A DNA stretch of 64,000 bases, taken from positions 4,024,001-4,088,000 of the forward strand of contig NZ_CP042466.1 in NCBI RefSeq assembly GCF_008330225.1, in the 5' to 3' direction. The notes below the pieces were generated by a model. It was not told where the DNA came from and searched no databases. It saw only the letters and a program-made list of their open reading frames with translations. Below, piece after piece: positions 1 to 64,000 of this stretch (position 1 is the stretch's first letter; every line of letters starts with the position of its first letter). Origin of the DNA: Geobacter sp. FeAm09. Its GTDB lineage: Bacteria > Desulfobacterota > Desulfuromonadia > Geobacterales > Pseudopelobacteraceae. The position numbers and the translations under genes were made by a program.

Positions 1-1
1 G

Positions 2-946
2 GTGGAGGTCTTCTCCATCGACGAGGCCTTCATGGATGTGACCCATTCCCTTTCGATCTTCGGGAGTGCGGAAAAGATCGCCGGCCAGATCAAGGCCCGC
101 ATCAGGGAGGCCTTCGGCATCACCTGCTCCATCGGCATCGCCCCCAACAAACTGCTCGCCAAGCTGGCCAGCGACATGCACAAGCCGGACGGGTTGACGG
201 CCATCGCTCCCGCGGACGTGCCGCGGGTCATGGAGCACCTGCCCATAGGGGCGTTGTGCGGCGTCGGCAAGAAGATGCGGCGCCATCTCAACCTGATGGG
301 CATCGCTACCTGCGGCCAGTTGGGGCGGTGCGACGAAGCCCGGCTGACGCGGAGGTTCGGGGTCGTCGGCAGCCATCTCAAACGGATGGGGCGGGGCCTG
401 GACGACTCCCCGGTCGTCCCCTGCGGGGAAGAGGACGAGGTCAAGTCGGTCAGCCACAGCATGACCCTTGAGCGGGACATCGAGGCGCGGGACGATATCC
501 TCCGTTTCCTGCTGCAGCTCTCCCACATGGTCGGCAGCCGGGCGCGCAGGTACAACGTGGCCGGCAAGACCGTCGGCCTGTACGTGCGCTACGCCGATTT
601 TTTCACCAGCTTCGGCAGGCAGGCAACGCTGCCCGGCTACGTCAGCCTGAGCGACGATATCTACCGGGCTGTCCTGTCGATCCTGGACAGCGTGGAGCTT
701 GAGCAGCCGGTAAGGTTGCTGGGGGTGCGGCTCACGAACCTGAAGCACCAGTCGGAGCAGTTGCCGCTGTTTGAGAACGAGCGCAAAAGGGTGGCGGCCG
801 CCCGGGCGGTGGACGACCTCAACCGGCGCTTCGGCTCCCTGGTCGTTACCTTCGGCACCCTGCTCCCCGCCGGGGAATCGGGGGGCTCCCACGTCATCTC
901 CCCGGCCTGGCGGCCAAGCGGGATCAGGAACGTGGAGGTGACCTGA
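2..946 (+). CDS. dinB: DNA polymerase IV (Y family), 5' end cut off by the window
   Basis: Translesion DNA polymerase of the Y family. The reading frame is open to the left edge, so about the first 100 residues (the first catalytic Asp and the start) lie outside the window. The visible 314 residues begin just before the second catalytic motif, SIDEAF, in which the adjacent Asp and Glu bind the catalytic metal. They continue through the palm and thumb (SIGIAPNKLLAKLASD, then a helix-hairpin-helix-like stretch around GALCGVGKK) into the C-terminal little-finger domain (KSVSHSMTLE, then VRLLGVRLTNL). The total length expected after adding the missing part fits the family. No lexA-type operator can be judged because the promoter is outside. 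The identification is firm; the terminal residues are variable in this family. Confidence 0.93.
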   Translation: MEVFSIDEAFMDVTHSLSIFGSAEKIAGQIKARIREAFGITCSIGIAPNKLLAKLASDMHKPDGLTAIAPADVPRVMEHLPIGALCGVGKKMRRHLNLMGIATCGQLGRCDEARLTRRFGVVGSHLKRMGRGLDDSPVVPCGEEDEVKSVSHSMTLERDIEARDDILRFLLQLSHMVGSRARRYNVAGKTVGLYVRYADFFTSFGRQATLPGYVSLSDDIYRAVLSILDSVELEQPVRLLGVRLTNLKHQSEQLPLFENERKRVAAARAVDDLNRRFGSLVVTFGTLLPAGESGGSHVISPAWRPSGIRNVEVT

Positions 947-987
947 GCGCCGCAGGCAGGAAAACGTTTTCTCCGGCGGTTGTCCCG

Positions 988-1015
988 TTGCGCAACCGGC
1001 AACCTTTGGTATCAT
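988..1015 (+). promoter_or_regulatory. Possible sigma-70 promoter for the SORL-cytochrome pair
   Basis: TTGCGC at 988-993 and TATCAT at 1010-1015 are separated by 16 bp, 100 bp upstream of the next start codon. Four of six -35 and five of six -10 positions match the consensus. This is inferred from sequence only. Confidence 0.35.
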
Positions 1016-1114
1016 AGTGTGGTGATGGCGAAAGCGCCAAGGTCATCAGCGACTATATCGCCGCCTATTACGGAACAGGGTCGTAGCCGGCGCCATTCGA
1101 AAGGAGAATGCCCC

Positions 1115-1594
1115 ATGGACAGACGCACATTTCTGAAAGCAACGGCCATCGGCTCGATCGCCACCGGCATCGGTTCCACCCTGGCGGCGGCGGAACGCTA
1201 TTTCCCCGCCAAGGTGGACCAGGCGCTTTTCGAGGGGATCAACCGGGCCAAGGACCCGGCCAGGAAGACCCCCCTGGAAAAATCCCATGCCCCGGCCATC
1301 TCGGCGCCCGCTTCGGTAAAGGCCGGCGAGCCGTTTACCGTTGAGGTCTCGGTCGGCGAAAACCTGCATGTCATGGGGCCGGCCCACTGGATCGAGTACA
1401 TCGCGCTTGCCGTCGGCAACGAACCGGCCGGCCGCGTGGACCTCCAGCCCAGGGGATTTCTCAAGCCCAAGGTCACGTTCACGGTGGTCATCCCCAAGGA
1501 AGCGGCCCCGGCCGGCAAGGTCACCCTGGTTGCGTCGCAGCACTGCAACCTCCACGGGACCTGGGAGTCGGGCCTGGACATCTCGGTTGTCTGA
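1115..1594 (+). CDS. Tat-exported superoxide reductase-like (class II SORL) protein
   Basis: A 159-aa protein with a twin-arginine-type leader (DRRTFLKA at residues 2-9, hydrophobic stretch, AAA cleavage region near residue 26), so it probably acts in the periplasm. The body matches the superoxide reductase/neelaredoxin fold. His58, His85, His91 and His147 can supply the four equatorial iron ligands and Cys144 the axial thiolate (SQHCNLHGTW), the exact one-Cys/four-His set of the family. The usual Glu-Lys-His stretch is altered here to EKSH. The start at 1115 is chosen because AAGGAG lies 8-9 bp upstream and the Tat motif follows at once. A monoheme cytochrome starts 31 bp downstream and could be its electron donor; that role is inferred from position only. 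Confidence 0.85.
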   Translation: MDRRTFLKATAIGSIATGIGSTLAAAERYFPAKVDQALFEGINRAKDPARKTPLEKSHAPAISAPASVKAGEPFTVEVSVGENLHVMGPAHWIEYIALAVGNEPAGRVDLQPRGFLKPKVTFTVVIPKEAAPAGKVTLVASQHCNLHGTWESGLDISVV

Positions 1595-1625
1595 CGGACC
1601 GGCGCACGCAAGGGGGGAGCACGGG

Positions 1626-1967
1626 ATGGAGAATGCGAGGAAACGCTTTGTTGCTCTGTTGGCGCTGCTGGGGGTGGCACTCCTGCACCCCTTCGCCGCC
1701 TCCGGTGGGGAGAGGCCCCTTGCCCGGGGCGAGGCGGCATTTCTGCAAAACTGCGGTGCCTGCCATGCCGATGGCGGCAATGAGGTCAACCCGGTAAAGA
1801 CCCTCTCCCGGGCGGATCTGAGGCGGAACAACATCCTCACCCCCGACGATATCGTCAGGCTCATGAGGAACCCCGGCCCCGGCATGCTGAAATTCGACCC
1901 GGCCACCCTTCCGGACGAGGATGCCCGGGCTATTGCGGAGTATGTCCTGACCACCTTCAACAAATAG
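1626..1967 (+). CDS. Small periplasmic monoheme cytochrome c
   Basis: A 113-aa exported class I-type cytochrome. A signal peptide (roughly residues 1-26) precedes one heme-binding motif, CGACH at residues 43-47, and a Met in GPGMLKFD can serve as the distal ligand. The C-terminal helix (DEDARAIAEYVLTTF) is typical of cytochrome c6/c551-like folds. The gene follows the superoxide reductase-like gene by 31 bp on the same strand, so they are probably cotranscribed and the cytochrome may feed electrons to it. No specific redox partner can be identified from the sequence. A GC-rich hairpin follows at 1977-1994. Confidence 0.85.
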   Translation: MENARKRFVALLALLGVALLHPFAASGGERPLARGEAAFLQNCGACHADGGNEVNPVKTLSRADLRRNNILTPDDIVRLMRNPGPGMLKFDPATLPDEDARAIAEYVLTTFNK

Positions 1968-1976
1968 GCTCATCCT

Positions 1977-1994
1977 CCCCGCCTCTTGGCGGGG
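1977..1994. terminator. GC-rich hairpin between convergent genes (weak terminator)
   Basis: CCCCGCC, 4-nt loop TCTT, GGCGGGG: a perfect 7-bp stem located between a plus-strand cytochrome gene and a minus-strand gene. It has no T tract on either side, so termination is possible but not certain. Confidence 0.4.
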
Positions 1995-2043
1995 AAAGCC
2001 CCTGCCCGAAGTGGGTGTCCTGTGTGGTTCGCCGCACAGGGCG

Positions 2044-3192
2044 CTAGCGCCGGCCTCGGGCGGAAAACCCCCCGCTCCGGAAGGTTGTCCCCATCGCCCC
2101 GTCTCTCCTGAAGGATTCACCCGGGAACCTACTCTGGGGCATTGGTGTGCTGCTGAAGCTGTTTCCCCGGCCCGAATAGGCGGCTACGCTGTTGCCCCGA
2201 GAGGAACGGGATGGGGCGATGGAGGGGGCGTTACCCCGGTAGATGCTTCTCTGCTGGGTGATCGCCGTGCGGGGAGCCGCTGCCGGCGCATTGAACGCTC
2301 CGCGGCCCCGGTATGACGGCGTGCCGTACGTACCGCCCCCACGGGAAGCCGGGGCGCTGAACCTGCTGTTGGGCGCCAGGTGCGGGGTGCTGCCGTTGCC
2401 GCCCGTCCCCCGACCCCCCCGGGAGACCCCGGCAGGCGGCAGTCCGCTCCTTACCGGCCCACCGCTTGTCGCCGCCGGTCTGCCGCTGAATCGTGCCACC
2501 GGATCGATGCGCGTATAGCGCTGCCCGCCCATGTCGCGGTAGTGGTTCGAAACGAATACCCCCCGGCGCCCTGCGTAGGCGACCCGGTGGAAGTCGTTCA
2601 GGATATAGTAGCCGGGGAACCAGAAGCCGTAGCACCAGAACGGGTAGGGCACCCAGGCATACAGGTAGAGATAATCGTAGGGAGGGGAATAGTAGGTGAC
2701 GATCGGCGGGCCTTCATTGTCGTAATAGTCATTGATGGTCGCCTCGCCGGGCGCGCTCGCGGTACCCGCATATCCGTTCGATCCCGCTCCCTCGGAAGCG
2801 GCTGTGGCCGACAGGCCCGCCTCTGCCATTGCGCCGTTCAATCGCTCCAGTGCGCTTTCGACACTCAGCCCGATCCTGCCCCCGGCAGCGGCATCCCGCA
2901 CCGCTTTATAGATCTCTCCGCAGATATCCGGAGTCATGGGATAATCGGCGATCCAGCCGTTTTTGGGGCTGATGCCGCCTTCTGCCAGGCGGCTCTCCGC
3001 TTCCGCCTCGTTTTCCGCCGTGCCCATGCCTAAAACGGCCGCCATCCTGACGGCAAAATCGCCTTCCCGTACTACCTGCTGCCCTATGGGTGGAGCGGTT
3101 GCCCGGTCCGAATCTGCGTGGCCCGCCACCGGCACGAGCAACAGTCCGCAGGCGGCCCCCATAAGCATCATTCTCAAGACCAGCCGTTTCAT
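2044..3192 (-). CDS. Exported low-complexity protein of unknown function
   Basis: About 382 aa with a clear signal peptide (MKRLVLRMMLMGAACGLLL, cleavage near GHA-DS). The middle of the mature protein has an aromatic-rich patch (PPIVTYYSPPYDYLYLYAW, then PYPFWCYGFWFPGYY) followed by a long Ser/Gly/Arg/Pro-rich, probably disordered C-terminal third. I do not recognise a catalytic motif. Proteins of this plan occur in Geobacter as hypothetical secreted proteins; an envelope or surface role is a guess. The ATG at 3192 is preferred over the GTG at 3201; a purine-rich GAGGAGAGGAA lies just upstream of both. A perfect TATAAT on the minus strand near 3263 may be its -10 element. Confidence 0.7.
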   Translation of the reverse strand: MKRLVLRMMLMGAACGLLLVPVAGHADSDRATAPPIGQQVVREGDFAVRMAAVLGMGTAENEAEAESRLAEGGISPKNGWIADYPMTPDICGEIYKAVRDAAAGGRIGLSVESALERLNGAMAEAGLSATAASEGAGSNGYAGTASAPGEATINDYYDNEGPPIVTYYSPPYDYLYLYAWVPYPFWCYGFWFPGYYILNDFHRVAYAGRRGVFVSNHYRDMGGQRYTRIDPVARFSGRPAATSGGPVRSGLPPAGVSRGGRGTGGNGSTPHLAPNSRFSAPASRGGGTYGTPSYRGRGAFNAPAAAPRTAITQQRSIYRGNAPSIAPSRSSRGNSVAAYSGRGNSFSSTPMPQSRFPGESFRRDGAMGTTFRSGGFSARGRR

Positions 3193-3321
3193 GGAACTCA
3201 CTTCCTCTCCTCACGTGGGCATCCTCTGCATCACCCAGAGATAACGCCCCACCCTCCTTCATATAATTATAGACCTTTCCCCTGATCGTGGCGCATAAAC
3301 ATTTGCCCGCCCCGCCGCACC

Positions 3322-3350
3322 TTGACAACCACTCCAGGCGGTTGTTTACT
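3322..3350 (+). promoter_or_regulatory. Sigma-70-type promoter of the arginine catabolic operon
   Basis: A perfect -35 TTGACA (3322-3327), a 17-bp spacer and TTTACT (3345-3350; four of six matches), about 70 bp upstream of the first start codon. Inferred from sequence. Confidence 0.45.
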
Positions 3351-3417
3351 TGTCACAAGAATCGGTTATCCGGAACATCCCGTAACGGAGAGGGGCGCCG
3401 GAAGAGAGGAGGACGTC

Positions 3418-4503
3418 ATGTCAGCCATACCCGCCTATACACCGCCGGATTTCAGCCGGCCCGACCTGGCCGCTGCGCCGGCGGTGCGCACTGAACCCGC
3501 TCCGGCCGACGGGGTGCTGCCCCGCGGTTTCCACGCCACTTCCAACCACCCCGAATATCTCCATCTGGGGGGCGGGGATTGGCTGCTCGCCCGGGAAAGC
3601 CGCATGGATGCCGCCATGGTCCTGCGGGGCAGGGAGGTGCAGGTCATGGAGCCCCGGCTGGTGAAGCGGGGCGACCCGGTGGTGACGGGCAGGAGCGAGG
3701 ACGGCGAGGAGGGCGTCTATGTGCATTCGACAGGCTTTCCGTCGTCCGAGGCCGTTGCCGGCAAGTTCGCCTTCCGTACCCGCGGCACCAGGGAAACGCC
3801 CTTTTCCCGTTCCTACGACGAACTCTACTCGGTGCTGCGGCATGACCGTGCGCACGGCCACATCGTGTGGGTGCTCGGCCCGGCGGTGGCCTTCGACAAG
3901 GACAGCCGCGACGCGATGGAATTCATGGTCGAGCACGGCTACTGCCATGCCCTGCTGGCCGGCAACGCCCTGGCCACCCACGACCTGGAGGCCGCCCGTT
4001 TCCGCACCGGCCTCGGCCAGGATATCTATACCCAGGTGTTGCAGCCCCACGGCCATTACAACCACCTGGACATCATCAACGAGGTGCGCCTGTGCGGTTC
4101 GATCCCCCGGGCCATTCGGGAGCTGGGGTTGTCCGACGGCATCATCCCCGCCTGCGAGCGGCGGGGAGTCCCCTATGTGCTGGCCGGCTCCATCAGGGAT
4201 GACGGGCCGCTGCCCGGCGTCATCTCCGATGTCTACCTGGCCCAGGATGCCATGCGGGCCCATGCCCGCCGGGCGACGACGGTGATCGCCCTTGCGACCC
4301 AGCTCCATACCATCGCCTTCGGCAACATGGTTCCCGGCTACCACGTCACCGCGGAGGACGTGGTGCGCCCGGTCTTCTTCTATGTGGTCGACATGACGGA
4401 GTTCAGCACCGACAAACTGGCCAACCGGGGGTCACAGCAGGCGGTTGCCATCCTGACCAATGCCCAGGATTTCATGGTCAATCTGTGGCACAACTTGAAA
4501 TGA
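3418..4503 (+). CDS. LOR/SDH-domain (TIGR00300-type) ornithine cyclodeaminase-like protein
   Basis: A 361-aa member of the family described as LOR/SDH bifunctional-enzyme conserved region, related to archaeal and cyanobacterial NAD-dependent ornithine cyclodeaminases. The N-terminal about 130 residues are the small LOR/SDH domain. The C-terminal part carries the family signatures VWVLGPAVAFD, HALLAGNALATHDLE and YVLAGSIRDDGPLPGVISD, and ends with DKLANRGSQQAVAI. The start at 3418 follows AGAGGAGG at good spacing. An arginase gene begins 31 bp downstream, so the pair could convert arginine to ornithine plus urea and then ornithine to proline plus ammonia. The second reaction is inferred from family and context. 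It lacks the extra arginine dihydrolase domain found in cyanobacterial ArgZ. Confidence 0.82.
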   Translation: MSAIPAYTPPDFSRPDLAAAPAVRTEPAPADGVLPRGFHATSNHPEYLHLGGGDWLLARESRMDAAMVLRGREVQVMEPRLVKRGDPVVTGRSEDGEEGVYVHSTGFPSSEAVAGKFAFRTRGTRETPFSRSYDELYSVLRHDRAHGHIVWVLGPAVAFDKDSRDAMEFMVEHGYCHALLAGNALATHDLEAARFRTGLGQDIYTQVLQPHGHYNHLDIINEVRLCGSIPRAIRELGLSDGIIPACERRGVPYVLAGSIRDDGPLPGVISDVYLAQDAMRAHARRATTVIALATQLHTIAFGNMVPGYHVTAEDVVRPVFFYVVDMTEFSTDKLANRGSQQAVAILTNAQDFMVNLWHNLK

Positions 4504-4534
4504 ACGGGAACGGCGGCCGCCGGGAGGAGACGCA

Positions 4535-5425
4535 ATGAGCACGACCATTCAGATCATCGGTGTCCCGATCGACCTGGGCCAGACCCACCGCGGGGTTGAC
4601 ATGGGGCCGGGCGCCATGCGCTATGCCGGCCTGGCCTCCCGGTTGGCGGCACTGGGGTATCACATCCGGGACGCCGGCAACATCGCGGTCCCGATCCGGG
4701 AAACCCTGTCCGAGGAGCGGCAGCAGCACTACCTGCCCGCAATCCGCCAGGCCTGCCAGGCCGCCTACGAAGCCGGACGCCGGGCGGTGGAAGAGGGAGC
4801 GGTCCCCCTGTTCATCGGCGGAGACCATACCCTCGCCATCGGCTCCATCGGCGGAGTCACCCATACTGCGCCGGCAGGGCTGATCTGGATCGACGCCCAC
4901 GCCGATTTCAATACCCCCGCAACGACCCTGACCGGGAATATCCACGGCATGACCCTGGCCGCGCTGTTGGGCGAGGGGTATCGGGAACTGGTCGATGTGG
5001 GCCGCCCCGGCCCCAAGCTGGAGCCGAGCGACGTGGTCATGATCGGCATCCGCGACCTGGACCCGGAAGAGCGGACGCGTCTGAGGGCGAGCGGCATCAC
5101 GGTCTACACCATGCGCGACATCGACGAACGGGGGGTCGGCGCCGTTACCCGCGAGGCGCTGGAGCGCCTCGAACACCGGGAGCGGCTGCACGTCAGCCTC
5201 GATATGGACTGCCTCGATCCCCAGGTCGGCCCGGGCGTCGGCACCACCTCGCCGGGCGGCCTCAGCTACCGCGAGGCCCAGTTGCTGATGGAGGTGCTTG
5301 CCGACTCGGAACGGGTGTGCGCCCTGGACGTCGTGGAGATCAACCCTATCCTGGACCAGCGCAACCAGACCGCCGTCCTGGCGGTCGAACTGGCCGCATC
5401 GCTGTTCGGCAAGCGGATCCTCTGA
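4535..5425 (+). CDS. rocF: Arginase
   Basis: A 296-aa ureohydrolase that hydrolyses arginine to ornithine and urea. All six manganese ligands are visible: His98 in GGDH, Asp120/His122/Asp124 in DAHAD, and Asp223/Asp225 in SLDMDCLDP. The TGNIHGM loop at residues 133-139 is the arginase form; agmatinases differ here. The length is normal. GGGAGGAG precedes the ATG by 6-8 bp. The gene follows the ornithine cyclodeaminase-like gene by 31 bp, which supports a two-step arginine-to-proline route rather than polyamine synthesis. Agmatinase activity is the main alternative but is less likely. Confidence 0.92.
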   Translation: MSTTIQIIGVPIDLGQTHRGVDMGPGAMRYAGLASRLAALGYHIRDAGNIAVPIRETLSEERQQHYLPAIRQACQAAYEAGRRAVEEGAVPLFIGGDHTLAIGSIGGVTHTAPAGLIWIDAHADFNTPATTLTGNIHGMTLAALLGEGYRELVDVGRPGPKLEPSDVVMIGIRDLDPEERTRLRASGITVYTMRDIDERGVGAVTREALERLEHRERLHVSLDMDCLDPQVGPGVGTTSPGGLSYREAQLLMEVLADSERVCALDVVEINPILDQRNQTAVLAVELAASLFGKRIL

Positions 5426-5579
5426 TCGAAAACAGCCCCACCGCGACCCCCTGTTATTCCAGCCGTGTCCCATCTCCTGGGTCATTTCAGCCCATGCGCC
5501 ACACTTAAACAAATCCTGCTGATATGATATTATTTATATATAGAAAATAATCACGATAGAGGGGAAAGGGGATGATCGC

Positions 5580-5858
5580 ATGTACGGCCTTCATGCCAGG
5601 TCCGCAGCCGGAACCAGGATCATTGGGGCAGGAGCAGAGGGTCGTTCCGCGGCGCACGAGGCACAACGGGTAAAAAGACGGAGGGTGTGGTACCTGCTGC
5701 TGGCGCTCCCCTACGTCGGCTTGCTCTGGCCATCGTGGTACACGCGGATAGAGCCGGTGTTGTGGGGTTTCCCGTTTTTCTACTGGTACCAGTTTCTGTG
5801 GGTGCCGATCAGCGCGGTCTTGACCGGCGTTGCCTATCTAGCCGCGCGAAGGAGGTAG
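5580..5858 (+). CDS. DUF3311 small membrane protein, symporter partner
   Basis: A 92-aa protein with a basic N-terminus and two hydrophobic segments (VWYLLLALPYVGLLW and WYQFLWVPISAVLTGVAYLA) around the conserved WP-Y-RIEP---GFPFFYWYQ pattern of DUF3311. Members of this family are typically encoded immediately before an SSS-family sodium:solute symporter, as here, where the symporter starts 4 bp after the stop. It is probably a small subunit or assembly partner of the transporter. The upstream 150 bp contain an AT-rich tract (around 5520-5555) that could hold the promoter, but I cannot define it. Confidence 0.82.
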   Translation: MYGLHARSAAGTRIIGAGAEGRSAAHEAQRVKRRRVWYLLLALPYVGLLWPSWYTRIEPVLWGFPFFYWYQFLWVPISAVLTGVAYLAARRR

Positions 5859-5862
5859 CGTC

Positions 5863-7425
5863 ATGATCAACTGGACTGCGCTGACGGTTTTCACGTTTTT
5901 TTTCATGCTCGTAACGGTGGTCGGGTTTGTGGCCGCACGGTGGCGGCGGGGCAACCTGAATCTGCTCGACGAATGGGGGCTGGCGGGGCGGCGATTCGGG
6001 ACCTTCGTCACCTGGTTCGTGGTGGGCGGCGATTTTTACACCGCCTATACGGTAATCGCGGTGCCGGCGCTGGTGTTCGGCGTCGGCGCGGCAGGCTTTT
6101 TCGCCCTCCCCTATACGATCATCGTCTATCCCTTTGTCTTTCTCACCATGCCGCGCCTGTGGGCGGTGGCCAAACAGCACGGATTCATCACGCCGGCCGA
6201 TTTCGTCCGGGGACGGTACGGGTCGAGCGGGCTGGCACTGGCGGTGGCCGTCACCGGCATGCTTGCCACCATGCCCTATATTGCGCTGCAATTGGTGGGC
6301 CTCCAGGTGGTGATCAGGGCGATGGGCATCATGGGGACCGGCCTGATGCGCGAGTTGCCGCTCATCATCGCTTTCACGATCCTGGCGCTTTATACTTACA
6401 CCAGCGGCTTGCGCGCACCGGCGCTCATCGCATTCGTCAAGGATGTGATGATCTACATCATGGTCATCGTCGCCGTAACGGCAATACCAACGGTGCTGGG
6501 CGGATACGGGGAGGTCTTCCGGGCGGCGGGCGAAGCGCTGGCCGCTAAAAAACCTCCGGGGTATCTCATTCTGCCGCCTGCCGGTTTCAGCCCCTATGCG
6601 ACGCTGGCATTCGGTTCGGCACTGGCCGCCTTTGTCTACCCCCACACCGTGACCAGCATTCTCAGTTCCTCCAGCGGCCACGTGATCAAGCGCAACGCCG
6701 TGCTGCTGCCGGCCTATACGTTCCTGCTCGGCCTGATCGCGCTCCTCGGCCTGATGGCGCTGGCCGCCGGCGTGAAACCGGTGACACCGAACGATGCGGT
6801 GCCGCAACTGTTCCTTAAAATTTTCCCCTCCTGGTTTACGGGCTTCTGCTTCGCGGCCATCGCCATCGGCGCCCTGGTGCCGGCGGCGATCATGTCCATC
6901 GCCGCGGCCAACACGTTCACACGCAATGTCTACCGGGAATACATCAACCCGGACTGCAGCCTGCAACAGGAGGCCCAGATGGCGAAAATCGTATCCCTGG
7001 TGGTGAAGGTCGGCGCGCTGGCGTTCATCATTTTCCTGCCGCTTCAGTACGCCATCCTGCTGCAACTGCTGGGAGGAATATGGATTCTCGAGACGTTTCC
7101 GGCGATCATCTTCGGCCTGTTCACCCGCTGGCTGCACCATCGCGCCCTGCTGGCGGGCTGGGCCACGGGCATGATTACGGGGACGGCCATGGTGGCCGCT
7201 TCCGGCTTCAAATCATCGATCTATACGATACATGTCGGCACTCTGGCGATCTCCGCCTATGCCGGCGTCTTTGCCCTGGCGCTCAACCTGCTGGTTTCGG
7301 TCGCTCTGACGCCGCTCTGCGACGCCTTTGGCATGAAACGCCTGGATGACACAACCAGGCCGGAGGACTACGATGAGGATGCGGCTGAGGTGTTCGCAAT
7401 GAATTCCGGAAGACCGGCGCATTAA
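5863..7425 (+). CDS. mctP: Sodium:solute symporter, monocarboxylate permease-like
   Basis: A 520-aa polytopic inner-membrane protein with about 13 hydrophobic segments. The N-terminal region (EWGLAGRRFGTFVTWFVVGG followed by FYTAYTVIAVPAL) and the later stretches YPHTVTSILSSSS and AAIAIGALVPAAIMSIAAAN, part of the sodium-binding core, place it in the SSS family. It is closest in style to monocarboxylate (acetate/lactate/pyruvate) permeases such as MctP. Coupling to the preceding DUF3311 gene is the common arrangement. The substrate cannot be fixed from sequence; acetate or lactate uptake would fit a Geobacter. A 7-bp hairpin without T tract follows at 7425-7447. Confidence 0.85.
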   Translation: MINWTALTVFTFFFMLVTVVGFVAARWRRGNLNLLDEWGLAGRRFGTFVTWFVVGGDFYTAYTVIAVPALVFGVGAAGFFALPYTIIVYPFVFLTMPRLWAVAKQHGFITPADFVRGRYGSSGLALAVAVTGMLATMPYIALQLVGLQVVIRAMGIMGTGLMRELPLIIAFTILALYTYTSGLRAPALIAFVKDVMIYIMVIVAVTAIPTVLGGYGEVFRAAGEALAAKKPPGYLILPPAGFSPYATLAFGSALAAFVYPHTVTSILSSSSGHVIKRNAVLLPAYTFLLGLIALLGLMALAAGVKPVTPNDAVPQLFLKIFPSWFTGFCFAAIAIGALVPAAIMSIAAANTFTRNVYREYINPDCSLQQEAQMAKIVSLVVKVGALAFIIFLPLQYAILLQLLGGIWILETFPAIIFGLFTRWLHHRALLAGWATGMITGTAMVAASGFKSSIYTIHVGTLAISAYAGVFALALNLLVSVALTPLCDAFGMKRLDDTTRPEDYDEDAAEVFAMNSGRPAH

Positions 7426-7555
7426 ACGGCCCTTCGTTTCGGCCGTTGGCCAGGGATGCAGCCAGGTAACGGCTTTGCAAAGGCTATGGCGCCGTGATTC
7501 CCGGGGCTCCATCGGCGCGGTTGACGCCGTCGGCAGGTTATGCTTTAATCATAGC

Positions 7556-8043
7556 GTGGAGACAGACGCCTATATCGCCCTTGGCTCAAATATGGGGGAC
7601 CGCGAGCTCAACCTGCTGCGGGCGGTGGCCGAGGTCGGCAAACTACCCGGCTGCCGGGTTACAGGTCTGTCCGCGTTCTATGAGACATCCCCCGTCGGGG
7701 GCATTGACCAGCCTTCTTTCTACAATGGTGTCCTCAGGCTTGCTACCGAACTCCCCCCCGCGAACTGTTGGAACGACTGCTGCACATCGAAAGCGAGGTC
7801 TTTGGCCGGGTACGGACCGTCCCGTGGGGACCGCGGCCCATGGACCTGGACCTGTTGCTCTACGGTTCAATGATCGTGGAGGAGGAAGGGCTGATCGTCC
7901 CGCACCCGCGCATGGCGGAGCGGCGTTTCGTGTTGGAACCGCTCTGCGACCTGGCTCCGGGGCTGGTACATCCGCTCCTGGGGCAGACCGTTGCCCACCT
8001 GCTGAAAACGCTGCGCTCCGATGAGACCGTAGCGAAATTATAA
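7556..8043 (+). pseudogene. folK: folK, HPPK, interrupted by a one-base frameshift
   Basis: 2-amino-4-hydroxy-6-hydroxymethyldihydropteridine pyrophosphokinase (folate synthesis), about 162 aa when repaired. The first part (YIALGSNMGDRELNLLRAV, then FYETSPVGG and QPSFYN) and the second part (RTVPWGPRPMDLDLLLYG, then VPHPRMAERRFVLEPL) are both classic HPPK but lie in different frames. The break is at the C run 7753-7759: seven Cs are present, eight would restore LPPRELLERLLHIE. The start is likely the GTG at 7556, with no clear ribosome site. This is more likely a homopolymer indel in the assembly than a real pseudogene, because every HPPK motif on both sides is intact. Confidence 0.85.
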
Positions 8044-8057
8044 TCGGAGAGAATAAC

Positions 8058-8315
8058 GTGATCAGACTATTGATGTGGGGACTTCTGATCTATATCGGCT
8101 ACCGTGTCGTCGTGGCACTGACAAAAGGGAAAAAAACGGAGATCAAGACATCGGGAAAGCGGGATGCGGCGGCGACCCACCGCGACCCGGTCTGCGGCGT
8201 CTACGTTTCCGAGGAAGACGCAGTGGTGGGCAGGCTCGAGGGAGAGCGCCACTATTTCTGCTCCATGAACTGCCTGGAAAAATTCCGCGAACAGCTTGAC
8301 CATAAACCATCATAA
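8058..8315 (+). CDS. Membrane-anchored YHS-domain protein
   Basis: An 85-aa protein with one N-terminal membrane segment (MWGLLIYIGYRVVVALT) and a C-terminal YHS/TRASH-like metal-binding module: DPVCGVYVSEEDAV, then HYFCSMNCLEKF. Three Cys and a His could bind a metal such as copper or zinc. The GTG start at 8058 has GGAGAG at 6-bp spacing; an internal ATG (8073) is the alternative. It sits 14 bp after folK and 12 bp before the transaldolase gene, so it is probably part of that operon, with no obvious functional link. Confidence 0.75.
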   Translation: MIRLLMWGLLIYIGYRVVVALTKGKKTEIKTSGKRDAAATHRDPVCGVYVSEEDAVVGRLEGERHYFCSMNCLEKFREQLDHKPS

Positions 8316-8327
8316 ACGGAGGAACAC

Positions 8328-8972
8328 ATGAAGTTTTTCATCGACACAGCCGACGTCAAGGAGATCCGCGCGGCCCATGAACTGGGGTTGGTGGACGGCG
8401 TTACCACCAACCCTTCCCTGATCGCCAAGTCGGGGCGCAAGTTCAAGGATGTCATCAAGGAGATCGTCTCCATCGTGGACGGCCCGATCTCGGCCGAGGT
8501 CATCTCCCTGGACGCCCCCGGCATGATCAAGGAAGCCAAGGAACTGGTCAAGATCCACAAGAACATCGTGGTCAAGGTGCCCATGACGCCGGAAGGGCTC
8601 AAGGCCACCAAGGCCCTGTCGGAAAAGGGGATCAAGACCAACGTGACCCTGATCTTCACCCCCCTGCAGGCGCTCCTGGCCGCCAAGGCCGGCGCCACCT
8701 ACGTCTCCCCCTTCGTCGGCCGGCTGGACGACATCTCCCAGGACGGCATGGGGATCATCGAAGAGATCCGCACCATCTTCGACAACTACGGCTACACCGC
8801 CGAGATCATCGTGGCCAGCGTGCGCAACCCGATCCATGTCCTCAATTCGGCCCTGATCGGCGCCGATATCGCCACGATCCCCTACTCGGTCATCATGCAG
8901 CTTGCCAAGCACCCCCTGACCGATGCCGGCATCAAGAAGTTCCTGGCCGACTGGGAAAGCGTGCCCAAGTAA
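8328..8972 (+). CDS. tal: Transaldolase, small TalC/FSA-type
   Basis: A 214-aa cytosolic enzyme of the short transaldolase (fructose-6-phosphate aldolase-like) family, moving dihydroxyacetone units in the pentose phosphate pathway. The N-terminal [10 protein letters not shown] and [14 protein letters not shown] are diagnostic. The Schiff-base lysine is Lys83 in [10 protein letters not shown], and [20 protein letters not shown] and [11 protein letters not shown] follow as expected. The length is standard. GGAGGA lies 7-8 bp before the ATG. Whether it acts as transaldolase or F6P aldolase cannot be settled here, though most bacterial members of this subgroup are transaldolases. Confidence 0.93.
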
Positions 8973-8986
8973 AGAAGGCCCATCGT

Positions 8987-9065
8987 GGCCACGGGGTCAC
9001 GGAGGCGCAAAGAAAACCGGGAGCACGATGCGGTGACCGGTTTTTTCTCCGTGGCCCTGTGGCAG
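8987..9065. repeat. Palindromic intergenic repeat, copy A (also a likely terminator)
   Basis: Two imperfect arms (8987-9020 and 9037-9065) carry GGTCACGGAG/CTCCGTGGCC-type complementarity. The inner part, AAAACCGG ... CCGGTTTTTT (9013-9046), forms a hairpin followed by Ts, so it can terminate the transaldolase transcript. Similar arms recur at 16189-16325 and 57944-58339. Confidence 0.55.
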
Positions 9066-9112
9066 ATCGTTGCCCCTGATTGCTTCGGTGATTAATATAT
9101 GCAAATCCTGGT

Positions 9113-9164
9113 GTAGGGGCGCATTGCATGCGCCCTGATTGGGCGAACAGCAGTTCGCCCCTAC
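9113..9164. repeat. REP-like palindrome upstream of glgA
   Basis: GTAGGGGCG ... CGCCCCTAC forms the outer arms. Inside are two smaller hairpins, GGGCGCA/TGCGCCC (9117-9135) and GGGCGAAC/GTTCGCCC (9141-9160). This layout matches widespread bacterial intergenic repeats. It lies 48 bp upstream of the glgA start. Confidence 0.65.
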
Positions 9165-9211
9165 GATTCAGATATTTAACCACCGAAACGGTATCTTCTC
9201 CCGGAGTTCCC

Positions 9212-10732
9212 GTGAAGCCTTCCCTTCCCAAACTTTCCATCCTCTTCTCCGCCTCCGAGGCCGCACCCTTTGCCAAGGAGGGGGGGCTGGGGGATGTGGT
9301 CGGCGCCCTGCCCAAGTACCTGTCGCGCATGGGGCACGATGTGCGCGTGGTCATCCCGCGCTACTATGCCGTCAACCGGGAGAAGTACGGCCTCAAGCAG
9401 CTGCCGGGGACGCTGGTGGTGCCCATGGGCATCATCGGCCGCATGTACTGCGGCGTCTACGAGGGCAAGCTGCCGGGGAGCGAGGTCCCGGTCTATTTCC
9501 TGGAGCACGAGCAGTTCTACGGCCGCTCCGGGCTCTACCAGCAGGACGGCCGGGGGTATCAGGACAACGACAACCGCTTCGTCTTCCTCTCCAAGGCCTC
9601 CCTGGAACTGTGCAAGATGCTCGACTGGGCGCCGGACGTGATCCATGCCCACGACTGGCACACCGGCGCCATTCCCCTCCTGCTCAACACCTCCTACCTG
9701 CACGACCGCTACGTGGGCAACGCCGCCTCGCTCCTCTCCATCCACAACATGCAGCACCAGGGCAACTACTATCCCGGCCTGATGGAGGTGCTCGGCGTCG
9801 GCTGGAAACACTTCAATTACCTGGAACTGGAAAAGGACGATCAGGTCAACCTGCTCAAGGGGGGGATCTACCACGCCACGCTCCTTTCCACGGTCAGCGA
9901 GGGATATGCCCGGGAGATCCAGACGGCGGAGTACGGCTGGGGGCTGGAGGGGGTGGTGCGGGAGCGGGCGGCCGACCTGTACGGCATCCTGAACGGCGTG
10001 GATTACGAGGAGTGGGACCCGGCCACCGACCACTGCATCGCCGCCACCTATACGGCCCGGACCGTGAAAAAGGGGAAGGCCGCCTGCAAGCGCGACCTGC
10101 AAGAGCGCATGGGGCTGCCCCTGCGTGCAGACGTGCCGCTGTTCGGCGTGGTCTCCCGCATGGTCAGGCAGAAGGGGACCGACCTGATCGCCGAGGCCAT
10201 CCACCGCATCCTGGAGATGGATGTGCAGTTCGTCATGGTCGGCAACGGCGAGCCGTGGGCACACTTCTTTTTCGGCGACGTGGCCGCCGCCCATCCGGAC
10301 AAGTTCGCCTGTTACATCGGCTACAGCGAGGAGTTGGCCCACAAGGTGGAGGCAGGGGCCGATTTCTTCGTCATGCCTTCGTCGTTCGAGCCGTGCGGCC
10401 TCAACCAGATGTACTCCCTGGCCTACGGCACCCCGCCCGTGGTGCGCGCCACCGGCGGCCTGGAGGACAGCGTGGAGAATTTCGACGAAGAGGCCCTGGC
10501 CGGCGACGGCTTCAAGTTCCACCACCATACCGCCGCTGCGCTCTTCGACACCATCGGCTGGGCGACCTGGACCTTCTTCAACAATCCCGCGGGGCTGGCG
10601 GCCCTCAGGAAAAACGGCATGAAGAAACGCTTCACCTGGGAGGCCGCGGCACTCAGGTACGACAAGCTCTATCGCCTGGCCGTCCGCCGGCGCCGCGGCG
10701 AGGAATACTTTCGCAATCGTTTCGGCGATTAG
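9212..10732 (+). CDS. glgA: Glycogen synthase, GT5 family
   Basis: A 506-aa cytosolic ADP-glucose-dependent alpha-1,4-glucan synthase. The nucleotide-sugar loop KEGGLGDV is at residues 22-29, the GT-B second domain has GVVSRMVRQKGTDL, and the C-terminal signature SSFEPCGLNQMYSLAYGTPP followed by GGLEDSV contains the catalytic Glu. The length fits GlgA. The GTG at 9212 is chosen because CCGGAG precedes it by 5 bp and the protein then starts at the family's usual point (LSILFSASEAAPFAK). The stop codon overlaps the left end of a terminal-inverted-repeat element (10729-10888). No other glg gene is in view. Confidence 0.93.
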   Translation: MKPSLPKLSILFSASEAAPFAKEGGLGDVVGALPKYLSRMGHDVRVVIPRYYAVNREKYGLKQLPGTLVVPMGIIGRMYCGVYEGKLPGSEVPVYFLEHEQFYGRSGLYQQDGRGYQDNDNRFVFLSKASLELCKMLDWAPDVIHAHDWHTGAIPLLLNTSYLHDRYVGNAASLLSIHNMQHQGNYYPGLMEVLGVGWKHFNYLELEKDDQVNLLKGGIYHATLLSTVSEGYAREIQTAEYGWGLEGVVRERAADLYGILNGVDYEEWDPATDHCIAATYTARTVKKGKAACKRDLQERMGLPLRADVPLFGVVSRMVRQKGTDLIAEAIHRILEMDVQFVMVGNGEPWAHFFFGDVAAAHPDKFACYIGYSEELAHKVEAGADFFVMPSSFEPCGLNQMYSLAYGTPPVVRATGGLEDSVENFDEEALAGDGFKFHHHTAAALFDTIGWATWTFFNNPAGLAALRKNGMKKRFTWEAAALRYDKLYRLAVRRRRGEEYFRNRFGD

Positions 10733-10888
10733 CAGGCTGTTGACCATAGTTGAACAACTCGGGTTGTTCAACTATGGTCAGATCGTCGCACCCGCTCGAC
10801 AAGCCCTGAGGATACGTAGCCGGCCTTCGCCGCACGAAAGGGCGTTCGAGGACGAAGGCCCGATGGCTGTTTTTCAACAACCTACTTA
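10729..10888. mobile_element. MITE-like element with terminal inverted repeats and an 18-bp hairpin
   Basis: The ends TTAGCAGGCTGTTGA (10729-10743) and the complement of TCAACAACCTACTTA (10874-10888) match at 12 of 15 positions. Inside is a perfect 18-bp inverted repeat (TGACCATAGTTGAACAAC, 10741-10758 with 10763-10780) around the tetraloop TCGG. No coding capacity. No clean target duplication is visible. It lies between glgA and the next gene and includes the glgA stop codon. Confidence 0.5.
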
Positions 10889-10899
10889 GAGGTCCTGCC

Positions 10900-12180
10900 A
10901 TGGCATCCGACCAGTACGACGTCGTCATCATCGGCACCGGCCCTGCAGCCCTCGGGGCCGCATTCCACCTCACCGACAAACTCCCCTCCCTCGCCATCCT
11001 GATGATCGACAAGGAAGCGGTCTGCTCCGGCGGCCTCCTGAACGACTGCAAGCAGAACTACTCCTATCCCATCGGCTTTGCCCAAGAGTACTGGACCAGG
11101 GAAGAGGCCGAACGGCTGCTGCCGCTCGTGGAGGAAAAGCTTCGGCCGGCCTTCAAGGAGCGGCACAACCTGGAGACCTACCGCCGGCGCGCCGAACGGA
11201 TCGGGGTGACCCTCTACGACATCCGCCAGGCCCACGTGGGCACCGACCAAAGCACGTTTCTGATCCGGCGCCTGATGGCCGAACTCGCCGGCCGCGGGGT
11301 CCGCATCCTGCTGAAGCGCGAGGTGACCGACGTGCGGGAGTCGGGCGGCGGGGCGGAGCTGACCATCGACGGTGCGGAGCGGGTCCGGGCGGGCGCGGTG
11401 ATCATGGCGCCGGGCAGAAAGGGGTTCGGCTTTCTGCAGCGCATCATGGAGCAACTCGGCATCCCCTACATCGACAACATCGTGGATGTGGGCATCCGTG
11501 TCGAGACGCGGCTGGCCAACTACCCCATCGTCAGGGATTATTACGATCCCAAGTTCTACTTTCCCGAACGGGTGCGGACCTTCTGCACCAATTCGGGGCA
11601 CGCCCGGGTGGTGCTGGAGCGCTATGAGGACTTCAGCCTCGTCAACGGCCACGCCCTGTCGGAGCAGAAGAGCGGCAACGACCTGGTCAATTTCGCCCTC
11701 CTGAAGACCATCGGGCTGAAGGACCCGGTCCGCAGCGGCCAGCAGATGGCCCTCTTTCTCGGCCGGCTGGCCCACGAGATCGGCGGCGGCCGGCCGCTCA
11801 TGCAGCGGGTGGGGGACTTCAGGATGGGGAAGCGCTCCTCGGCCGAGACCTTCAACGACGACCTCTACTCCTTCCGCCCCACCTGCCCGGTAACCGCCGG
11901 CGACCTGGGGCTGGCGGTCCCGGCCAAGATCATGCGCCACCTCTGGGCGGCCCTGAAGAAGCTCGACACCATCGTCCCCGGGGTCCTGCACCCCAGCACC
12001 ATCATGTACTACCCCGAGATCAAGATGTACGCCAACAAGCCCACCTTCATCGACGCCCACTTCCGGGTCAGCCCCCACCTCTCCATGATCGGGGACGGTG
12101 CCGGCACCTCCCGGGGCATCACCGGCGCCTGGGCCAGCGGGATCAGGGCGGCCGAGGGGATCGTGCAGGCGCGGGGGTGA
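10900..12180 (+). CDS. Uncharacterised FAD-dependent dehydrogenase (COG2509-type)
   Basis: A 426-aa flavoprotein. The N-terminal dinucleotide-binding fold reads DVVIIGTGPAALGAAFHL, with the acidic end of the second strand at MIDKEAVCSGG. A C-terminal FAD-binding stretch, SMIGDGAGTSRGITGAWASG, closes the fold. The central region (APGRKGFGFLQRIMEQLGI, then NIVDVGIRVETRLANYPIV) matches the conserved but uncharacterised FAD-dependent dehydrogenase group. The substrate is unknown. It stands alone between a MITE-like element and a lipoprotein gene. AGAGG precedes the start by a usable distance. Confidence 0.8.
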   Translation: MASDQYDVVIIGTGPAALGAAFHLTDKLPSLAILMIDKEAVCSGGLLNDCKQNYSYPIGFAQEYWTREEAERLLPLVEEKLRPAFKERHNLETYRRRAERIGVTLYDIRQAHVGTDQSTFLIRRLMAELAGRGVRILLKREVTDVRESGGGAELTIDGAERVRAGAVIMAPGRKGFGFLQRIMEQLGIPYIDNIVDVGIRVETRLANYPIVRDYYDPKFYFPERVRTFCTNSGHARVVLERYEDFSLVNGHALSEQKSGNDLVNFALLKTIGLKDPVRSGQQMALFLGRLAHEIGGGRPLMQRVGDFRMGKRSSAETFNDDLYSFRPTCPVTAGDLGLAVPAKIMRHLWAALKKLDTIVPGVLHPSTIMYYPEIKMYANKPTFIDAHFRVSPHLSMIGDGAGTSRGITGAWASGIRAAEGIVQARG

Positions 12181-12309
12181 GGCGGTTCACGGCGCCGCAT
12201 GCCGCACGGCTTGGCGGGAGCCCTTGTGAATTGCGCCGGGATTGGGTATGGTGTCCGGAATTGCCCCATTAGGTTCAGCACTATTACCGGGCGTAAGGAG
12301 CGAACGACC

Positions 12310-13476
12310 ATGAAACGGATGATTGCGGCGATTCTGGGCACGGCGGTTATCTGCCTCGGCGGCTGCGCCGCGAGCCTGCCCCCCCATGAGGAACTGAACC
12401 GGGCGGTGAAAAAGAGCCTCGAGGCCACCGGGTTCAACTATAGCGCGAAGAGCAGGATCACCGATCTCTCCCTGCCGAAACGGGATGCGGAAACCACGGC
12501 CTCGGGCGCCAGGGGCTTGAAATACCTGGGGGCGGGCCTCGATATCGTCCGGGGATTTTCCGTGAACATGGACGGCGCCGTCGATATGAAGGCCAAAAAA
12601 TCGGAGGTGCTGTACGACCTGCATTACGACAGGGACAACGTGGAGGTCTCCATCAGGCTGCCCCTGCTGATGGATTACGGCACCCAGACGATCTACGTCG
12701 GCCCGTCGCTTCTGCATACGGTCCTTGATGCCGTCGCTCCCCACTCCCCTGATACCAGGGGCCGGCTCATAAAGATAAACATCGGCGAACTGCTCCAGGA
12801 GGGCGCGGCAAACACCCCGGAACTTGCAAAGCTGCTCGGCGGGGACCGTTTCAGCGCACAGAGCATGGACCGGTACAACGACGTGTTCAAGGCCGTGCTC
12901 ATGGCGGCCGTCACCAGGCTGGACGACTCCAACTGCAGCGACCAGCCGCTTACCGAGCGGGACGGGAAAGCCGGCGTGGCGCGGCGTATCCGGGTAACGT
13001 TGGGACATAGGGATGCCGTTGCCCTGGCTGTGGACATTATCGACGGCGTGGCCCAGGCCCTCTTTCGGGAGGGGGTCATCAACGAGCAAGAGCGTGCGCG
13101 ACTGCTTACGCTTACGGACCGGCAGATGCTGGACGGCCTTGCCGACACATTGGTCCTGGCGATGACCAATGATGTGGGCATCGGGCATACGGGCCACATC
13201 GGCTTATGGGAGACCCGGCTGAGCGTTGCCGACAAGAAGGGGGGGTACCGGGTCGGCGTTGAGACGGTCAGCACGTTTGACCGCTACGATGCGCCGCGCT
13301 TCACCATGGCCCCCGAGGCCAGCCGGGCCGTTGACTTCAAAGAGGTGCTGAACGCCATACTGGCGGCCACGGCGAAGGACGAGGAGGACGCTTCGCAGAT
13401 GGGCGAGGAGGACCCCGACGACGATTCCTGCACCCCGGAGGCCCCGGCCCCGGGTGGCCCGGAATCAACATTGTAG
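12310..13476 (+). CDS. Predicted lipoprotein of unknown function
   Basis: A 388-aa protein with a lipoprotein signal peptide (MKRMIAAILGTAVICLGGCA, lipobox LGGC, lipidated Cys20). After residue 20 it is soluble and mixed alpha/beta without recognised motifs; the C-terminus is acidic and proline-rich (EEDASQMGEEDPDDD). I do not recognise the family. AAGGAG at 12295-12300 lies 9 bp before the chosen ATG. A possible promoter (TTGTGA, 18 bp, TATGGT) sits at about 12224-12253. Neighbours give no functional hint. Confidence 0.7.
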   Translation: MKRMIAAILGTAVICLGGCAASLPPHEELNRAVKKSLEATGFNYSAKSRITDLSLPKRDAETTASGARGLKYLGAGLDIVRGFSVNMDGAVDMKAKKSEVLYDLHYDRDNVEVSIRLPLLMDYGTQTIYVGPSLLHTVLDAVAPHSPDTRGRLIKINIGELLQEGAANTPELAKLLGGDRFSAQSMDRYNDVFKAVLMAAVTRLDDSNCSDQPLTERDGKAGVARRIRVTLGHRDAVALAVDIIDGVAQALFREGVINEQERARLLTLTDRQMLDGLADTLVLAMTNDVGIGHTGHIGLWETRLSVADKKGGYRVGVETVSTFDRYDAPRFTMAPEASRAVDFKEVLNAILAATAKDEEDASQMGEEDPDDDSCTPEAPAPGGPESTL

Positions 13477-13620
13477 GGCTGTGGCGGCTTATTTTTCCCT
13501 CTTCCTTTGGCCCGCCGCTCCTTTCACCCGCATGCGCGAAAGTGGGCACGGCACCATGGCGCTTTGCCGCAGGTTTGGTATGATGGAGGAGTGTCGCACA
13601 CCGTGTGAAAGGGAAACGCC

Positions 13621-14679
13621 ATGACGGATGACAACAGCGTACCGGAAGGGCTCCGGCGCTCCAGGGAACATTCCGACGAGATGCTGGAATGGCTGCAGGG
13701 GCGGGGAAAGACCATCATCGTCATCCACGACAACCCGGACCCCGATTGCCTGGCCTCGGCCATGGCGTTCCGCCATCTGCTGGCCATGAAACTGAGCAGG
13801 GATGCGGTCATCACCTTTTCCGGCATGATCGGGCGCAGTGAAAACCTCGCCATGGCAAAGGCGTTGGAGATGACGCTCCACCCCCTGGAAATGGTCGATA
13901 TGGCGGAGGTCAGCGCGGTCTGCATGCTGGACACCCAGCCGGGCACGGGGAACAACTCCCTCCCCCCGGGATGCCGGGTGGATATCCTCATCGACCATCA
14001 TCCCCTACGGGATGCGAGCCGAACGTGCCGTTGGGCGGATGTGCGCGACGGTTACGGCGCCACCGCCACGATCCTCTACGAATACCTGGTGGCGCAGAAC
14101 ATCACCATCGGCACGAAACTGGCCACGGCCCTGTTCTACGCCATCAAATCCGAGACCCAGGACCTGGGACGGGAGGCGAACCGGCCCGACCGGGACGCAT
14201 ACCTGCGCCTTTTCCCCGTGGCCAACAAGCGGATTCTGTACGAAATAACCCATCCCAAGCTGCCGGTGGAGTACTTCCTGGCAATCCACAACGGCCTTGA
14301 AAACACGCTGATCTACGGGAAGCTGCTGGTGGTGAACCTGATGGCCATCTGCTTTCCCGAAATGGTGGCGGAGGTGGCCGACTACCTGATCAGGCTGGAG
14401 GGGGCCGAGACCGTGCTGAGCATGGGGCATTACAACGACGGGGTGATCCTCTCCCTCCGTACCACCGACAGCCTCCTCAACGCGGGCGAGACGATCAAGC
14501 GGCTGGTTGCGGGGCGGGGGACGGCCGGAGGGCACGGCACGATGGCGGGGGGCAAGCTGGACCGTGTGCCGTTTGACCCCGCTCTGCTGGCGGAGACCGA
14601 GGCGTTCCTGACCCAGGGGCTGTTGCGGGAGCTCTCCCTGGGGGACGTGACCCCCACCCGGCTGATCAAGCCCCGGTAG
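13621..14679 (+). CDS. DHH/DHHA1 phosphoesterase (NrnA-like)
   Basis: A 352-aa member of the DHH family, which includes nanoRNase/pAp phosphatases and cyclic-dinucleotide phosphodiesterases. Metal-binding motifs are in order: HDNPDPDCLASAMA (about residues 38-51), a second Asp in VCMLDTQPGT, the DHH motif in ILIDHHPLRDAS, and a C-terminal DHHA1 motif GRGTAGGHGTMAGG. No RecJ-specific or CBS domain is present. It probably degrades short RNA or signalling nucleotides; the exact substrate cannot be told from the motifs. The GAAAGGGAAACGCC leader supplies a modest ribosome site. Confidence 0.85.
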   Translation: MTDDNSVPEGLRRSREHSDEMLEWLQGRGKTIIVIHDNPDPDCLASAMAFRHLLAMKLSRDAVITFSGMIGRSENLAMAKALEMTLHPLEMVDMAEVSAVCMLDTQPGTGNNSLPPGCRVDILIDHHPLRDASRTCRWADVRDGYGATATILYEYLVAQNITIGTKLATALFYAIKSETQDLGREANRPDRDAYLRLFPVANKRILYEITHPKLPVEYFLAIHNGLENTLIYGKLLVVNLMAICFPEMVAEVADYLIRLEGAETVLSMGHYNDGVILSLRTTDSLLNAGETIKRLVAGRGTAGGHGTMAGGKLDRVPFDPALLAETEAFLTQGLLRELSLGDVTPTRLIKPR

Positions 14680-14766
14680 GCGAACGGGTCGGCCCGGCTT
14701 TCCCCCAACCCGTGTCGCCCCGCCGGCGAACCGTATCCTGCCGCCACCGGCACCGGAGCAGTGGAC

Positions 14767-16164
14767 ATGACCGCACCGATCCAAAACCTTCACCAGTTTC
14801 TCGCCCTTCTGGAAGAGCAAGGGGAACTGAGCCGCATCGAGGCAGAGGCCGATCCCATCCTGGAGATCGCCGCCATCACCGACCGGATCTGCAAAGAGCC
14901 GGCCGGCGGCCGGGCGCTCCTCTTCCAGCGCCCGAAGGGGAGCAGCCTCCCCGTGGCCACCAACCTGTTCGGCTCCCTCCGGCGGGTGTGCCTGGCCCTG
15001 GGCGTGGACCGGCTTGACCGCTTGACGGAGCGCATGGCCGCATTGCTGGCCCCGCTGCCGGATCAGGAGGTTGCCGGCCTCGACCGCCGGATCGGCGCCC
15101 TGCCGGAGTTCTCCCGTTTCGCCCCCGTTGCCGGGCGGGACCCTGACCTCGTGGCCATGGAGGAGCCCGACCTGGGCCGGTTCCCGTTCCTCCAGAGCTG
15201 GCCGGGGGATGGCGCCGGCGAGGGGCATGGGCGGTACATCACCCTGCCCCAGGTGTTCACCGCCGCCCCGGACGGCACCGGCCCCAACTGCGGCATGTAC
15301 CGCTGCCAGGTGCGCGGCCCCCGAGAACTGGGCGTGCGCTGGCATCCGGGGAGCGGTGCGGCGCGGCATTTCGAGGCATACCGCCTGCGGGGCGAACCGA
15401 TGCCGGTGGCGATCGCTCTGGGCGGGCCCCCGGCGGCGCTCTTCAGCGCCATGCTGCCGTTGCCGGGCGACCTGGATGAGATGACCTTTGCCGGCTTCCT
15501 GCGAAGAGCACCCCTTGACCTGGCCCCCTGCCGGAGCGTCCCGCTGCGGGTTCCGGCCGGATGCGAGGTGGTGATCGAGGGCTACGCCGATCCGGCTGAA
15601 ACGGTTATGGAAGGGCCCTTCGGCAACCACACCGGCTTTTATGCACCCCCGGCACCGGTTCCCCTGGTGCGGGTGACCGCCGTCAGCCTCCGGGCCGATG
15701 CCGTTGTCCCGGCGACCCTGGTGGGGCCGCCCCCCATGGAGGACTGCTGGATGGCCGCGGCCTGGGAACGGCTGCTCGTCGCCTTGGTGCGCCGCATGGC
15801 GCCGGCGGTGGCCGATATCCGTTTTCCCCGGGAGTGGGTCTTCCACCAGAGCGCCATCATTTCCCTTGAAAACCCGCACCCCGGCATGGTAAGGGAGATG
15901 GCCGGCCTGCTCTGGCGGACCCCCTGGTTCGGGGCGGCCCGCCTGCTGCTCTTCGTCGCTGCGGATGCCGTCCCGGCGGACCTGTCCCGGGCGGCCTGGC
16001 GTAGCATCAACCTGGCGGACGCCGGCTGCGACCTGATCCGGGACGAGAGCGGCCTGCGGCTGGCGCTGGATGCCACCGGCAGCCGCGCGCCCCGCCCGCC
16101 GGTCGTCACGGACGGGGCAATTGCGGAGCAGGTGGCGCTGCGCTGGCGGGAATATGGGGTGTGA
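14767..16164 (+). CDS. ubiD: UbiD-family prenyl-FMN-dependent decarboxylase
   Basis: A 465-aa UbiD-type (de)carboxylase, which uses prenylated FMN made by UbiX. Visible family stretches include FSRFAPVAGRDPDLVAMEEP near residue 115 onward, VFTAAPDGTGPNCGMYRCQV, and EGPFGNHTGFYAPPAPVP, which carries the catalytic Glu region. UbiA-like and UbiX-like genes follow, so the cluster very likely belongs to quinone (menaquinone, futalosine-branch) synthesis rather than aromatic degradation. The ATG at 14767 is preferred over the GTG at 14761 because GGAG (14755-14758) is 8 bp from it. The late-step role in menaquinone synthesis is inferred from this gene set. Confidence 0.87.
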   Translation: MTAPIQNLHQFLALLEEQGELSRIEAEADPILEIAAITDRICKEPAGGRALLFQRPKGSSLPVATNLFGSLRRVCLALGVDRLDRLTERMAALLAPLPDQEVAGLDRRIGALPEFSRFAPVAGRDPDLVAMEEPDLGRFPFLQSWPGDGAGEGHGRYITLPQVFTAAPDGTGPNCGMYRCQVRGPRELGVRWHPGSGAARHFEAYRLRGEPMPVAIALGGPPAALFSAMLPLPGDLDEMTFAGFLRRAPLDLAPCRSVPLRVPAGCEVVIEGYADPAETVMEGPFGNHTGFYAPPAPVPLVRVTAVSLRADAVVPATLVGPPPMEDCWMAAAWERLLVALVRRMAPAVADIRFPREWVFHQSAIISLENPHPGMVREMAGLLWRTPWFGAARLLLFVAADAVPADLSRAAWRSINLADAGCDLIRDESGLRLALDATGSRAPRPPVVTDGAIAEQVALRWREYGV

Positions 16165-16188
16165 GTCCCCAACCGCTCTAAACGTTGA

Positions 16189-16325
16189 AGGCGATCTCTC
16201 GCAAAGCTCACAAAGGCACAAAGAGAAGGCAAGGCTCTCTGCCGTAACGTAACTGCCTTGTTTTGCGATGTTCTCTGGGCCTTCGTGAGCTTTAACGAAC
16301 AGCGGTGAGCGGGTGAGAGAATCGT
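16189..16325. repeat. Palindromic intergenic repeat, copy B
   Basis: The left arm (about 16192-16227: CAAAGCTCACAAAGGCACAA followed by AGAGAA) is complementary to the right arm (about 16270-16300, TTCTCTGGGCCTTCGTGAGC). A second inner pair AAGGCA/TGCCTT lies between them. The outer part GGTGAGCGGGTGAGAGAA is shared in style with copy C at 58310-58336. No coding potential. It separates ubiD from ubiA. Confidence 0.55.
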
Positions 16326-16355
16326 TCTGATTAAATTTTTGAAAGGTTCCCTGGA

Positions 16356-17243
16356 ATGATAGCTATGGCAACGGAAACACGACTCATGCGCAAGATCACC
16401 GTATTCCTGGAGATGATCAAGTTCTCCCATACAGTCTTTGCGCTCCCCTTTGCCCTGACCGGGGCGCTTCTGGCGGCCAACGGCCTTCCCACCGGCCGTC
16501 AGGTCCTCTGGATCATCCTGGCCATGGCCGGTGCCCGCACGGCGGCCATGGGGCTGAACCGCCTGATCGACGCCGAGATCGACGCCAAGAACCCCCGTAC
16601 CGCCAATCGCGCCATCCCGGCCGGCCTGATCGGCAAGGGGGCAACCCTGGTATTCATCGTTGCGGCCACGCTGGTTTTGCTCTTTGCCGCCATGATGCTC
16701 AACCCGCTCTGCCTGAAGCTGGCCCCGGTGGCCATCTTCTTCCTGGTGCTCTACTCCTTTTGCAAGCGCTTTACCGCCCTGGCCCACGTGGTGCTGGGGA
16801 TTTGCCTGGCAGCGGCCCCCATGGGGGCCTGGATCGCCATTCGCGGCAGCATCGACACCCCCGCCCTGATCCTGGGGGGCATCGTCCTCTTCTGGGTGGC
16901 CGGCTTCGACATCCTCTACGCCCTCCAGGACCTGGAGTTCGACCGCGCCGCCGGGCTGCACTCCATCCCGGTCATGCTCGGGGTCGGGGGATCGCTCTGG
17001 GCGGCGCGCCTGTTCCACCTGGTGATGCTGGGACTGCTCCTGCTGCTGTTCGTCACCATGCACCTGGGGGTGCTGTTTTTGGCCGGCATCCTGGTGGCCA
17101 GCGCCATGCTGCTGTACGAACACCTGCTGCTCAAGGACGGCAACCTGGACAAGCTGGATGCGGCCTTTTTCAACATGAACGGCTATATCAGCATCGCCAT
17201 CCTGGCCTTCACGGCAGCAGAGCTGCTGGTGAAGTGGCCATGA
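16356..17243 (+). CDS. ubiA: UbiA-family polyprenyltransferase (menaquinone MqnP/UbiA-like)
   Basis: An integral membrane prenyltransferase of about 295 aa with 8-9 hydrophobic segments. The two Asp-rich magnesium/diphosphate motifs are visible: NRLIDAEIDAKNPRT near residue 68 and DILYALQDLEFDRAAG near residue 186. It attaches a polyprenyl chain to an aromatic acid. Its place between ubiD and ubiX homologues points to a quinone pathway; since these bacteria use menaquinone, the MqnP-type role is inferred. The stop overlaps the ubiX start (ATGA at 17240-17243), indicating translational coupling. The start could instead be the ATG at 16365. Confidence 0.88.
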   Translation: MIAMATETRLMRKITVFLEMIKFSHTVFALPFALTGALLAANGLPTGRQVLWIILAMAGARTAAMGLNRLIDAEIDAKNPRTANRAIPAGLIGKGATLVFIVAATLVLLFAAMMLNPLCLKLAPVAIFFLVLYSFCKRFTALAHVVLGICLAAAPMGAWIAIRGSIDTPALILGGIVLFWVAGFDILYALQDLEFDRAAGLHSIPVMLGVGGSLWAARLFHLVMLGLLLLLFVTMHLGVLFLAGILVASAMLLYEHLLLKDGNLDKLDAAFFNMNGYISIAILAFTAAELLVKWP

Positions 17244-17848
17244 CCACGCAAAAAAGGGTATTCGTCGCCCTGACCGGGGCATCGGGGGCGATCTACGGCA
17301 TCCGCCTGATGGAGGAACTCCTCAAGCGGGGCTTTCTGCTCACCGTGGCGGCCAGCGAGAGCGGGCAACTGGTCTGTCGCGAGGAGACCGGCCTGGATCT
17401 GGGGGGCGCTCCCTCCGCCGCCACGGCGCGGCTCTGCGCCCATCTCGGCGTGAAACTGGGGGTGGAGGTGGTGGCGGCCGACGACCTCCTGGCCTGCGCT
17501 GCCAGCGGTTCCGCCGCGCCGGCGGCAATGGCCGTGGCGCCGTGCAGCATGGGCACCCTGGCGCGCATCGCCCACGGCACCTCCGGCAACCTGATCGAGC
17601 GGGCGGCGGATGTGATGCTCAAGGAGCGCCGCCCCCTGCTGCTGGTCCCGCGGGAGACGCCGCTCTCGGAGATCCATCTGGAAAACATGCTCAAGCTTGC
17701 CCGTGCCGGGGTCCGCATCATCCCGGCCATGCCGGCCTTTTACCACCGGCCGGCAACCATCGACGACCTGGTGAACTTCGTGGTGGGCAAGGTCCTGGAC
17801 CAGTTGGACATCCCCAACGACCTCTTCAAACGCTGGGGCGATCGCTGA
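17240..17848 (+). CDS. ubiX: UbiX-family flavin prenyltransferase
   Basis: A 202-aa flavoprotein that makes prenyl-FMN, the cofactor for UbiD. The N-terminal FVALTGASGAIYGIRLMEEL binds FMN. AVAPCSMGTLARIAHG and NLIERAADVMLKERRPLLLV are the usual central signatures, and LVPRETPLSEIHLENM is the phosphate-binding region. The length is normal. It overlaps the upstream ubiA by four bases and is followed after 10 bp by a glycosyltransferase-like gene, so all four genes probably form one transcript. Together with ubiD upstream the set forms a complete cofactor-plus-decarboxylase pair. Confidence 0.92.
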   Translation: MTTQKRVFVALTGASGAIYGIRLMEELLKRGFLLTVAASESGQLVCREETGLDLGGAPSAATARLCAHLGVKLGVEVVAADDLLACAASGSAAPAAMAVAPCSMGTLARIAHGTSGNLIERAADVMLKERRPLLLVPRETPLSEIHLENMLKLARAGVRIIPAMPAFYHRPATIDDLVNFVVGKVLDQLDIPNDLFKRWGDR

Positions 17849-17858
17849 CGCCCGCACC

Positions 17859-19124
17859 ATGCCCCACCCGCCTCCACCCATCGCCGCCTACCTGCGCAGC
17901 CGTGCCGTTGCCGCTCCCTGGCAGATCCAAGGCCTGCCCGCCGGGCCGTTTACGGGCGCCGTGGTCATCCCCAGCCTGGCGGAGTGCCGCAACCTCCCCC
18001 TGACGCTCCACTCCCTGGCCGCCAATCCGCCCGAGGTCCGCGCCCGTTTCCTGCTCCTGGTGGTGGTCAACCAGCGGGGGGACGCCTCCCCCGGGGAACA
18101 GGCCGACAACCGGGCAACCCTGGAGATGTTGCCCGCCTGGAAAGGGGAGTACGGGCTGGAGCATCTGCACTGGGTGGATGCCGCCTCGCCGGGCAGCGAA
18201 CTGCCGCCGAAGCAGGGGGTGGGGCTGGCGCGCAAGATCGGCCTGGATCTGGCCCTGGCGCACCTGGATTTTGCCGGGGGCGATCCGCTTCTGGTCTGCC
18301 TCGACGCCGACACCACCGTCCAGCCCGACTATCTGGCGGCCATAGAAGAACACTTTGCCTGCACGGCAGAGGGGGGAGCGAGCATCCCCTACCGCCATCG
18401 CCCGGCCGGCGACCCGGCAGGCCAGGCGGCCATCGACCGCTACGAGCTGTTCCTGCGGGCCTATGTGCTGGGGTTGCAGCAGGCCGGTTCGCCCTATGCC
18501 TTCCCCACCGTGGGGAGCGCCATGGCCTGTCGGGCCTCGGCCTACGCCGCCAGCGGGGGGATGAACCGCCGTCTGGCCGGCGAGGACTTCTACTTCCTCC
18601 AGCAGGTGCACAAGGTGGCCGGGGTAGCCTCCCTCACAGGCACCGTCGTCCACCCGTCGCCCCGTGCTTCCCACCGGGTTCCCTTCGGCACCGGCCGGGC
18701 GGTGGGGGATATGCTCGCGTCCGGGGAGGGGCGGCTGCTCTTCTATCAGCCGGTGCTGTTCCGGATCCTGGGGGAGTGGCTGGCGTGCGTGGCGGGGCAT
18801 GGGGGTGCCGACGGTGCCGGGCTGCTGGACCGCGCAGGCGCCATTTCGCCCCACCTGCGGGAATTCCTGGGACAGGCCGGTTTCGGTGCGGCCTGGGACA
18901 ACCTGCTGCGGCACAACCCCGGCGAGGGGCGCCTGATGACCGCCTTTCACGGCTGGTTCGACGCCTTCCGCACCATGCGCCTGCTGCATCACTTAAGCGA
19001 CAACGGCTGGCCCCGCGTCCCGCCGGAAGAGGCCGTGGGGCCGCTGCTGGAACGGGCCGGGTCCGAGGGTGCCCCTGATGTGGGAGGGCTGCTGGAGCGG
19101 CTGAGGGGACTCCAGGGGGTGTGA
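17859..19124 (+). CDS. Glycosyltransferase family 2-like protein
   Basis: A 421-aa protein that I read as a GT-A fold transferase: a nucleotide-sugar strand GAVVIPSLAECRNLPLTLHS near residue 33, then LLVCLDADTTVQPDYLAAIE with the metal-binding DAD motif near residue 148, and AGEDFYFLQQVHK near residue 240 in the acceptor region. No membrane segment is apparent. The donor and acceptor are unknown. It starts 10 bp after ubiX; a role linked to quinones is not implied. Its natural terminator may be the hairpin at 19204-19238, which belongs to the inserted cassette downstream. Confidence 0.72.
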   Translation: MPHPPPPIAAYLRSRAVAAPWQIQGLPAGPFTGAVVIPSLAECRNLPLTLHSLAANPPEVRARFLLLVVVNQRGDASPGEQADNRATLEMLPAWKGEYGLEHLHWVDAASPGSELPPKQGVGLARKIGLDLALAHLDFAGGDPLLVCLDADTTVQPDYLAAIEEHFACTAEGGASIPYRHRPAGDPAGQAAIDRYELFLRAYVLGLQQAGSPYAFPTVGSAMACRASAYAASGGMNRRLAGEDFYFLQQVHKVAGVASLTGTVVHPSPRASHRVPFGTGRAVGDMLASGEGRLLFYQPVLFRILGEWLACVAGHGGADGAGLLDRAGAISPHLREFLGQAGFGAAWDNLLRHNPGEGRLMTAFHGWFDAFRTMRLLHHLSDNGWPRVPPEEAVGPLLERAGSEGAPDVGGLLERLRGLQGV

Positions 19125-19158
19125 AAAGCATACGGGAAGATAAACAAAGGGCGCACCG

Positions 19159-19166
19159 TCTGTTGG
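19159..19166. repeat. Left target-site duplication of the cassette
   Basis: TCTGTTGG immediately outside the left inverted repeat; identical to 19634-19641. Confidence 0.75.
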
Positions 19167-19203
19167 CCAAGCCGGTCGGTTAAGGTGTTGAAAGTTGAAA
19201 TGC

Positions 19204-19238
19204 AAAAGGTCTTCTGGCAAACGCTGGAAGACCTTTTT
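19204..19238. terminator. Bidirectional rho-independent terminator inside the cassette
   Basis: AAAAGGTCTTC ... GAAGACCTTTTT: an 11-bp stem with a 12-nt loop, T run on the plus strand and four Ts on the minus strand. It can stop the passenger gene (minus strand) and the ubi-glycosyltransferase transcript (plus strand). Confidence 0.8.
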
Positions 19239-19262
19239 GTTGTGTACAAATCTCATAGAAAT

Positions 19263-19592
19263 TCATGTTGTTTTATTAGACTTTTGCGATTTCTTCGCCA
19301 AATACCAGACCAAGAGGAGTATCGGCGCGCAAAGAACTAGAGCGGGGAGACGAAGAGACTGAGTTGTAGCTAAATTCCCATCAAGCAACATATCCAATAA
19401 AGATGGGTAATAGCGGTTTATCAGGGAGTAGTTCCCGACCATGATCGCAATGACAAAAGGAGCAAATAGCAGCGAGAGTAGGCTCAAGGGCCAATGCCAG
19501 CGCGATTCCTTTGTGTTCCGCCAGACGATTCCTGCAACCGGCAGACTTAGGATGAGCAGAAATGTAAAGGTGAAGGCGAAGAATACAAACAT
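19263..19592 (-). CDS. Passenger membrane protein of the mobile cassette, unknown function
   Basis: A 109-aa protein with three predicted membrane segments (about residues 2-24 MFVFFAFTFTFLLILSLPVAG, 36-53, and 80-98) and a basic, Lys/Ser-rich C-terminus. I recognise no family. The start at 19592 is chosen because AAGGAG (minus strand, 19601-19606) is 8 bp away, whereas the earlier ATG at 19598 leaves only 2 bp. The gene fills most of a 467-bp unit bounded by perfect inverted repeats and an 8-bp duplication, so it is cargo of a mobile element. Its base composition is poorer in G+C than its neighbours, which fits transfer from another source. Confidence 0.65.
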   Translation of the reverse strand: MFVFFAFTFTFLLILSLPVAGIVWRNTKESRWHWPLSLLSLLFAPFVIAIMVGNYSLINRYYPSLLDMLLDGNLATTQSLRLPALVLCAPILLLVWYLAKKSQKSNKTT

Positions 19593-19633
19593 GCGCATTG
19601 CTCCTTTATCAATACCTTAACCGACCGGCTTGG

Positions 19634-19641
19634 TCTGTTGG
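19634..19641. repeat. Right target-site duplication of the cassette
   Basis: TCTGTTGG immediately outside the right inverted repeat; identical to 19159-19166. Confidence 0.75.
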
Positions 19642-19682
19642 CGGTAAGCCCTTTTGTCCCTCCATGTCGCACAAGTTGCGCG

Positions 19683-20876
19683 TCAGCTCTTCTGCAATAC
19701 CGCCTCGGCAACGGCCCGGCCCAGGGCCCGGCACTGTTCCAGGGCCTCCGCCTTGGGGTTGAAAGGGGTGCGGACCGATTCGCCCACCAGTTTGAAACCG
19801 ATCCCCTTCAACCGCTCCTCGGCCATCTTGCACGCCTCGCCGCTCCAGCCGTAGCTGCCGAACACCGCCGCCAGGCTGCTCTTGAGCTTGACGGTGCTGA
19901 GGTAGGCTAAAACGTCCCACATGGGCTTGGGGATGTCGCGGTTGATGGTGGGGATGCCGAAGATGAGGGCTTCGGCCTCTTCCATGATGTTGCGCACCTC
20001 GTCGGCGCCCAAATGGCTGATGTGGTAACTGATGACCTCCACGCCGTCGGCCTTGGCGCCGTCGGCCACCGCCGTGGCCATCTTTTCCGTGTTGCCGTGG
20101 GGCGACAGGTAGAGGATGAAGATCTTTTTCACCAGGGTCGTCGGCTTGCTCCAGCTCTCGAACTGCTCGATGGCCTTCCAGGGGTCCTGTCTGATGATCG
20201 GGCCGTGGCTGGGGCAGATCATGTCGATCACGTCGTGGCGGATCTTTTCCACCGCGGAGAGCACCTTGTCCTTGAAGGGGCGCATGAGGCAGTCGTAGTA
20301 GAAGCGGCGGGCCGAGGTGATGTCCTCTATCTCGTCGTTGAAAAGGTGCCCCGGGCTGCAGTAATGGGAGCCGAAGGCGTCGCAGGTGAAGAGGATGTTG
20401 TCCCCCTCCAGGCGGGTGAACATGGTGTCGGGCCAGTGCAGAAACGGGGCCATGATGAAGCGCAGCTTGCGGCCCCCCAGATCGATGGTGTCGCCGTCCT
20501 TGACGACCTGGGAGGTGAACGGTTTGTGTATCAGGTTGCCGAGGAAGGTCTTGGCGGCGGTGGTGGACACCACCGTGGCCTGGGGGCAGTGCTCCAGCAG
20601 GTAGGCGACCGACCCGGAGTGGTCGGGCTCGGCGTGGTTGACGATGATGTAGTCGATACTCTTCGGATCGACCAGCGATTTGATCTTGTCCATGAACTCA
20701 TCGGCCCGTTTGCCTTTGACCGTGTCGATGATGGCGACCTTCTCGCTCCCCTTGATCAGGTAGGAATTATAGGTGGTGCCGTGTTCGGTGGGGAAGAGGT
20801 CGTCAAAGAGGCGCAGGTCCGGGTCTTCCGATCCGATCCAGTAAAGTCCCGGTTTTATTTCAACAGTTCCCAGCAT
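19683..20876 (-). CDS. fprA: Flavodiiron protein (A-type flavoprotein, oxygen/NO reductase)
   Basis: A 397-aa cytosolic protein that reduces O2 to water or NO to N2O. The N-terminal beta-lactamase-like domain carries the diiron ligand motif His81-x-Glu83-x-Asp85-His86 (NHAEPDHSG), with a later His in MAPFLHWPDTMF, an Asp in FTCDAFGSH and a His in CPSHGPIIR. The C-terminal flavodoxin domain starts near FILYLSPHGNTEKMA (FMN phosphate loop) and includes FGSYGWSGEA. No rubredoxin or flavin-reductase fusion is present. AAAGGAGAA precedes the ATG. It is an oxidative-stress gene expected in an anaerobe, with its own promoter at 20963-20991. Confidence 0.95.
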   Translation of the reverse strand: MLGTVEIKPGLYWIGSEDPDLRLFDDLFPTEHGTTYNSYLIKGSEKVAIIDTVKGKRADEFMDKIKSLVDPKSIDYIIVNHAEPDHSGSVAYLLEHCPQATVVSTTAAKTFLGNLIHKPFTSQVVKDGDTIDLGGRKLRFIMAPFLHWPDTMFTRLEGDNILFTCDAFGSHYCSPGHLFNDEIEDITSARRFYYDCLMRPFKDKVLSAVEKIRHDVIDMICPSHGPIIRQDPWKAIEQFESWSKPTTLVKKIFILYLSPHGNTEKMATAVADGAKADGVEVISYHISHLGADEVRNIMEEAEALIFGIPTINRDIPKPMWDVLAYLSTVKLKSSLAAVFGSYGWSGEACKMAEERLKGIGFKLVGESVRTPFNPKAEALEQCRALGRAVAEAVLQKS

Positions 20877-20962
20877 GGCGGCAGTTCTCCTTTTCGTCGT
20901 TTCTTGCAGTGAACCACGACGGCGCTGTCGTAAATCCCCGTTCTTGACAAATTTTGTCCTTT

Positions 20963-20991
20963 ATTATACCAGACCATTTCCCCATGGACAA
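20963..20991 (-). promoter_or_regulatory. Sigma-70-type promoter of fprA
   Basis: On the minus strand: TTGTCC (20986-20991), a 17-bp spacer, and a perfect TATAAT (20963-20968), about 85 bp upstream of the fprA start. Inferred from sequence. Confidence 0.5.
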
Positions 20992-21047
20992 GATATATCA
21001 GAAGAAGGAGGTTGTGCCGGGGCCCCTGATCTGCTACAAATTCAGCC

Positions 21048-21662
21048 ATGAGCCAGATTGTTCGGACAAGGATCGATGCCCTGCGGCCGCTTCTCCGGGA
21101 CGCGGACCCGGAGGTGCGCGCCGCCGTTGCCACGGCGATCGAGCGGCTGGAGGCCACCGGCGGCATCGACGAGATCCTCCACGCGCTGAAAACCGGGAAT
21201 ACGGGCGCGCGGGTCGCCGCCATCCATGCCCTGGGCGAGATCGGCGGCGACCGGGCGGTCGCCCCGCTGGTCTACTGCGCCGGCCGGCCGGAGGCCGACA
21301 TTCGCTCCGCAGCGGTGGAGGCGCTCGGCCGGCTGGCCGTCCCTTCCACGCTGCCGGTGCTGCTGGAGCGTCTCGATGATGAGAATACCGCCATCCGGGG
21401 GCGGGCGATAGGGGCCTTGGCCGCTTTCCCCCCCTCGCAGCTTCTGTACGAACGGCTGCGGCCGTTTCTGGCGGCGGCGGACGGGACTCTGGAGGCCGAA
21501 GCCGCCCTGGCCCTGGCCCGGCTCAAGGATCTTTCCTCCGAGGGGCGCATCACGACGCTTCTGGCCTCGCCCCACGCCGCCACCCGCCAGGCTGCCGCTA
21601 CGGCCCTGAGCCTGCTCCCGCTGGAGTTTCAATTTCTCCCGGCATCGAACGGCGAAAAGTAA
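21048..21662 (+). CDS. HEAT-repeat protein
   Basis: A 204-aa all-helical protein built from about six HEAT/PBS-lyase-like repeats of roughly 30 residues, for example DADPEVRAAVATAIERLEAT, TGARVAAIHALGEIGGD and PEADIRSAAVEALGRLAV. Such repeats form a protein-protein scaffold; no enzyme motif or signal peptide is present. It converges on an HD-GYP gene whose upstream partner also contains HEAT repeats, so the three may act in one signalling assembly (inference). The start has no strong ribosome site. Confidence 0.72.
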   Translation: MSQIVRTRIDALRPLLRDADPEVRAAVATAIERLEATGGIDEILHALKTGNTGARVAAIHALGEIGGDRAVAPLVYCAGRPEADIRSAAVEALGRLAVPSTLPVLLERLDDENTAIRGRAIGALAAFPPSQLLYERLRPFLAAADGTLEAEAALALARLKDLSSEGRITTLLASPHAATRQAAATALSLLPLEFQFLPASNGEK

Positions 21663-21695
21663 CGGCTACCCGCCGCTGCGCGGGACGCTGGGCCG

Positions 21696-23090
21696 TCAGT
21701 AATGCCGGGAGTTGATCAGGCTCCCCACGTCGATGTTCTTCAGGAGCGGATCCACCACCGCCACAATCCTGGCATAGCTTGTTCCGTCCCGTTCCGCCAG
21801 CTTCTGTTCCCGGGGCGCGGGGAGGCGGGCGCCGTCCGCTGTCAGCACGATCCTGACCACCGGCGCCTCTTCGTCCAGCGGGTTGGGGCGGTGGACGAGG
21901 GCCACCTCGTTGGTGTCCAGGCGCACCAGCGTTCCCACCGGGTATCTGCCCATCATCCCCACGAAGCGGGTCACCAGGTCGCCGTCCAGGATGGTCCCCA
22001 TCAGTTTCTGCATCACCCCCAGGGCGGCCCGCGGGGTGACGGGATGCTGGTAGACCCGCAGGGTGGTGATGGCGTCGTAGGTGTCGGCGATGGCGATGAT
22101 GTCGATCATCCGGTCGTAGTCGAAGCCGCGGGCCCATTCGGGATACCCGCTGCGGTTGTAGTGCAGGTGGTGCCCCAGGACGGCCTGGCCGACCCGGGGA
22201 CCGAGCCCTTCCATCTCGCGGATGATCTTGGCCCCCAGTTCCGAGTGGCGCTGCATCTCCCGGAACTCCGCACCGGACAATTTGCCCGGCTTGTTGACGA
22301 TCTCCTTGGGAATCATGGTCTTGCCGATGTCGTGCAGCTGCCCGGCAATGCCGACCTCCCTGACGCCGTCCGCGTCCATGCCGAGGGCGGCCCCCAGGGA
22401 CATGGCCAGCACCCCCACGTTGACGCAGTGGTTGAAGGTGTAGTTGTCGTAGTCCTTGATCATGGCGAGTCCCAGGAGGGTGGAGGGATCGCGCAGGGTG
22501 ATGCCGGCCAGCCGCTGTACCGCGCCGATCACCGGGGCGCTGCTGGGGATCCGTCCCTGCTCGATGTCGCGGCAGACGCCCCGGATGGCACCCAGGGCCT
22601 GGCCGTAGGTGGCCAGGGCGTAGCCTTCACCCATCTCGTCGTCCCCCTCCTCCGGCTGATCGGGCAGGGGGGCGTCCTTCCGGCGCGCCACCAGGATGTG
22701 GCGTATCTGCTGCCGCTCCATCCGGGCGCGGAGTTCGTCGGGTCCGTCCGTGGTGCCGGAGAGGAGGCGCACGAACTCCTGAAGCTCGTCAAAGGTCAGT
22801 CCGCTCTCCATGACGATCCGGTCGATCCCCTTTTCCATCATCCGGTTGGTCAGATCGGCAACAGCGGTGGAGGGTGTGATGAAGAGATGCTCCCCGAAGA
22901 ACATGAGGCCATCCACAGTCCCCCAGGTGATGTGGCCGTTCTGGGCCAGAGCGGCGCCGAAAAGCCGGTCCAGCTCAAGCAGGGGCTGGCGGATGGCGGG
23001 ATGGGAGGGGGGGTAGAAGGCCATGCCCTTGACCGCGCCGGAGAAGAGGGTGATCATCCGCAGGGCGAGTTGTTTGTCCACCTCCCCCAT
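21696..23090 (-). CDS. HD-GYP domain protein (probable c-di-GMP phosphodiesterase) with novel N-terminal domain
   Basis: A 464-aa cytosolic protein. The C-terminal half is an HD-GYP domain: NHCVNVGVLAMSLGAALGM, then AGQLHDIGKTMIPKEIVNKP with the HD pair, RHSELGAKII, and GHHLHYNRSGYPEW. The usual HHE..DG.GYP is degraded to HHLHYNRSGYP, so activity should not be assumed. The N-terminal about 110 residues (GMAFYPPSHPAIRQPLLELD ... DELQEFVRLLS) resemble the start of the HEAT protein encoded just upstream. The start at 23090 is 2 bp after the preceding stop, so translation is probably coupled. Confidence 0.82.
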   Translation of the reverse strand: MGEVDKQLALRMITLFSGAVKGMAFYPPSHPAIRQPLLELDRLFGAALAQNGHITWGTVDGLMFFGEHLFITPSTAVADLTNRMMEKGIDRIVMESGLTFDELQEFVRLLSGTTDGPDELRARMERQQIRHILVARRKDAPLPDQPEEGDDEMGEGYALATYGQALGAIRGVCRDIEQGRIPSSAPVIGAVQRLAGITLRDPSTLLGLAMIKDYDNYTFNHCVNVGVLAMSLGAALGMDADGVREVGIAGQLHDIGKTMIPKEIVNKPGKLSGAEFREMQRHSELGAKIIREMEGLGPRVGQAVLGHHLHYNRSGYPEWARGFDYDRMIDIIAIADTYDAITTLRVYQHPVTPRAALGVMQKLMGTILDGDLVTRFVGMMGRYPVGTLVRLDTNEVALVHRPNPLDEEAPVVRIVLTADGARLPAPREQKLAERDGTSYARIVAVVDPLLKNIDVGSLINSRHY

Positions 23091-23092
23091 GG

Positions 23093-24682
23093 TCACTCCT
23101 TTGCCCGCTCGATGGCGCCGAGGGCTTCGGTGCAGGCACGGGCCAGCTCGCCCGAGCCGCGCGCCTTCTTTCTCAGGGCCGGCAGGGCGCGGCTGTCGTC
23201 CAGTTTGGCCAGACAGCCGGCGATGCCGATCTTGAACTGGGTCCAGCGGCTGCGCGCGAACAGGTGCCTGCTTTCGAGGAGCCGTACGAGGCGCGGGGTT
23301 GCCTGCTGGTCGCCGATCATGGCGATTGCCGCCAGGGCGTCGCATTTCAGGGCGAGGTTTTGCAGGAACCGGTCATCGGCGCAGACGATCTGCAAGAGCA
23401 CGGCAAGGGCCTTGCGGCTCTTCATGCCGCCGAGGGAGGCGATCGCCTGGGGCCACAGCGCCGAGTCGGCGCTGCGCAGAATGTCGATGACGGCCGTCTC
23501 CGCCTGGGGACCGCCGATTTTCGCCAGGCTGCGGATCGCCTCCTTGGCGACCCTGCCGTCAGGGTTCCGCAGGCATTTCTCCAGTTCGGGGACCGCCTCC
23601 CGGCTGCCCATGTCCCCGAGGATGGCGGCCAGGTTTCTGGCCACATACCAGCGCTTGTCGTTCAGCATGGCCAGGATGGGGGCAACGGCGGACTCTCCCA
23701 GGCGTCCCAGCAGTTGGATCAGCTTTTTGCGCACGGCCGGGGTATCGGCCAGGGCCATCTTCTCCACGGCGTGCTGGATTGCAGCCTCGCCGCCGGCCAC
23801 CATAACGGCCAGGCCACCCCGGGGAGAAATTCCGTTGGCCGTGCCCAGGCTCTCCAGAACGAATTCGAGGAACTCCTCCCGCGCGGCAAGCTGCTCAAGT
23901 CCGAAGCGGGCAACCCCCATGATCTTTTTCCCGCGTCCCGGATCGCCCATATGCTGGGCGAGGATCTCCGCCAGGGGGAGTACGGGCGCCAGCTCGCGGC
24001 GGGCCATGAGCGCCTCGCAGCAGGCAATGCCCTGACGGGCGAGCATGGGGTAGATGTCTTCGTCAACGGTCGTGCTCAGGCGGCTCAGGAGGGCGTACAG
24101 GGCCTGCTCCGGGTCGGCGTCTTCGGGGGCGGTGGGCGAAAGTTCCTGGGCGGCCGGGTGCTCCCAGCCGCCCCTTTCGATCTCGTCGAGCCCCGGCGGA
24201 ACCACCCCCCGGGACTCGACTTCGCGACGTTTGCCCCTGATGGCCGCGAGGTCGAATTCGTTGGCCCAGATGGTGCGGATGCCGTGGTCGCCCATGACCC
24301 TTGCCAGGCCGCCTGCCTGCTGGATGGCGTCGGGTGACGCGGAGACGATCCTGATGAAGCCCAGGAGATCTTCCTGGAAGAGGTCGCGGAGAAAGGTGAT
24401 TTTTTGCGCCCGCCGGGCAAAGAGCTCGAAGGAGAGGGCAGCGGTCATGCGCATGCCGTCCTGAAGCGGCTCACCGTTCGGCAGGCTGAATCCGCCGCGC
24501 CCGCACACAAGGGACAGATCGCTGCCGTCCAGCGCCCGCTGGAGGGAGAGGTACGCCTGGAGGATACTGTTCTTGCGGCTGGGGTGCCCTTTGGGGTAGA
24601 ACTGCCATGCACGCAACGCCCGGCTGACGTTGCCCAGGGCCTCCAGAACGGCGGGGGGCGATGAAGGAGTGGTGACCTGCAT
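23093..24682 (-). CDS. HEAT-repeat protein sharing an N-terminal domain with its HD-GYP neighbour
   Basis: A 529-aa protein. Residues about 10-115 (AWQFYPKGHPSRKNSILQAY ... QEDLLGFIRIVS) match in spacing and key residues (FYP..HP, then a Phe-rich helix pair) the N-terminal domain of the downstream HD-GYP protein. A middle linker follows, then HEAT repeats (KKLIQLLGRLGESAVAPILA, LAAILGDMGSREAVPELEKC, AIRSLAKIGGPQAETAVIDI). The ATG at 24682 is preferred because AAGGAA is 6 bp upstream; another ATG is at 24718. It probably forms a two-gene operon with the HD-GYP gene, acting as scaffold or sensor. Function unknown. Confidence 0.75.
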   Translation of the reverse strand: MQVTTPSSPPAVLEALGNVSRALRAWQFYPKGHPSRKNSILQAYLSLQRALDGSDLSLVCGRGGFSLPNGEPLQDGMRMTAALSFELFARRAQKITFLRDLFQEDLLGFIRIVSASPDAIQQAGGLARVMGDHGIRTIWANEFDLAAIRGKRREVESRGVVPPGLDEIERGGWEHPAAQELSPTAPEDADPEQALYALLSRLSTTVDEDIYPMLARQGIACCEALMARRELAPVLPLAEILAQHMGDPGRGKKIMGVARFGLEQLAAREEFLEFVLESLGTANGISPRGGLAVMVAGGEAAIQHAVEKMALADTPAVRKKLIQLLGRLGESAVAPILAMLNDKRWYVARNLAAILGDMGSREAVPELEKCLRNPDGRVAKEAIRSLAKIGGPQAETAVIDILRSADSALWPQAIASLGGMKSRKALAVLLQIVCADDRFLQNLALKCDALAAIAMIGDQQATPRLVRLLESRHLFARSRWTQFKIGIAGCLAKLDDSRALPALRKKARGSGELARACTEALGAIERAKE

Positions 24683-24846
24683 GTGCGCTTCCTTGTGGAA
24701 TGCCGGAGTGATGTGCAATACTATACGGATTATGGCGGGTTTTTGTCAAATCCAATGCGGGCGGCGGCTGCGCCGGTCATGTCGGGAACCGGGCCGCGCG
24801 GTCGGCTCCTTGCCCGGCGGCCGCATCGGACATAGAGAGGTGAAGC

Positions 24847-26195
24847 ATGAAGCATAAAACCGTTTTTGCCTGCCAGAAGTGCGGCTGCCAATCACCGAAA
24901 TGGTTGGGGAAATGCCCCGATTGCGGCGCCTGGAACAGCATGGCCGAAGAGGCGGCCGCCAAACCGGCCCCCGGCCTGCCGGCGGGCGGGGCCTCCCGCC
25001 CGGTACCGATCTGTGATGTGCCGTGCCAAGCGGAGACGCGCATCAGCTGCGGCATCGTCGAACTGGACCGGGTACTGGGGGGGGGATCGTACCCGGTTCC
25101 CTGGTGCTGATCGGCGGTGACCCCGGCATCGGCAAGTCAACCCTGCTGCTCCAGGCCATGAACAATCTGGCTGCGGGCGGCGGACCGGTGCTGTATGTGT
25201 CCGGCGAGGAGTCCGCCTCCCAGACCCGCTTGCGGGGGGAGCGGCTGGGGGCCTCCCACAAGGGGCTGCTGGTCCTGGCGGAAAATTCGCTGGAGGCCAT
25301 CGTCGCCCAGGCCGCAGCCCTCAAGCCGCAGGCGCTGGTGGTGGACTCCATCCAGACGGTCTGGACCTCCTCGCTGGAGTCCGCCCCCGGCAGCGTCAGC
25401 CAGGTCAGGGAGTCGGCCGGCAAACTGATGCTCCTGGCCAAGGGGCACAACATCCCGGCTTTTCTGGTGGGGCACGTCACCAAGGACGGCGCCATCGCCG
25501 GGCCGCGGGTGCTCGAACACATGGTGGATACGGTGCTGTACTTCGAGGGGGACGGCAGCCATCCTTTCCGCATCCTGCGGGCGGTCAAGAACCGTTTCGG
25601 CTCCACCAACGAGATCGGTGTGTTCGAGATGAAGCAGGAGGGGCTGCGCTGTGTGGACAACCCTTCGGAACTCTTCCTTGCCGAGCGGCCCCTCGGGGTC
25701 GCCGGCTCCGTGGTCACCACCTCCCTCGAAGGGAGCCGGCCGCTGCTGGTGGAACTCCAGGCGCTGGTGAGCCAGTCGTCCTACGGCGTCCCCCGCCGCA
25801 CCACCATCGGGGTGGACCACAACCGCCTGGCGCTGTTGGTGGCGGTACTGGAAAAAAAGGTCGGGCTGCACCTGGCCGGGCAGGACATCTTTCTCAACGC
25901 CGCCGGGGGGGTACGGCTCAACGAACCGGCAGCCGACCTGGCCATGATCATGGCGGTGGCCTCCAGCCACCTGGACAAGGTGATCGCCCCCCAGACCGTC
26001 ATCCTGGGCGAGGTGGGGCTGGCCGGGGAGGTGCGGGCCGTGACCCAGCCGGAGCAGCGTATTGCCGAAGCGGAAAAGCTCGGCTTCCAGACCGCCATCC
26101 TGCCTGCCGGCAACCTGAAAAGGCTCAAGAAGGGAAAGATCAAGCTCGTGGGGGTTTCCTCGGTTGATGAGGCCATGAACCACGTTCTGGAATAG
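24847..26195 (+). pseudogene. radA: radA, DNA repair ATPase, interrupted by a one-base frameshift
   Basis: RadA/Sms, a RecA-like helicase for recombination intermediates, about 449 aa when repaired. The N-terminal zinc finger has Cys9, Cys12, Cys26 and Cys29 (CQKCG ... CPDCG). After the break come Walker A (GGDPGIGKSTLLLQA), Walker B (ALVVDSIQTVW), the RadA-specific KNRFGSTNEIGVFEM and a C-terminal Lon-like domain. The break is at the G run 25077-25085, nine Gs where ten would give RVLGGGIVPGSLVLIGGDPG. All motifs on both sides are intact, so a homopolymer indel in the assembly is more likely than inactivation. Confidence 0.9.
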
Positions 26196-26287
26196 CGCCC
26201 GGCCCGGCCCGCAGCCATTTTTTTCTGGACTTGGACTACGGTAACCTATAAAATCTGTACATTTATATGAATTCAGGAGCAGAGGCC

Positions 26288-26644
26288 ATGGAAGCGGAAA
26301 AGGTTGAATACTTCAGAAATGTTCTGATCGAAGAGATGAAATCCCTGCTCGGCGAGGCGGACAAGACGGTCACGGAAATGACCTCCGATGCGGCCAACTT
26401 TCCCGATCCCACCGACCGCGCCACCCAGGAGTCGGACCGTAACTTCGAACTGCGCATACGGGACCGTGAGCGCAAGTTGATCAACAAAATAAAAGACGCC
26501 CTGGAGCGCATCGACGCCGGCGAATTCGGCATTTGCGAGGAGTGTGGCGAGGAGATCGGCGAAGCGCGTCTCAAGGCGCGTCCGGTAACGACGCTCTGCA
26601 TCAACTGCAAAATGGAAGAGGAAGAAAAAGAACGACGTCAATAG
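26288..26644 (+). CDS. DksA/TraR-family C4 zinc-finger protein
   Basis: A 118-aa DksA-type regulator that would bind RNA polymerase through its secondary channel. An N-terminal coiled coil (EKVEYFRNVLIEEMKSLLGE ... RERKLINKIKDALERI) carries acidic tip residues in the PDPTDRATQESD stretch. The C-terminal zinc finger is CEECGEEIGEARLKARP followed by CINCK, with four Cys. AGGAG at 26275-26279 is 8 bp before the chosen ATG, so the upstream ATG at 26267 is less likely. It is shorter than E. coli DksA (151 aa), as is usual for delta-proteobacterial paralogues. Confidence 0.88.
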   Translation: MEAEKVEYFRNVLIEEMKSLLGEADKTVTEMTSDAANFPDPTDRATQESDRNFELRIRDRERKLINKIKDALERIDAGEFGICEECGEEIGEARLKARPVTTLCINCKMEEEEKERRQ

Positions 26645-26685
26645 GCATTCAGCAACCCCCGCATACCCTGCGGCAGGTGTACGAC

Positions 26686-28059
26686 ATGGAAGCCCGCACC
26701 CCCCCCAAACAGGCCGCATCCCACAAGCAACTCGTCGAACTGACGATTCTTTATCAGTTCAGTAATACCATGCTGTCCACCATTCGCCTCAACAAGCTGA
26801 CCCATCTCATCCTTACCGCCCTTACCTCAGACAGCACCAGGCTCTTTGAACGGGCGATGCTGTTTCTGCGCAACGAGAAATCGGGGGTGCTGCAGGGTAT
26901 GCTCGGCGTCACCCGGGATACCGCCGGGGGGATGAAGGTGGTAGGGGGGGAGGACGCCCTCAGCAGCCGCTGGGATATCGACGATGAGGCCATTGTCCTC
27001 CAGCGGGAATCCGCTTTTTCGAAGCATGTCCGCTCGACCCGGATCGAGGCCAGCGCGAATTGCACCATTATCCGGCGCGTCATCCACGAGCACCGTCTCT
27101 ATGCCCTGGGGGAGGATGACTGCCGCGTCTGCGAAACCTGCGATTTCATCCACCGTCTCGGCATCGCGGCCTTTGCCGTCGTTCCCCTCATCGCCCGGGA
27201 CAAGGCCCTGGGGATCATCGTCGTGGACAACCCCGTCTCAAGCAAGGAGATCGGCCGGGACGACCTGCATTTTTTGCAGCTCATCGCCAACCAGGCCGGC
27301 ATGGCGGTTGAAAACTCCATGCTCTACAACCGTATCGAAGAGGCCCACTCCAACCTGCGCGATGCCCGGGAGCGCCTCGTCCACGGCGAACGCCTGGCGG
27401 CCATCGGCGAGATGGCGGCCAACCTGGCCCATGAGCTCAAAAATCCGCTCATAACCATCGGCGGTTTTGCCGGGCGGCTGGTCAAGGGACTTTCCTGCAA
27501 CTCCCGCGAACATCACTACGCCGACACCATTGTGAAGGAGATCAGCCGGCTGGAGCGGATGCTGGCCGATATCCTGGCGTTTTCGCGCAAGCCGACCATC
27601 TGCTACAGTGTCTGCGACGCGGGCGATATTCTGAACGACTGCTTTGCCAGCTGCGCCACGACCCTCGAGGATCACTGCGTCACGCTCGCCACCTCCTTTG
27701 AGGACGGCCCCTGGCCGACCCTCGGCGATGCCCACCAACTCAAGCAGGTTTTTCTGAATCTCATGCTGAACGCCTGCGAAGCGATGCCTGACGGAGGCTC
27801 GCTCCATGTGGCACTCCAAAAAGTATCCCTTGACAAAAAATACATATTGGTTAGCATACAGGACTCGGGTGGAGGCATACCGGCCGACATGCTGCCGAAG
27901 ATCTTCACCCCCTTCTTCACCACCAAGCCGCATGGCACGGGCCTGGGACTTGCCATCGTCAACCGCATCCTGCAGAATCACGGCGGTAGTATCGAAGCGG
28001 GTAACGAAGGTAAAGGGGCGGTGTTCACCGTCACCCTGCCGCAGGCGGCGGTGCAATAG
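26686..28059 (+). CDS. Cytosolic GAF-domain sensor histidine kinase
   Basis: A 457-aa kinase with no membrane segment. Residues about 20-210 form a GAF-like sensor that contains a Cys-rich insert (DDCRVCETCDFIH), which may bind a metal or a redox cofactor. The HisKA domain has the phospho-accepting His249 (NLAHELKNPL). The HATPase domain shows the N box (NLMLNACEAMPDGG), the G1 box (IQDSGGGIPADM) and G2 (HGTGLGLAIV). No response regulator is adjacent. tRNA-Ala begins 14 bp after its stop. The ribosome site is weak, so the start is a best guess. Confidence 0.83.
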   Translation: MEARTPPKQAASHKQLVELTILYQFSNTMLSTIRLNKLTHLILTALTSDSTRLFERAMLFLRNEKSGVLQGMLGVTRDTAGGMKVVGGEDALSSRWDIDDEAIVLQRESAFSKHVRSTRIEASANCTIIRRVIHEHRLYALGEDDCRVCETCDFIHRLGIAAFAVVPLIARDKALGIIVVDNPVSSKEIGRDDLHFLQLIANQAGMAVENSMLYNRIEEAHSNLRDARERLVHGERLAAIGEMAANLAHELKNPLITIGGFAGRLVKGLSCNSREHHYADTIVKEISRLERMLADILAFSRKPTICYSVCDAGDILNDCFASCATTLEDHCVTLATSFEDGPWPTLGDAHQLKQVFLNLMLNACEAMPDGGSLHVALQKVSLDKKYILVSIQDSGGGIPADMLPKIFTPFFTTKPHGTGLGLAIVNRILQNHGGSIEAGNEGKGAVFTVTLPQAAVQ

Positions 28060-28073
28060 AATTCATGTGATCT

Positions 28074-28149
28074 GGGGCTGTAGCTCAGTTGGGAGAGCGA
28101 TGCGTTCGCAACGCATAGGTCGACGGTTCGATCCCGTTCAGCTCCACCA
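28074..28149 (+). tRNA. tRNA-Ala (anticodon CGC)
   Basis: A 76-nt cloverleaf: acceptor GGGGCTG pairs with CAGCTCC and includes the G3-U70 wobble that is the alanine identity element. The D arm is GCTC...GAGC, the anticodon stem ATGCG/CGCAT encloses loop TTCGCAA with anticodon CGC (reads GCG), and the T arm contains GGTTCGATCCC. The 3' CCA is encoded. A rho-independent terminator follows directly. Confidence 0.97.
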
Positions 28150-28159
28150 GATACATCGA

Positions 28160-28195
28160 GGAGTTATGGTTTACGCCATAGCTCCTTTTGTTTTT
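28160..28195 (+). terminator. Rho-independent terminator of the kinase/tRNA transcript
   Basis: GGAGTTATGG pairs with CCATAGCTCC (one G-U) around a 6-nt loop, followed by TTTTGTTTTT. Confidence 0.85.
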
Positions 28196-28333
28196 AGTGG
28201 ACCGCACGCGTTGTGGCCGGGTTCTTGGCCCAAGCTCTGCCCCGGGAAATGACACGACATGGCATGGAGGGTGACGGCATTTTATTTACACCTGAACAAT
28301 TAGATTGCATTAATTTATCAAGCCTAATTGTCG

Positions 28334-28361
28334 TTGACAAAAATCGAGCGAATGGTATGAT
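28334..28361 (+). promoter_or_regulatory. Sigma-70 promoter of the binding protein-hybrid kinase genes
   Basis: A perfect TTGACA (28334-28339), a 16-bp spacer and TATGAT (28356-28361) in an AT-rich patch, about 200 bp upstream of the first start codon. It leaves a leader of about 200 nt. Confidence 0.6.
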
Positions 28362-28568
28362 ATAAAACACTTTTTTGTCGTTATGCCTGTGGGGCGCCTC
28401 CTTTCGCAGGAGCGTGAAAAGGGGGGGCGCCTGATGGCCCATTTTCATGTGCCGATGGGCACATAATTCGAGCAGGCTTCTTGCCTTCCTCCGCACGAAG
28501 CGCGGCAAGGTGCGCCTGCGGCCGGGCGGGATCGGCGGCCGGGAAGCATCATCGCAGAGGTCATGGCC
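28362..28568 (+). other. Structured untranslated leader, unassigned
   Basis: The roughly 200-nt leader between the promoter and the binding-protein start contains GGCGCC repeats flanking TCCTTTCGCAGGA (28393-28430) and a 7-bp hairpin ATGTGCC/GGCACAT (28447-28464). It does not match a riboswitch class that I know. The 28196-28333 stretch before the promoter shows no gene or other feature. Confidence 0.3.
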
Positions 28569-29564
28569 ATGAAAAACATGATTGGGCTGCTGCTGGCATG
28601 CCTGTGTGCTGGCATGCCCCCTTCCTGCGCGCTGGCTGCCGGGGGCTGCCGGGTGCTTGTGGTGATGAGTTATGAAGAGGATTATCCCTGGGTTAAACAG
28701 CAGAAGGAGGGGATTGATTCCCAATTGGGTGGCGTCTGTGAGGTTAAGTATTTTTACCTGAACACCAAGCGGAATTTTGCCGGCGGAGGGGAGCGGAGCA
28801 AGGAAGCCTATGCCCTCTACCGTTCTTTTCGCCCCGACGGCGTTATCGCTGCCGATGACGACGCCCAGGCCATGTTCGTGGTCCCCTATCTCAGGGACAA
28901 GGTGAAGACGCCGGTCATGTTCTGCGGCGTGAATGCGGAGCCGGAACAATACGGCTATCCGGCCAGCAACGTGTCCGGCGTTCTCGAACGCCACCATATC
29001 GCCGAATCCATCGTGCTGGCACGGCAACTCATCCCCTCCGTCAAGACCATCGGCTTCATAATGAAGGAGAGCCCGGTAGCCGGGTTAGTCAGGAACCAGG
29101 TAAACCAGGAGTACGCATCGTATCCCATCAGGGTCGTGGGTTTCAAAATGCCAAAGACCCTGATGGAGGCTGTTGCCATGGCCAGGGAGTTCAGAAAGAG
29201 CGCCGATGTGCTGTACGTGGAGACCCTCGAGGGGATCGTCGACGCGGCCGGCAGCCCGATCAAGGACCGTGAGGCCATGTCGACCGTGGCCAGGGCCTTC
29301 GGCAAGGCGACCCTGACGGGGAACTCCTACTACATCGAATATGGTCTCCTGGCGGCCGTTGTCCTGTCGGGCCAGGAACAGGGTGCAACCGTCGCTCGCA
29401 TGCTTCAGCAGGCCATGGGGGGCACCCCTGTTGCCAGGATTCCTGTCGTCAAAAATCACAGCGGCAAACGGATGATCAACGTGACGGTTATGAAGAAGCT
29501 GGGTATAACCCCCAAACCGCTCGTTCTGCGGGGGGTCGAACTGGTTCGGACGAAGGAGCCGTGA
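28569..29564 (+). CDS. Periplasmic ABC-type substrate-binding protein (PF04392-like)
   Basis: A 331-aa exported protein: signal peptide up to about residue 22 (ALAAGG), then two Rossmann-like lobes (RVLVVMSYEEDYPWVKQQKE, FRPDGVIAADDDAQAMFVVP, SVKTIGFIMKESPVAG). This matches the ABC substrate-binding family that occurs without transporter genes beside sensor kinases. Here a hybrid kinase follows 127 bp downstream and no permease or ATPase is near, so it may present a ligand to that kinase (inference). The ATG at 28569 has AGAGG 8 bp upstream; the ATG at 28563 is too close to it. Confidence 0.78.
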   Translation: MKNMIGLLLACLCAGMPPSCALAAGGCRVLVVMSYEEDYPWVKQQKEGIDSQLGGVCEVKYFYLNTKRNFAGGGERSKEAYALYRSFRPDGVIAADDDAQAMFVVPYLRDKVKTPVMFCGVNAEPEQYGYPASNVSGVLERHHIAESIVLARQLIPSVKTIGFIMKESPVAGLVRNQVNQEYASYPIRVVGFKMPKTLMEAVAMAREFRKSADVLYVETLEGIVDAAGSPIKDREAMSTVARAFGKATLTGNSYYIEYGLLAAVVLSGQEQGATVARMLQQAMGGTPVARIPVVKNHSGKRMINVTVMKKLGITPKPLVLRGVELVRTKEP

Positions 29565-29691
29565 CATGCGTGACAATCATCGCAATCGTGCCGTCTCTCG
29601 TGCCGTGACGTCGAAGGCCTTGGTGGAGGTACCGGGCTCACCGCCAGACCCGCGCTGTTGCGGAACAACACGCTCGTGACCACCGACTGAT

Positions 29692-32409
29692 ATGGGCAGT
29701 AATCTAACCAAAGGTATGGGGATCGCCACCCGGCTGATCCTCATGAATCTGTTGCTTGTGACGCTGTTTGCCGTCATGAGCGTATTGGCCCATTACACGT
29801 TTGCCAAGGTGGAACGGTTGGTGGGCACGAGCGTCGGCTCCGATGTCAAGCAGAACATGGCTAACGCCCGCATGCTGCGGGAACTGGCGGCAATATTTTC
29901 TCAAACCGACCAACTGTTGGGGAATTTTCTCAAGAACGAGAAGGTTCTTGAAAAACAGAGCAGGCAGGTGGTGGCCGCCGTGGAGCGCCTGGGCGCCGAG
30001 AGCAGCGACCGCCGTCTGACCTTGCCGCTTCAGGCGTATGCCCGCAGGTTGGATACGCTTTTCGAGGTCTGCACCGGAGTCAATACGGCTCTCCGGCAGG
30101 TTGAGCAGTTGGAACAGCGTCTGCACGGGGAGCTCGACGCCCTCGAGCAGACCATCAGCGACGCCAAGATCGCACTGGTTCTCAAGGGGCTCGATCCGGT
30201 CATCATGGACCAGTTGACGGTTCTTACCGCCGGCTTCCAGGATTCTCTCCAGAGCATCAACCTGCTGTTTTTCCGGTCCATCAGCGACAAATCTACGGTT
30301 GTTGCCGCCGCGCGGCACAAGCAACTGCTTACCATGATCGACGATTTCACCCTGCAACTCCAGGCCTTGACGGCATCGGAGCCGCAAATCGCCGCGTACG
30401 CCCCCCGGGTGGTCGCCTCCATGCGGACCTATCGCGCCATGGTTGACCGCTATTACCTGTCCATGGAGGAGTTGCAGCGCCAGAGCCGTCAATTGGAAGA
30501 GGCAAAGGCGATGGTGAACGGCATCATGCAGCGCATGGACGAAGAGCTTGCCGTCTCTTCCAGTGGCATCAGCCGCCATGTGCACGATATCATGGTCACC
30601 TCCCGCCGCGGCACCCAGGTGATTGCGGTGGTATCGGTCCTGGCCTCCGGTATTGCGGCCATATTCTTCATCCTCTCCGTTATCCGCCGGCCGATGGCCC
30701 AGATCATAAAGGGGATCGAAGGTATTGCGGCCGGCAATCTCGATACCAGGATCAACCTCAACAGAAACGATGAGTGGAGCCATATAGAAACCGCCCTGAA
30801 CCGTATGGCCGGGGAGCTTAAGCAGTCCTACCTGGAGCTGGAGCGGTCCAACCACGAATTGCAGGCCGAGATCCTCGAACACCGGCAAACGGAAGAAAAC
30901 CTGCGGCGGGCCAAGGAGTACACGGAGAACCTCATTCAGGGGGCCAGCGTGATTGTCGTTGGCCTTGACGTCGACGGCTGCGTGAACCTGTTCAACCAGA
31001 CGGCCGAGATGATCACCGGCTACTCTCCCGGAGACTTGGTGGGGAAGGAGTGGTGTGAAGCCATCTGCCCCCGGGAGCGTTTTCCCGAGGTCCATGCCGA
31101 ATTCGAACGGCTCAGAGAGAGCGCAATCGTTGGCACGTTCGAAAATCAGTTTTTGACCAAGCATGGCAAAACGAGGACCATTTCCTGGAGAAACAACCCG
31201 ATCATAGAAGACGGGGTAGTTGTCGGGACGCTTTTGTTCGGTATGGACCTGACCGAACACCGCACGACGGAGGAGCAACTCCAGCAGTCCCAGAAGATGG
31301 AGGCTATCGGCCGCCTGGCCGGTGGTGTCGCCCACGACTTCAACAACATGCTCGGCGTCATCCTCGGCTATGCGGAACTGTCCATGCTCACCGTTGCCGA
31401 AGGGAGCAAGCTCCGGCGCAACCTCGTTGAGATCTCCAAGGCGGCGCAACGCTCCCGCGACATCACCCGCCAACTCCTGGCTTTTTCCCGCAAGGAGGTT
31501 ATCGCCCCCCAACCGACCAACCTCAATACCCTGATCGTGGAGACGGAGAAGACCCTGGGGCGGCTCATCGGCGAGGATATCGACCTGGCTTTCCGACCGG
31601 CCCAAGACCTCTGGACGGTCAAGGTCGACCCGTCCCAGATAGACCAAATCCTGATGAACCTGGCGGTGAATGCCCGCGACGCCATGCCGGATGGCGGCCG
31701 TCTGAGCATAGAAACATCAAATATCCGCATCGATGAATCCTACTGCCAGTACCAACTGGATGCGCAGCCCGGTGATTTTGTCAGGATAGCGGTCAGCGAC
31801 ACCGGCATCGGCATGGACGACGAAACCCAAAGGCACATCTTCGAACCGTTCTTTACCACCAAAGAGGTCGGCAAGGGAACAGGGCTCGGCTTGGCCACAA
31901 CCTTTGGCATCGTCAAGCAGAACAACGGCTTCATCCAGGTTTACAGCGAGCCGGGGCACGGCTCCACCTTCAACATATATCTGCCCAGTACCGCTGAATC
32001 CGCCGTGGCCCCGCCGTCCCACGGGGAAAAACCGCCTGCGGGGGCCGGCGCCGTCCTTGTGGTGGAAGACGACAAGACCGTGCTCACGATGTCAACGATG
32101 ATGCTGGAGGAGATCGGCTACACCGTCCACGCGACCGGCGACCCCCAGGAGGCGATCGCGTTGTGCCGTGATCCGGGAACGGTTCTCGACATGATCCTTA
32201 GCGATGTCATCATGCCCGCCATGAGCGGCAAGGAGATGGTCGAGCAGATTTTGCAGGTACGGCCGGCAATCAAGGTCCTGTACATGTCCGGCTATACCTC
32301 CGACATCATTGCCCAGAAGGGGGTACTGGAGGAGGGAATGCACTTCATTCACAAGCCGTTCGATATGCATACCCTGCATGAAAAGATCAAGGAAACATTG
32401 AACGGGTAA
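29692..32409 (+). CDS. Membrane hybrid histidine kinase (HAMP-PAS-HisKA-HATPase-REC)
   Basis: A 905-aa sensor. One membrane segment (about residues 12-34) and a second (about 308-332) enclose a roughly 270-residue helical periplasmic sensor; HAMP follows (about 330-385, GIAAGNLDTRINLNRNDEW), then a coiled coil, PAS (about 420-530, VVGLDVDGCVNLFNQTAEMI), HisKA with His548 (GGVAHDFNNMLG), HATPase (NLAVNARDAMPDGG, DTGIGMD, GTGLGLAT) and a receiver with Asp838 (ILSDVIMPAMSG). It is preceded by a periplasmic binding protein that may deliver the signal. The output partner is unknown; no phosphotransfer or DNA-binding protein is adjacent except the next two-component pair. Confidence 0.9.
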   Translation: MGSNLTKGMGIATRLILMNLLLVTLFAVMSVLAHYTFAKVERLVGTSVGSDVKQNMANARMLRELAAIFSQTDQLLGNFLKNEKVLEKQSRQVVAAVERLGAESSDRRLTLPLQAYARRLDTLFEVCTGVNTALRQVEQLEQRLHGELDALEQTISDAKIALVLKGLDPVIMDQLTVLTAGFQDSLQSINLLFFRSISDKSTVVAAARHKQLLTMIDDFTLQLQALTASEPQIAAYAPRVVASMRTYRAMVDRYYLSMEELQRQSRQLEEAKAMVNGIMQRMDEELAVSSSGISRHVHDIMVTSRRGTQVIAVVSVLASGIAAIFFILSVIRRPMAQIIKGIEGIAAGNLDTRINLNRNDEWSHIETALNRMAGELKQSYLELERSNHELQAEILEHRQTEENLRRAKEYTENLIQGASVIVVGLDVDGCVNLFNQTAEMITGYSPGDLVGKEWCEAICPRERFPEVHAEFERLRESAIVGTFENQFLTKHGKTRTISWRNNPIIEDGVVVGTLLFGMDLTEHRTTEEQLQQSQKMEAIGRLAGGVAHDFNNMLGVILGYAELSMLTVAEGSKLRRNLVEISKAAQRSRDITRQLLAFSRKEVIAPQPTNLNTLIVETEKTLGRLIGEDIDLAFRPAQDLWTVKVDPSQIDQILMNLAVNARDAMPDGGRLSIETSNIRIDESYCQYQLDAQPGDFVRIAVSDTGIGMDDETQRHIFEPFFTTKEVGKGTGLGLATTFGIVKQNNGFIQVYSEPGHGSTFNIYLPSTAESAVAPPSHGEKPPAGAGAVLVVEDDKTVLTMSTMMLEEIGYTVHATGDPQEAIALCRDPGTVLDMILSDVIMPAMSGKEMVEQILQVRPAIKVLYMSGYTSDIIAQKGVLEEGMHFIHKPFDMHTLHEKIKETLNG

Positions 32410-32551
32410 CAGGGACCAGGCCTTTCAGGCGTCCCCCACTCCACTGTGCACCACTTTCCCGGTATGGTTTCCGATTTGAGTGCTTGCCTTTTACGCGCTA
32501 TTATCTAATAATTTCCGCCCAACCCAATGCCAAGCCGCGAGGTTCCGGATT

Positions 32552-34357
32552 ATGGGCCGCTGGCCGGGCCCGTTGAGAAAGCCCTCTATGATGCGACATT
32601 CCAGGGGACATGAACGCCGTAATCGCCCCGTACCGGTCCTGCTCCGGTTGTGGGTGTTCTGTGCCGTTGCGGGCCTGATCCTTGCCATCTGCTTCCCTTG
32701 TGCCGCCGGTGCCGATGCCGGCAAACGGAAAAGCTCCGTTATTATCGTCGGCGGCGGGTGGGACCTGCCCCCGTACGAATTCATCGACCGGGACGGCAAG
32801 CCGGCCGGCTATAACGTGGAACTCACGAAGGCGGTGGCCGAGGTCATGGGACTCAAGGTCGAGTTCCGCCTGGGCAATTGGCCGGAGATGCGGGACAAGC
32901 TGCAAACCGGGGAGATCGACCTGCTCCAGGGGATGTTCTATACCGATGAACGGGCCCGGATTTTCGATTTTTCCAATCCGCACAACAACGTCAACCACGC
33001 CATCTTCGCCCGGCGCGGGATGCCGACCCTGCAATCGCTCGAAGGGTTGCGCGGCAAGGAGGTCATCGTCGCCCGCGGCAGCCTGATGCACGACTTCCTG
33101 GCCCGTCAGGGGATTGCCGGGAAGCTCATCCTGACCGATACCCCGGCCGACGCATTGCGGCTTTTGGCTTCCGGAAAACATGACTACGCGGGGGTTGGGC
33201 TTTTGGGGGGGATCTACCTGGCCCGGGAACTGAAGCTCACGAATATTGTCCCCGTGGTACGCAGCGTTGTCTCGTACCGCTATTGTTTTGCGGTGAAAAA
33301 AGGCAACTCGGAACTGCTGGCCGATTTCAATGAAGGCCTGGCCATCCTCAAACAGACGGGCCAGTACCAGAAGATCTACGAAAAGTGGCTCGGTGTCCAG
33401 GAATCTCCGCGCATCACGTGGAAGGAGATTGCCAAATACGTGGTGATCGCCGTCATTCCCCTGCATCTCATCCTGCTCGGCACCATATTCTGGTCACGCT
33501 CCTTGAGGAAGCAGGTTGCCCAAAGGACCGAATCGCTCACGAAAGCGCTGCACGAGCTGCAGATAAACCAAAAACAACTCGTCCAGGCCGACAAGCTGGC
33601 CGCCCTCGGCACCCTGGTCTCCGGCGTCGCCCATGAAATCAACAACCCCAACGGCCTGATCCTGCTCAGCATCCCGACCCTGATGAAAGCCCACAGGGAC
33701 ACGGCGCATATCCTCGAGGAATATTACCGCGACCACGGAGACTTTACCGTGGCAGGCCTGCCCTACATCCGCATGAAGGCGGAGATTCCCCGCATACTCG
33801 AAGAAATGCAGGATAGCGGCCAACGCATCAAACGAATCGTCTCCGACCTGAAGGATTTTGCGCGGCGCGATGACAGTGCCGGTCAGGAGTTGCTTGATTT
33901 CAATACGGCGGTGCAGACGGCAGTGCGCCTTGCCGAGCCGACATTCCGCAAGGCAACGGATTCCTTCACGGTCGATTACGGAGCGGGGCTCCCGCGGGTG
34001 CGGGGCAATGCCCAACGGATCGAGCAGGTCATCATCAATTTGATTCTCAACGCCTGTCAGGCCCTGCCGGATGCCAGCCGGAGCATCCAGCTCTCGACCT
34101 CGTACCACCAACCGTCCGGTGCCGTGATCCTCAGGCTGCGGGACGAGGGGGTCGGGATCAGCCCCGAGCATATGTCCCAGTTGACGGACCCCTTTTTCAC
34201 CACCAAGCGGGAGAGTGGGGGGACCGGCCTCGGATTGTCGGTATCCGCCAAGATCGTCAGGGACCATGACGGCACCCTGGCGTTCGACTCGGAGCCCGGC
34301 GAGGGCACCACCGTGACCCTCTCCTTTCCCATTGCCAAAGAGGAGCAGACCGCATGA
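32552..34357 (+). CDS. Sensor histidine kinase with periplasmic SBP_bac_3 solute-binding domain
   Basis: About 601 aa. A signal/anchor segment is followed by a periplasmic family-3 solute-binding domain (WDLPPYEFIDRDGKPAGYNV, then DLLQGMFYTDERARIFDFS), a membrane segment (YVVIAVIPLHLILLGTIFWS), a HisKA domain with His361 (SGVAHEINNPNG) and HATPase (NLILNACQALPDAS, DEGVGISPEH, GGTGLGLSV). Such domains bind amino acids or small organic acids, so this kinase probably senses a periplasmic solute. Its stop overlaps the start of an NtrC-type regulator (ATGA), making a cognate pair. GAGG is 9 bp before the ATG at 32552; the ATG at 32588 is an alternative. Confidence 0.88.
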   Translation: MGRWPGPLRKPSMMRHSRGHERRNRPVPVLLRLWVFCAVAGLILAICFPCAAGADAGKRKSSVIIVGGGWDLPPYEFIDRDGKPAGYNVELTKAVAEVMGLKVEFRLGNWPEMRDKLQTGEIDLLQGMFYTDERARIFDFSNPHNNVNHAIFARRGMPTLQSLEGLRGKEVIVARGSLMHDFLARQGIAGKLILTDTPADALRLLASGKHDYAGVGLLGGIYLARELKLTNIVPVVRSVVSYRYCFAVKKGNSELLADFNEGLAILKQTGQYQKIYEKWLGVQESPRITWKEIAKYVVIAVIPLHLILLGTIFWSRSLRKQVAQRTESLTKALHELQINQKQLVQADKLAALGTLVSGVAHEINNPNGLILLSIPTLMKAHRDTAHILEEYYRDHGDFTVAGLPYIRMKAEIPRILEEMQDSGQRIKRIVSDLKDFARRDDSAGQELLDFNTAVQTAVRLAEPTFRKATDSFTVDYGAGLPRVRGNAQRIEQVIINLILNACQALPDASRSIQLSTSYHQPSGAVILRLRDEGVGISPEHMSQLTDPFFTTKRESGGTGLGLSVSAKIVRDHDGTLAFDSEPGEGTTVTLSFPIAKEEQTA

Positions 34358-35769
34358 CCCAAAATCCGTACCCCAGCTTCGGTATCCTGCTGGTTGACGA
34401 CGAACCGGCCTGGCTCAACATGCTTGCCATTACCCTGGAGGGAAGCGCCGGCATCACCAACATCGTCACCTGTTCCGACAGCCGGGAAGTCCTGCCGCTC
34501 CTGGACAAGGGGGGAATCGGCCTGGTGCTCCTCGACCTGACCATGCCCCACCTGACCGGCGAAGAACTCCTCAGGAAGATCGGCGAGAGCCATCCGGAGA
34601 TCACCACCATCATCGTCAGCGGCATGAACCAGATTGCGACCGCGGTGCGCTGCATAAAACAGGGGGCCTTCGATTACTTCATCAAGACCGATGAGGAGGA
34701 CCGGATTGTGGGCGGGGTGCTCCGGGCGGTCCGCATGCTGGAGATGCAGCGGGAGTACGATGAGATGTCGAGCCGGGTCGTGTCCGGGGAGTTGCGTCAT
34801 CCCGAGGCGTTCACCGCCATCGTGACCGGCGACCGCTCCATGCTGGCGCTGTTCACCTATGTGGAAGCGGTGGCCAAGAGTCCCCAGCCGTTGCTCATCA
34901 CCGGGGAGAGCGGCACCGGCAAGGAGTTGCTCGCCCAGGCCGCCCACAACCTCAGCGGTTGCCGCGGCAGGCTGGTAACGGTCAATGTGGCGGGGCTCGA
35001 TGACGCCGTCTTTTCCGATACGCTCTTCGGCCATGTGCGCGGCGCATTTACCGGTGCCGATTCCGTGCGGCGTGGCATGATCGAGGAAGCCGAAAACGGG
35101 ACCCTTTTCCTCGACGAGATCGGCGACCTCGGCATCGCCTCCCAGGTGAAGCTGCTGCGCCTTCTCCAGGAGGGGGAGTACTTCCCCCTCGGCAGCGACC
35201 GGCCCAAACGCCTCAAGGCGCGCATCGTCGTGGCCACCCACCAGAACCTGCCGGCAAAGGAGGCGGATGGCTCATTCCGTCGGGACCTGTACTACCGCCT
35301 CCGCACCCATCAGGTCCGCATCCCGCCGCTTCGGGAACGCAAGGGGGACATCCCCCTGCTGCTCAACCATTTTCTGGCCGAAGCGGCGAGCGCCCTGGGC
35401 AAGAAAAGGCCGACCCCGACCCAGGGGCTGGCCCAGTACCTCACCACCTACGGGTTCCCCGGGAATATCCGCGAACTCAAGGCCATGGTCTACGACGCCG
35501 TCAGCGTGCACAACGACCGGATGCTGACCTTGGAGCCGTTCGTCGATGCCATTGAGCGCGCCCGGCACGACACCGGCCCGGCCGGCGCCGCGGCTGCCAG
35601 AGAGAACCCCTTTGCCGGGTTCGAAGAACTTCCCACCTTCGGTGATGCCGCCGGATTTCTCGTGATGGAGGCCATGAACCGCGCCGGCGGCAACCAGACC
35701 CTGGCGGCGCGCCTCCTCGGCATCTCCCAGCCGGCCCTCAACAAGCGCCTCAAGCTGCTGCGCGGCTGA
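34354..35769 (+). CDS. NtrC-type sigma-54-dependent response regulator
   Basis: A 471-aa transcription activator. Receiver domain with phospho-acceptor Asp61 (VLLDLTMPHLTG), AAA+ domain with Walker A at residues 184-191 (GESGTGKE), the sigma-54-contacting GAFTGA loop at 230-235, Walker B (GTLFLDEIGDL) and the arginine finger region (RRDLYYRLRTHQVRIPPLRE). A Fis-type helix-turn-helix closes the C-terminus (GGNQTLAARLLGISQPALNK). It is coupled to the upstream solute-sensing kinase. A 9-bp palindrome at 35900-35920 and a -24/-12 promoter at 35994-36008 lie between it and the flavoprotein operon, which is therefore its likely target. Confidence 0.93.
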   Translation: MTQNPYPSFGILLVDDEPAWLNMLAITLEGSAGITNIVTCSDSREVLPLLDKGGIGLVLLDLTMPHLTGEELLRKIGESHPEITTIIVSGMNQIATAVRCIKQGAFDYFIKTDEEDRIVGGVLRAVRMLEMQREYDEMSSRVVSGELRHPEAFTAIVTGDRSMLALFTYVEAVAKSPQPLLITGESGTGKELLAQAAHNLSGCRGRLVTVNVAGLDDAVFSDTLFGHVRGAFTGADSVRRGMIEEAENGTLFLDEIGDLGIASQVKLLRLLQEGEYFPLGSDRPKRLKARIVVATHQNLPAKEADGSFRRDLYYRLRTHQVRIPPLRERKGDIPLLLNHFLAEAASALGKKRPTPTQGLAQYLTTYGFPGNIRELKAMVYDAVSVHNDRMLTLEPFVDAIERARHDTGPAGAAAARENPFAGFEELPTFGDAAGFLVMEAMNRAGGNQTLAARLLGISQPALNKRLKLLRG

Positions 35770-35811
35770 AGGGGCTATAACCCCAGGTTATTTTTATAAC
35801 CATTGCTCATA

Positions 35812-35841
35812 CCCATGCCCGGGGGTTATGGGCGTCTTTTT
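35812..35841 (+). terminator. Probable terminator of the kinase-regulator operon
   Basis: CCCATgCCC ... GGGttATGGG hairpin with an internal mismatch, followed by CGTCTTTTT. Confidence 0.5.
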
Positions 35842-35899
35842 AGCTTGTATTGACTAATATCTTGAAATTAAAGCAGTTAATAGTGAAATCCCGCCACCC

Positions 35900-35920
35900 G
35901 GCATAACCTCCGGTTATGCC
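35900..35920. promoter_or_regulatory. Palindromic enhancer site (likely UAS of the NtrC-type regulator)
   Basis: GGCATAACC, 3-nt spacer TCC, GGTTATGCC: a perfect 9-bp inverted repeat about 110 bp upstream of the predicted sigma-54 start point. Looser copies of the half-site (TATAACC, GGTTAT) occur at 35776-35802 and 35824-35830. Binding by the adjacent regulator is inferred from position. Confidence 0.6.
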
Positions 35921-35961
35921 TCTGAATCGCGCTTTCGCCGTGCCATCCCTAAAAAATAATG

Positions 35962-35983
35962 TAATTACAGGTTGTTGTAATTA
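35962..35983. promoter_or_regulatory. Second inverted repeat between UAS and promoter
   Basis: TAATTACA, 6-nt spacer, TGTAATTA. The AT-rich location between enhancer and promoter would suit a bending protein or a second regulator; unassigned. Confidence 0.4.
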
Positions 35984-35993
35984 TTCCGCCAAC

Positions 35994-36009
35994 TGGCATC
36001 CTCCGTGCT
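35994..36009 (+). promoter_or_regulatory. Sigma-54 (-24/-12) promoter of the flavoprotein-cytochrome-porin operon
   Basis: TGGCAT, 6 nt, TGCT: the invariant GG (35995-35996) and GC (36007-36008) have the required 10-nt separation. It lies about 65 bp upstream of the flavoprotein start. One position of the TTGC box is changed. Confidence 0.6.
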
Positions 36010-36072
36010 CTTACTCGTGCAGATCGATATCGGCATACCCGGTACCACACAACACGAGACAGGAGGAAGCAA

Positions 36073-37497
36073 ATGAAGCTCAACAGCATGTGGAGGATTG
36101 TAGTCGCGGCCGCCGTGATCTGCGTCAGCGGCACAACGGCATTCGCCGCAGGGCGGGTGTTCACGAACGACGTGGTCATCATCGGCGCCGGCGGGGCCGG
36201 CCTGGCGGCGGCGGTGAGCGCGGCACAGTCCGGAGCGAAGGTCACGGTGCTGGAGAAATTGCCGGTCATCGGCGGCCACACCATCATCTCCGGCGGTTCC
36301 GTCAACGCCCCTGACCCGGAACGCCAGGCCAAGGCCGGCATCAAGGATTCCCCCGACCTTTTCTACGAGCAGACCCTGAAAGCCGGCGATTACCGCAACG
36401 ACCCCGCCGTGGTCAGGGTGCTGGCCGATAACGCCACCGACATGCTCACGTGGTTCGAATCCCTCGGGCTCAAATGGGACGACCGGGTGTTCGAGGCGTG
36501 GGGCGGCCTCTATCCCCGCAGCCACAACTCCGGCGCAGCCGCAGCCGGCAAGGACTACATCAGGGTGCTCAACGACAGCGCCAAGAAACTGGGCGTCACC
36601 GTCAAGACCAACACCAAGGTCATGGACCTGCTCAGGGACGGCAGTGAAGGGCGCGTGTACGGCGTCAAGGCACTGAACAAATCCGGCGACACCGACACCT
36701 ACCTGGCAAAGGCCGTCATCATCGCCAGCGGCGGGTTTACGGCTAACATCCCCATGCGCATGAAATACAACCCCCGCCTCAACGAGAAATTCCGCACTAC
36801 CGCCAACCCCCAGGGCAAGGCTCTCGACGGCAGCACCGGCGACGGCATCATCATGGCCAAGAAGATCGGCGCCGACGACGTGGGGATGGATTACATCCAG
36901 TTGATCCCCTTCTCCGGCGGCCGGGTCATCGACTACGTGGGCGGCGACATCTTCGTGAACTTCGACGGCAAGCGCTTCGTCAACGAAGGTGGCCGGCGCG
37001 ACGCCATTGCCGATGCGATCCTGAGCCAGCGCGGCCAGAAGATGTGGGTCATCACCGACGACCAATCCATCAAGGGCGCCAGTCTCAAGACCAAGCTGGA
37101 AAAGGGGATCGTTTTCAAGGCGGACACGGTTGAAGAGATGGCCCGGAAGATGGAGGTGGATCCGAAGGTTCTGCAGCAGACGCTCGACCGTTACAACCAG
37201 TACGCCAAAGACAAGCAGGACCCCGACTTCGGCAAGGCCATGTTCACCCAGACCGTCGACAAGGCCCCGTACTATTTCGGCATTGAAACCGCCGACGTCC
37301 ACTTCACCTGCGGCGGCCTGCGCATCAGCCCGAAAGCGGAAGTGATCGACCTGGACGGCAAGGCGATTCCGGGCCTCTTCGCAGCCGGCGAGGTTGCCGG
37401 CGGCATCCATGGCACCAACCGGGCCGGCGGCAACTCCCTGACCGCCATCTTCGTCTTCGGCCGCATCGCAGGTACCAACGCGGCACAACTGAAGTAA
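36073..37497 (+). CDS. Exported fumarate reductase-like flavoprotein (candidate methacrylate/acrylate-type reductase)
   Basis: A 474-aa periplasmic FAD protein. Signal peptide to about residue 26 (AFA-AG), FAD fold GAGGAGLAAA at 38-47, and C-terminal FAD contact GLFAAGEVAGGIHGTNRAGG. Compared with the flavin part of Shewanella flavocytochrome c fumarate reductase, the proton-donating Arg (here Arg309), the His of the HxTxGG motif (His410) and the substrate Arg (Arg450) are kept. The His of YIQxHP is replaced by Ile278 and the Thr-Glu pair near it is absent. This suggests a substrate with one carboxylate instead of two. The heme domain is a separate gene downstream, as described for the Geobacter methacrylate redox system. 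AGGAGG precedes the ATG by 6 bp. Confidence 0.87.
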   Translation: MKLNSMWRIVVAAAVICVSGTTAFAAGRVFTNDVVIIGAGGAGLAAAVSAAQSGAKVTVLEKLPVIGGHTIISGGSVNAPDPERQAKAGIKDSPDLFYEQTLKAGDYRNDPAVVRVLADNATDMLTWFESLGLKWDDRVFEAWGGLYPRSHNSGAAAAGKDYIRVLNDSAKKLGVTVKTNTKVMDLLRDGSEGRVYGVKALNKSGDTDTYLAKAVIIASGGFTANIPMRMKYNPRLNEKFRTTANPQGKALDGSTGDGIIMAKKIGADDVGMDYIQLIPFSGGRVIDYVGGDIFVNFDGKRFVNEGGRRDAIADAILSQRGQKMWVITDDQSIKGASLKTKLEKGIVFKADTVEEMARKMEVDPKVLQQTLDRYNQYAKDKQDPDFGKAMFTQTVDKAPYYFGIETADVHFTCGGLRISPKAEVIDLDGKAIPGLFAAGEVAGGIHGTNRAGGNSLTAIFVFGRIAGTNAAQLK

Positions 37498-37632
37498 CCG
37501 GCCATCCCGCGCGAAAGTTCGTGCTGGCAACGGACCAAGGTTCCCTCGGCGCCTCTGCCGGGGGAACGGTCCTCTGATCTTACGATAGTGCGCCGGACAG
37601 CCCGTTCCGCACGAAGCAAAAGGAGAAACGAT

Positions 37633-37965
37633 ATGAAGAGCAAAACCATAATGATGCTTGCGGCGGTATGTGCGGTGTGCTGGGCGGGTGTTCCGGCATT
37701 TTCCGGAGACCAGCTTGCCGACAGGCACAAGGCGGCAGGGCTCGGCTGCAAGGATTGCCACGGCGACAAGGACAAAAAGGACGGCGTCGATATGGACAAA
37801 TGCCTGAGCTGCCATGAATCGTACGCAAAGCTCAAGCTTTCCCCCAGGACGATGAAACTGCATCCCAACCCGCATGACGGGCATTATCCGGACCTGGATT
37901 GCAACAACTGCCACCATGGCCATAAGCCCTTAGAGATTTACTGCGATCAGTGCCACAAGAAATGA
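37633..37965 (+). CDS. Periplasmic tetraheme cytochrome c, electron donor to the flavoprotein
   Basis: A 110-aa exported cytochrome (signal peptide to about residue 24) with four heme motifs: CKDCH 39-43, CLSCH 57-61, CNNCH 90-94 and CDQCH 104-108. The spacing and flanking His-rich segment (HPNPHDGHYPDLDC) resemble the N-terminal heme domain of Shewanella flavocytochrome c, here encoded separately. It lies between the flavoprotein and a porin gene, so it most likely passes quinol-derived electrons to the flavoprotein in the periplasm. AGGAGAA precedes the ATG at 37633. Confidence 0.9.
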   Translation: MKSKTIMMLAAVCAVCWAGVPAFSGDQLADRHKAAGLGCKDCHGDKDKKDGVDMDKCLSCHESYAKLKLSPRTMKLHPNPHDGHYPDLDCNNCHHGHKPLEIYCDQCHKK

Positions 37966-38028
37966 GCGCGGCACAACGTCGCGAAGTGACGATCCCATAG
38001 ATTCGGAATGTGGAAAGGAGACGGGCAG

Positions 38029-39516
38029 GTGAAACATAACATCAAGATCATGGCAGCGTTAGTGGCCTGCGCCCTGACGGCTGCGGGCACAACTCCGGCG
38101 CAGGCCCTGGAGAACGAGTTCCACGGCATGTATCGCTTGGCCGCTGTCGACAGCAACTATCTGGGGTCGCAGGCAGCCAGTTACTATACCTACAACGGCT
38201 CCAACATCTTCGCCCAGGACCCGAAGACCGCAAATATCAGGGAGCAGCACCCGGCAACGGCCAACTTCCTCGATCAGCGCCTCCGGCTCATGTACATCGC
38301 ACGGGTGGATGAAGAGCTGAAGCTGGTGACCAATTTCGAGATCAACTCCCGCTGGGGCGACAACAACTATGGCACCGGCATTTCCGGGGGCGGGGCCGTG
38401 GGTGCCGATTATGTGAACCTGCGCACCAAGTCGGCCTATCTCGATTATTCCTTCAATATCGGCATACCGGTCAACAGCAGGCTCGGTATCCAGCCGGTGG
38501 CCGACAGTTACAAAGGGATCATCCTCGACAACGACGCCGCGGCGGCAGTCCTGTCTTCGAAAATAGGCGCAACGACCCTGACCGTCGGTTTCTCCCGTTT
38601 TGCCGACAACGGCAGCCTGAACAGCTATTCCGCCACCACCGATTACACCGGCACCGGCGAGCCCACGCCCAACACCAACGGCAACCTGTTCGGCGGGGGG
38701 CTGGCAGTGACGAATACCAATGGGGCAAACGGCGCCGCCTACGGCGACGTGTCAGCCGACTTCTGGATCCTGGACGCCAAATACGACGTCAACAACAACC
38801 TCACGGTGGGCGCCAGTTATTACCTGCTCTACAGCGACATCGCCAAAAAGCTCTCCAGCACCAACGCCACAGCCAAGTATCGTGAGAATGTGCACATGCT
38901 GGGGGTAAGCGCCAAAGGCAAGTTCGGCCCCGCCCAGATCGACGGCTTTTTCGTCTACCAGATCGGCAGGACGACCAACCGCGACATCCATGCCATGGCC
39001 GGCAACCTGGGAGCCAGGATCAAGGCAGGTCCCGGCACCGTCAAATCGGAATTCCTCTACATGAGCGGCGACAGCGGCACCTCGACGGGACGGACCTCTT
39101 CCTTCCAGGTCATCGGCGGCGAGGCCGGCTACACCTGTAGCGGCTTGCAGATCCTGAGTCGCGATTCCCTGGTCATGAGCAGGAACAATGCCCTCTTCTA
39201 TGACAACAATGCGGGCATGGGGGTCGTTTTGGGAGCCATCGGCTATGACCTGCCCTTGACCGGCCGCCTGTCGGCCAATGTCAATGCCGGCTTCGGCGCC
39301 GTCGAAAGCGTCAATTCGAATATTGTCGCCGCATCGGGCGAATATCTGGGCACGGAAGCCAATGTGTCCCTGCCGTTCAAGGCAAAGGAAAACCTGACGA
39401 TCACACCACGCTTCGCCTACGTGTTTCTCGGGGACTTCTACAAAAACCTGGCCGCAAATGGCAAAACGCCGGACAACCCGTACCTGGCAAGCCTGCTGGT
39501 GAACTTCAAGTTCTAG
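38029..39516 (+). CDS. Outer-membrane beta-barrel porin of the flavoprotein operon
   Basis: A 495-aa exported protein with a signal peptide (KIMAALVACALTAAGTTPAQA) and alternating amphipathic strands, ending in aromatic-terminated strand LLVNFKF, the typical outer-membrane barrel signal. No heme motif. The GTG at 38029 is chosen because AAGGAG is 8 bp upstream. It ends the operon after the flavoprotein and tetraheme cytochrome, followed by a strong terminator (39638-39678), so it probably admits the electron acceptor to the periplasm (inference). The porin family is not recognised beyond general Geobacter porins. Confidence 0.78.
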   Translation: MKHNIKIMAALVACALTAAGTTPAQALENEFHGMYRLAAVDSNYLGSQAASYYTYNGSNIFAQDPKTANIREQHPATANFLDQRLRLMYIARVDEELKLVTNFEINSRWGDNNYGTGISGGGAVGADYVNLRTKSAYLDYSFNIGIPVNSRLGIQPVADSYKGIILDNDAAAAVLSSKIGATTLTVGFSRFADNGSLNSYSATTDYTGTGEPTPNTNGNLFGGGLAVTNTNGANGAAYGDVSADFWILDAKYDVNNNLTVGASYYLLYSDIAKKLSSTNATAKYRENVHMLGVSAKGKFGPAQIDGFFVYQIGRTTNRDIHAMAGNLGARIKAGPGTVKSEFLYMSGDSGTSTGRTSSFQVIGGEAGYTCSGLQILSRDSLVMSRNNALFYDNNAGMGVVLGAIGYDLPLTGRLSANVNAGFGAVESVNSNIVAASGEYLGTEANVSLPFKAKENLTITPRFAYVFLGDFYKNLAANGKTPDNPYLASLLVNFKF

Positions 39517-39637
39517 TGATTTTTCACTATGGGACGGTGCGGCGCTCCCATGCACTACGGAAACCGTGAAAACCTTTGAGAGCGCATGGCGTGTTTCAAG
39601 CCCGGGCCAACGCCGCCGAACCTTGGCCCGGATGACG

Positions 39638-39678
39638 GGCCCGTGGGGTTCTCCCTCCTTCCTCCACGGGCCTTTTTT
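39638..39678 (+). terminator. Rho-independent terminator after the porin gene
   Basis: GGCCCGTGG (39638-39646) pairs with CCACGGGCC (39664-39672), followed by TTTTTT. Confidence 0.85.
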
Positions 39679-39726
39679 CCGCGGCTTACCGGCATAGGGC
39701 ATCTTCGGCACGCCAAGGGAGAAACC

Positions 39727-40941
39727 ATGGAAACCCGCACCCTGTTCCGGGGGTTGTTCCTGATCAACTTCGCCATCACCCTGGGCTTCGGCATCGCCGA
39801 CGCCTTCTTCTCCCTCTACGTCTTCAGCCTGGGCGCACGGGGAGCACTCCTGGGACTGCCGCTGGTCCTCTACTCCCTCTCCAAGATCGTCCTCAGCCCC
39901 TTCATGGGCGCCTGGGCCGACCGCATCGGCCGCAAGAAGGTCGCCGCCGCCAGCCTCGGCCTCTACCTCTTCGTCTCCCTCTCCTACCTCTTCACCGCCA
40001 GTCTCCCCCTCATCACCCTTCTGCGCCTGCTCCAGGGCATCGGCTGCGCCATGTTCCGCCCCGTGGTGCTCTCCCTGGTGGGCGAAGCCTCCCCGGACCA
40101 CAAGCGGGCCACGGTCATGGGCACCTTCGACATCTCCTTCTACGGCGCCCTGAGCCTGGGGCCGGTGATGGGGGGGATGCTCAAGGACCTGTGGGGCTTC
40201 CAGGGGATCTTCGCCACCCTGGCCCTCCTGTGCGTCGTCGCCCTGGCCGTGGCCCTCATCTGCATCCCCGGCCACACCCCCCCGCCACGGCAGGCCAGCC
40301 ACAGCGAACGCCTCGGTGACCTCCTGGGCGCCACCCGCCACAGCTCCTTGCGGGGCCTTCTGGCCTTCGTCTTCGGCCGGGCCTGCGGCATCTCGCTGTT
40401 GGGGGCCTTTCTCCCCATCATGCTCACGGCCCGGCTGGGGCTGAGCGGCACCCGGGCCGGGCTGGTCATGGCCTCCTCCACCCTGGTGATGACCCTCTTG
40501 CTCCGTCCCATGGGCATGCTCTCGGACCGGGCGCCGCGCAAGTCCCTGGTGGTTGCCGGGGGCACCGTGGTCTCGCTGCTCTACTTCCTGATCCCGGTGG
40601 CGGTAGGTTTTGGTCAGATCCTGGCGCTGGGGGTGGGTATCGGCCTGTTCAGCGTGTTGTCCCAGCCTGCGAGCACGGCGCTGCTGGTGGAGGAGGGGAG
40701 CCGCCACGGCATGGGTGCGACGGTTGGCACCTGCAACGCGGTGCTGAACCTTGGGTTCGTTTCCGGCCCGCTGTTGGGTGCGGGACTGCAGAGCGCCCTG
40801 GGGCTGACGGCGGTGTTCTACGCCGCTGGGGTTCTGGGGCTCGGGGCCGTGGCGCTGTTCATGGCCAACGTCGGAACGGTGGTGGCGGGCAGCGCCGCCG
40901 GATACCGACACCCCTGTCCACAGCAGCACTCGGTTCGCTGA
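39727..40941 (+). CDS. Major facilitator superfamily transporter
   Basis: A 404-aa inner-membrane protein with about 12 membrane segments. The MFS loop 2-3 motif appears as GAWADRIGRKKVAAA, and a second copy after the central loop as GMLSDRAPRKSLVVAGG. The substrate is not identifiable; the fold resembles drug/metabolite efflux carriers. It starts at the ATG at 39727 with AGGGAGA upstream; the frame is open further upstream but that part overlaps a terminator. It is transcribed separately from the porin operon. Confidence 0.85.
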   Translation: METRTLFRGLFLINFAITLGFGIADAFFSLYVFSLGARGALLGLPLVLYSLSKIVLSPFMGAWADRIGRKKVAAASLGLYLFVSLSYLFTASLPLITLLRLLQGIGCAMFRPVVLSLVGEASPDHKRATVMGTFDISFYGALSLGPVMGGMLKDLWGFQGIFATLALLCVVALAVALICIPGHTPPPRQASHSERLGDLLGATRHSSLRGLLAFVFGRACGISLLGAFLPIMLTARLGLSGTRAGLVMASSTLVMTLLLRPMGMLSDRAPRKSLVVAGGTVVSLLYFLIPVAVGFGQILALGVGIGLFSVLSQPASTALLVEEGSRHGMGATVGTCNAVLNLGFVSGPLLGAGLQSALGLTAVFYAAGVLGLGAVALFMANVGTVVAGSAAGYRHPCPQQHSVR

Positions 40942-41044
40942 AGGGCTTTTTTCATGGCGGGGTGGTCTTTTGAGCCGATGGGGCCCGTTAGGGGAGGATA
41001 GAGGTCATCTTAAAATTAATGCGGTTTTTTAATATATTACGTGC

Positions 41045-41074
41045 TTGACACGCGGTTTTGGTTGGTGACATAAT
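41045..41074 (+). promoter_or_regulatory. Sigma-70 promoter next to a start codon (leaderless mRNA predicted)
   Basis: A perfect TTGACA (41045-41050), an 18-bp spacer and CATAAT (41069-41074). The expected start point (about 41081) is within 2-3 nt of the ATG at 41083, and no Shine-Dalgarno sequence precedes that ATG. Confidence 0.6.
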
Positions 41075-41082
41075 TCACCATC

Positions 41083-41298
41083 ATGGCGCCGACCAAGGAA
41101 CAGTGCAGCCATTGCGGAAGCATCGTCAAAGCAGGGAGCAATGGCATTTATTCTGTCAGGGTGGACAGCAAGGGCTACCTGATGGAGATAATGGACGGAG
41201 AGATTCTCCCCGATACGTTCCACTATTGCTCTCCAGGCTGCATGTTCAAGCGTGAGCGGGGCGTGGTCCCCAGAGCCAAGATCGCATTTCACTTTTAG
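41083..41298 (+). CDS. Small Cys-rich (putative zinc-binding) protein of unknown function
   Basis: A 71-aa protein with two Cys pairs, CSHC near residues 8-11 and CSPGC near residues 50-54, which could form one zinc ribbon; the C-terminus is basic (KRERGVVPRAKIAF). I do not recognise a family. A good sigma-70 promoter abuts the start codon, so translation is probably leaderless. A rho-independent terminator at 41356-41382 makes it a single-gene unit. Possible roles (nucleic-acid binding, chaperone-like) are speculative. Confidence 0.65.
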   Translation: MAPTKEQCSHCGSIVKAGSNGIYSVRVDSKGYLMEIMDGEILPDTFHYCSPGCMFKRERGVVPRAKIAFHF

Positions 41299-41355
41299 GC
41301 GCGCGCCGCAGTATCGCGTCGCGCCGCCACCAGGGTACACGTACCGACCATCGCG

Positions 41356-41382
41356 AGCCGCCATTCTTGGGCGGCTTTTTTT
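41356..41382 (+). terminator. Rho-independent terminator
   Basis: AGCCGCC, short loop, GGCGGCT, then a seven-T tract. Confidence 0.85.
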
Positions 41383-41509
41383 GTCGCTTGTCGCCGCACC
41401 GCGAAGTTCTGCAAATTAAGCTGGATTTATTCGGCTTTCCCCATAGACGAATGCTAAAAAATAGGGCATTATACCGGGGTCTTGCGTGTCATGTTGCAGA
41501 GGAGTCGCC

Positions 41510-42670
41510 GTGCCGGCCTGCCGCACCGCCCTGATATACTCGTCGTTGTTCGGAAACTTCAGCTACGGGGACGACCATCCGTTCAAGTTGCAGCGCTACC
41601 GCATCGTACGGGACCTGATGGAATCTTACGGGCTGCTGAAGCTGCCGGGCATGGCGATCCGCGGGTGCCGGCCGATCGACGACGAACTGGCGTTGAGCTT
41701 CCACGCCCCCGAATATCTGGCGCGCCTCAAGGAGTTCAGCACCTCCGACGAGCCTCGGGCCGACTTCCGTTTCGGCCTGGGCGATGCCGACTGCCCCGTC
41801 TTCAAGGGGCTGTACGATTGCGCGGCATTGGGGGCCGGTGCGACCTTCGAGGCGGCCCGCCTAGTGGAGGAAGAGGGGTTCGACATCGCCTTCAACCTGG
41901 CCGGCGGCTGGCACCATGCCCATCGGGCCAAGGCCTCGGGTTTCTCCTATCTGAACGATGCCGTGCTCGCCATCAACTGGCTGGTGGCCCGGGGGCGGCG
42001 GGTGGTCTATCTGGATATCGACGCCCACCACGGCGACGGGGTGCAGGAAGGGTTCTACGACAGTGACCAGGTCCTGACCATCTCGCTGCACGAAAGCGGC
42101 ATCTATTTTTTTCCCGGCACCGGCTTCGAAAGCGAAACCGGTACCGGCCGGGGGCGGGGCTATTCGGTGAACGTGCCGCTGCTTGCCCACACCGACGACG
42201 CCCTCTACATGAAGGCCTTCGACGAGGTGGCCTATCCGCTGATAGCCGCCTACGACCCGGATGTCATCGTCACCCAGATCGGCGCCGATGCGTTTCGCAC
42301 CGACCCGCTGACCCGGCTCGAGATCACGACCCATAGCTACGGCTATATCATGCGCAAGCTCAAGGCGCTCAAGATTCCCTGGGTTGCGTTGGGCGGGGGG
42401 GGCTACGACCTGATGAACACGGCCCGGGCCTGGACCATCGCCTGGGCGGTCATGAACGGCGTGGAGCTCAATCCCCGCCTGCCGGCGGCCTTTGTGCGGA
42501 GGATAGAGCCGCTGGGGTATCCGCATCGGGCCTTGCTGGACGCCATGCACTGGTCCGAGGAGTATGAGCGCAACCTGGCCCTCGATGCGGTGGAGAAAAG
42601 CATTGCGCGGATCAGGGCGGCCATCTTTCCTGGTATAATTGGAACCTATGGCACAACTTCCGGGAAATAG
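41510..42670 (+). CDS. acuC: Histone deacetylase-family (AcuC-like) protein
   Basis: A 386-aa member of the class I-like deacetylase superfamily. Active-site residues are all present: the tandem His135-His136 (GGWHHAHR), zinc ligands Asp171 and His173 (LDIDAHHGDG) and Asp260 (GADAFRTDPLT), and the GGGGY motif near the end. Bacterial AcuC deacetylates proteins such as acetyl-CoA synthetase; polyamine deacetylation is an alternative. The GTG at 41510 has GAGGAG 6 bp upstream. The 3' end overlaps the start of the next gene by about 20 bp, suggesting coupling. An acetyltransferase-like partner may be encoded directly downstream. Confidence 0.88.
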   Translation: MPACRTALIYSSLFGNFSYGDDHPFKLQRYRIVRDLMESYGLLKLPGMAIRGCRPIDDELALSFHAPEYLARLKEFSTSDEPRADFRFGLGDADCPVFKGLYDCAALGAGATFEAARLVEEEGFDIAFNLAGGWHHAHRAKASGFSYLNDAVLAINWLVARGRRVVYLDIDAHHGDGVQEGFYDSDQVLTISLHESGIYFFPGTGFESETGTGRGRGYSVNVPLLAHTDDALYMKAFDEVAYPLIAAYDPDVIVTQIGADAFRTDPLTRLEITTHSYGYIMRKLKALKIPWVALGGGGYDLMNTARAWTIAWAVMNGVELNPRLPAAFVRRIEPLGYPHRALLDAMHWSEEYERNLALDAVEKSIARIRAAIFPGIIGTYGTTSGK

Positions 42671-43490
42671 CCAGTTGCTGGATGGGGCCGGCCGGCCGCT
42701 GCGGTCGCTGTTGGCCATCAACCGGCTGGACGATCCGGAAAAAGAACTGCTGTACGCTTCCTTGCTGCCGCTGCGCCTGCGCGAACTGCTGGGGCTGGCC
42801 GCCGACGGGCTCCATGCTGCGTCGGGGGAGCGTCTGACCACCATCATCGCGCCCACCGGGCTTGCGCTTTTGCGGATCGAGGTCCGCGCCCGGCCGGATG
42901 ATGCGGATACGGCGTTCTTCCTCGAGTTGGCCGATACCCAGTATCACCAGATGGAGCTCTCCTTCTGCATCATCTGCGATCCGGCAGCGCCCCGCTACGA
43001 TGTGGATGTGGACGAGAGCGGCAGAAGGAACTGGTTCGCCTCCCGGGGGCGGAATCTGCCCGAAGAGGTGCGCGCCATGGAGGACGGGCTGTTTCCCAAC
43101 CAGACCCGGCGCGGCTTGCGCCTGTTCGCCGAGTTTTTCCCGCTCCTGGAGCGCTTCACCGATGCCCTGGGGATGGAGATGATCGTGGCCGAGCCGCTGA
43201 GTTACGACAACGCCATCCGCTACGAAAAATACGGTTTCGACTACCTGCGGGGCAAGCGCCTCATGCTGGAGATCGACCGGGAATTCCGGCCCGGTGGCCG
43301 CTATCATGGCCGGCTGGACGGCTCCACCCCTTTTCGCATGCCGGGCATGGAACGCACGGTGCGGGGGAGGAGTTGGGCCATCCACGACGGCGTTTTGGAC
43401 GAGCCGTGGGATGAGGTGCAGATCTACAAGATGATCGGCGTTCATGCCGGCATCGATACCTTTCCCGGGAGGGAGCGGGGAGCCCGATGA
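42648..43490 (+). CDS. Conserved protein of unknown function, possible acetyltransferase-like C-terminus
   Basis: A 280-aa soluble protein. The stretch AEPLSYDNAIRYEKYGFDYL near residue 190 resembles the C-terminal acceptor motif of GNAT acetyltransferases (YEKYGF), but no clear acetyl-CoA P-loop is visible, so the link is weak. The start at 42648 lies inside the 3' end of acuC (22-bp overlap), and the stop overlaps the next start (ATGA, 43487-43490). Tight coupling to a deacetylase gene makes a related role attractive but unproven. No signal peptide or membrane segment. Confidence 0.65.
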   Translation: MAQLPGNSQLLDGAGRPLRSLLAINRLDDPEKELLYASLLPLRLRELLGLAADGLHAASGERLTTIIAPTGLALLRIEVRARPDDADTAFFLELADTQYHQMELSFCIICDPAAPRYDVDVDESGRRNWFASRGRNLPEEVRAMEDGLFPNQTRRGLRLFAEFFPLLERFTDALGMEMIVAEPLSYDNAIRYEKYGFDYLRGKRLMLEIDREFRPGGRYHGRLDGSTPFRMPGMERTVRGRSWAIHDGVLDEPWDEVQIYKMIGVHAGIDTFPGRERGAR

Positions 43491-44395
43491 ATAGCGTGGA
43501 TCCTTCGACAGTCACACCGCTTGACGGCATCAGCTATTTTGCGCCGCCGGCAGGCTATACGCTTACCGGGCGCGACGGCCGGGTGGCCATCCCCTGGGAT
43601 GGCAAGCCCCCCATCCCGCTTCTGGACGAGGATCTCGCCGCCGTGAAGCAGGGGGCGCCCGACTACGACATGGTGGGCCGGGGCATCTACCGGGCGCTGC
43701 GTCTCGACCCCGAATGCGCCCATGCCGCCGAGTACGCCGCCGTGTTGGGTGAGGCTTACCCCCACATCGTTTCCGAGCTGGGGGGGCAGGTCATCATGCT
43801 GGACGCCAAAGAGGTCGATACCCCCTATCTGGACCGCAAGATCACGTCCCTCAAGATCCTTGCCCTGCTCGATCCCGCCAATGCCGGCCTGCAGGCGGAG
43901 ATAGGCCGGACCTTTGCCGACAGGGGCGCGCGTCTCGCCGTACTGCATCAGGCCGTGGAGAGCTGGTACGGGGCGGAGAAACATCTGAAGAAGGCCCTGG
44001 CGCTGGACCCGTCCGACGGCCATGCCGCTTATGAATACGGCGAGGCGCTCTACATCCTGGGGCGCTACGATCAGGCGGCCGAGGTCTGGGCCGAGGCGCT
44101 GGCCGGCCTGGCGGAGGGTGAGCGGGCGCGCCTTGAGACGCGCATCGCCGCAGTTCTGGCCGGCAAGGTCCCGCTGGTCCCCCCCCTGGATTATCTGACG
44201 GCCCTGTCGGTGGCATTGGGGGAGCGCCAGGCCGGGCGCAACGATGAGGCCGCCGCCATCATCGAAGATGTGCTGGCAGACCCTTTCTTTGCCGAGCAGT
44301 TCCCCATGGGCGAGGTCTATTACCTGCTGGGCACCTGTTACCAGGAGATGGGCATGGAGAACGAAGCGGCAGAGGCATTCAGGAGGAGCGCATAA
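43487..44395 (+). CDS. TPR-repeat protein
   Basis: A 302-aa soluble protein with tetratricopeptide-like helical repeats, clearest at YGAEKHLKKALALDPSDGHA, YEYGEALYILGRYDQAAEVW and YYLLGTCYQEMGMENEAAEA. It overlaps the upstream gene by four bases and is followed at once by a 39-aa membrane peptide. TPR proteins are scaffolds; the partner is unknown. The N-terminal about 100 residues do not match a known domain. Confidence 0.72.
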   Translation: MNSVDPSTVTPLDGISYFAPPAGYTLTGRDGRVAIPWDGKPPIPLLDEDLAAVKQGAPDYDMVGRGIYRALRLDPECAHAAEYAAVLGEAYPHIVSELGGQVIMLDAKEVDTPYLDRKITSLKILALLDPANAGLQAEIGRTFADRGARLAVLHQAVESWYGAEKHLKKALALDPSDGHAAYEYGEALYILGRYDQAAEVWAEALAGLAEGERARLETRIAAVLAGKVPLVPPLDYLTALSVALGERQAGRNDEAAAIIEDVLADPFFAEQFPMGEVYYLLGTCYQEMGMENEAAEAFRRSA

Positions 44396-44515
44396 ATGTT
44401 GTTCGGGTTCAGTGTCGCCGATTGGATTTTCATAGGATTCATCCTGGTCGTCATCTTTGTCTGCGTGGTCCTGAGCGACATGCGGCGGAGCAATAAGCGG
44501 GACAAGGCCGCATAA
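44396..44515 (+). CDS. 39-aa single-pass membrane peptide
   Basis: ATG at 44396 overlaps the preceding TAA stop region and has AGGAGGAG 5-8 bp upstream, an excellent ribosome site. The product is one hydrophobic helix (SVADWIFIGFILVVIFVCVV) and a basic tail (RRSNKRDK). It lies in a tight operon between a TPR gene and a four-helix membrane protein gene, so it is very likely real although short. Function unknown; a small subunit or membrane anchor is plausible. Confidence 0.65.
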   Translation: MLFGFSVADWIFIGFILVVIFVCVVLSDMRRSNKRDKAA

Positions 44516-44535
44516 CGGCATTTGCCGAGGTGCCC

Positions 44536-44982
44536 ATGGAAGAGATCGACAACGACGGCGAAGAGCGGCGGCCCCTGGGCATTGTCCTGCTGGGGGGACT
44601 GTACCTGTTCTTCTTCATGCTGACCGTATCCACCTTCGGCCATCCTTTTCCGCTGCTGGGGACGATCTACCAGGGGCGCGTAGCGGAAGCGCTGGTGTTC
44701 GCGGACAGCCTGATCAGCCTCTATCTCTTCCTGGGCCTGATGAAGCGGCAGACCCTGACCTGGTACCTGCTGATCGGTTACAATGCTTTCGAAGTGGTGA
44801 ATACGCTGATCAATCTGATAGGAATTTCCGCGGGAGAACTGGAAAAAGCGCTCGGCCAACCGGTCGATGTGCGCGGATTGGCGGCTGACAACCTGTCGGT
44901 CATGGTGGCCATACTGTTGCTGACGGCCTTTATTTACAAGCATCGCGGGTATTTCACCAACCGGTCCAAGTATCTGCTCTGA
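44536..44982 (+). CDS. Predicted membrane protein of unknown function
   Basis: A 148-aa protein with four hydrophobic segments (IVLLGGLYLFFFMLTV, LVFADSLISLYLFLGL, WYLLIGYNAFEVVNTLIN, LSVMVAILLLTAFIY) and a charged N-terminus. GAGG is 5 bp before the ATG at 44536. It follows the 39-aa peptide by 20 bp and precedes an Mla-type ATPase by 46 bp. No family recognised. The topology would suit a small sensor or permease-like subunit. Confidence 0.65.
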   Translation: MEEIDNDGEERRPLGIVLLGGLYLFFFMLTVSTFGHPFPLLGTIYQGRVAEALVFADSLISLYLFLGLMKRQTLTWYLLIGYNAFEVVNTLINLIGISAGELEKALGQPVDVRGLAADNLSVMVAILLLTAFIYKHRGYFTNRSKYLL

Positions 44983-45028
44983 CCCGGTAGGCACGTATAC
45001 TGCATTTAAATTTTTTCGAGAGTCCTCC

Positions 45029-45784
45029 ATGTCCGTGCACGGCATTGCCGTTCGAATTGAAAAGCTGAATAAATCCTTTGGCGGCAATCATGTCCTCAAG
45101 GATATCGATCTCGATATCGCGCCGGGAGAGACCTTTTCCATCATCGGTCCCTCCGGCACCGGCAAGAGCATCCTGCTGAGGCACATTATCCGCCTGGAAA
45201 CGCCCGATAGCGGCCAGATCTACTTTAACGGCCAGCCGGTGTTCGACAATGGCCGCCCGCTGCCCCAAACGTTCCGCAGCAGCATGGTGTTCCAGTCGTC
45301 GGCCCTGTTCAACTCACTGACCGTTGCCGAGAACGTGGGACTCTGGCTGCGGGAGCACCGCATCTGCCCCGAGGCGCGCATCCGCGAGCTTATTACGGAG
45401 AAGCTCGCCATCGTCGGGCTGGAAGGTACGGAAGGGCTGAACACCTCGGAATTGTCGGGCGGTATGCGGAAGCGGGTCGCCATTGCCCGCTCCCTGGCGA
45501 TGGAGCCGGACCTGGTTCTCTACGATGAACCGACCGCCGAACTGGACCCGGTCACCACTGACGAGCTGGCGGAGACGATTCTCTCCCTGAGAAAAAAGAC
45601 CGGCAATACGACGATCATCGTCACCCATGACCTGAACTTTGCCCTGTACCTGTCCGACCGCATCGCCATGATGCACCGGGGCGAGATCATCGAAATCGGC
45701 GTGCCGGACCAGATACGGAACAGCGCCAATCCGATCGTGCAGCGCTTCATCCGCACCACCACCAAGGGGATTCAGGGGGGCTGA
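45029..45784 (+). CDS. ABC transporter ATP-binding protein, MlaF-type
   Basis: A 251-aa ATPase. Walker A is GPSGTGKS at residues 40-47, the signature LSGGMRKRVAIARSLA carries the Mla-type GMRKR form, Walker B is LVLYDEPTAELDP, and the His switch follows in IIVTHDLNFALYLSDRI. The GMRKR signature and LDPVTTDEL are characteristic of phospholipid-transport (Mla/Tgt2) ATPases. However no MlaE permease or MCE-domain gene is adjacent: cytochrome genes follow instead. Its membrane partner is either elsewhere or one of the unassigned membrane proteins just upstream. Confidence 0.85.
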   Translation: MSVHGIAVRIEKLNKSFGGNHVLKDIDLDIAPGETFSIIGPSGTGKSILLRHIIRLETPDSGQIYFNGQPVFDNGRPLPQTFRSSMVFQSSALFNSLTVAENVGLWLREHRICPEARIRELITEKLAIVGLEGTEGLNTSELSGGMRKRVAIARSLAMEPDLVLYDEPTAELDPVTTDELAETILSLRKKTGNTTIIVTHDLNFALYLSDRIAMMHRGEIIEIGVPDQIRNSANPIVQRFIRTTTKGIQGG

Positions 45785-45814
45785 TTGCAGTCCGGAAGCG
45801 TGAAGGAGACCGCG

Positions 45815-46830
45815 ATGAACAAACGTTGTGGCAGAGCTGTTGTGTTTGCGGGCATCGTCCCGGGCGCCCTGGTCCTCGTGTCGCTGCTGGCCGCCGGGTG
45901 CGCCGGGATGAAGCAGTCCCATCCGCTCCTGCCGGTCGCCGAGTACGAGAAGATGATCGTCGGCCGCCTGGATGCCGACTACGTGGGGACGGACAACTGC
46001 GTGGCCAAGTGCCACAAGCATGACAAGATCACCAGCGATTTCAAGCGGAGCGTGCACGGCGAGCAGATCAAGCCTGAAACCGGGTTGCCGCTGGTCAACT
46101 GCGAATCGTGTCACGGGCCGGGGAGCCTGGCCATCGCCAATATTGAGGAAACCAAGCGGCTTCACGGCGAAAAAGGGGACAAATGCGACGTCTCCACCCT
46201 GCTCGATCTGAAAAAACTCCCCCCCAGGCCCAATCCCTGATCTGCCTGAAATGCCACTCCGCCGCCTCGACCCCGGCCCTGGCCCACTGGCATTCCAGCC
46301 CCCATGCCCTGAACGATTTGAGCTGTTTTTCCTGCCACCAGTTGCATGAGGGGCCCCAGCAGAAGGTGAGCCACGACAAGATGGCCGAACTCTGCTATGG
46401 CTGCCACCCCGACGTCAAGGCCCAGTTCAGCCTGTTTTCCCACCACCCGGTGCGGGAAAAGAAGATGGGATGCTTCGACTGCCATGATCCCCACGGTTCA
46501 ATGCAGCCCAAGCTGTTGAAGGGGAGCACGCAGCGCGACCTCTGCACCCGCTGCCACATGGAGAAGAGCGGCCCGTTCGTCTACGAGCACGGGGATGTCA
46601 CCGAGACCTGCACCAATTGCCACGTGCCCCACGGTTCGGTCAATCGCCGGCTGCTCTCGGCGGCCATGCCGTTCCTCTGCCTGCAGTGCCACAATCCGGG
46701 GCACCGCAGCGTCATGAACAGCGACTCATCCATGAAATCGCTTTTTTCCAACCGGTGTACCGACTGCCATTCATCTGTCCATGGTTCCGATACCCCCGAT
46801 AACCGCGGGTACGGAACATTGAGGAAGTGA
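45815..46830 (+). pseudogene. MtrA/DmsE-like decaheme lipoprotein cytochrome, one-base frameshift
   Basis: About 338 aa when repaired. A lipoprotein signal peptide (lipobox LAAGC, Cys29) precedes nine CxxCH motifs (CESCH, CLKCH, CFSCH, CYGCH, CFDCH, CTRCH, CTNCH, CLQCH, CTDCH) and one CxxxCH (CVAKCH), ten possible hemes as in the MtrA/PioA/DmsE family. The frame breaks at the C run 46219-46225: seven Cs, eight would give LKKLPPQAQSLICLKCH. An MtrB-type barrel gene follows 3 bp later, so the pair should form a transmembrane electron conduit. The indel is probably an assembly error since all heme motifs on both sides survive. Confidence 0.88.
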
Positions 46831-46833
46831 GCC

Positions 46834-48846
46834 ATGTCGAGCCGTTCTCGCCAAACAATGCTGTTTGCTCCGCTGGTCGTCTGTTCTGGCCTGATGTTGC
46901 TGACGCTGCCGGCCCTTGCCTCCGACGGCGCCGCGCCCGACGTCGGGGTGGAAAATCATGAGGCCCAGGCGGAGTCGGAAACCGAGGCCTATCGTTTCGC
47001 CCACCTCCAGGCGGGATACCAGTTCCTCACCCCCGATGGCCCAGGCGCGGCGGCGGCCCCCTACACGCGTCTGAAATCCGGCCTGGCGGGTGGGTTCTCC
47101 GCCGGCACGCTCGACTCCTGCCTCAAGTTGTCGGGGGAGGGCCTCATACTCCACGAGGACGATTATCGCGCCAACCTGTTTCTCGACTATGGCGGCTACT
47201 ACCGTCTGCACCTGGAAACCGAGGCCTTCTGGCACAACCTGCTGACGGAGCAGCTTCCCCGGTCAGCCACCGGCCAGTATGCGACAACCCAGTCGCCCGC
47301 CCCGGCGGACGGCTATGGCATGCGTATCGGCATCTCCCAGGTGGAAAACCGCATCAAGCTGGGCAACAACCCCGTCCACATCAACCTGGGATACTGGGAG
47401 CTGAGCCGCCGGGGGACCGATCAGCTCCGTTTCGCCGACTACTATTTCAGCGATCCGCAAAACAGGATCGTCTCCATCAACCGGCAGGTCAACCAGGTCA
47501 CGCGGGAGGGGAGTGCGGGGGCCGACGCCCACCTGGGATTCTTCGACGTCGCCTACGGGTTCCGCATCAGGGAGTTCTCGAACCAGGCCCCGGACACCCG
47601 CTACCCCTTTGCCGTAACCGGCAACGGGGCGCTCGTGCCGGGCACCCAGGCGACCAACGTCGTTTCCGACAGCCGGGTGACGTCCCACACGGTCAGGGTT
47701 TATACCGACATGAGCGGCGGTCTGGTGGGGACGGCCGCCTATGTCCTGACCCAGCGGGAAAACGATGCCGACCGCGGCGATGCGCGCCCCTCGTCCAAAC
47801 CTACCCAGACGCTCCATTCGGTGGCGGGAGACCTGACCTATACGCCGTTCAAGGAGCTGTCCCTCGCCCTGAAATACCGGCGGCAGGAGAGCCAGCGGGA
47901 GACGCCCGCGACGATTTCATCCTCCTATTCCCAGATTCCGTCCACGACCACGCTGCCCGGCGTCTATACCTCCACGTCGGGGGTTCTGCTGGTGCGGCCC
48001 GGCATCGACACGACCAAGGATACCTTCACCCTTTCCGGCATGTACCGTCCCAGCCAACAGGTGACGTACCGCCTGGAGTACCGTGCCGTCCTGGAGTCCC
48101 GTGACAACGTGCCCAACAGCGACCTCTCGCCCGGCGACCCGGCGGCGATCCACAACGAATACCGCCAGACCCATACCGGCCTGGCCAACGTCGCCTGGCG
48201 ACCGTTGCCGGGGTTCAAGATGAACGCCACCTACACCTACAAGACGGCGGATAATCCGGAATGGAAGACCTCCGCATCGGAAAGCCACAAGGGGGAGCTG
48301 TTTGCCACCTATGCGAAAAGCGGCGTCTGGGGGGGTACCGCCAGCTTCATCACCACGTTTGAGCAGAGCGAAAGCTCTGCCTCCACCGTCGCCCCGGCCC
48401 CGGTCGCCAGCTATACCCTCCCCCGGGAGAACCGCTCCTATTCGGCCAATGCGAGCCTGTGGTTCACCCCTGTGGAGCGCCTGACCATCACCGCCAACTA
48501 TTCGTACCTGGAGACGGTGACGGACCAGTCCATGCTGTTTTCCAATATCATTGTGGACCCGGACCCGCTCGTGGCGACCACCTACCGGTCCACGGCGCAT
48601 GTGTACGGCATCGATGCCGTCTATGCCGTGGCGGAGCCGCTGGACCTCTCCTTCGGCATTCAGCAGGTGCGTTCGGCGGCGCGGTTCGATGTCCCGGTCA
48701 GGGTGTTTACCCTCGCAAACGTGACGGGCAGTTTCGATACCAGCGGCATCACCAGCCTCACCCGGCTGGACACGGTGGAAACCGGCGTAACGGCCCGGGC
48801 CCGACTGGCGCATCAGCAAGCATGTGGGTTGTTCGATGAACTATAG
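46834..48846 (+). CDS. MtrB/PioB-family decaheme-associated outer-membrane barrel
   Basis: A 670-aa exported barrel that would sheathe the decaheme cytochrome encoded 3 bp upstream. Signal peptide to about residue 28 (LPALASDG), then repeated beta strands (YRLHLETEAFWHNLL, NKVTYRL-type strands, ATYTYKTADNPEWKT). The last residues before the stop are abnormal. One extra C at 48800-48802 explains it: removing it joins GVTARADWRISKH and continues through MNYSFRNYNSGDALYDGS to a proper final strand ending TSRW at 48928. So the true gene probably ends at 48928, 8 bp before the next start. The N-terminal CxxC of Shewanella MtrB is absent. Confidence 0.85.
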   Translation: MSSRSRQTMLFAPLVVCSGLMLLTLPALASDGAAPDVGVENHEAQAESETEAYRFAHLQAGYQFLTPDGPGAAAAPYTRLKSGLAGGFSAGTLDSCLKLSGEGLILHEDDYRANLFLDYGGYYRLHLETEAFWHNLLTEQLPRSATGQYATTQSPAPADGYGMRIGISQVENRIKLGNNPVHINLGYWELSRRGTDQLRFADYYFSDPQNRIVSINRQVNQVTREGSAGADAHLGFFDVAYGFRIREFSNQAPDTRYPFAVTGNGALVPGTQATNVVSDSRVTSHTVRVYTDMSGGLVGTAAYVLTQRENDADRGDARPSSKPTQTLHSVAGDLTYTPFKELSLALKYRRQESQRETPATISSSYSQIPSTTTLPGVYTSTSGVLLVRPGIDTTKDTFTLSGMYRPSQQVTYRLEYRAVLESRDNVPNSDLSPGDPAAIHNEYRQTHTGLANVAWRPLPGFKMNATYTYKTADNPEWKTSASESHKGELFATYAKSGVWGGTASFITTFEQSESSASTVAPAPVASYTLPRENRSYSANASLWFTPVERLTITANYSYLETVTDQSMLFSNIIVDPDPLVATTYRSTAHVYGIDAVYAVAEPLDLSFGIQQVRSAARFDVPVRVFTLANVTGSFDTSGITSLTRLDTVETGVTARARLAHQQACGLFDEL

Positions 48847-48936
48847 TTTCCGGAATTACAATTCCGGCGATGCTCTCTACGACGGCTCGGTCCACACGAC
48901 CATGGTGTCGTTGACTTCACGGTGGTAGCGGAAGGT

Positions 48937-49887
48937 ATGCGCCGAAGAATCCTCTCCATAACGCTGATGGTCCTTTTCCTGTCGTGCTGGTGCTGGCCTT
49001 CGGATTGCCGCGCCGCCGGCAAGGTCATCGCCGCCATCATGAGCAGCGACCAGCCCCGCTATCGCGAGGCGCACCAGGCGTTCATCAAATCCCTGGCCGC
49101 TTTGGGCTATACCTCTGCCAATGTGGAGATCATCCTGCAAGTGCCGAACCCCGATCCGCTCTCCTGGTCCAATACGATCAGGAAATTCAACGCCTACCGT
49201 CCCGATTTGATCGTGGCCTACGGGGCTCCGGCGGCATTCGTGGCCATGAGGGAGTCGGACGGGATCCCGGTGGTGTCCGTGGATGTCTTTGTCTCGGACG
49301 GACCGCATCGGGGCATGTGCGGCGTCAGTTCGCGGGTGCCGTTGGTCACGCTGATAAAGACCCTGAAGGACAGCCGTGAGCACATCAAACCGTACCGGCG
49401 GGTCGGGGTCGTTTACAATTCCCGTGAAAGCGGCTCGCAGAGGCAGCTTGAGGAAATCAGGAAATTCGCGCCCCAGTACGACATGGTGGTGGCGGAGGCA
49501 AACGTTGCCTCGTCCGCTGCCCTGGACTCGGCGCTCCCCTCCCTGCTCGACCATTCCGATGTCATCTTCGCCACGGAGAGCGGCGTCGTTTCCCGGCAGT
49601 TCGCCAAGATCGTCGCCCGCGCCCGGGCCCGCAACATCCCGGTGCTCTCCACCATGCCCGGCGCCGCCGAACGGGGCGCACTCATCTCCCTTGAGATCCA
49701 TCCCGAAGAGCAGGGGCACCTGGCGGCCGACATCGCCACCCGCATCCTGGAGGGCGCCCGGCAGAGCCATCTCTCCCTGATCTCACCCCGCCGTATCGAG
49801 CTGGTCATCAACATGCGCGCTGCCCAGGAGCTTGGGATCAACCTCCCCTTCACGGTCTTGAGCAATGCCACGCGCGTCATCAAGTAG
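48937..49887 (+). CDS. Periplasmic ABC-type substrate-binding protein (PF04392-like)
   Basis: A 316-aa exported protein (signal peptide about residues 1-26, CRAAG) with the two-lobe pattern of the transporter-less binding family: KVIAAIMSSDQPRYREAHQA, RPDLIVAYGAPAAFVAM, RRVGVVYNSRESGSQRQLEE, RGALISLEIHPEEQGHLAAD. A second member is at 28569. The ATG at 48937 follows GGAAGG. It comes directly after the MtrB-like gene and before a stand-alone response regulator. No permease is near, so a sensing role seems likelier than transport. Confidence 0.78.
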   Translation: MRRRILSITLMVLFLSCWCWPSDCRAAGKVIAAIMSSDQPRYREAHQAFIKSLAALGYTSANVEIILQVPNPDPLSWSNTIRKFNAYRPDLIVAYGAPAAFVAMRESDGIPVVSVDVFVSDGPHRGMCGVSSRVPLVTLIKTLKDSREHIKPYRRVGVVYNSRESGSQRQLEEIRKFAPQYDMVVAEANVASSAALDSALPSLLDHSDVIFATESGVVSRQFAKIVARARARNIPVLSTMPGAAERGALISLEIHPEEQGHLAADIATRILEGARQSHLSLISPRRIELVINMRAAQELGINLPFTVLSNATRVIK

Positions 49888-49951
49888 CGTCCTGCGGGCC
49901 CCGTATTTTTTTGCTTCATGGGCGCGGTAAAATCGACTATATTGTACTACT

Positions 49952-50338
49952 ATGGGTAGAATATTATTGATCGACGACGACCAGGCCTTTACCGAATTCC
50001 TGGCCGGGTACATACATGACGCCTATCCCCTGTTGCGGGTTGATATCTGCAACAGCCCGGTAACGGCCTTGAACTCCATCAGGGCCGGCGGATACGACCT
50101 GTTGCTCATCGACCTGGAAATGCCGGCCATGGATGGTTTGAAGCTGCTTTCGTTCGCGACCCAGGCGGGGATGGACAAAAACCGGGTGGTGATCCTCTCC
50201 GGCCGGGATGCCGACTTTCTCCACGACCTCTGTCCCATGGGCACCTGCCTGGCGGTGCTCAACAAGTTCGAGGCCCGGCAGAAAACGGTGCTGGACATGA
50301 TCTTCAGCTCTCTCAGCAAAAAAACCGCCGGGCGGTAG
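49952..50338 (+). CDS. Stand-alone response-regulator receiver domain
   Basis: A 128-aa CheY-like protein: acidic pocket LLIDDDQAF near the N-terminus, phospho-acceptor Asp in DLLLIDLEMPAMDG (about residue 52), conserved Ser in VVILSGRDA, and Lys in LNKFEAR. No output domain follows. It may report to a kinase elsewhere; the adjacent binding protein suggests a ligand-sensing pathway. No ribosome site is visible; TATATT at 49938-49943 lies close to the ATG, so translation could be leaderless. Confidence 0.82.
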   Translation: MGRILLIDDDQAFTEFLAGYIHDAYPLLRVDICNSPVTALNSIRAGGYDLLLIDLEMPAMDGLKLLSFATQAGMDKNRVVILSGRDADFLHDLCPMGTCLAVLNKFEARQKTVLDMIFSSLSKKTAGR

Positions 50339-50501
50339 CGCCGGCAGTCCCTGCATACCCCCGCTCCCAGAGCGGTTCCCCATGAAAAACCTCATTGCAA
50401 AACCTGCCGAGAAGTATAAAATCGAAGCCAGGGTACCGCCCGAAGCCCGAACGGATGGGCCGGTGCCGTGTGCCTGCCGAGAAACCCCAAGGAGGTCGCG
50501 T

Positions 50502-51353
50502 ATGCTGAAACGAGTCATATATCTGGCAGTGGCAGGTCTGATGGTCCTGGTGTTCACGGGCTGTGTTTCCCAGGGGACGTATCAATTGAAGGAAAACGAA
50601 GCCAAGGGATTGGCGGGGGAGCTTGGCGACCTGAAGCAGAAATACGGGCAGTTGAGTTCCGACAACAACGCGTTGAAGGCCGAGTTCGACAAGCTGAAGA
50701 CCGAGGCCGCCGGGCTTGAGAAGGACCGGCAGGCGCTCACCAAGGACAGGAATGAACTGGAGCAGGTGCTCAAAGCCAAATCAGACACCCTTTCCAGGAA
50801 TATCAGCGACCTGCGCCAGAAGATAACCGATCTGGAAGGGGAGAACGGGCGGCTCAAGGGTGAGATCGCCAGCCTCCAGAAGGCCAAGGAGGAGAAGGTC
50901 AAGGAGGTCAGCAGCACGTACGAGCATCTGCTGGAGAACATGAAGAGCGAGATCGCCCAGGGACAGGTGACCATTTCGGAATTGAAGGGGAAACTGACCG
51001 TCAACATGGAGGCCGCCATCCTGTTCGATTCCGGCAAGGCCGATGTCAAACCGGACGGCGTCACCATCCTGCTCAAGATGATCCCGACCCTGAAAGAGGT
51101 CAAGGACAAGTCGATCCGCATCGAGGGGCACACCGACAACGTGCCGATCAGGTCGGCCCAGTTCCCCTCCAACTGGGAGCTTTCCGCGGCCCGTGCCATC
51201 AACGTGGCCAAATATCTCCAGCAGCAGGGGCTCGACCCGGCGAATCTCTCCGCTGCGGCCTTTTCCGAATATAGGCCGGTGGCCGACAACGACACCAGGG
51301 AAGGGCGCGCCAAGAACCGCCGCATCGAGATCACTCTGGTGGCCAAGGACTGA
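50502..51353 (+). CDS. OmpA-family lipoprotein with coiled-coil domain
   Basis: A 283-aa outer-membrane lipoprotein: lipobox VFTGC (Cys21), a long coiled coil (about residues 35-165, repeated Leu/Lys/Glu heptads such as GELGDLKQKYGQLSSDNNAL), and a C-terminal OmpA peptidoglycan-binding domain (ILFDSGKADVKPDG, IRIEGHTDNVPI, WELSAARAINVAKYL, REGRAKNRRIEI). It tethers the outer membrane to the wall, similar in plan to Pal or flagellar/MotB-like proteins. AAGGAGG is 7 bp before the ATG. The stop overlaps the next start (TGATG). Confidence 0.88.
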   Translation: MLKRVIYLAVAGLMVLVFTGCVSQGTYQLKENEAKGLAGELGDLKQKYGQLSSDNNALKAEFDKLKTEAAGLEKDRQALTKDRNELEQVLKAKSDTLSRNISDLRQKITDLEGENGRLKGEIASLQKAKEEKVKEVSSTYEHLLENMKSEIAQGQVTISELKGKLTVNMEAAILFDSGKADVKPDGVTILLKMIPTLKEVKDKSIRIEGHTDNVPIRSAQFPSNWELSAARAINVAKYLQQQGLDPANLSAAAFSEYRPVADNDTREGRAKNRRIEITLVAKD

Positions 51354-52204
51354 TGGGCAAGAAGCAGCGCCACGAAAAGCCGGCAGCGGCCGCTCAGTTT
51401 CGCGCCAGCCATTTTGCTGCCCTGAAAGGGGTGGCTCTCGCCCCGAAGGAGGAGCCGGCTCCGGCTGCGCCCCCTCCCCAGCCGCCCCGCCGCGAAACGC
51501 AGCCGGTGGAGGATGACGACCTGTTTCTGCGGGCCATGGCCGATGTCAAGGTTGTGCGCACCCGCGGAGGGGGCCCCAAGGCCGGAACGGAGCGTGAACG
51601 ACCGGCTCCGGGCGGCCCGGCCGAGGATGGGGAGGCTGAACTGTTCCGGCGCGCCATGTCCGGCGTGAAAGCGTTGTCCGTACCTCCGGAGGGCGCGGCA
51701 AAGGCCGGGACGGCTCCGCCTGGTGCCCGCGCGCAGGCCCCGTTGCCATCTCCTCCCCCCCCGGACGGCGACCGTGAATCCGCGGAACTGTTTCTGCAGG
51801 AGATCGGGCGCTTGAAGCTGGAAACGAAATTCGCCGATGCGCTGCCGGCCGATGACGAGTTGAAACCGCTTTCGGGCAATCGCCTGCGCCAGGTGAAGCA
51901 GGGGATCATCGCCGTCACCCACCAACTCGACCTGCACGGATTGACGCGGGAGGAGGCCCTGGCGGCGTTGCCCCGTTTTTTGAACACGGCACGCCACAAG
52001 GGGCAGAAAGCGGCCCTGGTCATTACCGGCAAGGGGAACAACTCGCCGGGCGAGCCGGTGCTCCAGCAGGCGGTCGCATCCTGGCTGCGGGACGCCGGGC
52101 GCGGGATGGTGCTGGAATTTGCGCCGGCCCCGCGGGAGATGGGCGGAAGCGGTGCCTTTATCGTCTTTCTCCGCCCCCTGGCGGAAGCTCCCGCCGGTGC
52201 CTGA
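51353..52204 (+). CDS. Smr-domain (MutS2-type) putative endonuclease
   Basis: A 283-aa protein. The N-terminal 150 residues are proline/alanine-rich and probably disordered, with two repeated short acidic motifs (DDDLFLRAMADVKV, EAELFRRAMSGVKA). The C-terminal Smr domain carries the LDLHGLTREEALAAL motif and the ITGKGNNSPGEPVLQQAV loop of DNA/RNA-nicking Smr nucleases. Overlaps the OmpA gene by one base. The Smr role is likely in nucleic-acid repair or ribosome rescue; no neighbour supports one over the other. Confidence 0.85.
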   Translation: MGKKQRHEKPAAAAQFRASHFAALKGVALAPKEEPAPAAPPPQPPRRETQPVEDDDLFLRAMADVKVVRTRGGGPKAGTERERPAPGGPAEDGEAELFRRAMSGVKALSVPPEGAAKAGTAPPGARAQAPLPSPPPPDGDRESAELFLQEIGRLKLETKFADALPADDELKPLSGNRLRQVKQGIIAVTHQLDLHGLTREEALAALPRFLNTARHKGQKAALVITGKGNNSPGEPVLQQAVASWLRDAGRGMVLEFAPAPREMGGSGAFIVFLRPLAEAPAGA

Positions 52205-52235
52205 CCCGGCGCTGCCGGCAACAGTCCGCACATGC

Positions 52236-52273
52236 GAAGAGGGGTGCTTTCCGGCACCCCTCTTCATTTTTTT
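52236..52273. terminator. Rho-independent terminator between convergent genes
   Basis: GAAGAGGGGTGC pairs with GCACCCCTCTTC, followed by ATTTTTTT on the plus strand. Confidence 0.85.
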
Positions 52274-52302
52274 CGCCCCCCGTATCCTCCGGCGGGGTGG
52301 CG

Positions 52303-53004
52303 CTACAGGGCCGTCACATACTCCGCAATGGTGCGGGCCATGGTGTCCACACTGTTCTTGTCGTTGTTGAGCACCAGGTGGTAAAAGCCCAGGTCGCGGG
52401 CATCCCGGTCCAGAAAGTCGCGGATGAAGTTGTCCCGCTGCTTCTGCTGTTTGGCGATGATTTTTTCGGCCTCTTCGGCCTCAACCCCCATCCGGTGCGC
52501 TATGGAGCGCACCTTGAACCCCGGTGAGGCGAACAGGCGGAAATGGAAGCAGTTTTTCAGGGGCTGGGTGACAATCGAGCTGCCCCGGCCCACGATGATC
52601 ACGTTGCCCTGTTCCGCCAGGGAAAGCACATGGCGGCACAGTACCCGGAAATGGTCCTTCTCGCTTTTCCAGCGTGAAGAGAACGTGGCCAGGATCTCGT
52701 CCAGGAAACGGCTCTTCTCTCCCAGGCTGTTCAGCACGTTGGCGGACAGGTGGTGGTCCTGGGCGACCTCGTCGAGCAGCCCTTTGTCCAGCAACACCCA
52801 CGGTTCGCCGTGCTTCTTCTCCATGATCTCCCGCAGGCGTTCCGCCATGGGGTATGCCTCGCAGCCGAACTCCCGTGAGATGGTGATGGTCTGCCGCTTT
52901 TTGTGTTTGGCGGGGGATGATGCCTCCATGTCACGCTTGCGGTTGAACTCCAGCAAGGAGCCGAGCCTCATTTCCACGGACGGTATCAAGAGTTTTTCCG
53001 GCAT
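52303..53004 (-). CDS. Cytidylate kinase-like family protein
   Basis: A 233-aa protein of the cytidylate-kinase-like family. ITISREFGCEAYPMAERL replaces the canonical Gly-rich Walker A loop, as is common in this family. Later features are KGLLDEVAQDH, NVIIVGRGSSIVTQ and FHFRLFASPGFKVRSIAHRM, and a final Arg/Asp-rich lid (RDNFIRDFLDRDARDLGFYH). It may phosphorylate a nucleotide or another small molecule; the substrate is not established. GGAGGT is 4 bp before the ATG. Confidence 0.8.
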   Translation of the reverse strand: MPEKLLIPSVEMRLGSLLEFNRKRDMEASSPAKHKKRQTITISREFGCEAYPMAERLREIMEKKHGEPWVLLDKGLLDEVAQDHHLSANVLNSLGEKSRFLDEILATFSSRWKSEKDHFRVLCRHVLSLAEQGNVIIVGRGSSIVTQPLKNCFHFRLFASPGFKVRSIAHRMGVEAEEAEKIIAKQQKQRDNFIRDFLDRDARDLGFYHLVLNNDKNSVDTMARTIAEYVTAL

Positions 53005-53183
53005 GGCGACCTCCGTAGCCTCGAAATGGTCTGTCTGGCATCAACTGTAGCACGCGGGCGGCGATCCGCAAGTGCGGCGCTGATTGGTGCGACGGCGCCA
53101 TTGACACGGGCGGTGCGGCGCGGTATACGGATAGGCATTCCCTCGAGGCCACCGCCAGCCATCAGCCAAGGAGCTATCTTGCC

Positions 53184-53474
53184 ATGATCACCCATATCGT
53201 TTTTTTCAAGCTGTCCGACGCGAGCCCTGAAAGTCTTGCGGTTACCCGGGAAAAACTGCTCAGCATGCAGGGTAACGTCCCCCAACTGCGCCACCTGGAG
53301 GCCGGCATCGATGTCATCCGCTCCGAACGCTCCTATGACATCGCCCTGGTGACGAAGTTCGACTCCCTGGACGACCTCGAGGCCTACCAGATCCACCCCT
53401 ACCATGCCGGAGAGGTGCTCCCCCATATGAGGTCGGTATGCTCCTCCATCGTCGCCGTCGATTACCGGGACTGA
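53184..53474 (+). CDS. Dabb-family (stress-responsive A/B barrel) protein
   Basis: A 96-aa ferredoxin-like alpha+beta barrel: MITHIVFFKLSD at the start, a middle strand (SYDIALVTKFDSLDDLEAYQ) and HPYHAGEVLPHMRSV at the end are typical of Dabb domains, which dimerise and are often stress-induced. No catalytic residue can be assigned. AAGGAG precedes the ATG by 11-12 bp. It is monocistronic, about 260 bp upstream of the CoA-transferase. Confidence 0.85.
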   Translation: MITHIVFFKLSDASPESLAVTREKLLSMQGNVPQLRHLEAGIDVIRSERSYDIALVTKFDSLDDLEAYQIHPYHAGEVLPHMRSVCSSIVAVDYRD

Positions 53475-53562
53475 CCGGCTTCAAACCGCCCGGACCTGCG
53501 CGCCGCGCCGGGATGGGCGGCTTTTCGTGCGGCGGTGATCCCCAAACTGTATACATTTTGAC

Positions 53563-53591
53563 TTGACTAAACATGTTTGCACGCGTAAAAT
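53563..53591 (+). promoter_or_regulatory. Sigma-70 promoter of the CoA-transferase gene
   Basis: TTGACT (53563-53568), a 17-bp spacer and TAAAAT (53586-53591), about 145 bp upstream of the start codon. The leader of about 135 nt has no recognised structure. Confidence 0.6.
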
Positions 53592-53734
53592 CCAGTTCTA
53601 TTCACACTGCTTCTCGTTTGACCGTACAATATTCTGTAATTGCTGATTATTTGCTGACATGGTGTAGTTCTGCTCGCAAGGGTGCCGGAATAGTTTTGAG
53701 GCTGTAGACACTAAATGCAAACAGGAGGTAGAAA

Positions 53735-55328
53735 ATGTCGGAGTATGGTACATTACAGGATCGCGTACGTCACAAATCGCTTCTGAGCAAGGTCATGACA
53801 GCCGAAGAGACCATCCAGTTCTTCAAGCCGGGGATGAACCTGGGGTGGTCCGGCTTTACCCCCGCCGGCTACCCGAAGGTGGTCCCGATTGCGCTGGCTG
53901 ACCATGTGGAGAAGAACAACCTCCAGGGGAAATGGAAATTCAACCTGTTCATCGGCGCTTCGGTAGGGGCTGAAACCGAGGACCGCTGGGCTTCTCTCGA
54001 CATGATCGACCGCCGCTGGCCGTATCAGACCGGTAAGAACATCGCCGCCGGCATCAACGAGGGACGCATCCGCATGGGCGACAAGCACCTCTCCCTGTTC
54101 GCCCAGGACCTGGGGTACGGTTTCTACACCAAGGACACCGAAACCGGCAAGCTCGACCTGGCCATCATCGAGGTTTCGGCCATCACCGAGGACGGGGCTT
54201 GGTCCCCACCTCCTCCTGCGGCGTCATTCCGGAGATCCTGATGATCTGCGACAAGATCATCATCGAGGTCAACACCGGCGAGCCGTCGTTCGAGGGGATC
54301 CACGACCTGGTTTCCTGCGGCACTCCGCCGAATCGCCAGGTGTTGAACATCACCAAGGCCGGCTCCCGCATCGGCTCCACGTCGATCCCCTGCGACCCGA
54401 AGAAGATCGTGGCCGTGGTGGAATCGAAACTCCGCGACCAGGGGCGCGCCTTCGCCGAGCAGGACGACACGTCCGAAGCCATCGCCAGCCATATCATCGA
54501 TTTCTTCACCCATGAAGTCAAGATGGGGCGCCTGCCGGACAACCTGCTGCCGATCCAGTCGGGGTCGGTTCCATCGCCAACGCCGTAATCGGCGGCCTGG
54601 CCAAGGGGCCGTTCTACAACCTGTCCGTCTATACCGAGGTGCTCCAGGATACCATGCTCGACCTGTTCGATTCGGGCAAGCTGGACCACGCCTCCTCTTG
54701 CTCGCTCTCCCTTTCGGCGACACCCGGCTTCCCCAAGTTCTTCGAGAACATGGACAAGTATTTCGACAAGATCACCCTGCGGCCGCTCTCCATCTCCAAC
54801 GCCCCGGAGCCGATCCGGCGCCTGGGGGTCATCGCCATGAACACCCCGGTGGAGATCGATATCTACGCCCACGCCAACTCGACCCTGGTCGGCGGCACCC
54901 GCATGATCAACGGCCTGGGCGGCTCCGGCGACTTCCTGCGCAACGGCTTCCTCAAGATGATGCATACCCCGTCGAGCCGTCCGAGCAAAACCGACCCGAC
55001 CGGCATCTCCTGCGTGGTGCCCCACTGCTCCCACATCGACCACACCGAGCACGACCTGGACTGCGTCATCACCGAGCAGGGGTTGGCCGACCTGCGCGGC
55101 CTCTGCCCGCGGGACCGGGCCAAGGTCATCATCGACAAGTGCGCCCATCCGGACTACAAGCCGATCCTCACCGAGTACTTCGAAATGGCCAAGGCCGACT
55201 GCCTCAGGCGCAAGGTCGGGCATGAGCCCCAGTTGTGGGACCGTGCCTTCAAGATGCATCTCAACCTGGAGAAGAACGGCACCATGAAGATCAAGAACTG
55301 GGACGTGAAGGTGGACCTCTGCGAATAG
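53735..55328 (+). pseudogene. Acetyl-CoA hydrolase/transferase (succinyl-CoA:acetate CoA-transferase type), two one-base frameshifts
   Basis: About 531 aa when repaired. This is the class I CoA-transferase that in Geobacter activates acetate with succinyl-CoA. Visible parts: [15 protein letters not shown], the Ala/Gly-rich [28 protein letters not shown], and the C-terminal [19 protein letters not shown], which is diagnostic. Two breaks: at 54194-54197 (four Gs, five would give EDGGLVPTSS) and at 54561-54564 (four Gs, five would give [15 protein letters not shown]). Both are missing-G errors, so the gene is probably intact in the cell. AGGAGG precedes the ATG; a strong terminator follows at 55354. 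Confidence 0.9.
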
Positions 55329-55353
55329 CGGCGTCACCCATTCCCGCAAACGA

Positions 55354-55381
55354 CCCCGCCGGCACAGCCGGCGGGGTTTTT
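55354..55381 (+). terminator. Rho-independent terminator after the CoA-transferase
   Basis: CCCCGCCGG, loop CACAG, CCGGCGGGG, then TTTTT. Confidence 0.92.
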
Positions 55382-55462
55382 CATGCTACCCCGCCCATAT
55401 ACTGCTTGAACTTGTCCCGCACTTATGCTTTAAATAACACGATTTACCTGCCTGTCACCACC

Positions 55463-56200
55463 ATGAGAATCAATTTCACTCCCGGGGCGGTAGCGATGGC
55501 TGATACGATAAGCGGTTTCCAAGGCGCCGTGGTGGGTCTTTCCCTTACGGACGTCATCCAGCTCAAGGGACACAACAAGTATACCGGCGGCATCACGATC
55601 GAATACGGTGAGCAAAAAGGGGCCATCTATTTCGCCGACGGCGAGATCATCCATGCCGAACTGGGGCCGGAGATCGGCGAGGAGGCCATCTACCGGATTA
55701 TCAAGTGGCCGGGCGGCATCTTCAATATCCACCCCGAAATGACCTCCAACGTCTGCACGATCCACTACCGCACCGATTACCTGCTGCTCGAAGCCCTGCG
55801 CCGCATGGATGAAGAAAACGCCGGAGCGCCCGGATCAGGCGGCGAATCGGCCCCGGCAGTGGCCCCGCGGCGGACCATGAGCAAGGTCGCGGCGCGGCTC
55901 CAGGACATTGAGGCGGTCACGTACGCGGTGCTGCTGGACAAAGCAGGCAACCCGCTCCAGGATAACAGCATCGAAGCCGTGGCCCTGGCCGCCAAGGGAC
56001 TCTTCCTGGCCACCACCGGCAACCGTTTCGGTGAGCTTCTGGGGCTGGGAGAGATCAAGGCGGCGGCCGTGCAGACGAAGCAGTATCACCTGCTGATGTA
56101 CGACTCCAAACAACATTATCTCAGCATCGCCGTCAAACCGGAAGCCAACCTGGAGAGTGTGGAGAGAGAGATCAGGGCGGTATTGATCCCCGGCAAGTAG
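55463..56200 (+). CDS. DUF4388 (PatA-like) plus roadblock/LC7-like protein
   Basis: A 245-aa soluble protein in two parts. The N-terminal domain (GFQGAVVGLSLTDVIQLKGH, IEYGEQKGAIYFADGEIIHA, IKWPGGIFNIHP) is the DUF4388 fold found in gliding and two-component proteins. The C-terminal domain (DIEAVTYAVLLDKAGNPLQ ... GEIKAAAVQTKQYHLLMY) is roadblock/LC7-like, a partner of small GTPases such as MglA. The next gene is another roadblock-type gene, which suggests a GTPase regulatory set. An alternative start is the ATG at 55496. No GTPase gene lies in the window. Confidence 0.78.
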   Translation: MRINFTPGAVAMADTISGFQGAVVGLSLTDVIQLKGHNKYTGGITIEYGEQKGAIYFADGEIIHAELGPEIGEEAIYRIIKWPGGIFNIHPEMTSNVCTIHYRTDYLLLEALRRMDEENAGAPGSGGESAPAVAPRRTMSKVAARLQDIEAVTYAVLLDKAGNPLQDNSIEAVALAAKGLFLATTGNRFGELLGLGEIKAAAVQTKQYHLLMYDSKQHYLSIAVKPEANLESVEREIRAVLIPGK

Positions 56201-56212
56201 GAGATTGGCACC

Positions 56213-56900
56213 ATGCAGGATATCTTGCAGCATATCAACAGTGTCGAGGGGTTATCGGCAGCGCCGTTTTCGGCGGCAGGGGCGAGGTCCTCGCCCACGC
56301 CTTTCCCTCGCTGATCGATGCTGAATCCTCAAAAAAACGGCGGCCCTGTCGCTGGAGTGCACCTACGGGCTGCAGATCGAACAGAACCTCGATATCCTGG
56401 ACCTGCGCTACGCCGATGGCCGCATCCTGGTGAAGGCCTTTCCCGGGCCATGCTCTGCCTTCTGTGCGCCAAGAATATCAATCTCCAGGTTCTGTTCATC
56501 ACCTCAACCTGGCGGTCAAGAAACTGGAATCGCTTCTGCCAAGCAGGGCGAGCCCACGGCGGCGGTGCGGCAGACCGACGCCCCGGCTGACCAGGGAGGG
56601 GCGGCCGCCGCCCTGAGGCTGCGCATCAGCCACCTTGCGAACAAGGAGGCCAGCAGCAGCTTCGATTCGTTCGGCATGGTCGCCATCAGTCAGCCCACTC
56701 CAAGTATATCGGCGATTTCTACAAGGCGCCGTTCAAAAAGCTCAGGCTGGTCAACGAGGCTGCGGGCACGAGCGGACATTCCCGGTCATGGTCATGAACG
56801 ACATGGGCAGCAGTACGACGGCACGATCATCGTCGGACCGGGGATCGAAAAGAAGCTCAAGGTGAGCGACGGGGACAAGATCGAGGTGGCGCTCGGCTGA
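56213..56900 (+). pseudogene. Roadblock/LC7-type protein, broken by several one-base indels
   Basis: The frame is open only when several single bases are restored. Segments recoverable in order: MQDILQHINSVEG, VIGSAVFGGRGEVLAHAFPS, TAALSLECTYGLQIEQNLDI, AMLCLLCAKNINLQVLFIT and a C-terminal RISHLANKEASSSFDSFGMV, ending [19 protein letters not shown]. These suggest a roadblock-like domain plus a short C-terminal beta domain. Breaks are near 56248-56251 (GGGG, five needed), about 56325, 56450, 56505 and after about 56700. A start with AGGAG at 56199-56203 is 9 bp from the ATG. It is probably cotranscribed with the DUF4388 gene. Its damage most likely reflects sequence quality. Confidence 0.6.
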
Positions 56901-56924
56901 CGCCGGCAGGCAGCAGTGAACGTA

Positions 56925-56955
56925 ACGGGGGGCGGGATTCCGCCTCCCGTTTTTT
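56925..56955 (+). terminator. Rho-independent terminator
   Basis: ACGGGGGGCGG pairs with CCGCCTCCCGT (one G-U), followed by TTTTTTG. Confidence 0.8.
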
Positions 56956-57027
56956 GTGGCCGGGCGGTGGCGTAACGAAGGGGCCGGGGCGGTACGGTTG
57001 CAGGTGCCGTGAGCCGGATGGCAGGGG

Positions 57028-57921
57028 TTACCCCGGTTCTTTGCCTTGGGATGCGCCTTGTCGTAGACCTCCATCAGGCGGTCGATGCCGACGTGAGTGT
57101 ATTTCTGGGTGGTGGAGAGGGAGGCGTGGCCCAAAAGCTCCTGGATCGACCTGAGGTCGGCCCCCCCTTCCAGCATGTGGGTGGCGAAGGTGTGCCGCAG
57201 GGTATGGGGGGAGATACGCCTGAAGGCGGCCACCCGCAGGACGTGGGCATCGATGATGCGCGTCACGCTGCGGCGGTTGAGGCGTTGGCCGCGGGTATTG
57301 AGGAAGAGCGGGCCGGTTCCGGCCAGTTCCCCGCGCTGGGCCAGGTACTCCCGGACGGCCTGGGCGGCGCGGCTCCCCACCGGCACTATACGCTCCTTGC
57401 CCCCCTTGCCCAGCACCCGCACCATGCCGCCGGACAGATCGAGATCGCCAACGTTCAGGCCGGTCATTTCGGAAACGCGCAGCCCGCTGGAATAGAGCAG
57501 CTCCAGGACTGCCCGTCCCTGAGGCGTACTTCTCGTCTGGCGAGGGGCCTCCATGAGGGCGGTAGCCTGGTCGATGTCCAGGTGAAATGGCAGGCGTTGT
57601 TCCCTCTTGGGCGTGGCGGTCAACTCGGCCGGTTTTTGTCGATCTCGCCCCGCCGCAGCAGGAAACGGAAAAAGGTCCGTATGGCGGCCAACTTCCGGCC
57701 GATGGAGCTTTTCATCGCCGTTTTGCCGAGCAGGGCCAGATAGCGCCGCAGCAAAAGATGGTCCATCTCCCCGGCCGAGACGTCATCGCCCCGCTCTTTG
57801 GCGACAAAGAGCGCCAACTGCTCCAGGTCGCGGCGATAGGCGGCCAGGGTGTGGGCGAAACGTTGCGCTCCGTCTCCAGGTAGGCACAGAAGGCGGTTAT
57901 CTGTTCGGCAAGACGTGCCAC
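57028..57921 (-). pseudogene. xerC: xerC, tyrosine recombinase, broken by one-base frameshifts
   Basis: Site-specific recombinase that resolves chromosome dimers at dif. Recoverable in order: LAEQITAFCAYLETERNVSP (SAM-like N-terminal domain), [40 protein letters not shown], then the catalytic domain with Arg in [14 protein letters not shown], Lys in [23 protein letters not shown] (His-x-x-Arg), [15 protein letters not shown] (Tyr). Breaks lie near 57865 (one C missing in TCGCCCACAC), 57635 (one C missing) and about 57040; the repaired stop is at 57028-57030. A start GTG is at 57921. Not a phage integrase: no att site, and the C-terminus matches XerC. Confidence 0.85.
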
Positions 57922-57943
57922 GGTAAAAGCCTCAAAAGCGAAA

Positions 57944-58339
57944 ATCGTTTCTCACAGAGCACACAGAGGCACAGAGAAAAGATTGGAATATATTCGCCTC
58001 TATCTGTAATCGTTCGGTTTTATTTGTGTCTTTCGTATTTTTCGTGAATAACCGTTATTTAGATAGAGAGCCAGCGTTGTCCGGTTTAGTCTTTGCAATA
58101 GAGTTTAGACCCTGCTTTATCCCTCACCCGGCCTTCGGCCACCCTCTCCCGACGGGAGAGGGGATGGTGAATATCCCTTCTCCCACCGGGAGAAGGTGCC
58201 CCGAAGGGGCGGATGAGGGGGCTTTTGACATGCTACGCAAACCTAACCGGACATTACGGATAGAGAGCCATTTTTTTGATGTTCTCCGTGCCTCTGTGAG
58301 CTCTAGCGAACGAAGTGAGCGAGTGAGCGAGTGAGAGAT
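57944..58339. repeat. Palindromic intergenic repeat, copy C, interrupted by an insertion
   Basis: Left arm 57944-57981 (CACAGAGGCACAGAGAA core) is complementary to right arm about 58280-58305 (TTCTCCGTGCCTCTGTGAGC). Between them is non-coding sequence with a nested element (58074-58258). The right outer part contains GTGAGCGAGTGAGCGAGTGA. No gene in this interval. Confidence 0.55.
58074..58258. mobile_element. Non-autonomous MITE with terminal inverted repeats and 12-bp target duplication
   Basis: The ends contain TTGTCCGGTTTAG (58077-58089) and its near-complement CTAACCGGACA (58243-58253). GATAGAGAGCCA occurs directly on both sides (58062-58073 and 58259-58270). The interior (about 58124-58220) is itself a set of hairpins (GGCCTTCGGCC, CTCTCCCGACGGGAGAG, CTTCTCCCACCGGGAGAAG, CCCCGAAGGGG). 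The 185-bp unit has no gene. Confidence 0.65.
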
Positions 58340-58345
58340 GCCTTT

Positions 58346-58772
58346 GACTCTCATTCAAAGGAGGTAGGCCGCTCTTCACCTTCCAGCTCTTCCGTTCGTT
58401 GATGTCGCGGTAGACCCAATCCTGCCGGTAGCTCTGGGTCTTGATACGGTTGGAGGGGAGGATGTAGTAGTCGAATTCGGCCACCACCTCGCCGGTCCCC
58501 TTGTCCGGCAGGCATTCGGAAGTCAGGATGCGGAAATCGGTGATGGCGACCTCCCGCTTTTTGATGTCGGCGGCGGCTTTCACGAACTCGTCGCGCAACT
58601 CGGGCACCATGTAGGCCATGCCGGCCCCCTCGATCTCATGCCAGCGCAGCAGCTTGTTGTAGGCCTTCATGCTCTTTTCGAACTCCTCGCGGATGGTCGA
58701 GTTCGGTGTGCTGCAGGCGGTTGTCATCAGGCAGCAGAGCAGGAGCAGCCCCGCCTTGAACGTTTGTATCAT
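58346..58772 (-). CDS. Predicted lipoprotein of unknown function
   Basis: A signal peptide with lipobox (FKAGLLLLCCLMTTACS, Cys20) starts at 58772 and a small alpha+beta domain of about 125 residues follows (MKAYNKLLRWHEIEGAG, FDYYILPSNRIKTQSYRQDW, WVYRDINERKSWKV). The frame continues to 58254 but those last residues are encoded by the palindromic repeat, so the natural end is probably near 58345 where one extra base would give a TGA. I cannot fix the exact end. The start overlaps the preceding MetH/MetF-type gene (ATGA). Family not recognised. Confidence 0.6.
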
Positions 58773-60589
58773 CGCCGTTCCCCTTCCCGTGCGTGAATAT
58801 AGTCGATCAACTCCAGGGCCAGTTCGCATTTTCCGAAGGGGGGATCAGGTAGTAGCCTCCGGCGGCAGTGAAGGTGGCGTCGATGAACTCCTTGGCAATG
58901 GCCAGCCCTCCCGGGCGCCGGCTTCCTTCTCCAGGCCTTCATGCGGGCGCGGATCGCGTCCGGGACGCTGATGCCGGCACCTCGTTGTGCAGATACTCGG
59001 CATTGCGTTCGCTTACCAGCGGCATGATCCCGGCAGAAGCGGGATGCCGCAATCCCGGGTCTGTTCAAGGGCCTCCAGGAACAGACCCGGGTCATAGACC
59101 GGCTGGGTCTGGGCAAAACGGGCGCCGTTGGCCGCTTTCTTGCGCAGCCGTTCGGCCTGGAGCGCCATGTTCTTCGTATTGGGATTGAAGGCCGCCCCGA
59201 CGGTAAAGCCGGTCCCGCTGCCGATGGGGTTGCCGATGGCGTTCACGCCGCGGTTCATGTCGGTGAGGAGCTTGATCAGGGTGAAGGAGTGGAGATCGAA
59301 GACCGACGTGGCCCCGGCATGGTCCCCATGGCGGCGGGATCGCCGGTCACCGCCAGGATCGTGTGCAACCCCAGCAGGCTGGCGCCCATCATGTCCGACT
59401 GCATGCCGATCAGGTTGCGGTCCCGGCCGGTGACGTGGATGATGACCTCGATGCCGACCTCGCGCTGGATGATGCTCCCCAGGGCGATGTTCCCCATGCG
59501 GGGGCGGCCAGGGGATTCTCGGCCAGGTTGATGGCATCCACCCCGGCCTCCTTCAGGCGCCGGCTGCTCTCGATGATCCGGCGGCAGTCCATCCCCTTGG
59601 GCGGGTCGAGCTCTACGGTGATGACCTTGCGGCGCCCCCACGGATCCAGAAACGAAGCCCTGTGGGGCCGGGAGCCTTCCTGGACCCCAGCGGCGGCATG
59701 GGCAGACACGGGGGGCGCGGAGAGGGCCGCCTGCCTGCCAGGGTGCGGGCGAGTGCGGCGATATGTTCCGGCGTGGTCCCGCAGCAGCCGCCGATCAGGC
59801 TGGCTCCGGCGGCGGCCATCTCTTCCGCCATGGCGGCGAAATAATCGGGGGTGGCGCGGTAGATGTAGCGCCCTTCATGGTACTCGGGAAAGCCGCTGTT
59901 GGCATAGGCTGAGATCGGCTTGGCGGTCAGGGCCGCCAGGCGGCGCACCACCTTGACCAGTTCCAGCGGGCCGGCACCGCAGTTGGCGCCCAGCATATCG
60001 GCTCCGGCCGCTTCCACGGCGGCGCAGAACGCCTCCACCGTCGTGCCGTCGCCGCTGCGCCCCCCTCCATGAAGGCCATGGAGGCGCAGACCGGCAGGCC
60101 GGTCTCCCGGGCCGCCCGTACCGCTGCGACCAATTGCTCCAGCGAGCCAAAGGTCTCCAGCAGGAGCAGATCCACCCCCCTTCGGCCAGAGCGATGCACT
60201 GTGCCCGGAAATGCCCTGCCATGACGTCGGGGGTCAACTCCTGTTCCTCGCCCTTCATGCGCACCAGGGGCCCACCGAACCGGCGACGAGTTTGTCGCCA
60301 TTCCCGGCCGCCTCCCGGGCGATGCGCGCCCCGGCCCGGTTGATCTCGCCGACCTTGTGCCCAGGCCGATGGCCGCCAGTTTGGTATGGTTGGCGCCGAA
60401 GGTGTTGGTCTCGATCACCTGGGCCCCGGCGGCGGCGTACTCGCGGGCCAGTTCCAGCACCAGGGCCGGACGCACCAGGTTCAAGTGCTCGAAGTTGCTG
60501 TCGAGCCCGATCCCCCTGGCGTAAAGCATGGTGCCAACGGCCCCGTCTCCGGTAAGGATCTCTGTTGTGAGTCTGTCGAGAATAGTCAT
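58769..60589 (-). pseudogene. Homocysteine S-methyltransferase / methylenetetrahydrofolate reductase fusion (YitJ-like), many frameshifts
   Basis: About 605 aa expected. N-terminal homocysteine methyltransferase: ILTGDGAVGTMLYARGI, then QVIETNTFGANHTKLAAIGL, and zinc-binding GCCGTTPEHIAAL. C-terminal MTHFR domain: KVITVELDPPKGMD, VEVIIHVTGRDRNLIGMQSD-like stretch, LLGLHTILAVTGDPAAMG and NGARFAQTQPVYDPGLFLEA. The order and frames show at least eight single-base breaks, for example in GGGCAC near 60358 (one G short). The stop TGA at 58769 overlaps the next start. The substrate set suggests methionine synthesis with a built-in folate reductase. Since every domain motif remains, the damage is probably from sequencing. 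Confidence 0.82.
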
Positions 60590-60694
60590 GGGTAACCACG
60601 TTCTTAGGAGCTGGCGTATCTGCTGTTGCCCGAATCCCCGAGATGGGGTATATAGAACATTCTCCTATTTTTGCTCCAGGATGGAATACTTACG

Positions 60695-61303
60695 ATGCAT
60701 GCTCTTATTCAATGGCTTCTCCACACCATCGGCACCATGGGCTATCCCGGCATATTCCTGCTTATGGCCATGGAGAGTTCGGTGATCCCGGTGCCGAGCG
60801 AGTTGGTCATGCCGCCGGCCGGCTACCTGGCCTTCCAGGGAAAGATGAACCTGGCGGCCGCCATTGCGTGCGGTACCCTGGGAAGCCTCGTGGGGGCCTA
60901 CGCCAACTATTTCGCCTCCCGCTACCTGGGGAGGCCGCTGATCATCAGGTATGGCAAATACGTCCTGATCCCGCCGGAGAAGTTTGAACGGGTGGAGCGT
61001 TTTTTCCTCCAGCACGGCGAGATCTCGACCTTCATCGGCCGGCTGCTGCCGGTGGTCCGCCATCTGATCTCCATTCCGGCCGGCCTGTCCGGCATGGGGC
61101 ACATCCGCTTCTCGCTCTACACCCTGGCAGGCGCCGGCCTCTGGTGCAGCATCCTGGCCGTCATCGGCTATGCCATCGGCGAGAACCAGCAGTTGATCAT
61201 GCAGTACTCGCACAAGGCCCTCGCCTGGGTCATTGTGTTCAGCATTATTCTGGTTGCAGTCTATGTATGGCGCTATCGCCGGCGCAACGGTATTAAAGCG
61301 TAA
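60695..61303 (+). CDS. DedA-family membrane protein
   Basis: A 202-aa integral membrane protein (about 4-5 helices) of the DedA/SNARE-associated family, linked to lipid flipping and envelope homeostasis. Recognisable stretches: FLLMAMESSVIPVPSELVMP near residue 20, GSLVGAYANYFASRYLGRPL, and the conserved FIGRLLPVVRHLISIPAGLS followed by MGHIRFSLYTLAGAGLWCS. The ATG at 60695 is preferred; a longer frame with a TTG at 60671 is possible. It has no obvious tie to its neighbours. Confidence 0.9.
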   Translation: MHALIQWLLHTIGTMGYPGIFLLMAMESSVIPVPSELVMPPAGYLAFQGKMNLAAAIACGTLGSLVGAYANYFASRYLGRPLIIRYGKYVLIPPEKFERVERFFLQHGEISTFIGRLLPVVRHLISIPAGLSGMGHIRFSLYTLAGAGLWCSILAVIGYAIGENQQLIMQYSHKALAWVIVFSIILVAVYVWRYRRRNGIKA

Positions 61304-61343
61304 AGCCGGCGAGAAGGCAAAAGATTTTTCAGAAGGAGCACGC

Positions 61344-62143
61344 ATGCAGATCAAGCGCACGGGGCGCATCCACTACGTTGCCGTCGATTTTGCCGGTTCA
61401 CCCGGATCGGTTCAGGGGTTTACCACCCGCCACGAGGGGGTATCCCGTCCCCCTACAATTCGCTCAACCTGGGGATGAACACCCAGGACCAACCGTTCAA
61501 CGTCGAGGGTAACCGCAGCATCCTGACCCGCACGTTCGGCGTCAACCAGGAGGCCCTGGTCAGCGTGCGGCAGGTGCACGGCACCGATATCCTGGTAATC
61601 GACGAACCCAACGAGGATTACAGCCACTTCTTGAGCGTGGAGAGCGACGCCATCATCACCAATCAGCCCGGCGTCATGATCGGCATCTGCGTGGCCGACT
61701 GCGTGCCGATCCTCCTCTGCGATCCCCGCAACAGGGTTGTGGCTGCGGTCCATGCCGGCTGGCAGGGCACCGCGGCCAAACTGGTTGCCAAAACAGTGGC
61801 CGGGATGGGTTCGCTCTTCGGCAGCGATCCCAAAGAGTTGCAGGCCGCCATCGGCCCCAGCATCGGCAAATGCTGCTACGAGGTGGATGCTCCGGTCAGG
61901 CAGGCCTTTCTCCAGAACGGGATGCCCTGGAACTCCTTTGCCGAGGCCCGCGGCGAGGGCACGTGGCTGCTCGATATGGCCGCCGCCAACCGGGACCTGC
62001 TCCTGACCGCCGGCGTGCCGGCCGCCGGGATACAGGTCTCCGATATGTGCGTCTGCTGCCGGAAGGACCTGTTCTTCTCCTACCGCCGGGATAGTGGGGA
62101 TACGGGCAGGCAGATGGGCTTCATTATGCTGACGCCGCCATAA
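61344..62143 (+). pseudogene. pgeF: pgeF, peptidoglycan editing factor (multicopper polyphenol oxidase-like), one-base frameshift
   Basis: About 267 aa when repaired (YfiH/PgeF family). N-terminal GSVQGFTTRHEGVS, then after the break LVSVRQVHGTDILVID, SDAIITNQPGVMIGICVADC, VAAVHAGWQGTAAKLVAKTV with the metal-binding His, and AAIGPSIGKCCYEV. The break is at the C run 61449-61453: five Cs, six would restore SRPPYNSLNLGMNTQDQ. AAGGAG precedes the ATG at 61344 by 5 bp. The indel is probably an assembly error. Confidence 0.9.
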
Positions 62144-62305
62144 CCGGGGCTTTCCTTGCCGCTCTGAACACCTCTTGACATAGTTGATACGTAAGCACCG
62201 CCGTTCTGGACTCGCTGACCCTGGTATCATCCGCATTCTGACGACGTATCCGCGAAGGCCCCGCTGCCGGACGATTCCCGGGTACCATGGATTGAGAGGT
62301 GAGAT

Positions 62306-63835
62306 ATGCTTGCCAAAGTCCTCAGCAGCGCCCTGATCGGGATCGATGCCCTGCTTGTGGATGTGGAGGTGGATCTGGCCCCCGGCCTGCCCGCCTTTGC
62401 CACGGTCGGCCTGCCCGACGGCGCCGTCAAGGAGAGCAAGGACCGGGTCAAGGCGGCCCTCAAGAACTCGGGCTACGATTTCCCGGCCCGGCGCATCACC
62501 GCCAATCTGGCGCCGGCCGACATCAAGAAGGAAGGGGCGGCCTTCGACCTCCCCATCTCCATCGGCATCCTGGCGGCGACCGGCGTGGTGAAGACGCCCC
62601 GCCTGCGGGAGTACCTGCTTTTGGGGGAGCTCTCCCTGGATGGCGGCCTCAAGGCGATCCGCGGCGCCCTTTCCATGGCGGTCGCCGCCAAGCGAGCCGG
62701 CCTGGCCGGCGTCATCCTGCCCGCGGAGAACGCGTCCGAAGCTGCGGTGGTGGAGGGAATCGACATCATTGCCGCCACCGCCCTTTCCCAGGTGGTGGAA
62801 TTCCTCAATGGCCGTGACGGGATCGACCCCTTTGCGGTGGACCTCCAATCCCTCTTCACCAGCGGTTGCGAATATGGCGAAGACTTCAGCGAGGTCAAGG
62901 GGCAGGAACACGCCAAGCGGGCCCTCGAAGTCGCCGCCAGCGGCGGACACAATATCCTCATGATCGGCCCTCCAGGGTCGGGCAAGACCATGCTGGCCCG
63001 CCGCATCCCCACCATTCTGCCGCGCATGTCGTTTGACGAGGCCATCGAGACCACCAAGATCTTCAGCGTCAGCGGCATGCTGGAGAGCGGCCGGGCGCTC
63101 CTGGCGGCCCGGCCGTTTCGTTCCCCGCACCATACCATCTCCGACGTCGGCCTGATCGGCGGCGGCACCACGCCCAAGCCGGGGGAGGTCTCCCTGGCCC
63201 ACAACGGCGTCCTGTTTCTGGACGAGTTGCCCGAATTCAAAAAAAACGTCCTGGAGGTGCTGCGCCAGCCGCTGGAAGACGGCCGCGTCACCATCTCCCG
63301 CTCCCTTCTGACCCTGACCTATCCCTCCCGGGTAATGCTGGTCGCGGCCATGAACCCCTGCCCCTGCGGCTACCTGGCCGATCCGGTCCACCCCTGCGTC
63401 TGTACCCCCCTTGCCATTCACCGTTACCGGTCGCGCATCTCCGGCCCGCTTCTGGACCGGATCGACATCCATATCGAGGTGCCGGCCGTCACCTACCGCG
63501 ACCTGTCCGACCGGGGAGAGGCCGAGAGTTCCCGGGATATCGCCGAGCGGGTGGCGCGTTCCCGAAAGCGCCAGGCCGAGCGTTACCAGGGGACCAGGGT
63601 CCATTGCAACGCCCAGATGACGCCACGCTTCATCAAGAAGTTCTGCGAGCTGGACAGCGCCGGCAGCCGCATGCTGGAACTGGTTACCGATCGTCTCGGT
63701 TTTTCCGCCCGGACCTACAACCGTATCATCAAGGTCGCCCGCACCATCGCCGACCTGTCGGACAGCGAGCAGATCCGCGAAGAGCATATCGCCGAAGCGA
63801 TCCAGTACCGCAGCCTGGACCGCAAGGCGCCGTAA
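62306..63835 (+). CDS. comM: YifB/ComM-family Mg-chelatase-like AAA+ ATPase
   Basis: A 509-aa protein of the ComM/YifB family; ComM is a helicase that extends recombination during natural transformation. The N-terminal Lon-like domain has [20 protein letters not shown] and [16 protein letters not shown]. The Mg-chelatase-type AAA+ part has Walker A at residues 221-228 (GPPGSGKT), [19 protein letters not shown], Walker B in [11 protein letters not shown], and [10 protein letters not shown] with the family's Cys cluster. The C-terminal domain ([20 protein letters not shown]) is normal. GAGAGGTGAG gives the ribosome site. It is undamaged. Confidence 0.93.
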
Positions 63836-63854
63836 ACAATTATTCTGTTTAAAA

Positions 63855-63877
63855 AAATGTATCGATAGTATACATTT
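63855..63877. promoter_or_regulatory. AT-rich inverted repeat downstream of comM
   Basis: AAATGTAT, 7-nt spacer, ATACATTT, 60-80 bp upstream of a sigma-54 promoter. It could be an enhancer or bending site for the gene to the right; unassigned. Confidence 0.4.
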
Positions 63878-63935
63878 ATAAATCAGGCTTTTATGTCTGA
63901 AACAGGGCGGGCCCGGCCCAGGGGGCGGGGCAGGC

Positions 63936-63951
63936 TGGTACGGTACTTGCT
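63936..63951 (+). promoter_or_regulatory. Sigma-54 (-24/-12) promoter pointing out of the window
   Basis: TGGTACGGTACTTGCT has the GG (63937-63938) and GC (63949-63950) with the right spacing and a perfect TTGC box; only one -24 position differs from the consensus (TGGCAC). The controlled gene would begin beyond 64000. Confidence 0.7.
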
Positions 63952-64000
63952 CGTAATAATTCCGGCGAGTTAGATATATTCAAACCTGCCGCCGTTTTTT

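Follow-up and report, generated by a model that had tools for sequence, protein, structure and literature searches.

A candidate module for inducible periplasmic reduction of an organic acid in Geobacter sp. FeAm09

Introduction

In fumarate reductases, His365 binds the other carboxylate of fumarate, and in the urocanate reductase UrdA the substrate carboxylate is held by Arg411, Arg560 and His520, according to the active-site descriptions in PMC7921117. The methacrylate reductase of the Mrd/Mcc system has Trp and Val where fumarate reductases have His and Ser/Thr, and the account in PMC4427408 describes the system as horizontally acquired. In G. bemidjiensis, kinase/regulator pairs have been reported adjoining dcuB, dctA and a porin (section on these pairs in PMC2996986).

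Many periplasmic flavin reductases lack an assigned substrate, and where a reductase and its periplasmic receptor are encoded together, the receptor gives direct access to that substrate. Here we analyze such a locus in Geobacter sp. FeAm09, located in a stretch of 64,000 nucleotides (contig NZ_CP042466.1, positions 4,024,001 to 4,088,000), hereafter the window. The module probably lets its host respire an unsaturated organic acid.

Results

Layout and Transcription Signals

The module extends over positions 32552-40941 of the window, somewhat more than first described, and is made up of the following genes and signals:

32552..34357, + strand: histidine kinase P0004 with a periplasmic family-3 solute-binding sensor domain, residues ~60-285 (Pfam SBP_bac_3, 1.3e-36; HisKA; HATPase_c)
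34354..35769, + strand: NtrC-type sigma-54 response regulator P0005 (Pfam Response_reg, Sigma54_activat, HTH_8)
35777..35791, no strand assigned: predicted operator 1, ATAACCCCAGGTTAT, of the pattern ATAACC-N3-GGTTAT (pattern count)
35903..35917, no strand assigned: predicted operator 2, ATAACCTCCGGTTAT, core of the perfect palindrome at 35900-35920 (pattern count)
35994..36009, + strand: predicted -24/-12 (sigma-54) promoter, TGGCATCCTCCGTGCT, 76 bases downstream of operator 2
36073..37497, + strand: FAD flavoprotein P0001, a flavocytochrome-c-type reductase with a Sec-type leader judged by eye (FAD_binding_2, 7.3e-76)
37633..37965, + strand: tetraheme cytochrome P0002 with an export leader judged by eye (Cytochrom_c3_2, 1.9e-18; four CXXCH motifs by eye)
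38029..39516, + strand: outer-membrane porin-like protein P0003 (weak Alginate_exp and DESULF_POR1 matches)
39637..39679, + strand: terminator hairpin and T tract (12-pair hairpin; 66-nt stretch, -37 kcal/mol, z -4.6)
39727..40941, + strand: MFS_1 transporter downstream of the terminator (Pfam)

The kinase and regulator genes share an ATGA overlap, which together with their Pfam domains bears out the translational coupling of a family-3 solute-binding kinase to an NtrC-type regulator proposed in a preliminary description of this DNA. The perfect palindrome reported there, GGCATAACC-TCC-GGTTATGCC, is real, and a further site of the same type, operator 1, had been missed. The -24/-12 promoter and the closing terminator are also present. 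A simple terminator scan did not report the hairpin because its 13-nt loop exceeds the limits of the scan.

The whole genome contains four exact ATAACC-N3-GGTTAT sites, two at the module and the other two ahead of dcuB at 782 kb. Relaxing the pattern to at most one mismatch gives nine, compared with four for the reversed control pattern, and their number is therefore above chance. Of 17 dcuB genes examined, 15 have the palindrome upstream, and at 11 the operator lies 76-80 bases from the promoter; at the module this distance is 76 bases. The HTH of P0005 resembles those of dcuB-type regulators, and a regulator tree places the protein inside an 18-row group of dcuB-linked regulators with moderate support (SH-aLRT 84). 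Judged by these features, the regulatory half of the module belongs to the family that flanks the fumarate-carrier gene dcuB. Since DNA-binding helix, operator and spacing all match a two-component system conserved among relatives, the earlier suggestion of a self-regulated module is supported. A dcuB-type regulator at 756 kb carries a frameshift at a G run ahead of its DNA-binding domain, so that P0005 may be the sole intact reader of this operator in the host genome; the frameshift may be a sequencing error.

Reductase, Cytochrome and Porin

P0001 scores 404.7 bits against TIGR01813 (flavocytochrome c; cut-off 285.45) and has neither a heme nor an FMN domain. Its leader is Sec-like and lacks a twin arginine, as judged by eye without a predictor. 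The best PDB match is UrdA (6t85, E 4.2e-87), and an AlphaFold model (pLDDT 89.4) finds UrdA and Fcc3 as its best Foldseek matches. P0002, encoded next to it, has the heme domains of Ifc3/Fcc3 as its top PDB matches and is likely, by sequence, the electron donor to P0001. The two proteins thus agree with the fumarate-reductase-like flavoprotein and separate tetraheme cytochrome described previously, their leaders being assigned by eye.

We compared the active site of P0001 with those of characterized reductases. Arg309, His410 and Arg450 are the equivalents of Arg402, His504 and Arg544, and all three are retained, which supports the view that P0001 is a reductase of organic acids and is in line with the unsaturated-acid reductase first proposed. 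Ile278 replaces His365, the second-carboxylate histidine of fumarate reductases, and the loop that carries Thr377 has 15 residues rather than 21, so that no threonine can be aligned there. In a tree, P0001 lies outside both the fumarate and the UrdA groups. Fumarate and urocanate had both been named as candidate acceptors. Fumarate is an unlikely substrate because the sensor and enzyme pockets have both changed, and the pocket residues, together with the tree position, led us to reject fumarate reductase as the main reading. Urocanate is not favored because P0001 does not group with UrdA and its residue at the position of Tyr373 is Ile.

Across 277 genomes of the class, P0001 was matched at E<=1e-87 only in its own genome among the matches listed. 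No ortholog above 48% identity occurs among the matches listed under the E-value thresholds (best 80 of 524 confirmed contig stretches), and a first search of genome contigs for relatives, with an E-value threshold applied, found nothing. Within this scope, the reductase half appears to be without a near relative in the class. The GC content of the flavoprotein gene, 0.632, gives no sign of recent transfer. The nearest relatives by signature, from Sutterella (L147 and L183), have Trp at the catalytic Arg position, and the chemistry within the P0001 clade may therefore vary. A "Mrd-like" label for two paralogs (L024 and L032) was dropped; they have Tyr where Mrd, as described in PMC4427408, has Trp.

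The family matches of P0003 are weak: the Alginate_exp score exceeds its cut-off (30.6 bits; cut-off 25.2), and DESULF_POR1 at 53.4 bits misses its cut-off of 250. GTG 38029 is better sited after a ribosome-binding site, and ATG 38008 is a possible start. P0003 is 30% identical to a protein beside another kinase/regulator pair at 3.34 Mb.

Sensor Pocket of the Kinase

The sensor domain of P0004 has PDB entry 3h7m as its top match (E 1.4e-83), which we take to be probably the G. sulfurreducens member of the dcuB-linked SBP kinase family and which provides a template for this domain. A literature search on GSU2755 found no paper. We compared ten pocket positions, which we presume from LAO/HisJ, with those conserved in 17 related dcuB-group kinases. 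Seven are altered in P0004 (D11, Y14, S72, H117, G120, I121 and A161), whereas R134 (R77) is retained. Outside the pocket 30 of 140 conserved positions have changed (p 0.0023 with columns treated as independent; these values follow correction of position 14, an alternative placement of which gave 6/10 and p 0.015). None of the 17 reference kinases has a pocket change, and neither do two kinases of equal overall divergence (L123 and L125, 0/10 each). The paralog kinase L032 has 5/10 pocket and 44/140 other positions changed, with no enrichment in the pocket. The earlier proposal that the ligand of the kinase is the acceptor itself or an analogue gains indirect support from the changed pocket only. 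These comparisons suggest that the sensor is kin to those beside fumarate-carrier genes and that both binding pockets, of sensor and enzyme, have shifted off the fumarate pattern.

The full-length tree groups P0004 with reductase-linked kinases (SH-aLRT 93), as does the tree of the kinase part (SH-aLRT 80; AU p 0.105 for the dcuB grouping), and the sensor-only tree places it with the dcuB group (SH-aLRT 52). We do not claim a clean clade of reductase-linked kinases, because the sensor-only and kinase-only trees conflict.

Genome Setting

The host genome encodes 15 Cytochrom_c3_2 domains, compared with at most 6 in any of 75 other family genomes searched. It is an outlier of its family in this number, an indication that one lineage respires many organic acceptors. 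A separate fused flavocytochrome with the fumarate residue set is encoded at 786 kb, about 2 kb beyond dcuB. The genome has six similar copies of the MFS gene, the one at the module included.

Discussion

We consider it probable that the module serves substrate-inducible periplasmic respiration of an unsaturated monocarboxylate less polar than fumarate, and not of fumarate itself. The evidence consists of gene content, operators, promoter, conserved catalytic residues and changed sensor and enzyme pockets as read from the DNA, and includes the heme partner gene adjoining the flavoprotein gene. In such a mechanism, the acid would enter via the porin and bind the periplasmic domain of the kinase. 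The phosphorylated regulator, acting with sigma-54 RNA polymerase at the two operators, would activate the genes for flavoprotein, cytochrome and porin, and perhaps that for the MFS carrier as well. The tetraheme cytochrome may receive electrons from the menaquinol pool along a periplasmic route and hand them on to FAD, and the C=C bond adjoining the carboxylate would be reduced by hydride from FAD N5 and a proton from Arg309. The ligand would then be acrylate-, crotonate- or cinnamate-like rather than fumarate, and kinase and enzyme may share this one compound. We infer that the reductase was acquired horizontally and that a dcuB-type cassette of kinase, regulator and promoter was recruited to serve it. 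That the module serves a new acceptor with a co-diverged receptor, a dicarboxylate-type kinase pocket having changed in step with the newly acquired reductase as both lost second-carboxylate groups, is a tentative and rather doubtful extension. As module and dcuB have the operator in common, which predicts cross-regulation with fumarate respiration, one acid may prime fumarate respiration too, or the reverse, as in an OR-gate for two acceptors.

An operator common to the module and dcuB would be equally expected if the module served fumarate, which counts against the monocarboxylate reading. The locus could be a second fumarate-respiration module, with a kinase for fumarate or succinate, the ligands presumed for its dcuB-linked relatives, and a fumarate reductase of unusual pocket. 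HTH and promoter are likewise of the dcuB type, and in three relatives (L129-L131) the same operators precede fused flavocytochromes with the full fumarate-type residue set. Given the Ile at His365, the shortened Thr377 loop, the seven changed positions in the kinase pocket and a genome that already has a fumarate-set flavocytochrome near dcuB, we regard this as quite unlikely.

An acceptor other than a simple enoate, such as an aromatic or other oxidized compound with one carboxylate, is unlikely as well. It would suit the Trp of the Sutterella relatives, the seven of ten host flavoprotein paralogs examined whose best NCBIfam match is vinyl phenol reductase (below its cut-off), and the aromatic-sensing XylR_N domain in three of six examined regulators or kinases adjoining such paralogs; yet in P0001 the proton-donating arginine and the two carboxylate anchors are all in place, and Pfam finds no XylR_N domain in P0005. 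It is very unlikely that the module does not respire at all and instead detoxifies an unsaturated acid or serves as an electron sink that yields no energy, the MFS protein being an exporter. The MFS gene does lie beyond the terminator and is seen again near other flavoprotein modules, but a porin of its own and an exported cytochrome as partner suit the use of an external acceptor.

Respiration of a less polar monocarboxylate, the reading we prefer, can be set against known systems. Little et al. are said to have described in 2024 large periplasmic reductase sets in gut bacteria such as Sutterella wadsworthensis, with many flavoprotein reductases per genome, as in our host. There the gene of the signature relative follows a kinase with a phosphonate-binding domain and a LuxR-type regulator, a sensor type unrelated to P0004, and P0001 keeps the Arg that is Trp in that relative. 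Literature searches returned general papers only for gut reductase sets, no paper for reductase sets in Geobacter and, by its listing, none on a kinase-flavocytochrome module.

Fcc3/FccA of Shewanella has the fold and the Arg402/His504/Arg544 set in common with P0001 and a heme domain related to P0002, but there the heme domain is fused, His365 and Thr377 are present, and the protein belongs to another tree group. UrdA has the same carboxylate anchors; it differs in its tree group and, according to its description in PMC7921117, in a Tyr at the position of Ile278 and an FMN domain; a Y373H variant of UrdA has been assayed for a gain in fumarate reduction (PMC7921117). The Mrd/Mcc system of Geobacter sulfurreducens AM-1, compared here by published description (PMC4427408) without the Mrd sequence, likewise encodes its exported flavoprotein and its c-type cytochrome as separate proteins of one operon, and its fumarate-binding His and Ser/Thr are replaced, much as P0001 has Ile for His and a shortened Thr377 loop. 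Mrd has a Tat signal, whereas the P0001 leader is Sec-like, and the cytochrome Mcc has 231 residues and 4-7 hemes, whereas P0002 is tetraheme. The portions of that description used here mention no kinase, sigma-54 promoter or porin, all of which are present in our module.

The combination of kinase and reductase is less unusual than first thought. In six relatives' loci, chosen for having both matches, a kinase of this family stands with a fused flavocytochrome, and the G. bemidjiensis pairs in PMC2996986 offer a precedent. Four relatives' loci (L120, L121, L122 and L128) have the same composition of kinase, regulator, flavocytochrome, porin and MFS carrier, but the flavocytochrome is fused, the active site is of the fumarate/Ifc3 type and the kinase pocket is another; no operator of the ATAACC-N3-GGTTAT type lies within 500 bases of their flavocytochrome genes. 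By these comparisons the module is a variant on a known pairing of such kinases with fused flavocytochromes. With the dcuB-linked SBP kinase/regulator pairs, as reported for G. bemidjiensis in that section of PMC2996986, it has kinase/regulator family, HTH, operator and promoter spacing in common, and it differs from dcuB-linked systems by its split-reductase target and by the seven of ten changed pocket positions.

Architecture of the module

The window covers positions 4024001-4088000 of a single-contig 4.10-Mb genome. Membership of the Geobacterales is suggested by the relatives of the kinase, the linkage to dcuB and what is published on Geobacter. Pfam and NCBIfam searches confirmed five genes, encoding an SBP_bac_3 histidine kinase, an NtrC-type regulator, a flavoprotein (P0001), a tetraheme cytochrome and a porin-like protein. 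With sequence scans added, the kinase-regulator coupling (the regulator start overlaps the kinase end by ATGA), -24/-12 promoter, flavoprotein, separate cytochrome, porin and terminator of the preliminary description were all found; the terminator, a hairpin with a T tract, lies between the porin gene and an MFS gene. The palindrome reported before the flavoprotein is present, but as two copies rather than one.

Elements between the regulator stop codon and the flavoprotein gene (window positions)
35777, ATAACC-N3-GGTTAT operator, copy 1
35903, ATAACC-N3-GGTTAT operator, copy 2
35994, -24/-12 element

Just upstream of the module (28563-32409) lie genes for a periplasmic ABC-type substrate-binding-like protein and then a 905-residue hybrid kinase, both named by eye and on that basis a sensory pair separate from the module's own.

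The regulatory half is related to dcuB systems

The kinase has matches in 40 of 55 genomes searched, its own included (E<=1e-100); its neighbourhoods were analyzed in selected sets (20 + 12), counts over which describe a non-random sample. The operator, allowing one mismatch within 500 bases upstream, precedes 15 of 17 dcuB (fumarate carrier) genes examined, including that of the host; by the same scan it is missing from those in L124 and L126. Operator 2 lies 76-80 bases from the -24 element at 11 of the 17 genes and 76 bases from it in the window. The scan showed just one operator at L112; at L106 and L114 operators are present and no -24/-12 element was seen at that spacing, and at L117 the element is located elsewhere. 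The same operators precede three fused flavocytochrome genes (L129-L131). The host genome has four exact copies of the motif, two in the window and two upstream of dcuB at 782 kb. The helix-turn-helix of the window regulator, NQTLAARLLGISQPALNKRLK, is shared by dcuB-type regulators save for small variation (mainly L/M, N/S); the regulators of L120, L121, L122, L128 and L032 carry SLWKR at the corresponding site.

A dcuB-type regulator at 756 kb is 74% identical to the window regulator over 403 residues, and from their sequences the two should read the same operator. Cross-regulation of dcuB and the module is thus expected, with the qualification that the 756-kb gene (L099:7031-8454) is frameshifted at a G run ahead of the DNA-binding domain, either genuinely or by sequencing error.

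Sensor and enzyme pockets

Pocket positions of the kinase sensor were assigned from what we take to be the corresponding LAO/HisJ sites, and compared with 17 dcuB-group kinases (L099, L103-L118), 14 of which have dcuB in the fetched stretch. The L119 kinase, which serves a flavocytochrome, was excluded although it falls within this group in the tree; it has 1 of 10 pocket positions changed. The window kinase has changed 7 of 10 reference-conserved positions (D11G, Y14L, S72F, H117A, G120S, I121L, A161G) and retains W52, G70 and R77, versus 30 of 140 changes at other conserved positions (Fisher p 0.0023); for fully invariant columns the figures are 7/10 versus 13/98 (p 0.00023). Each reference kinase shows 0/10 pocket changes when left out, as do the equally diverged L123 (33/140) and L125 (31/140) kinases and 3h7m (25/140). 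No pocket enrichment was found for the kinases of L032 (5/10 versus 44/140), L102 (5/10 versus 59/140) or L120, L121, L122 and L128 (3/10 versus 41-44/140). The retained R77 argues that the sensor may still bind a carboxylate, and the loss of charged and polar pocket groups argues for a less polar predicted ligand.

The predicted model of P0001 is of high confidence (pLDDT 89.4, pTM 0.88) and has UrdA and Fcc3 as its nearest structures. Fcc3 residues R402, H504 and R544 (545 in chain 1d4c) are kept as R309, H410 and R450; His365 is replaced by Ile278, His505 by Phe and Met507 by Cys, and the loop in the Thr377 region is 6 residues shorter. PMC7921117 describes His364/365 as contacting a fumarate carboxylate, the other being held in UrdA by the family-conserved Arg411, Arg560 and His520. 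In methacrylate reductase, according to PMC4427408, the His position is Trp and the Ser/Thr position Val. From this one module, we infer that the sensor and enzyme pockets have changed in the same direction, and this parallel change would be the main new argument for a less polar unsaturated monocarboxylate rather than fumarate as acceptor.

Origin of the reductase half

Beyond itself, P0001 has no match above 42% identity at E<=1e-60 in 57 genomes of the genus, family and order; at E<=1e-87 the host is the sole match among 277 genomes of the class and is joined by four others among 395 drawn from the phylum. The closest relatives among the matches listed, which come from Clostridia, from Mesosutterella and from two genomes that belong to another class, share 46-48% identity. 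The preliminary description had proposed a tree with characterised reductases; ours covers the fumarate and UrdA groups, and P0001 lies outside both. This FastTree tree has 60 rows: P0001, 16 host paralogs, 11 proteins from relatives, 4 from the phylum, 3 PDB stretches and 25 others picked from 80 of 524 confirmed stretches. Two Sutterella proteins form a group with P0001 at support 1.0. The three have a TCGG motif in common, and also an IPF-x-GGR loop, the latter seen nowhere else in the loci fetched; the catalytic Arg retained in P0001 is Trp in both Sutterella proteins. FccA and UrdA were rejected as identities of P0001 by active-site residues and tree groups.

The reductase half looks foreign to its host. 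The GC content of the flavoprotein gene (0.632) equals that of the window (0.628), and composition therefore gives no support for recent transfer. In Sutterella wadsworthensis DSM 14016 (L183:5066-9287), a phosphonate-binding-domain kinase and a LuxR-type regulator lie directly upstream of a flavoprotein with the P0001 loop signature, a receptor-kinase/reductase pairing independent of that in the window.

An expanded reductase set

The host genome holds 14 split flavoprotein/Cytochrom_c3_2 pairs, one of them 1.7 kb apart, and one fused protein (L021-L026, L028, L029, L031-L036); two additional flavoproteins have a hexaheme ORF two genes on. Cytochrome partners carry 4 to 7 CXXCH motifs. At E<=1e-9 there are 15 Cytochrom_c3_2 domains here, at most 6 in each of 75 other family genomes, and none in 63 of the 76 including the host. 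Vinyl phenol reductase is the top NCBIfam match for 7 of 10 paralogs examined, all under its cut-off; these seven split flavoproteins (L025, L026, L028, L029, L031) resemble VprA at 292-391 bits (cut-off 600). XylR_N aromatic-sensing domains in the regulators of L026, L031 and L034 suggest that the acceptors of these modules may be aromatic.

The host genome has five further copies of a stretch that comprises the MFS gene and some of the DNA upstream of it (39602-40871). Four of them show 96-97% DNA identity and lie no more than 4 kb from a flavoprotein module; the remaining one shows 86% and lies about 9 kb from such a module. Two flavoprotein/tetraheme modules with equal profile scores and opposite orientation (L021:8661-11040 at 414 kb; L022:7748-10022 at 772 kb) are probably a recent duplication. 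At L024:12230-13542 (G000:C1:1012229-1013541) a flavoprotein gene is broken into two parts that differ in reading frame; it is probably a decayed copy and lies close to an intact module.

Comparison with known systems

Kinase, regulator, fused flavocytochrome, porin and MFS gene occur together in four relatives' loci (L120, L121, L122, L128); L119 lacks the MFS gene, and L107 combines kinase, regulator, dcuB and flavocytochrome. These six loci were chosen for fetching because both hits lay close together. The flavocytochrome of L119-L122 and L128 is fused, whereas the window encodes reductase and cytochrome separately; split pairs are already known, with 147 gene clusters across 108 genomes counted in PMC8238504. 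The module consists of ordinary parts in an unusual arrangement. Its regulatory half is a relative of the SBP kinase/regulator pairs adjoining dcuB, dctA and a porin, for which PMC2996986 proposes a possible link to dicarboxylate transport. As a whole, its predicted function would be like that of a self-regulated respiratory module of the methacrylate/fumarate type, the former represented by the methacrylate redox system Mrd/Mcc.
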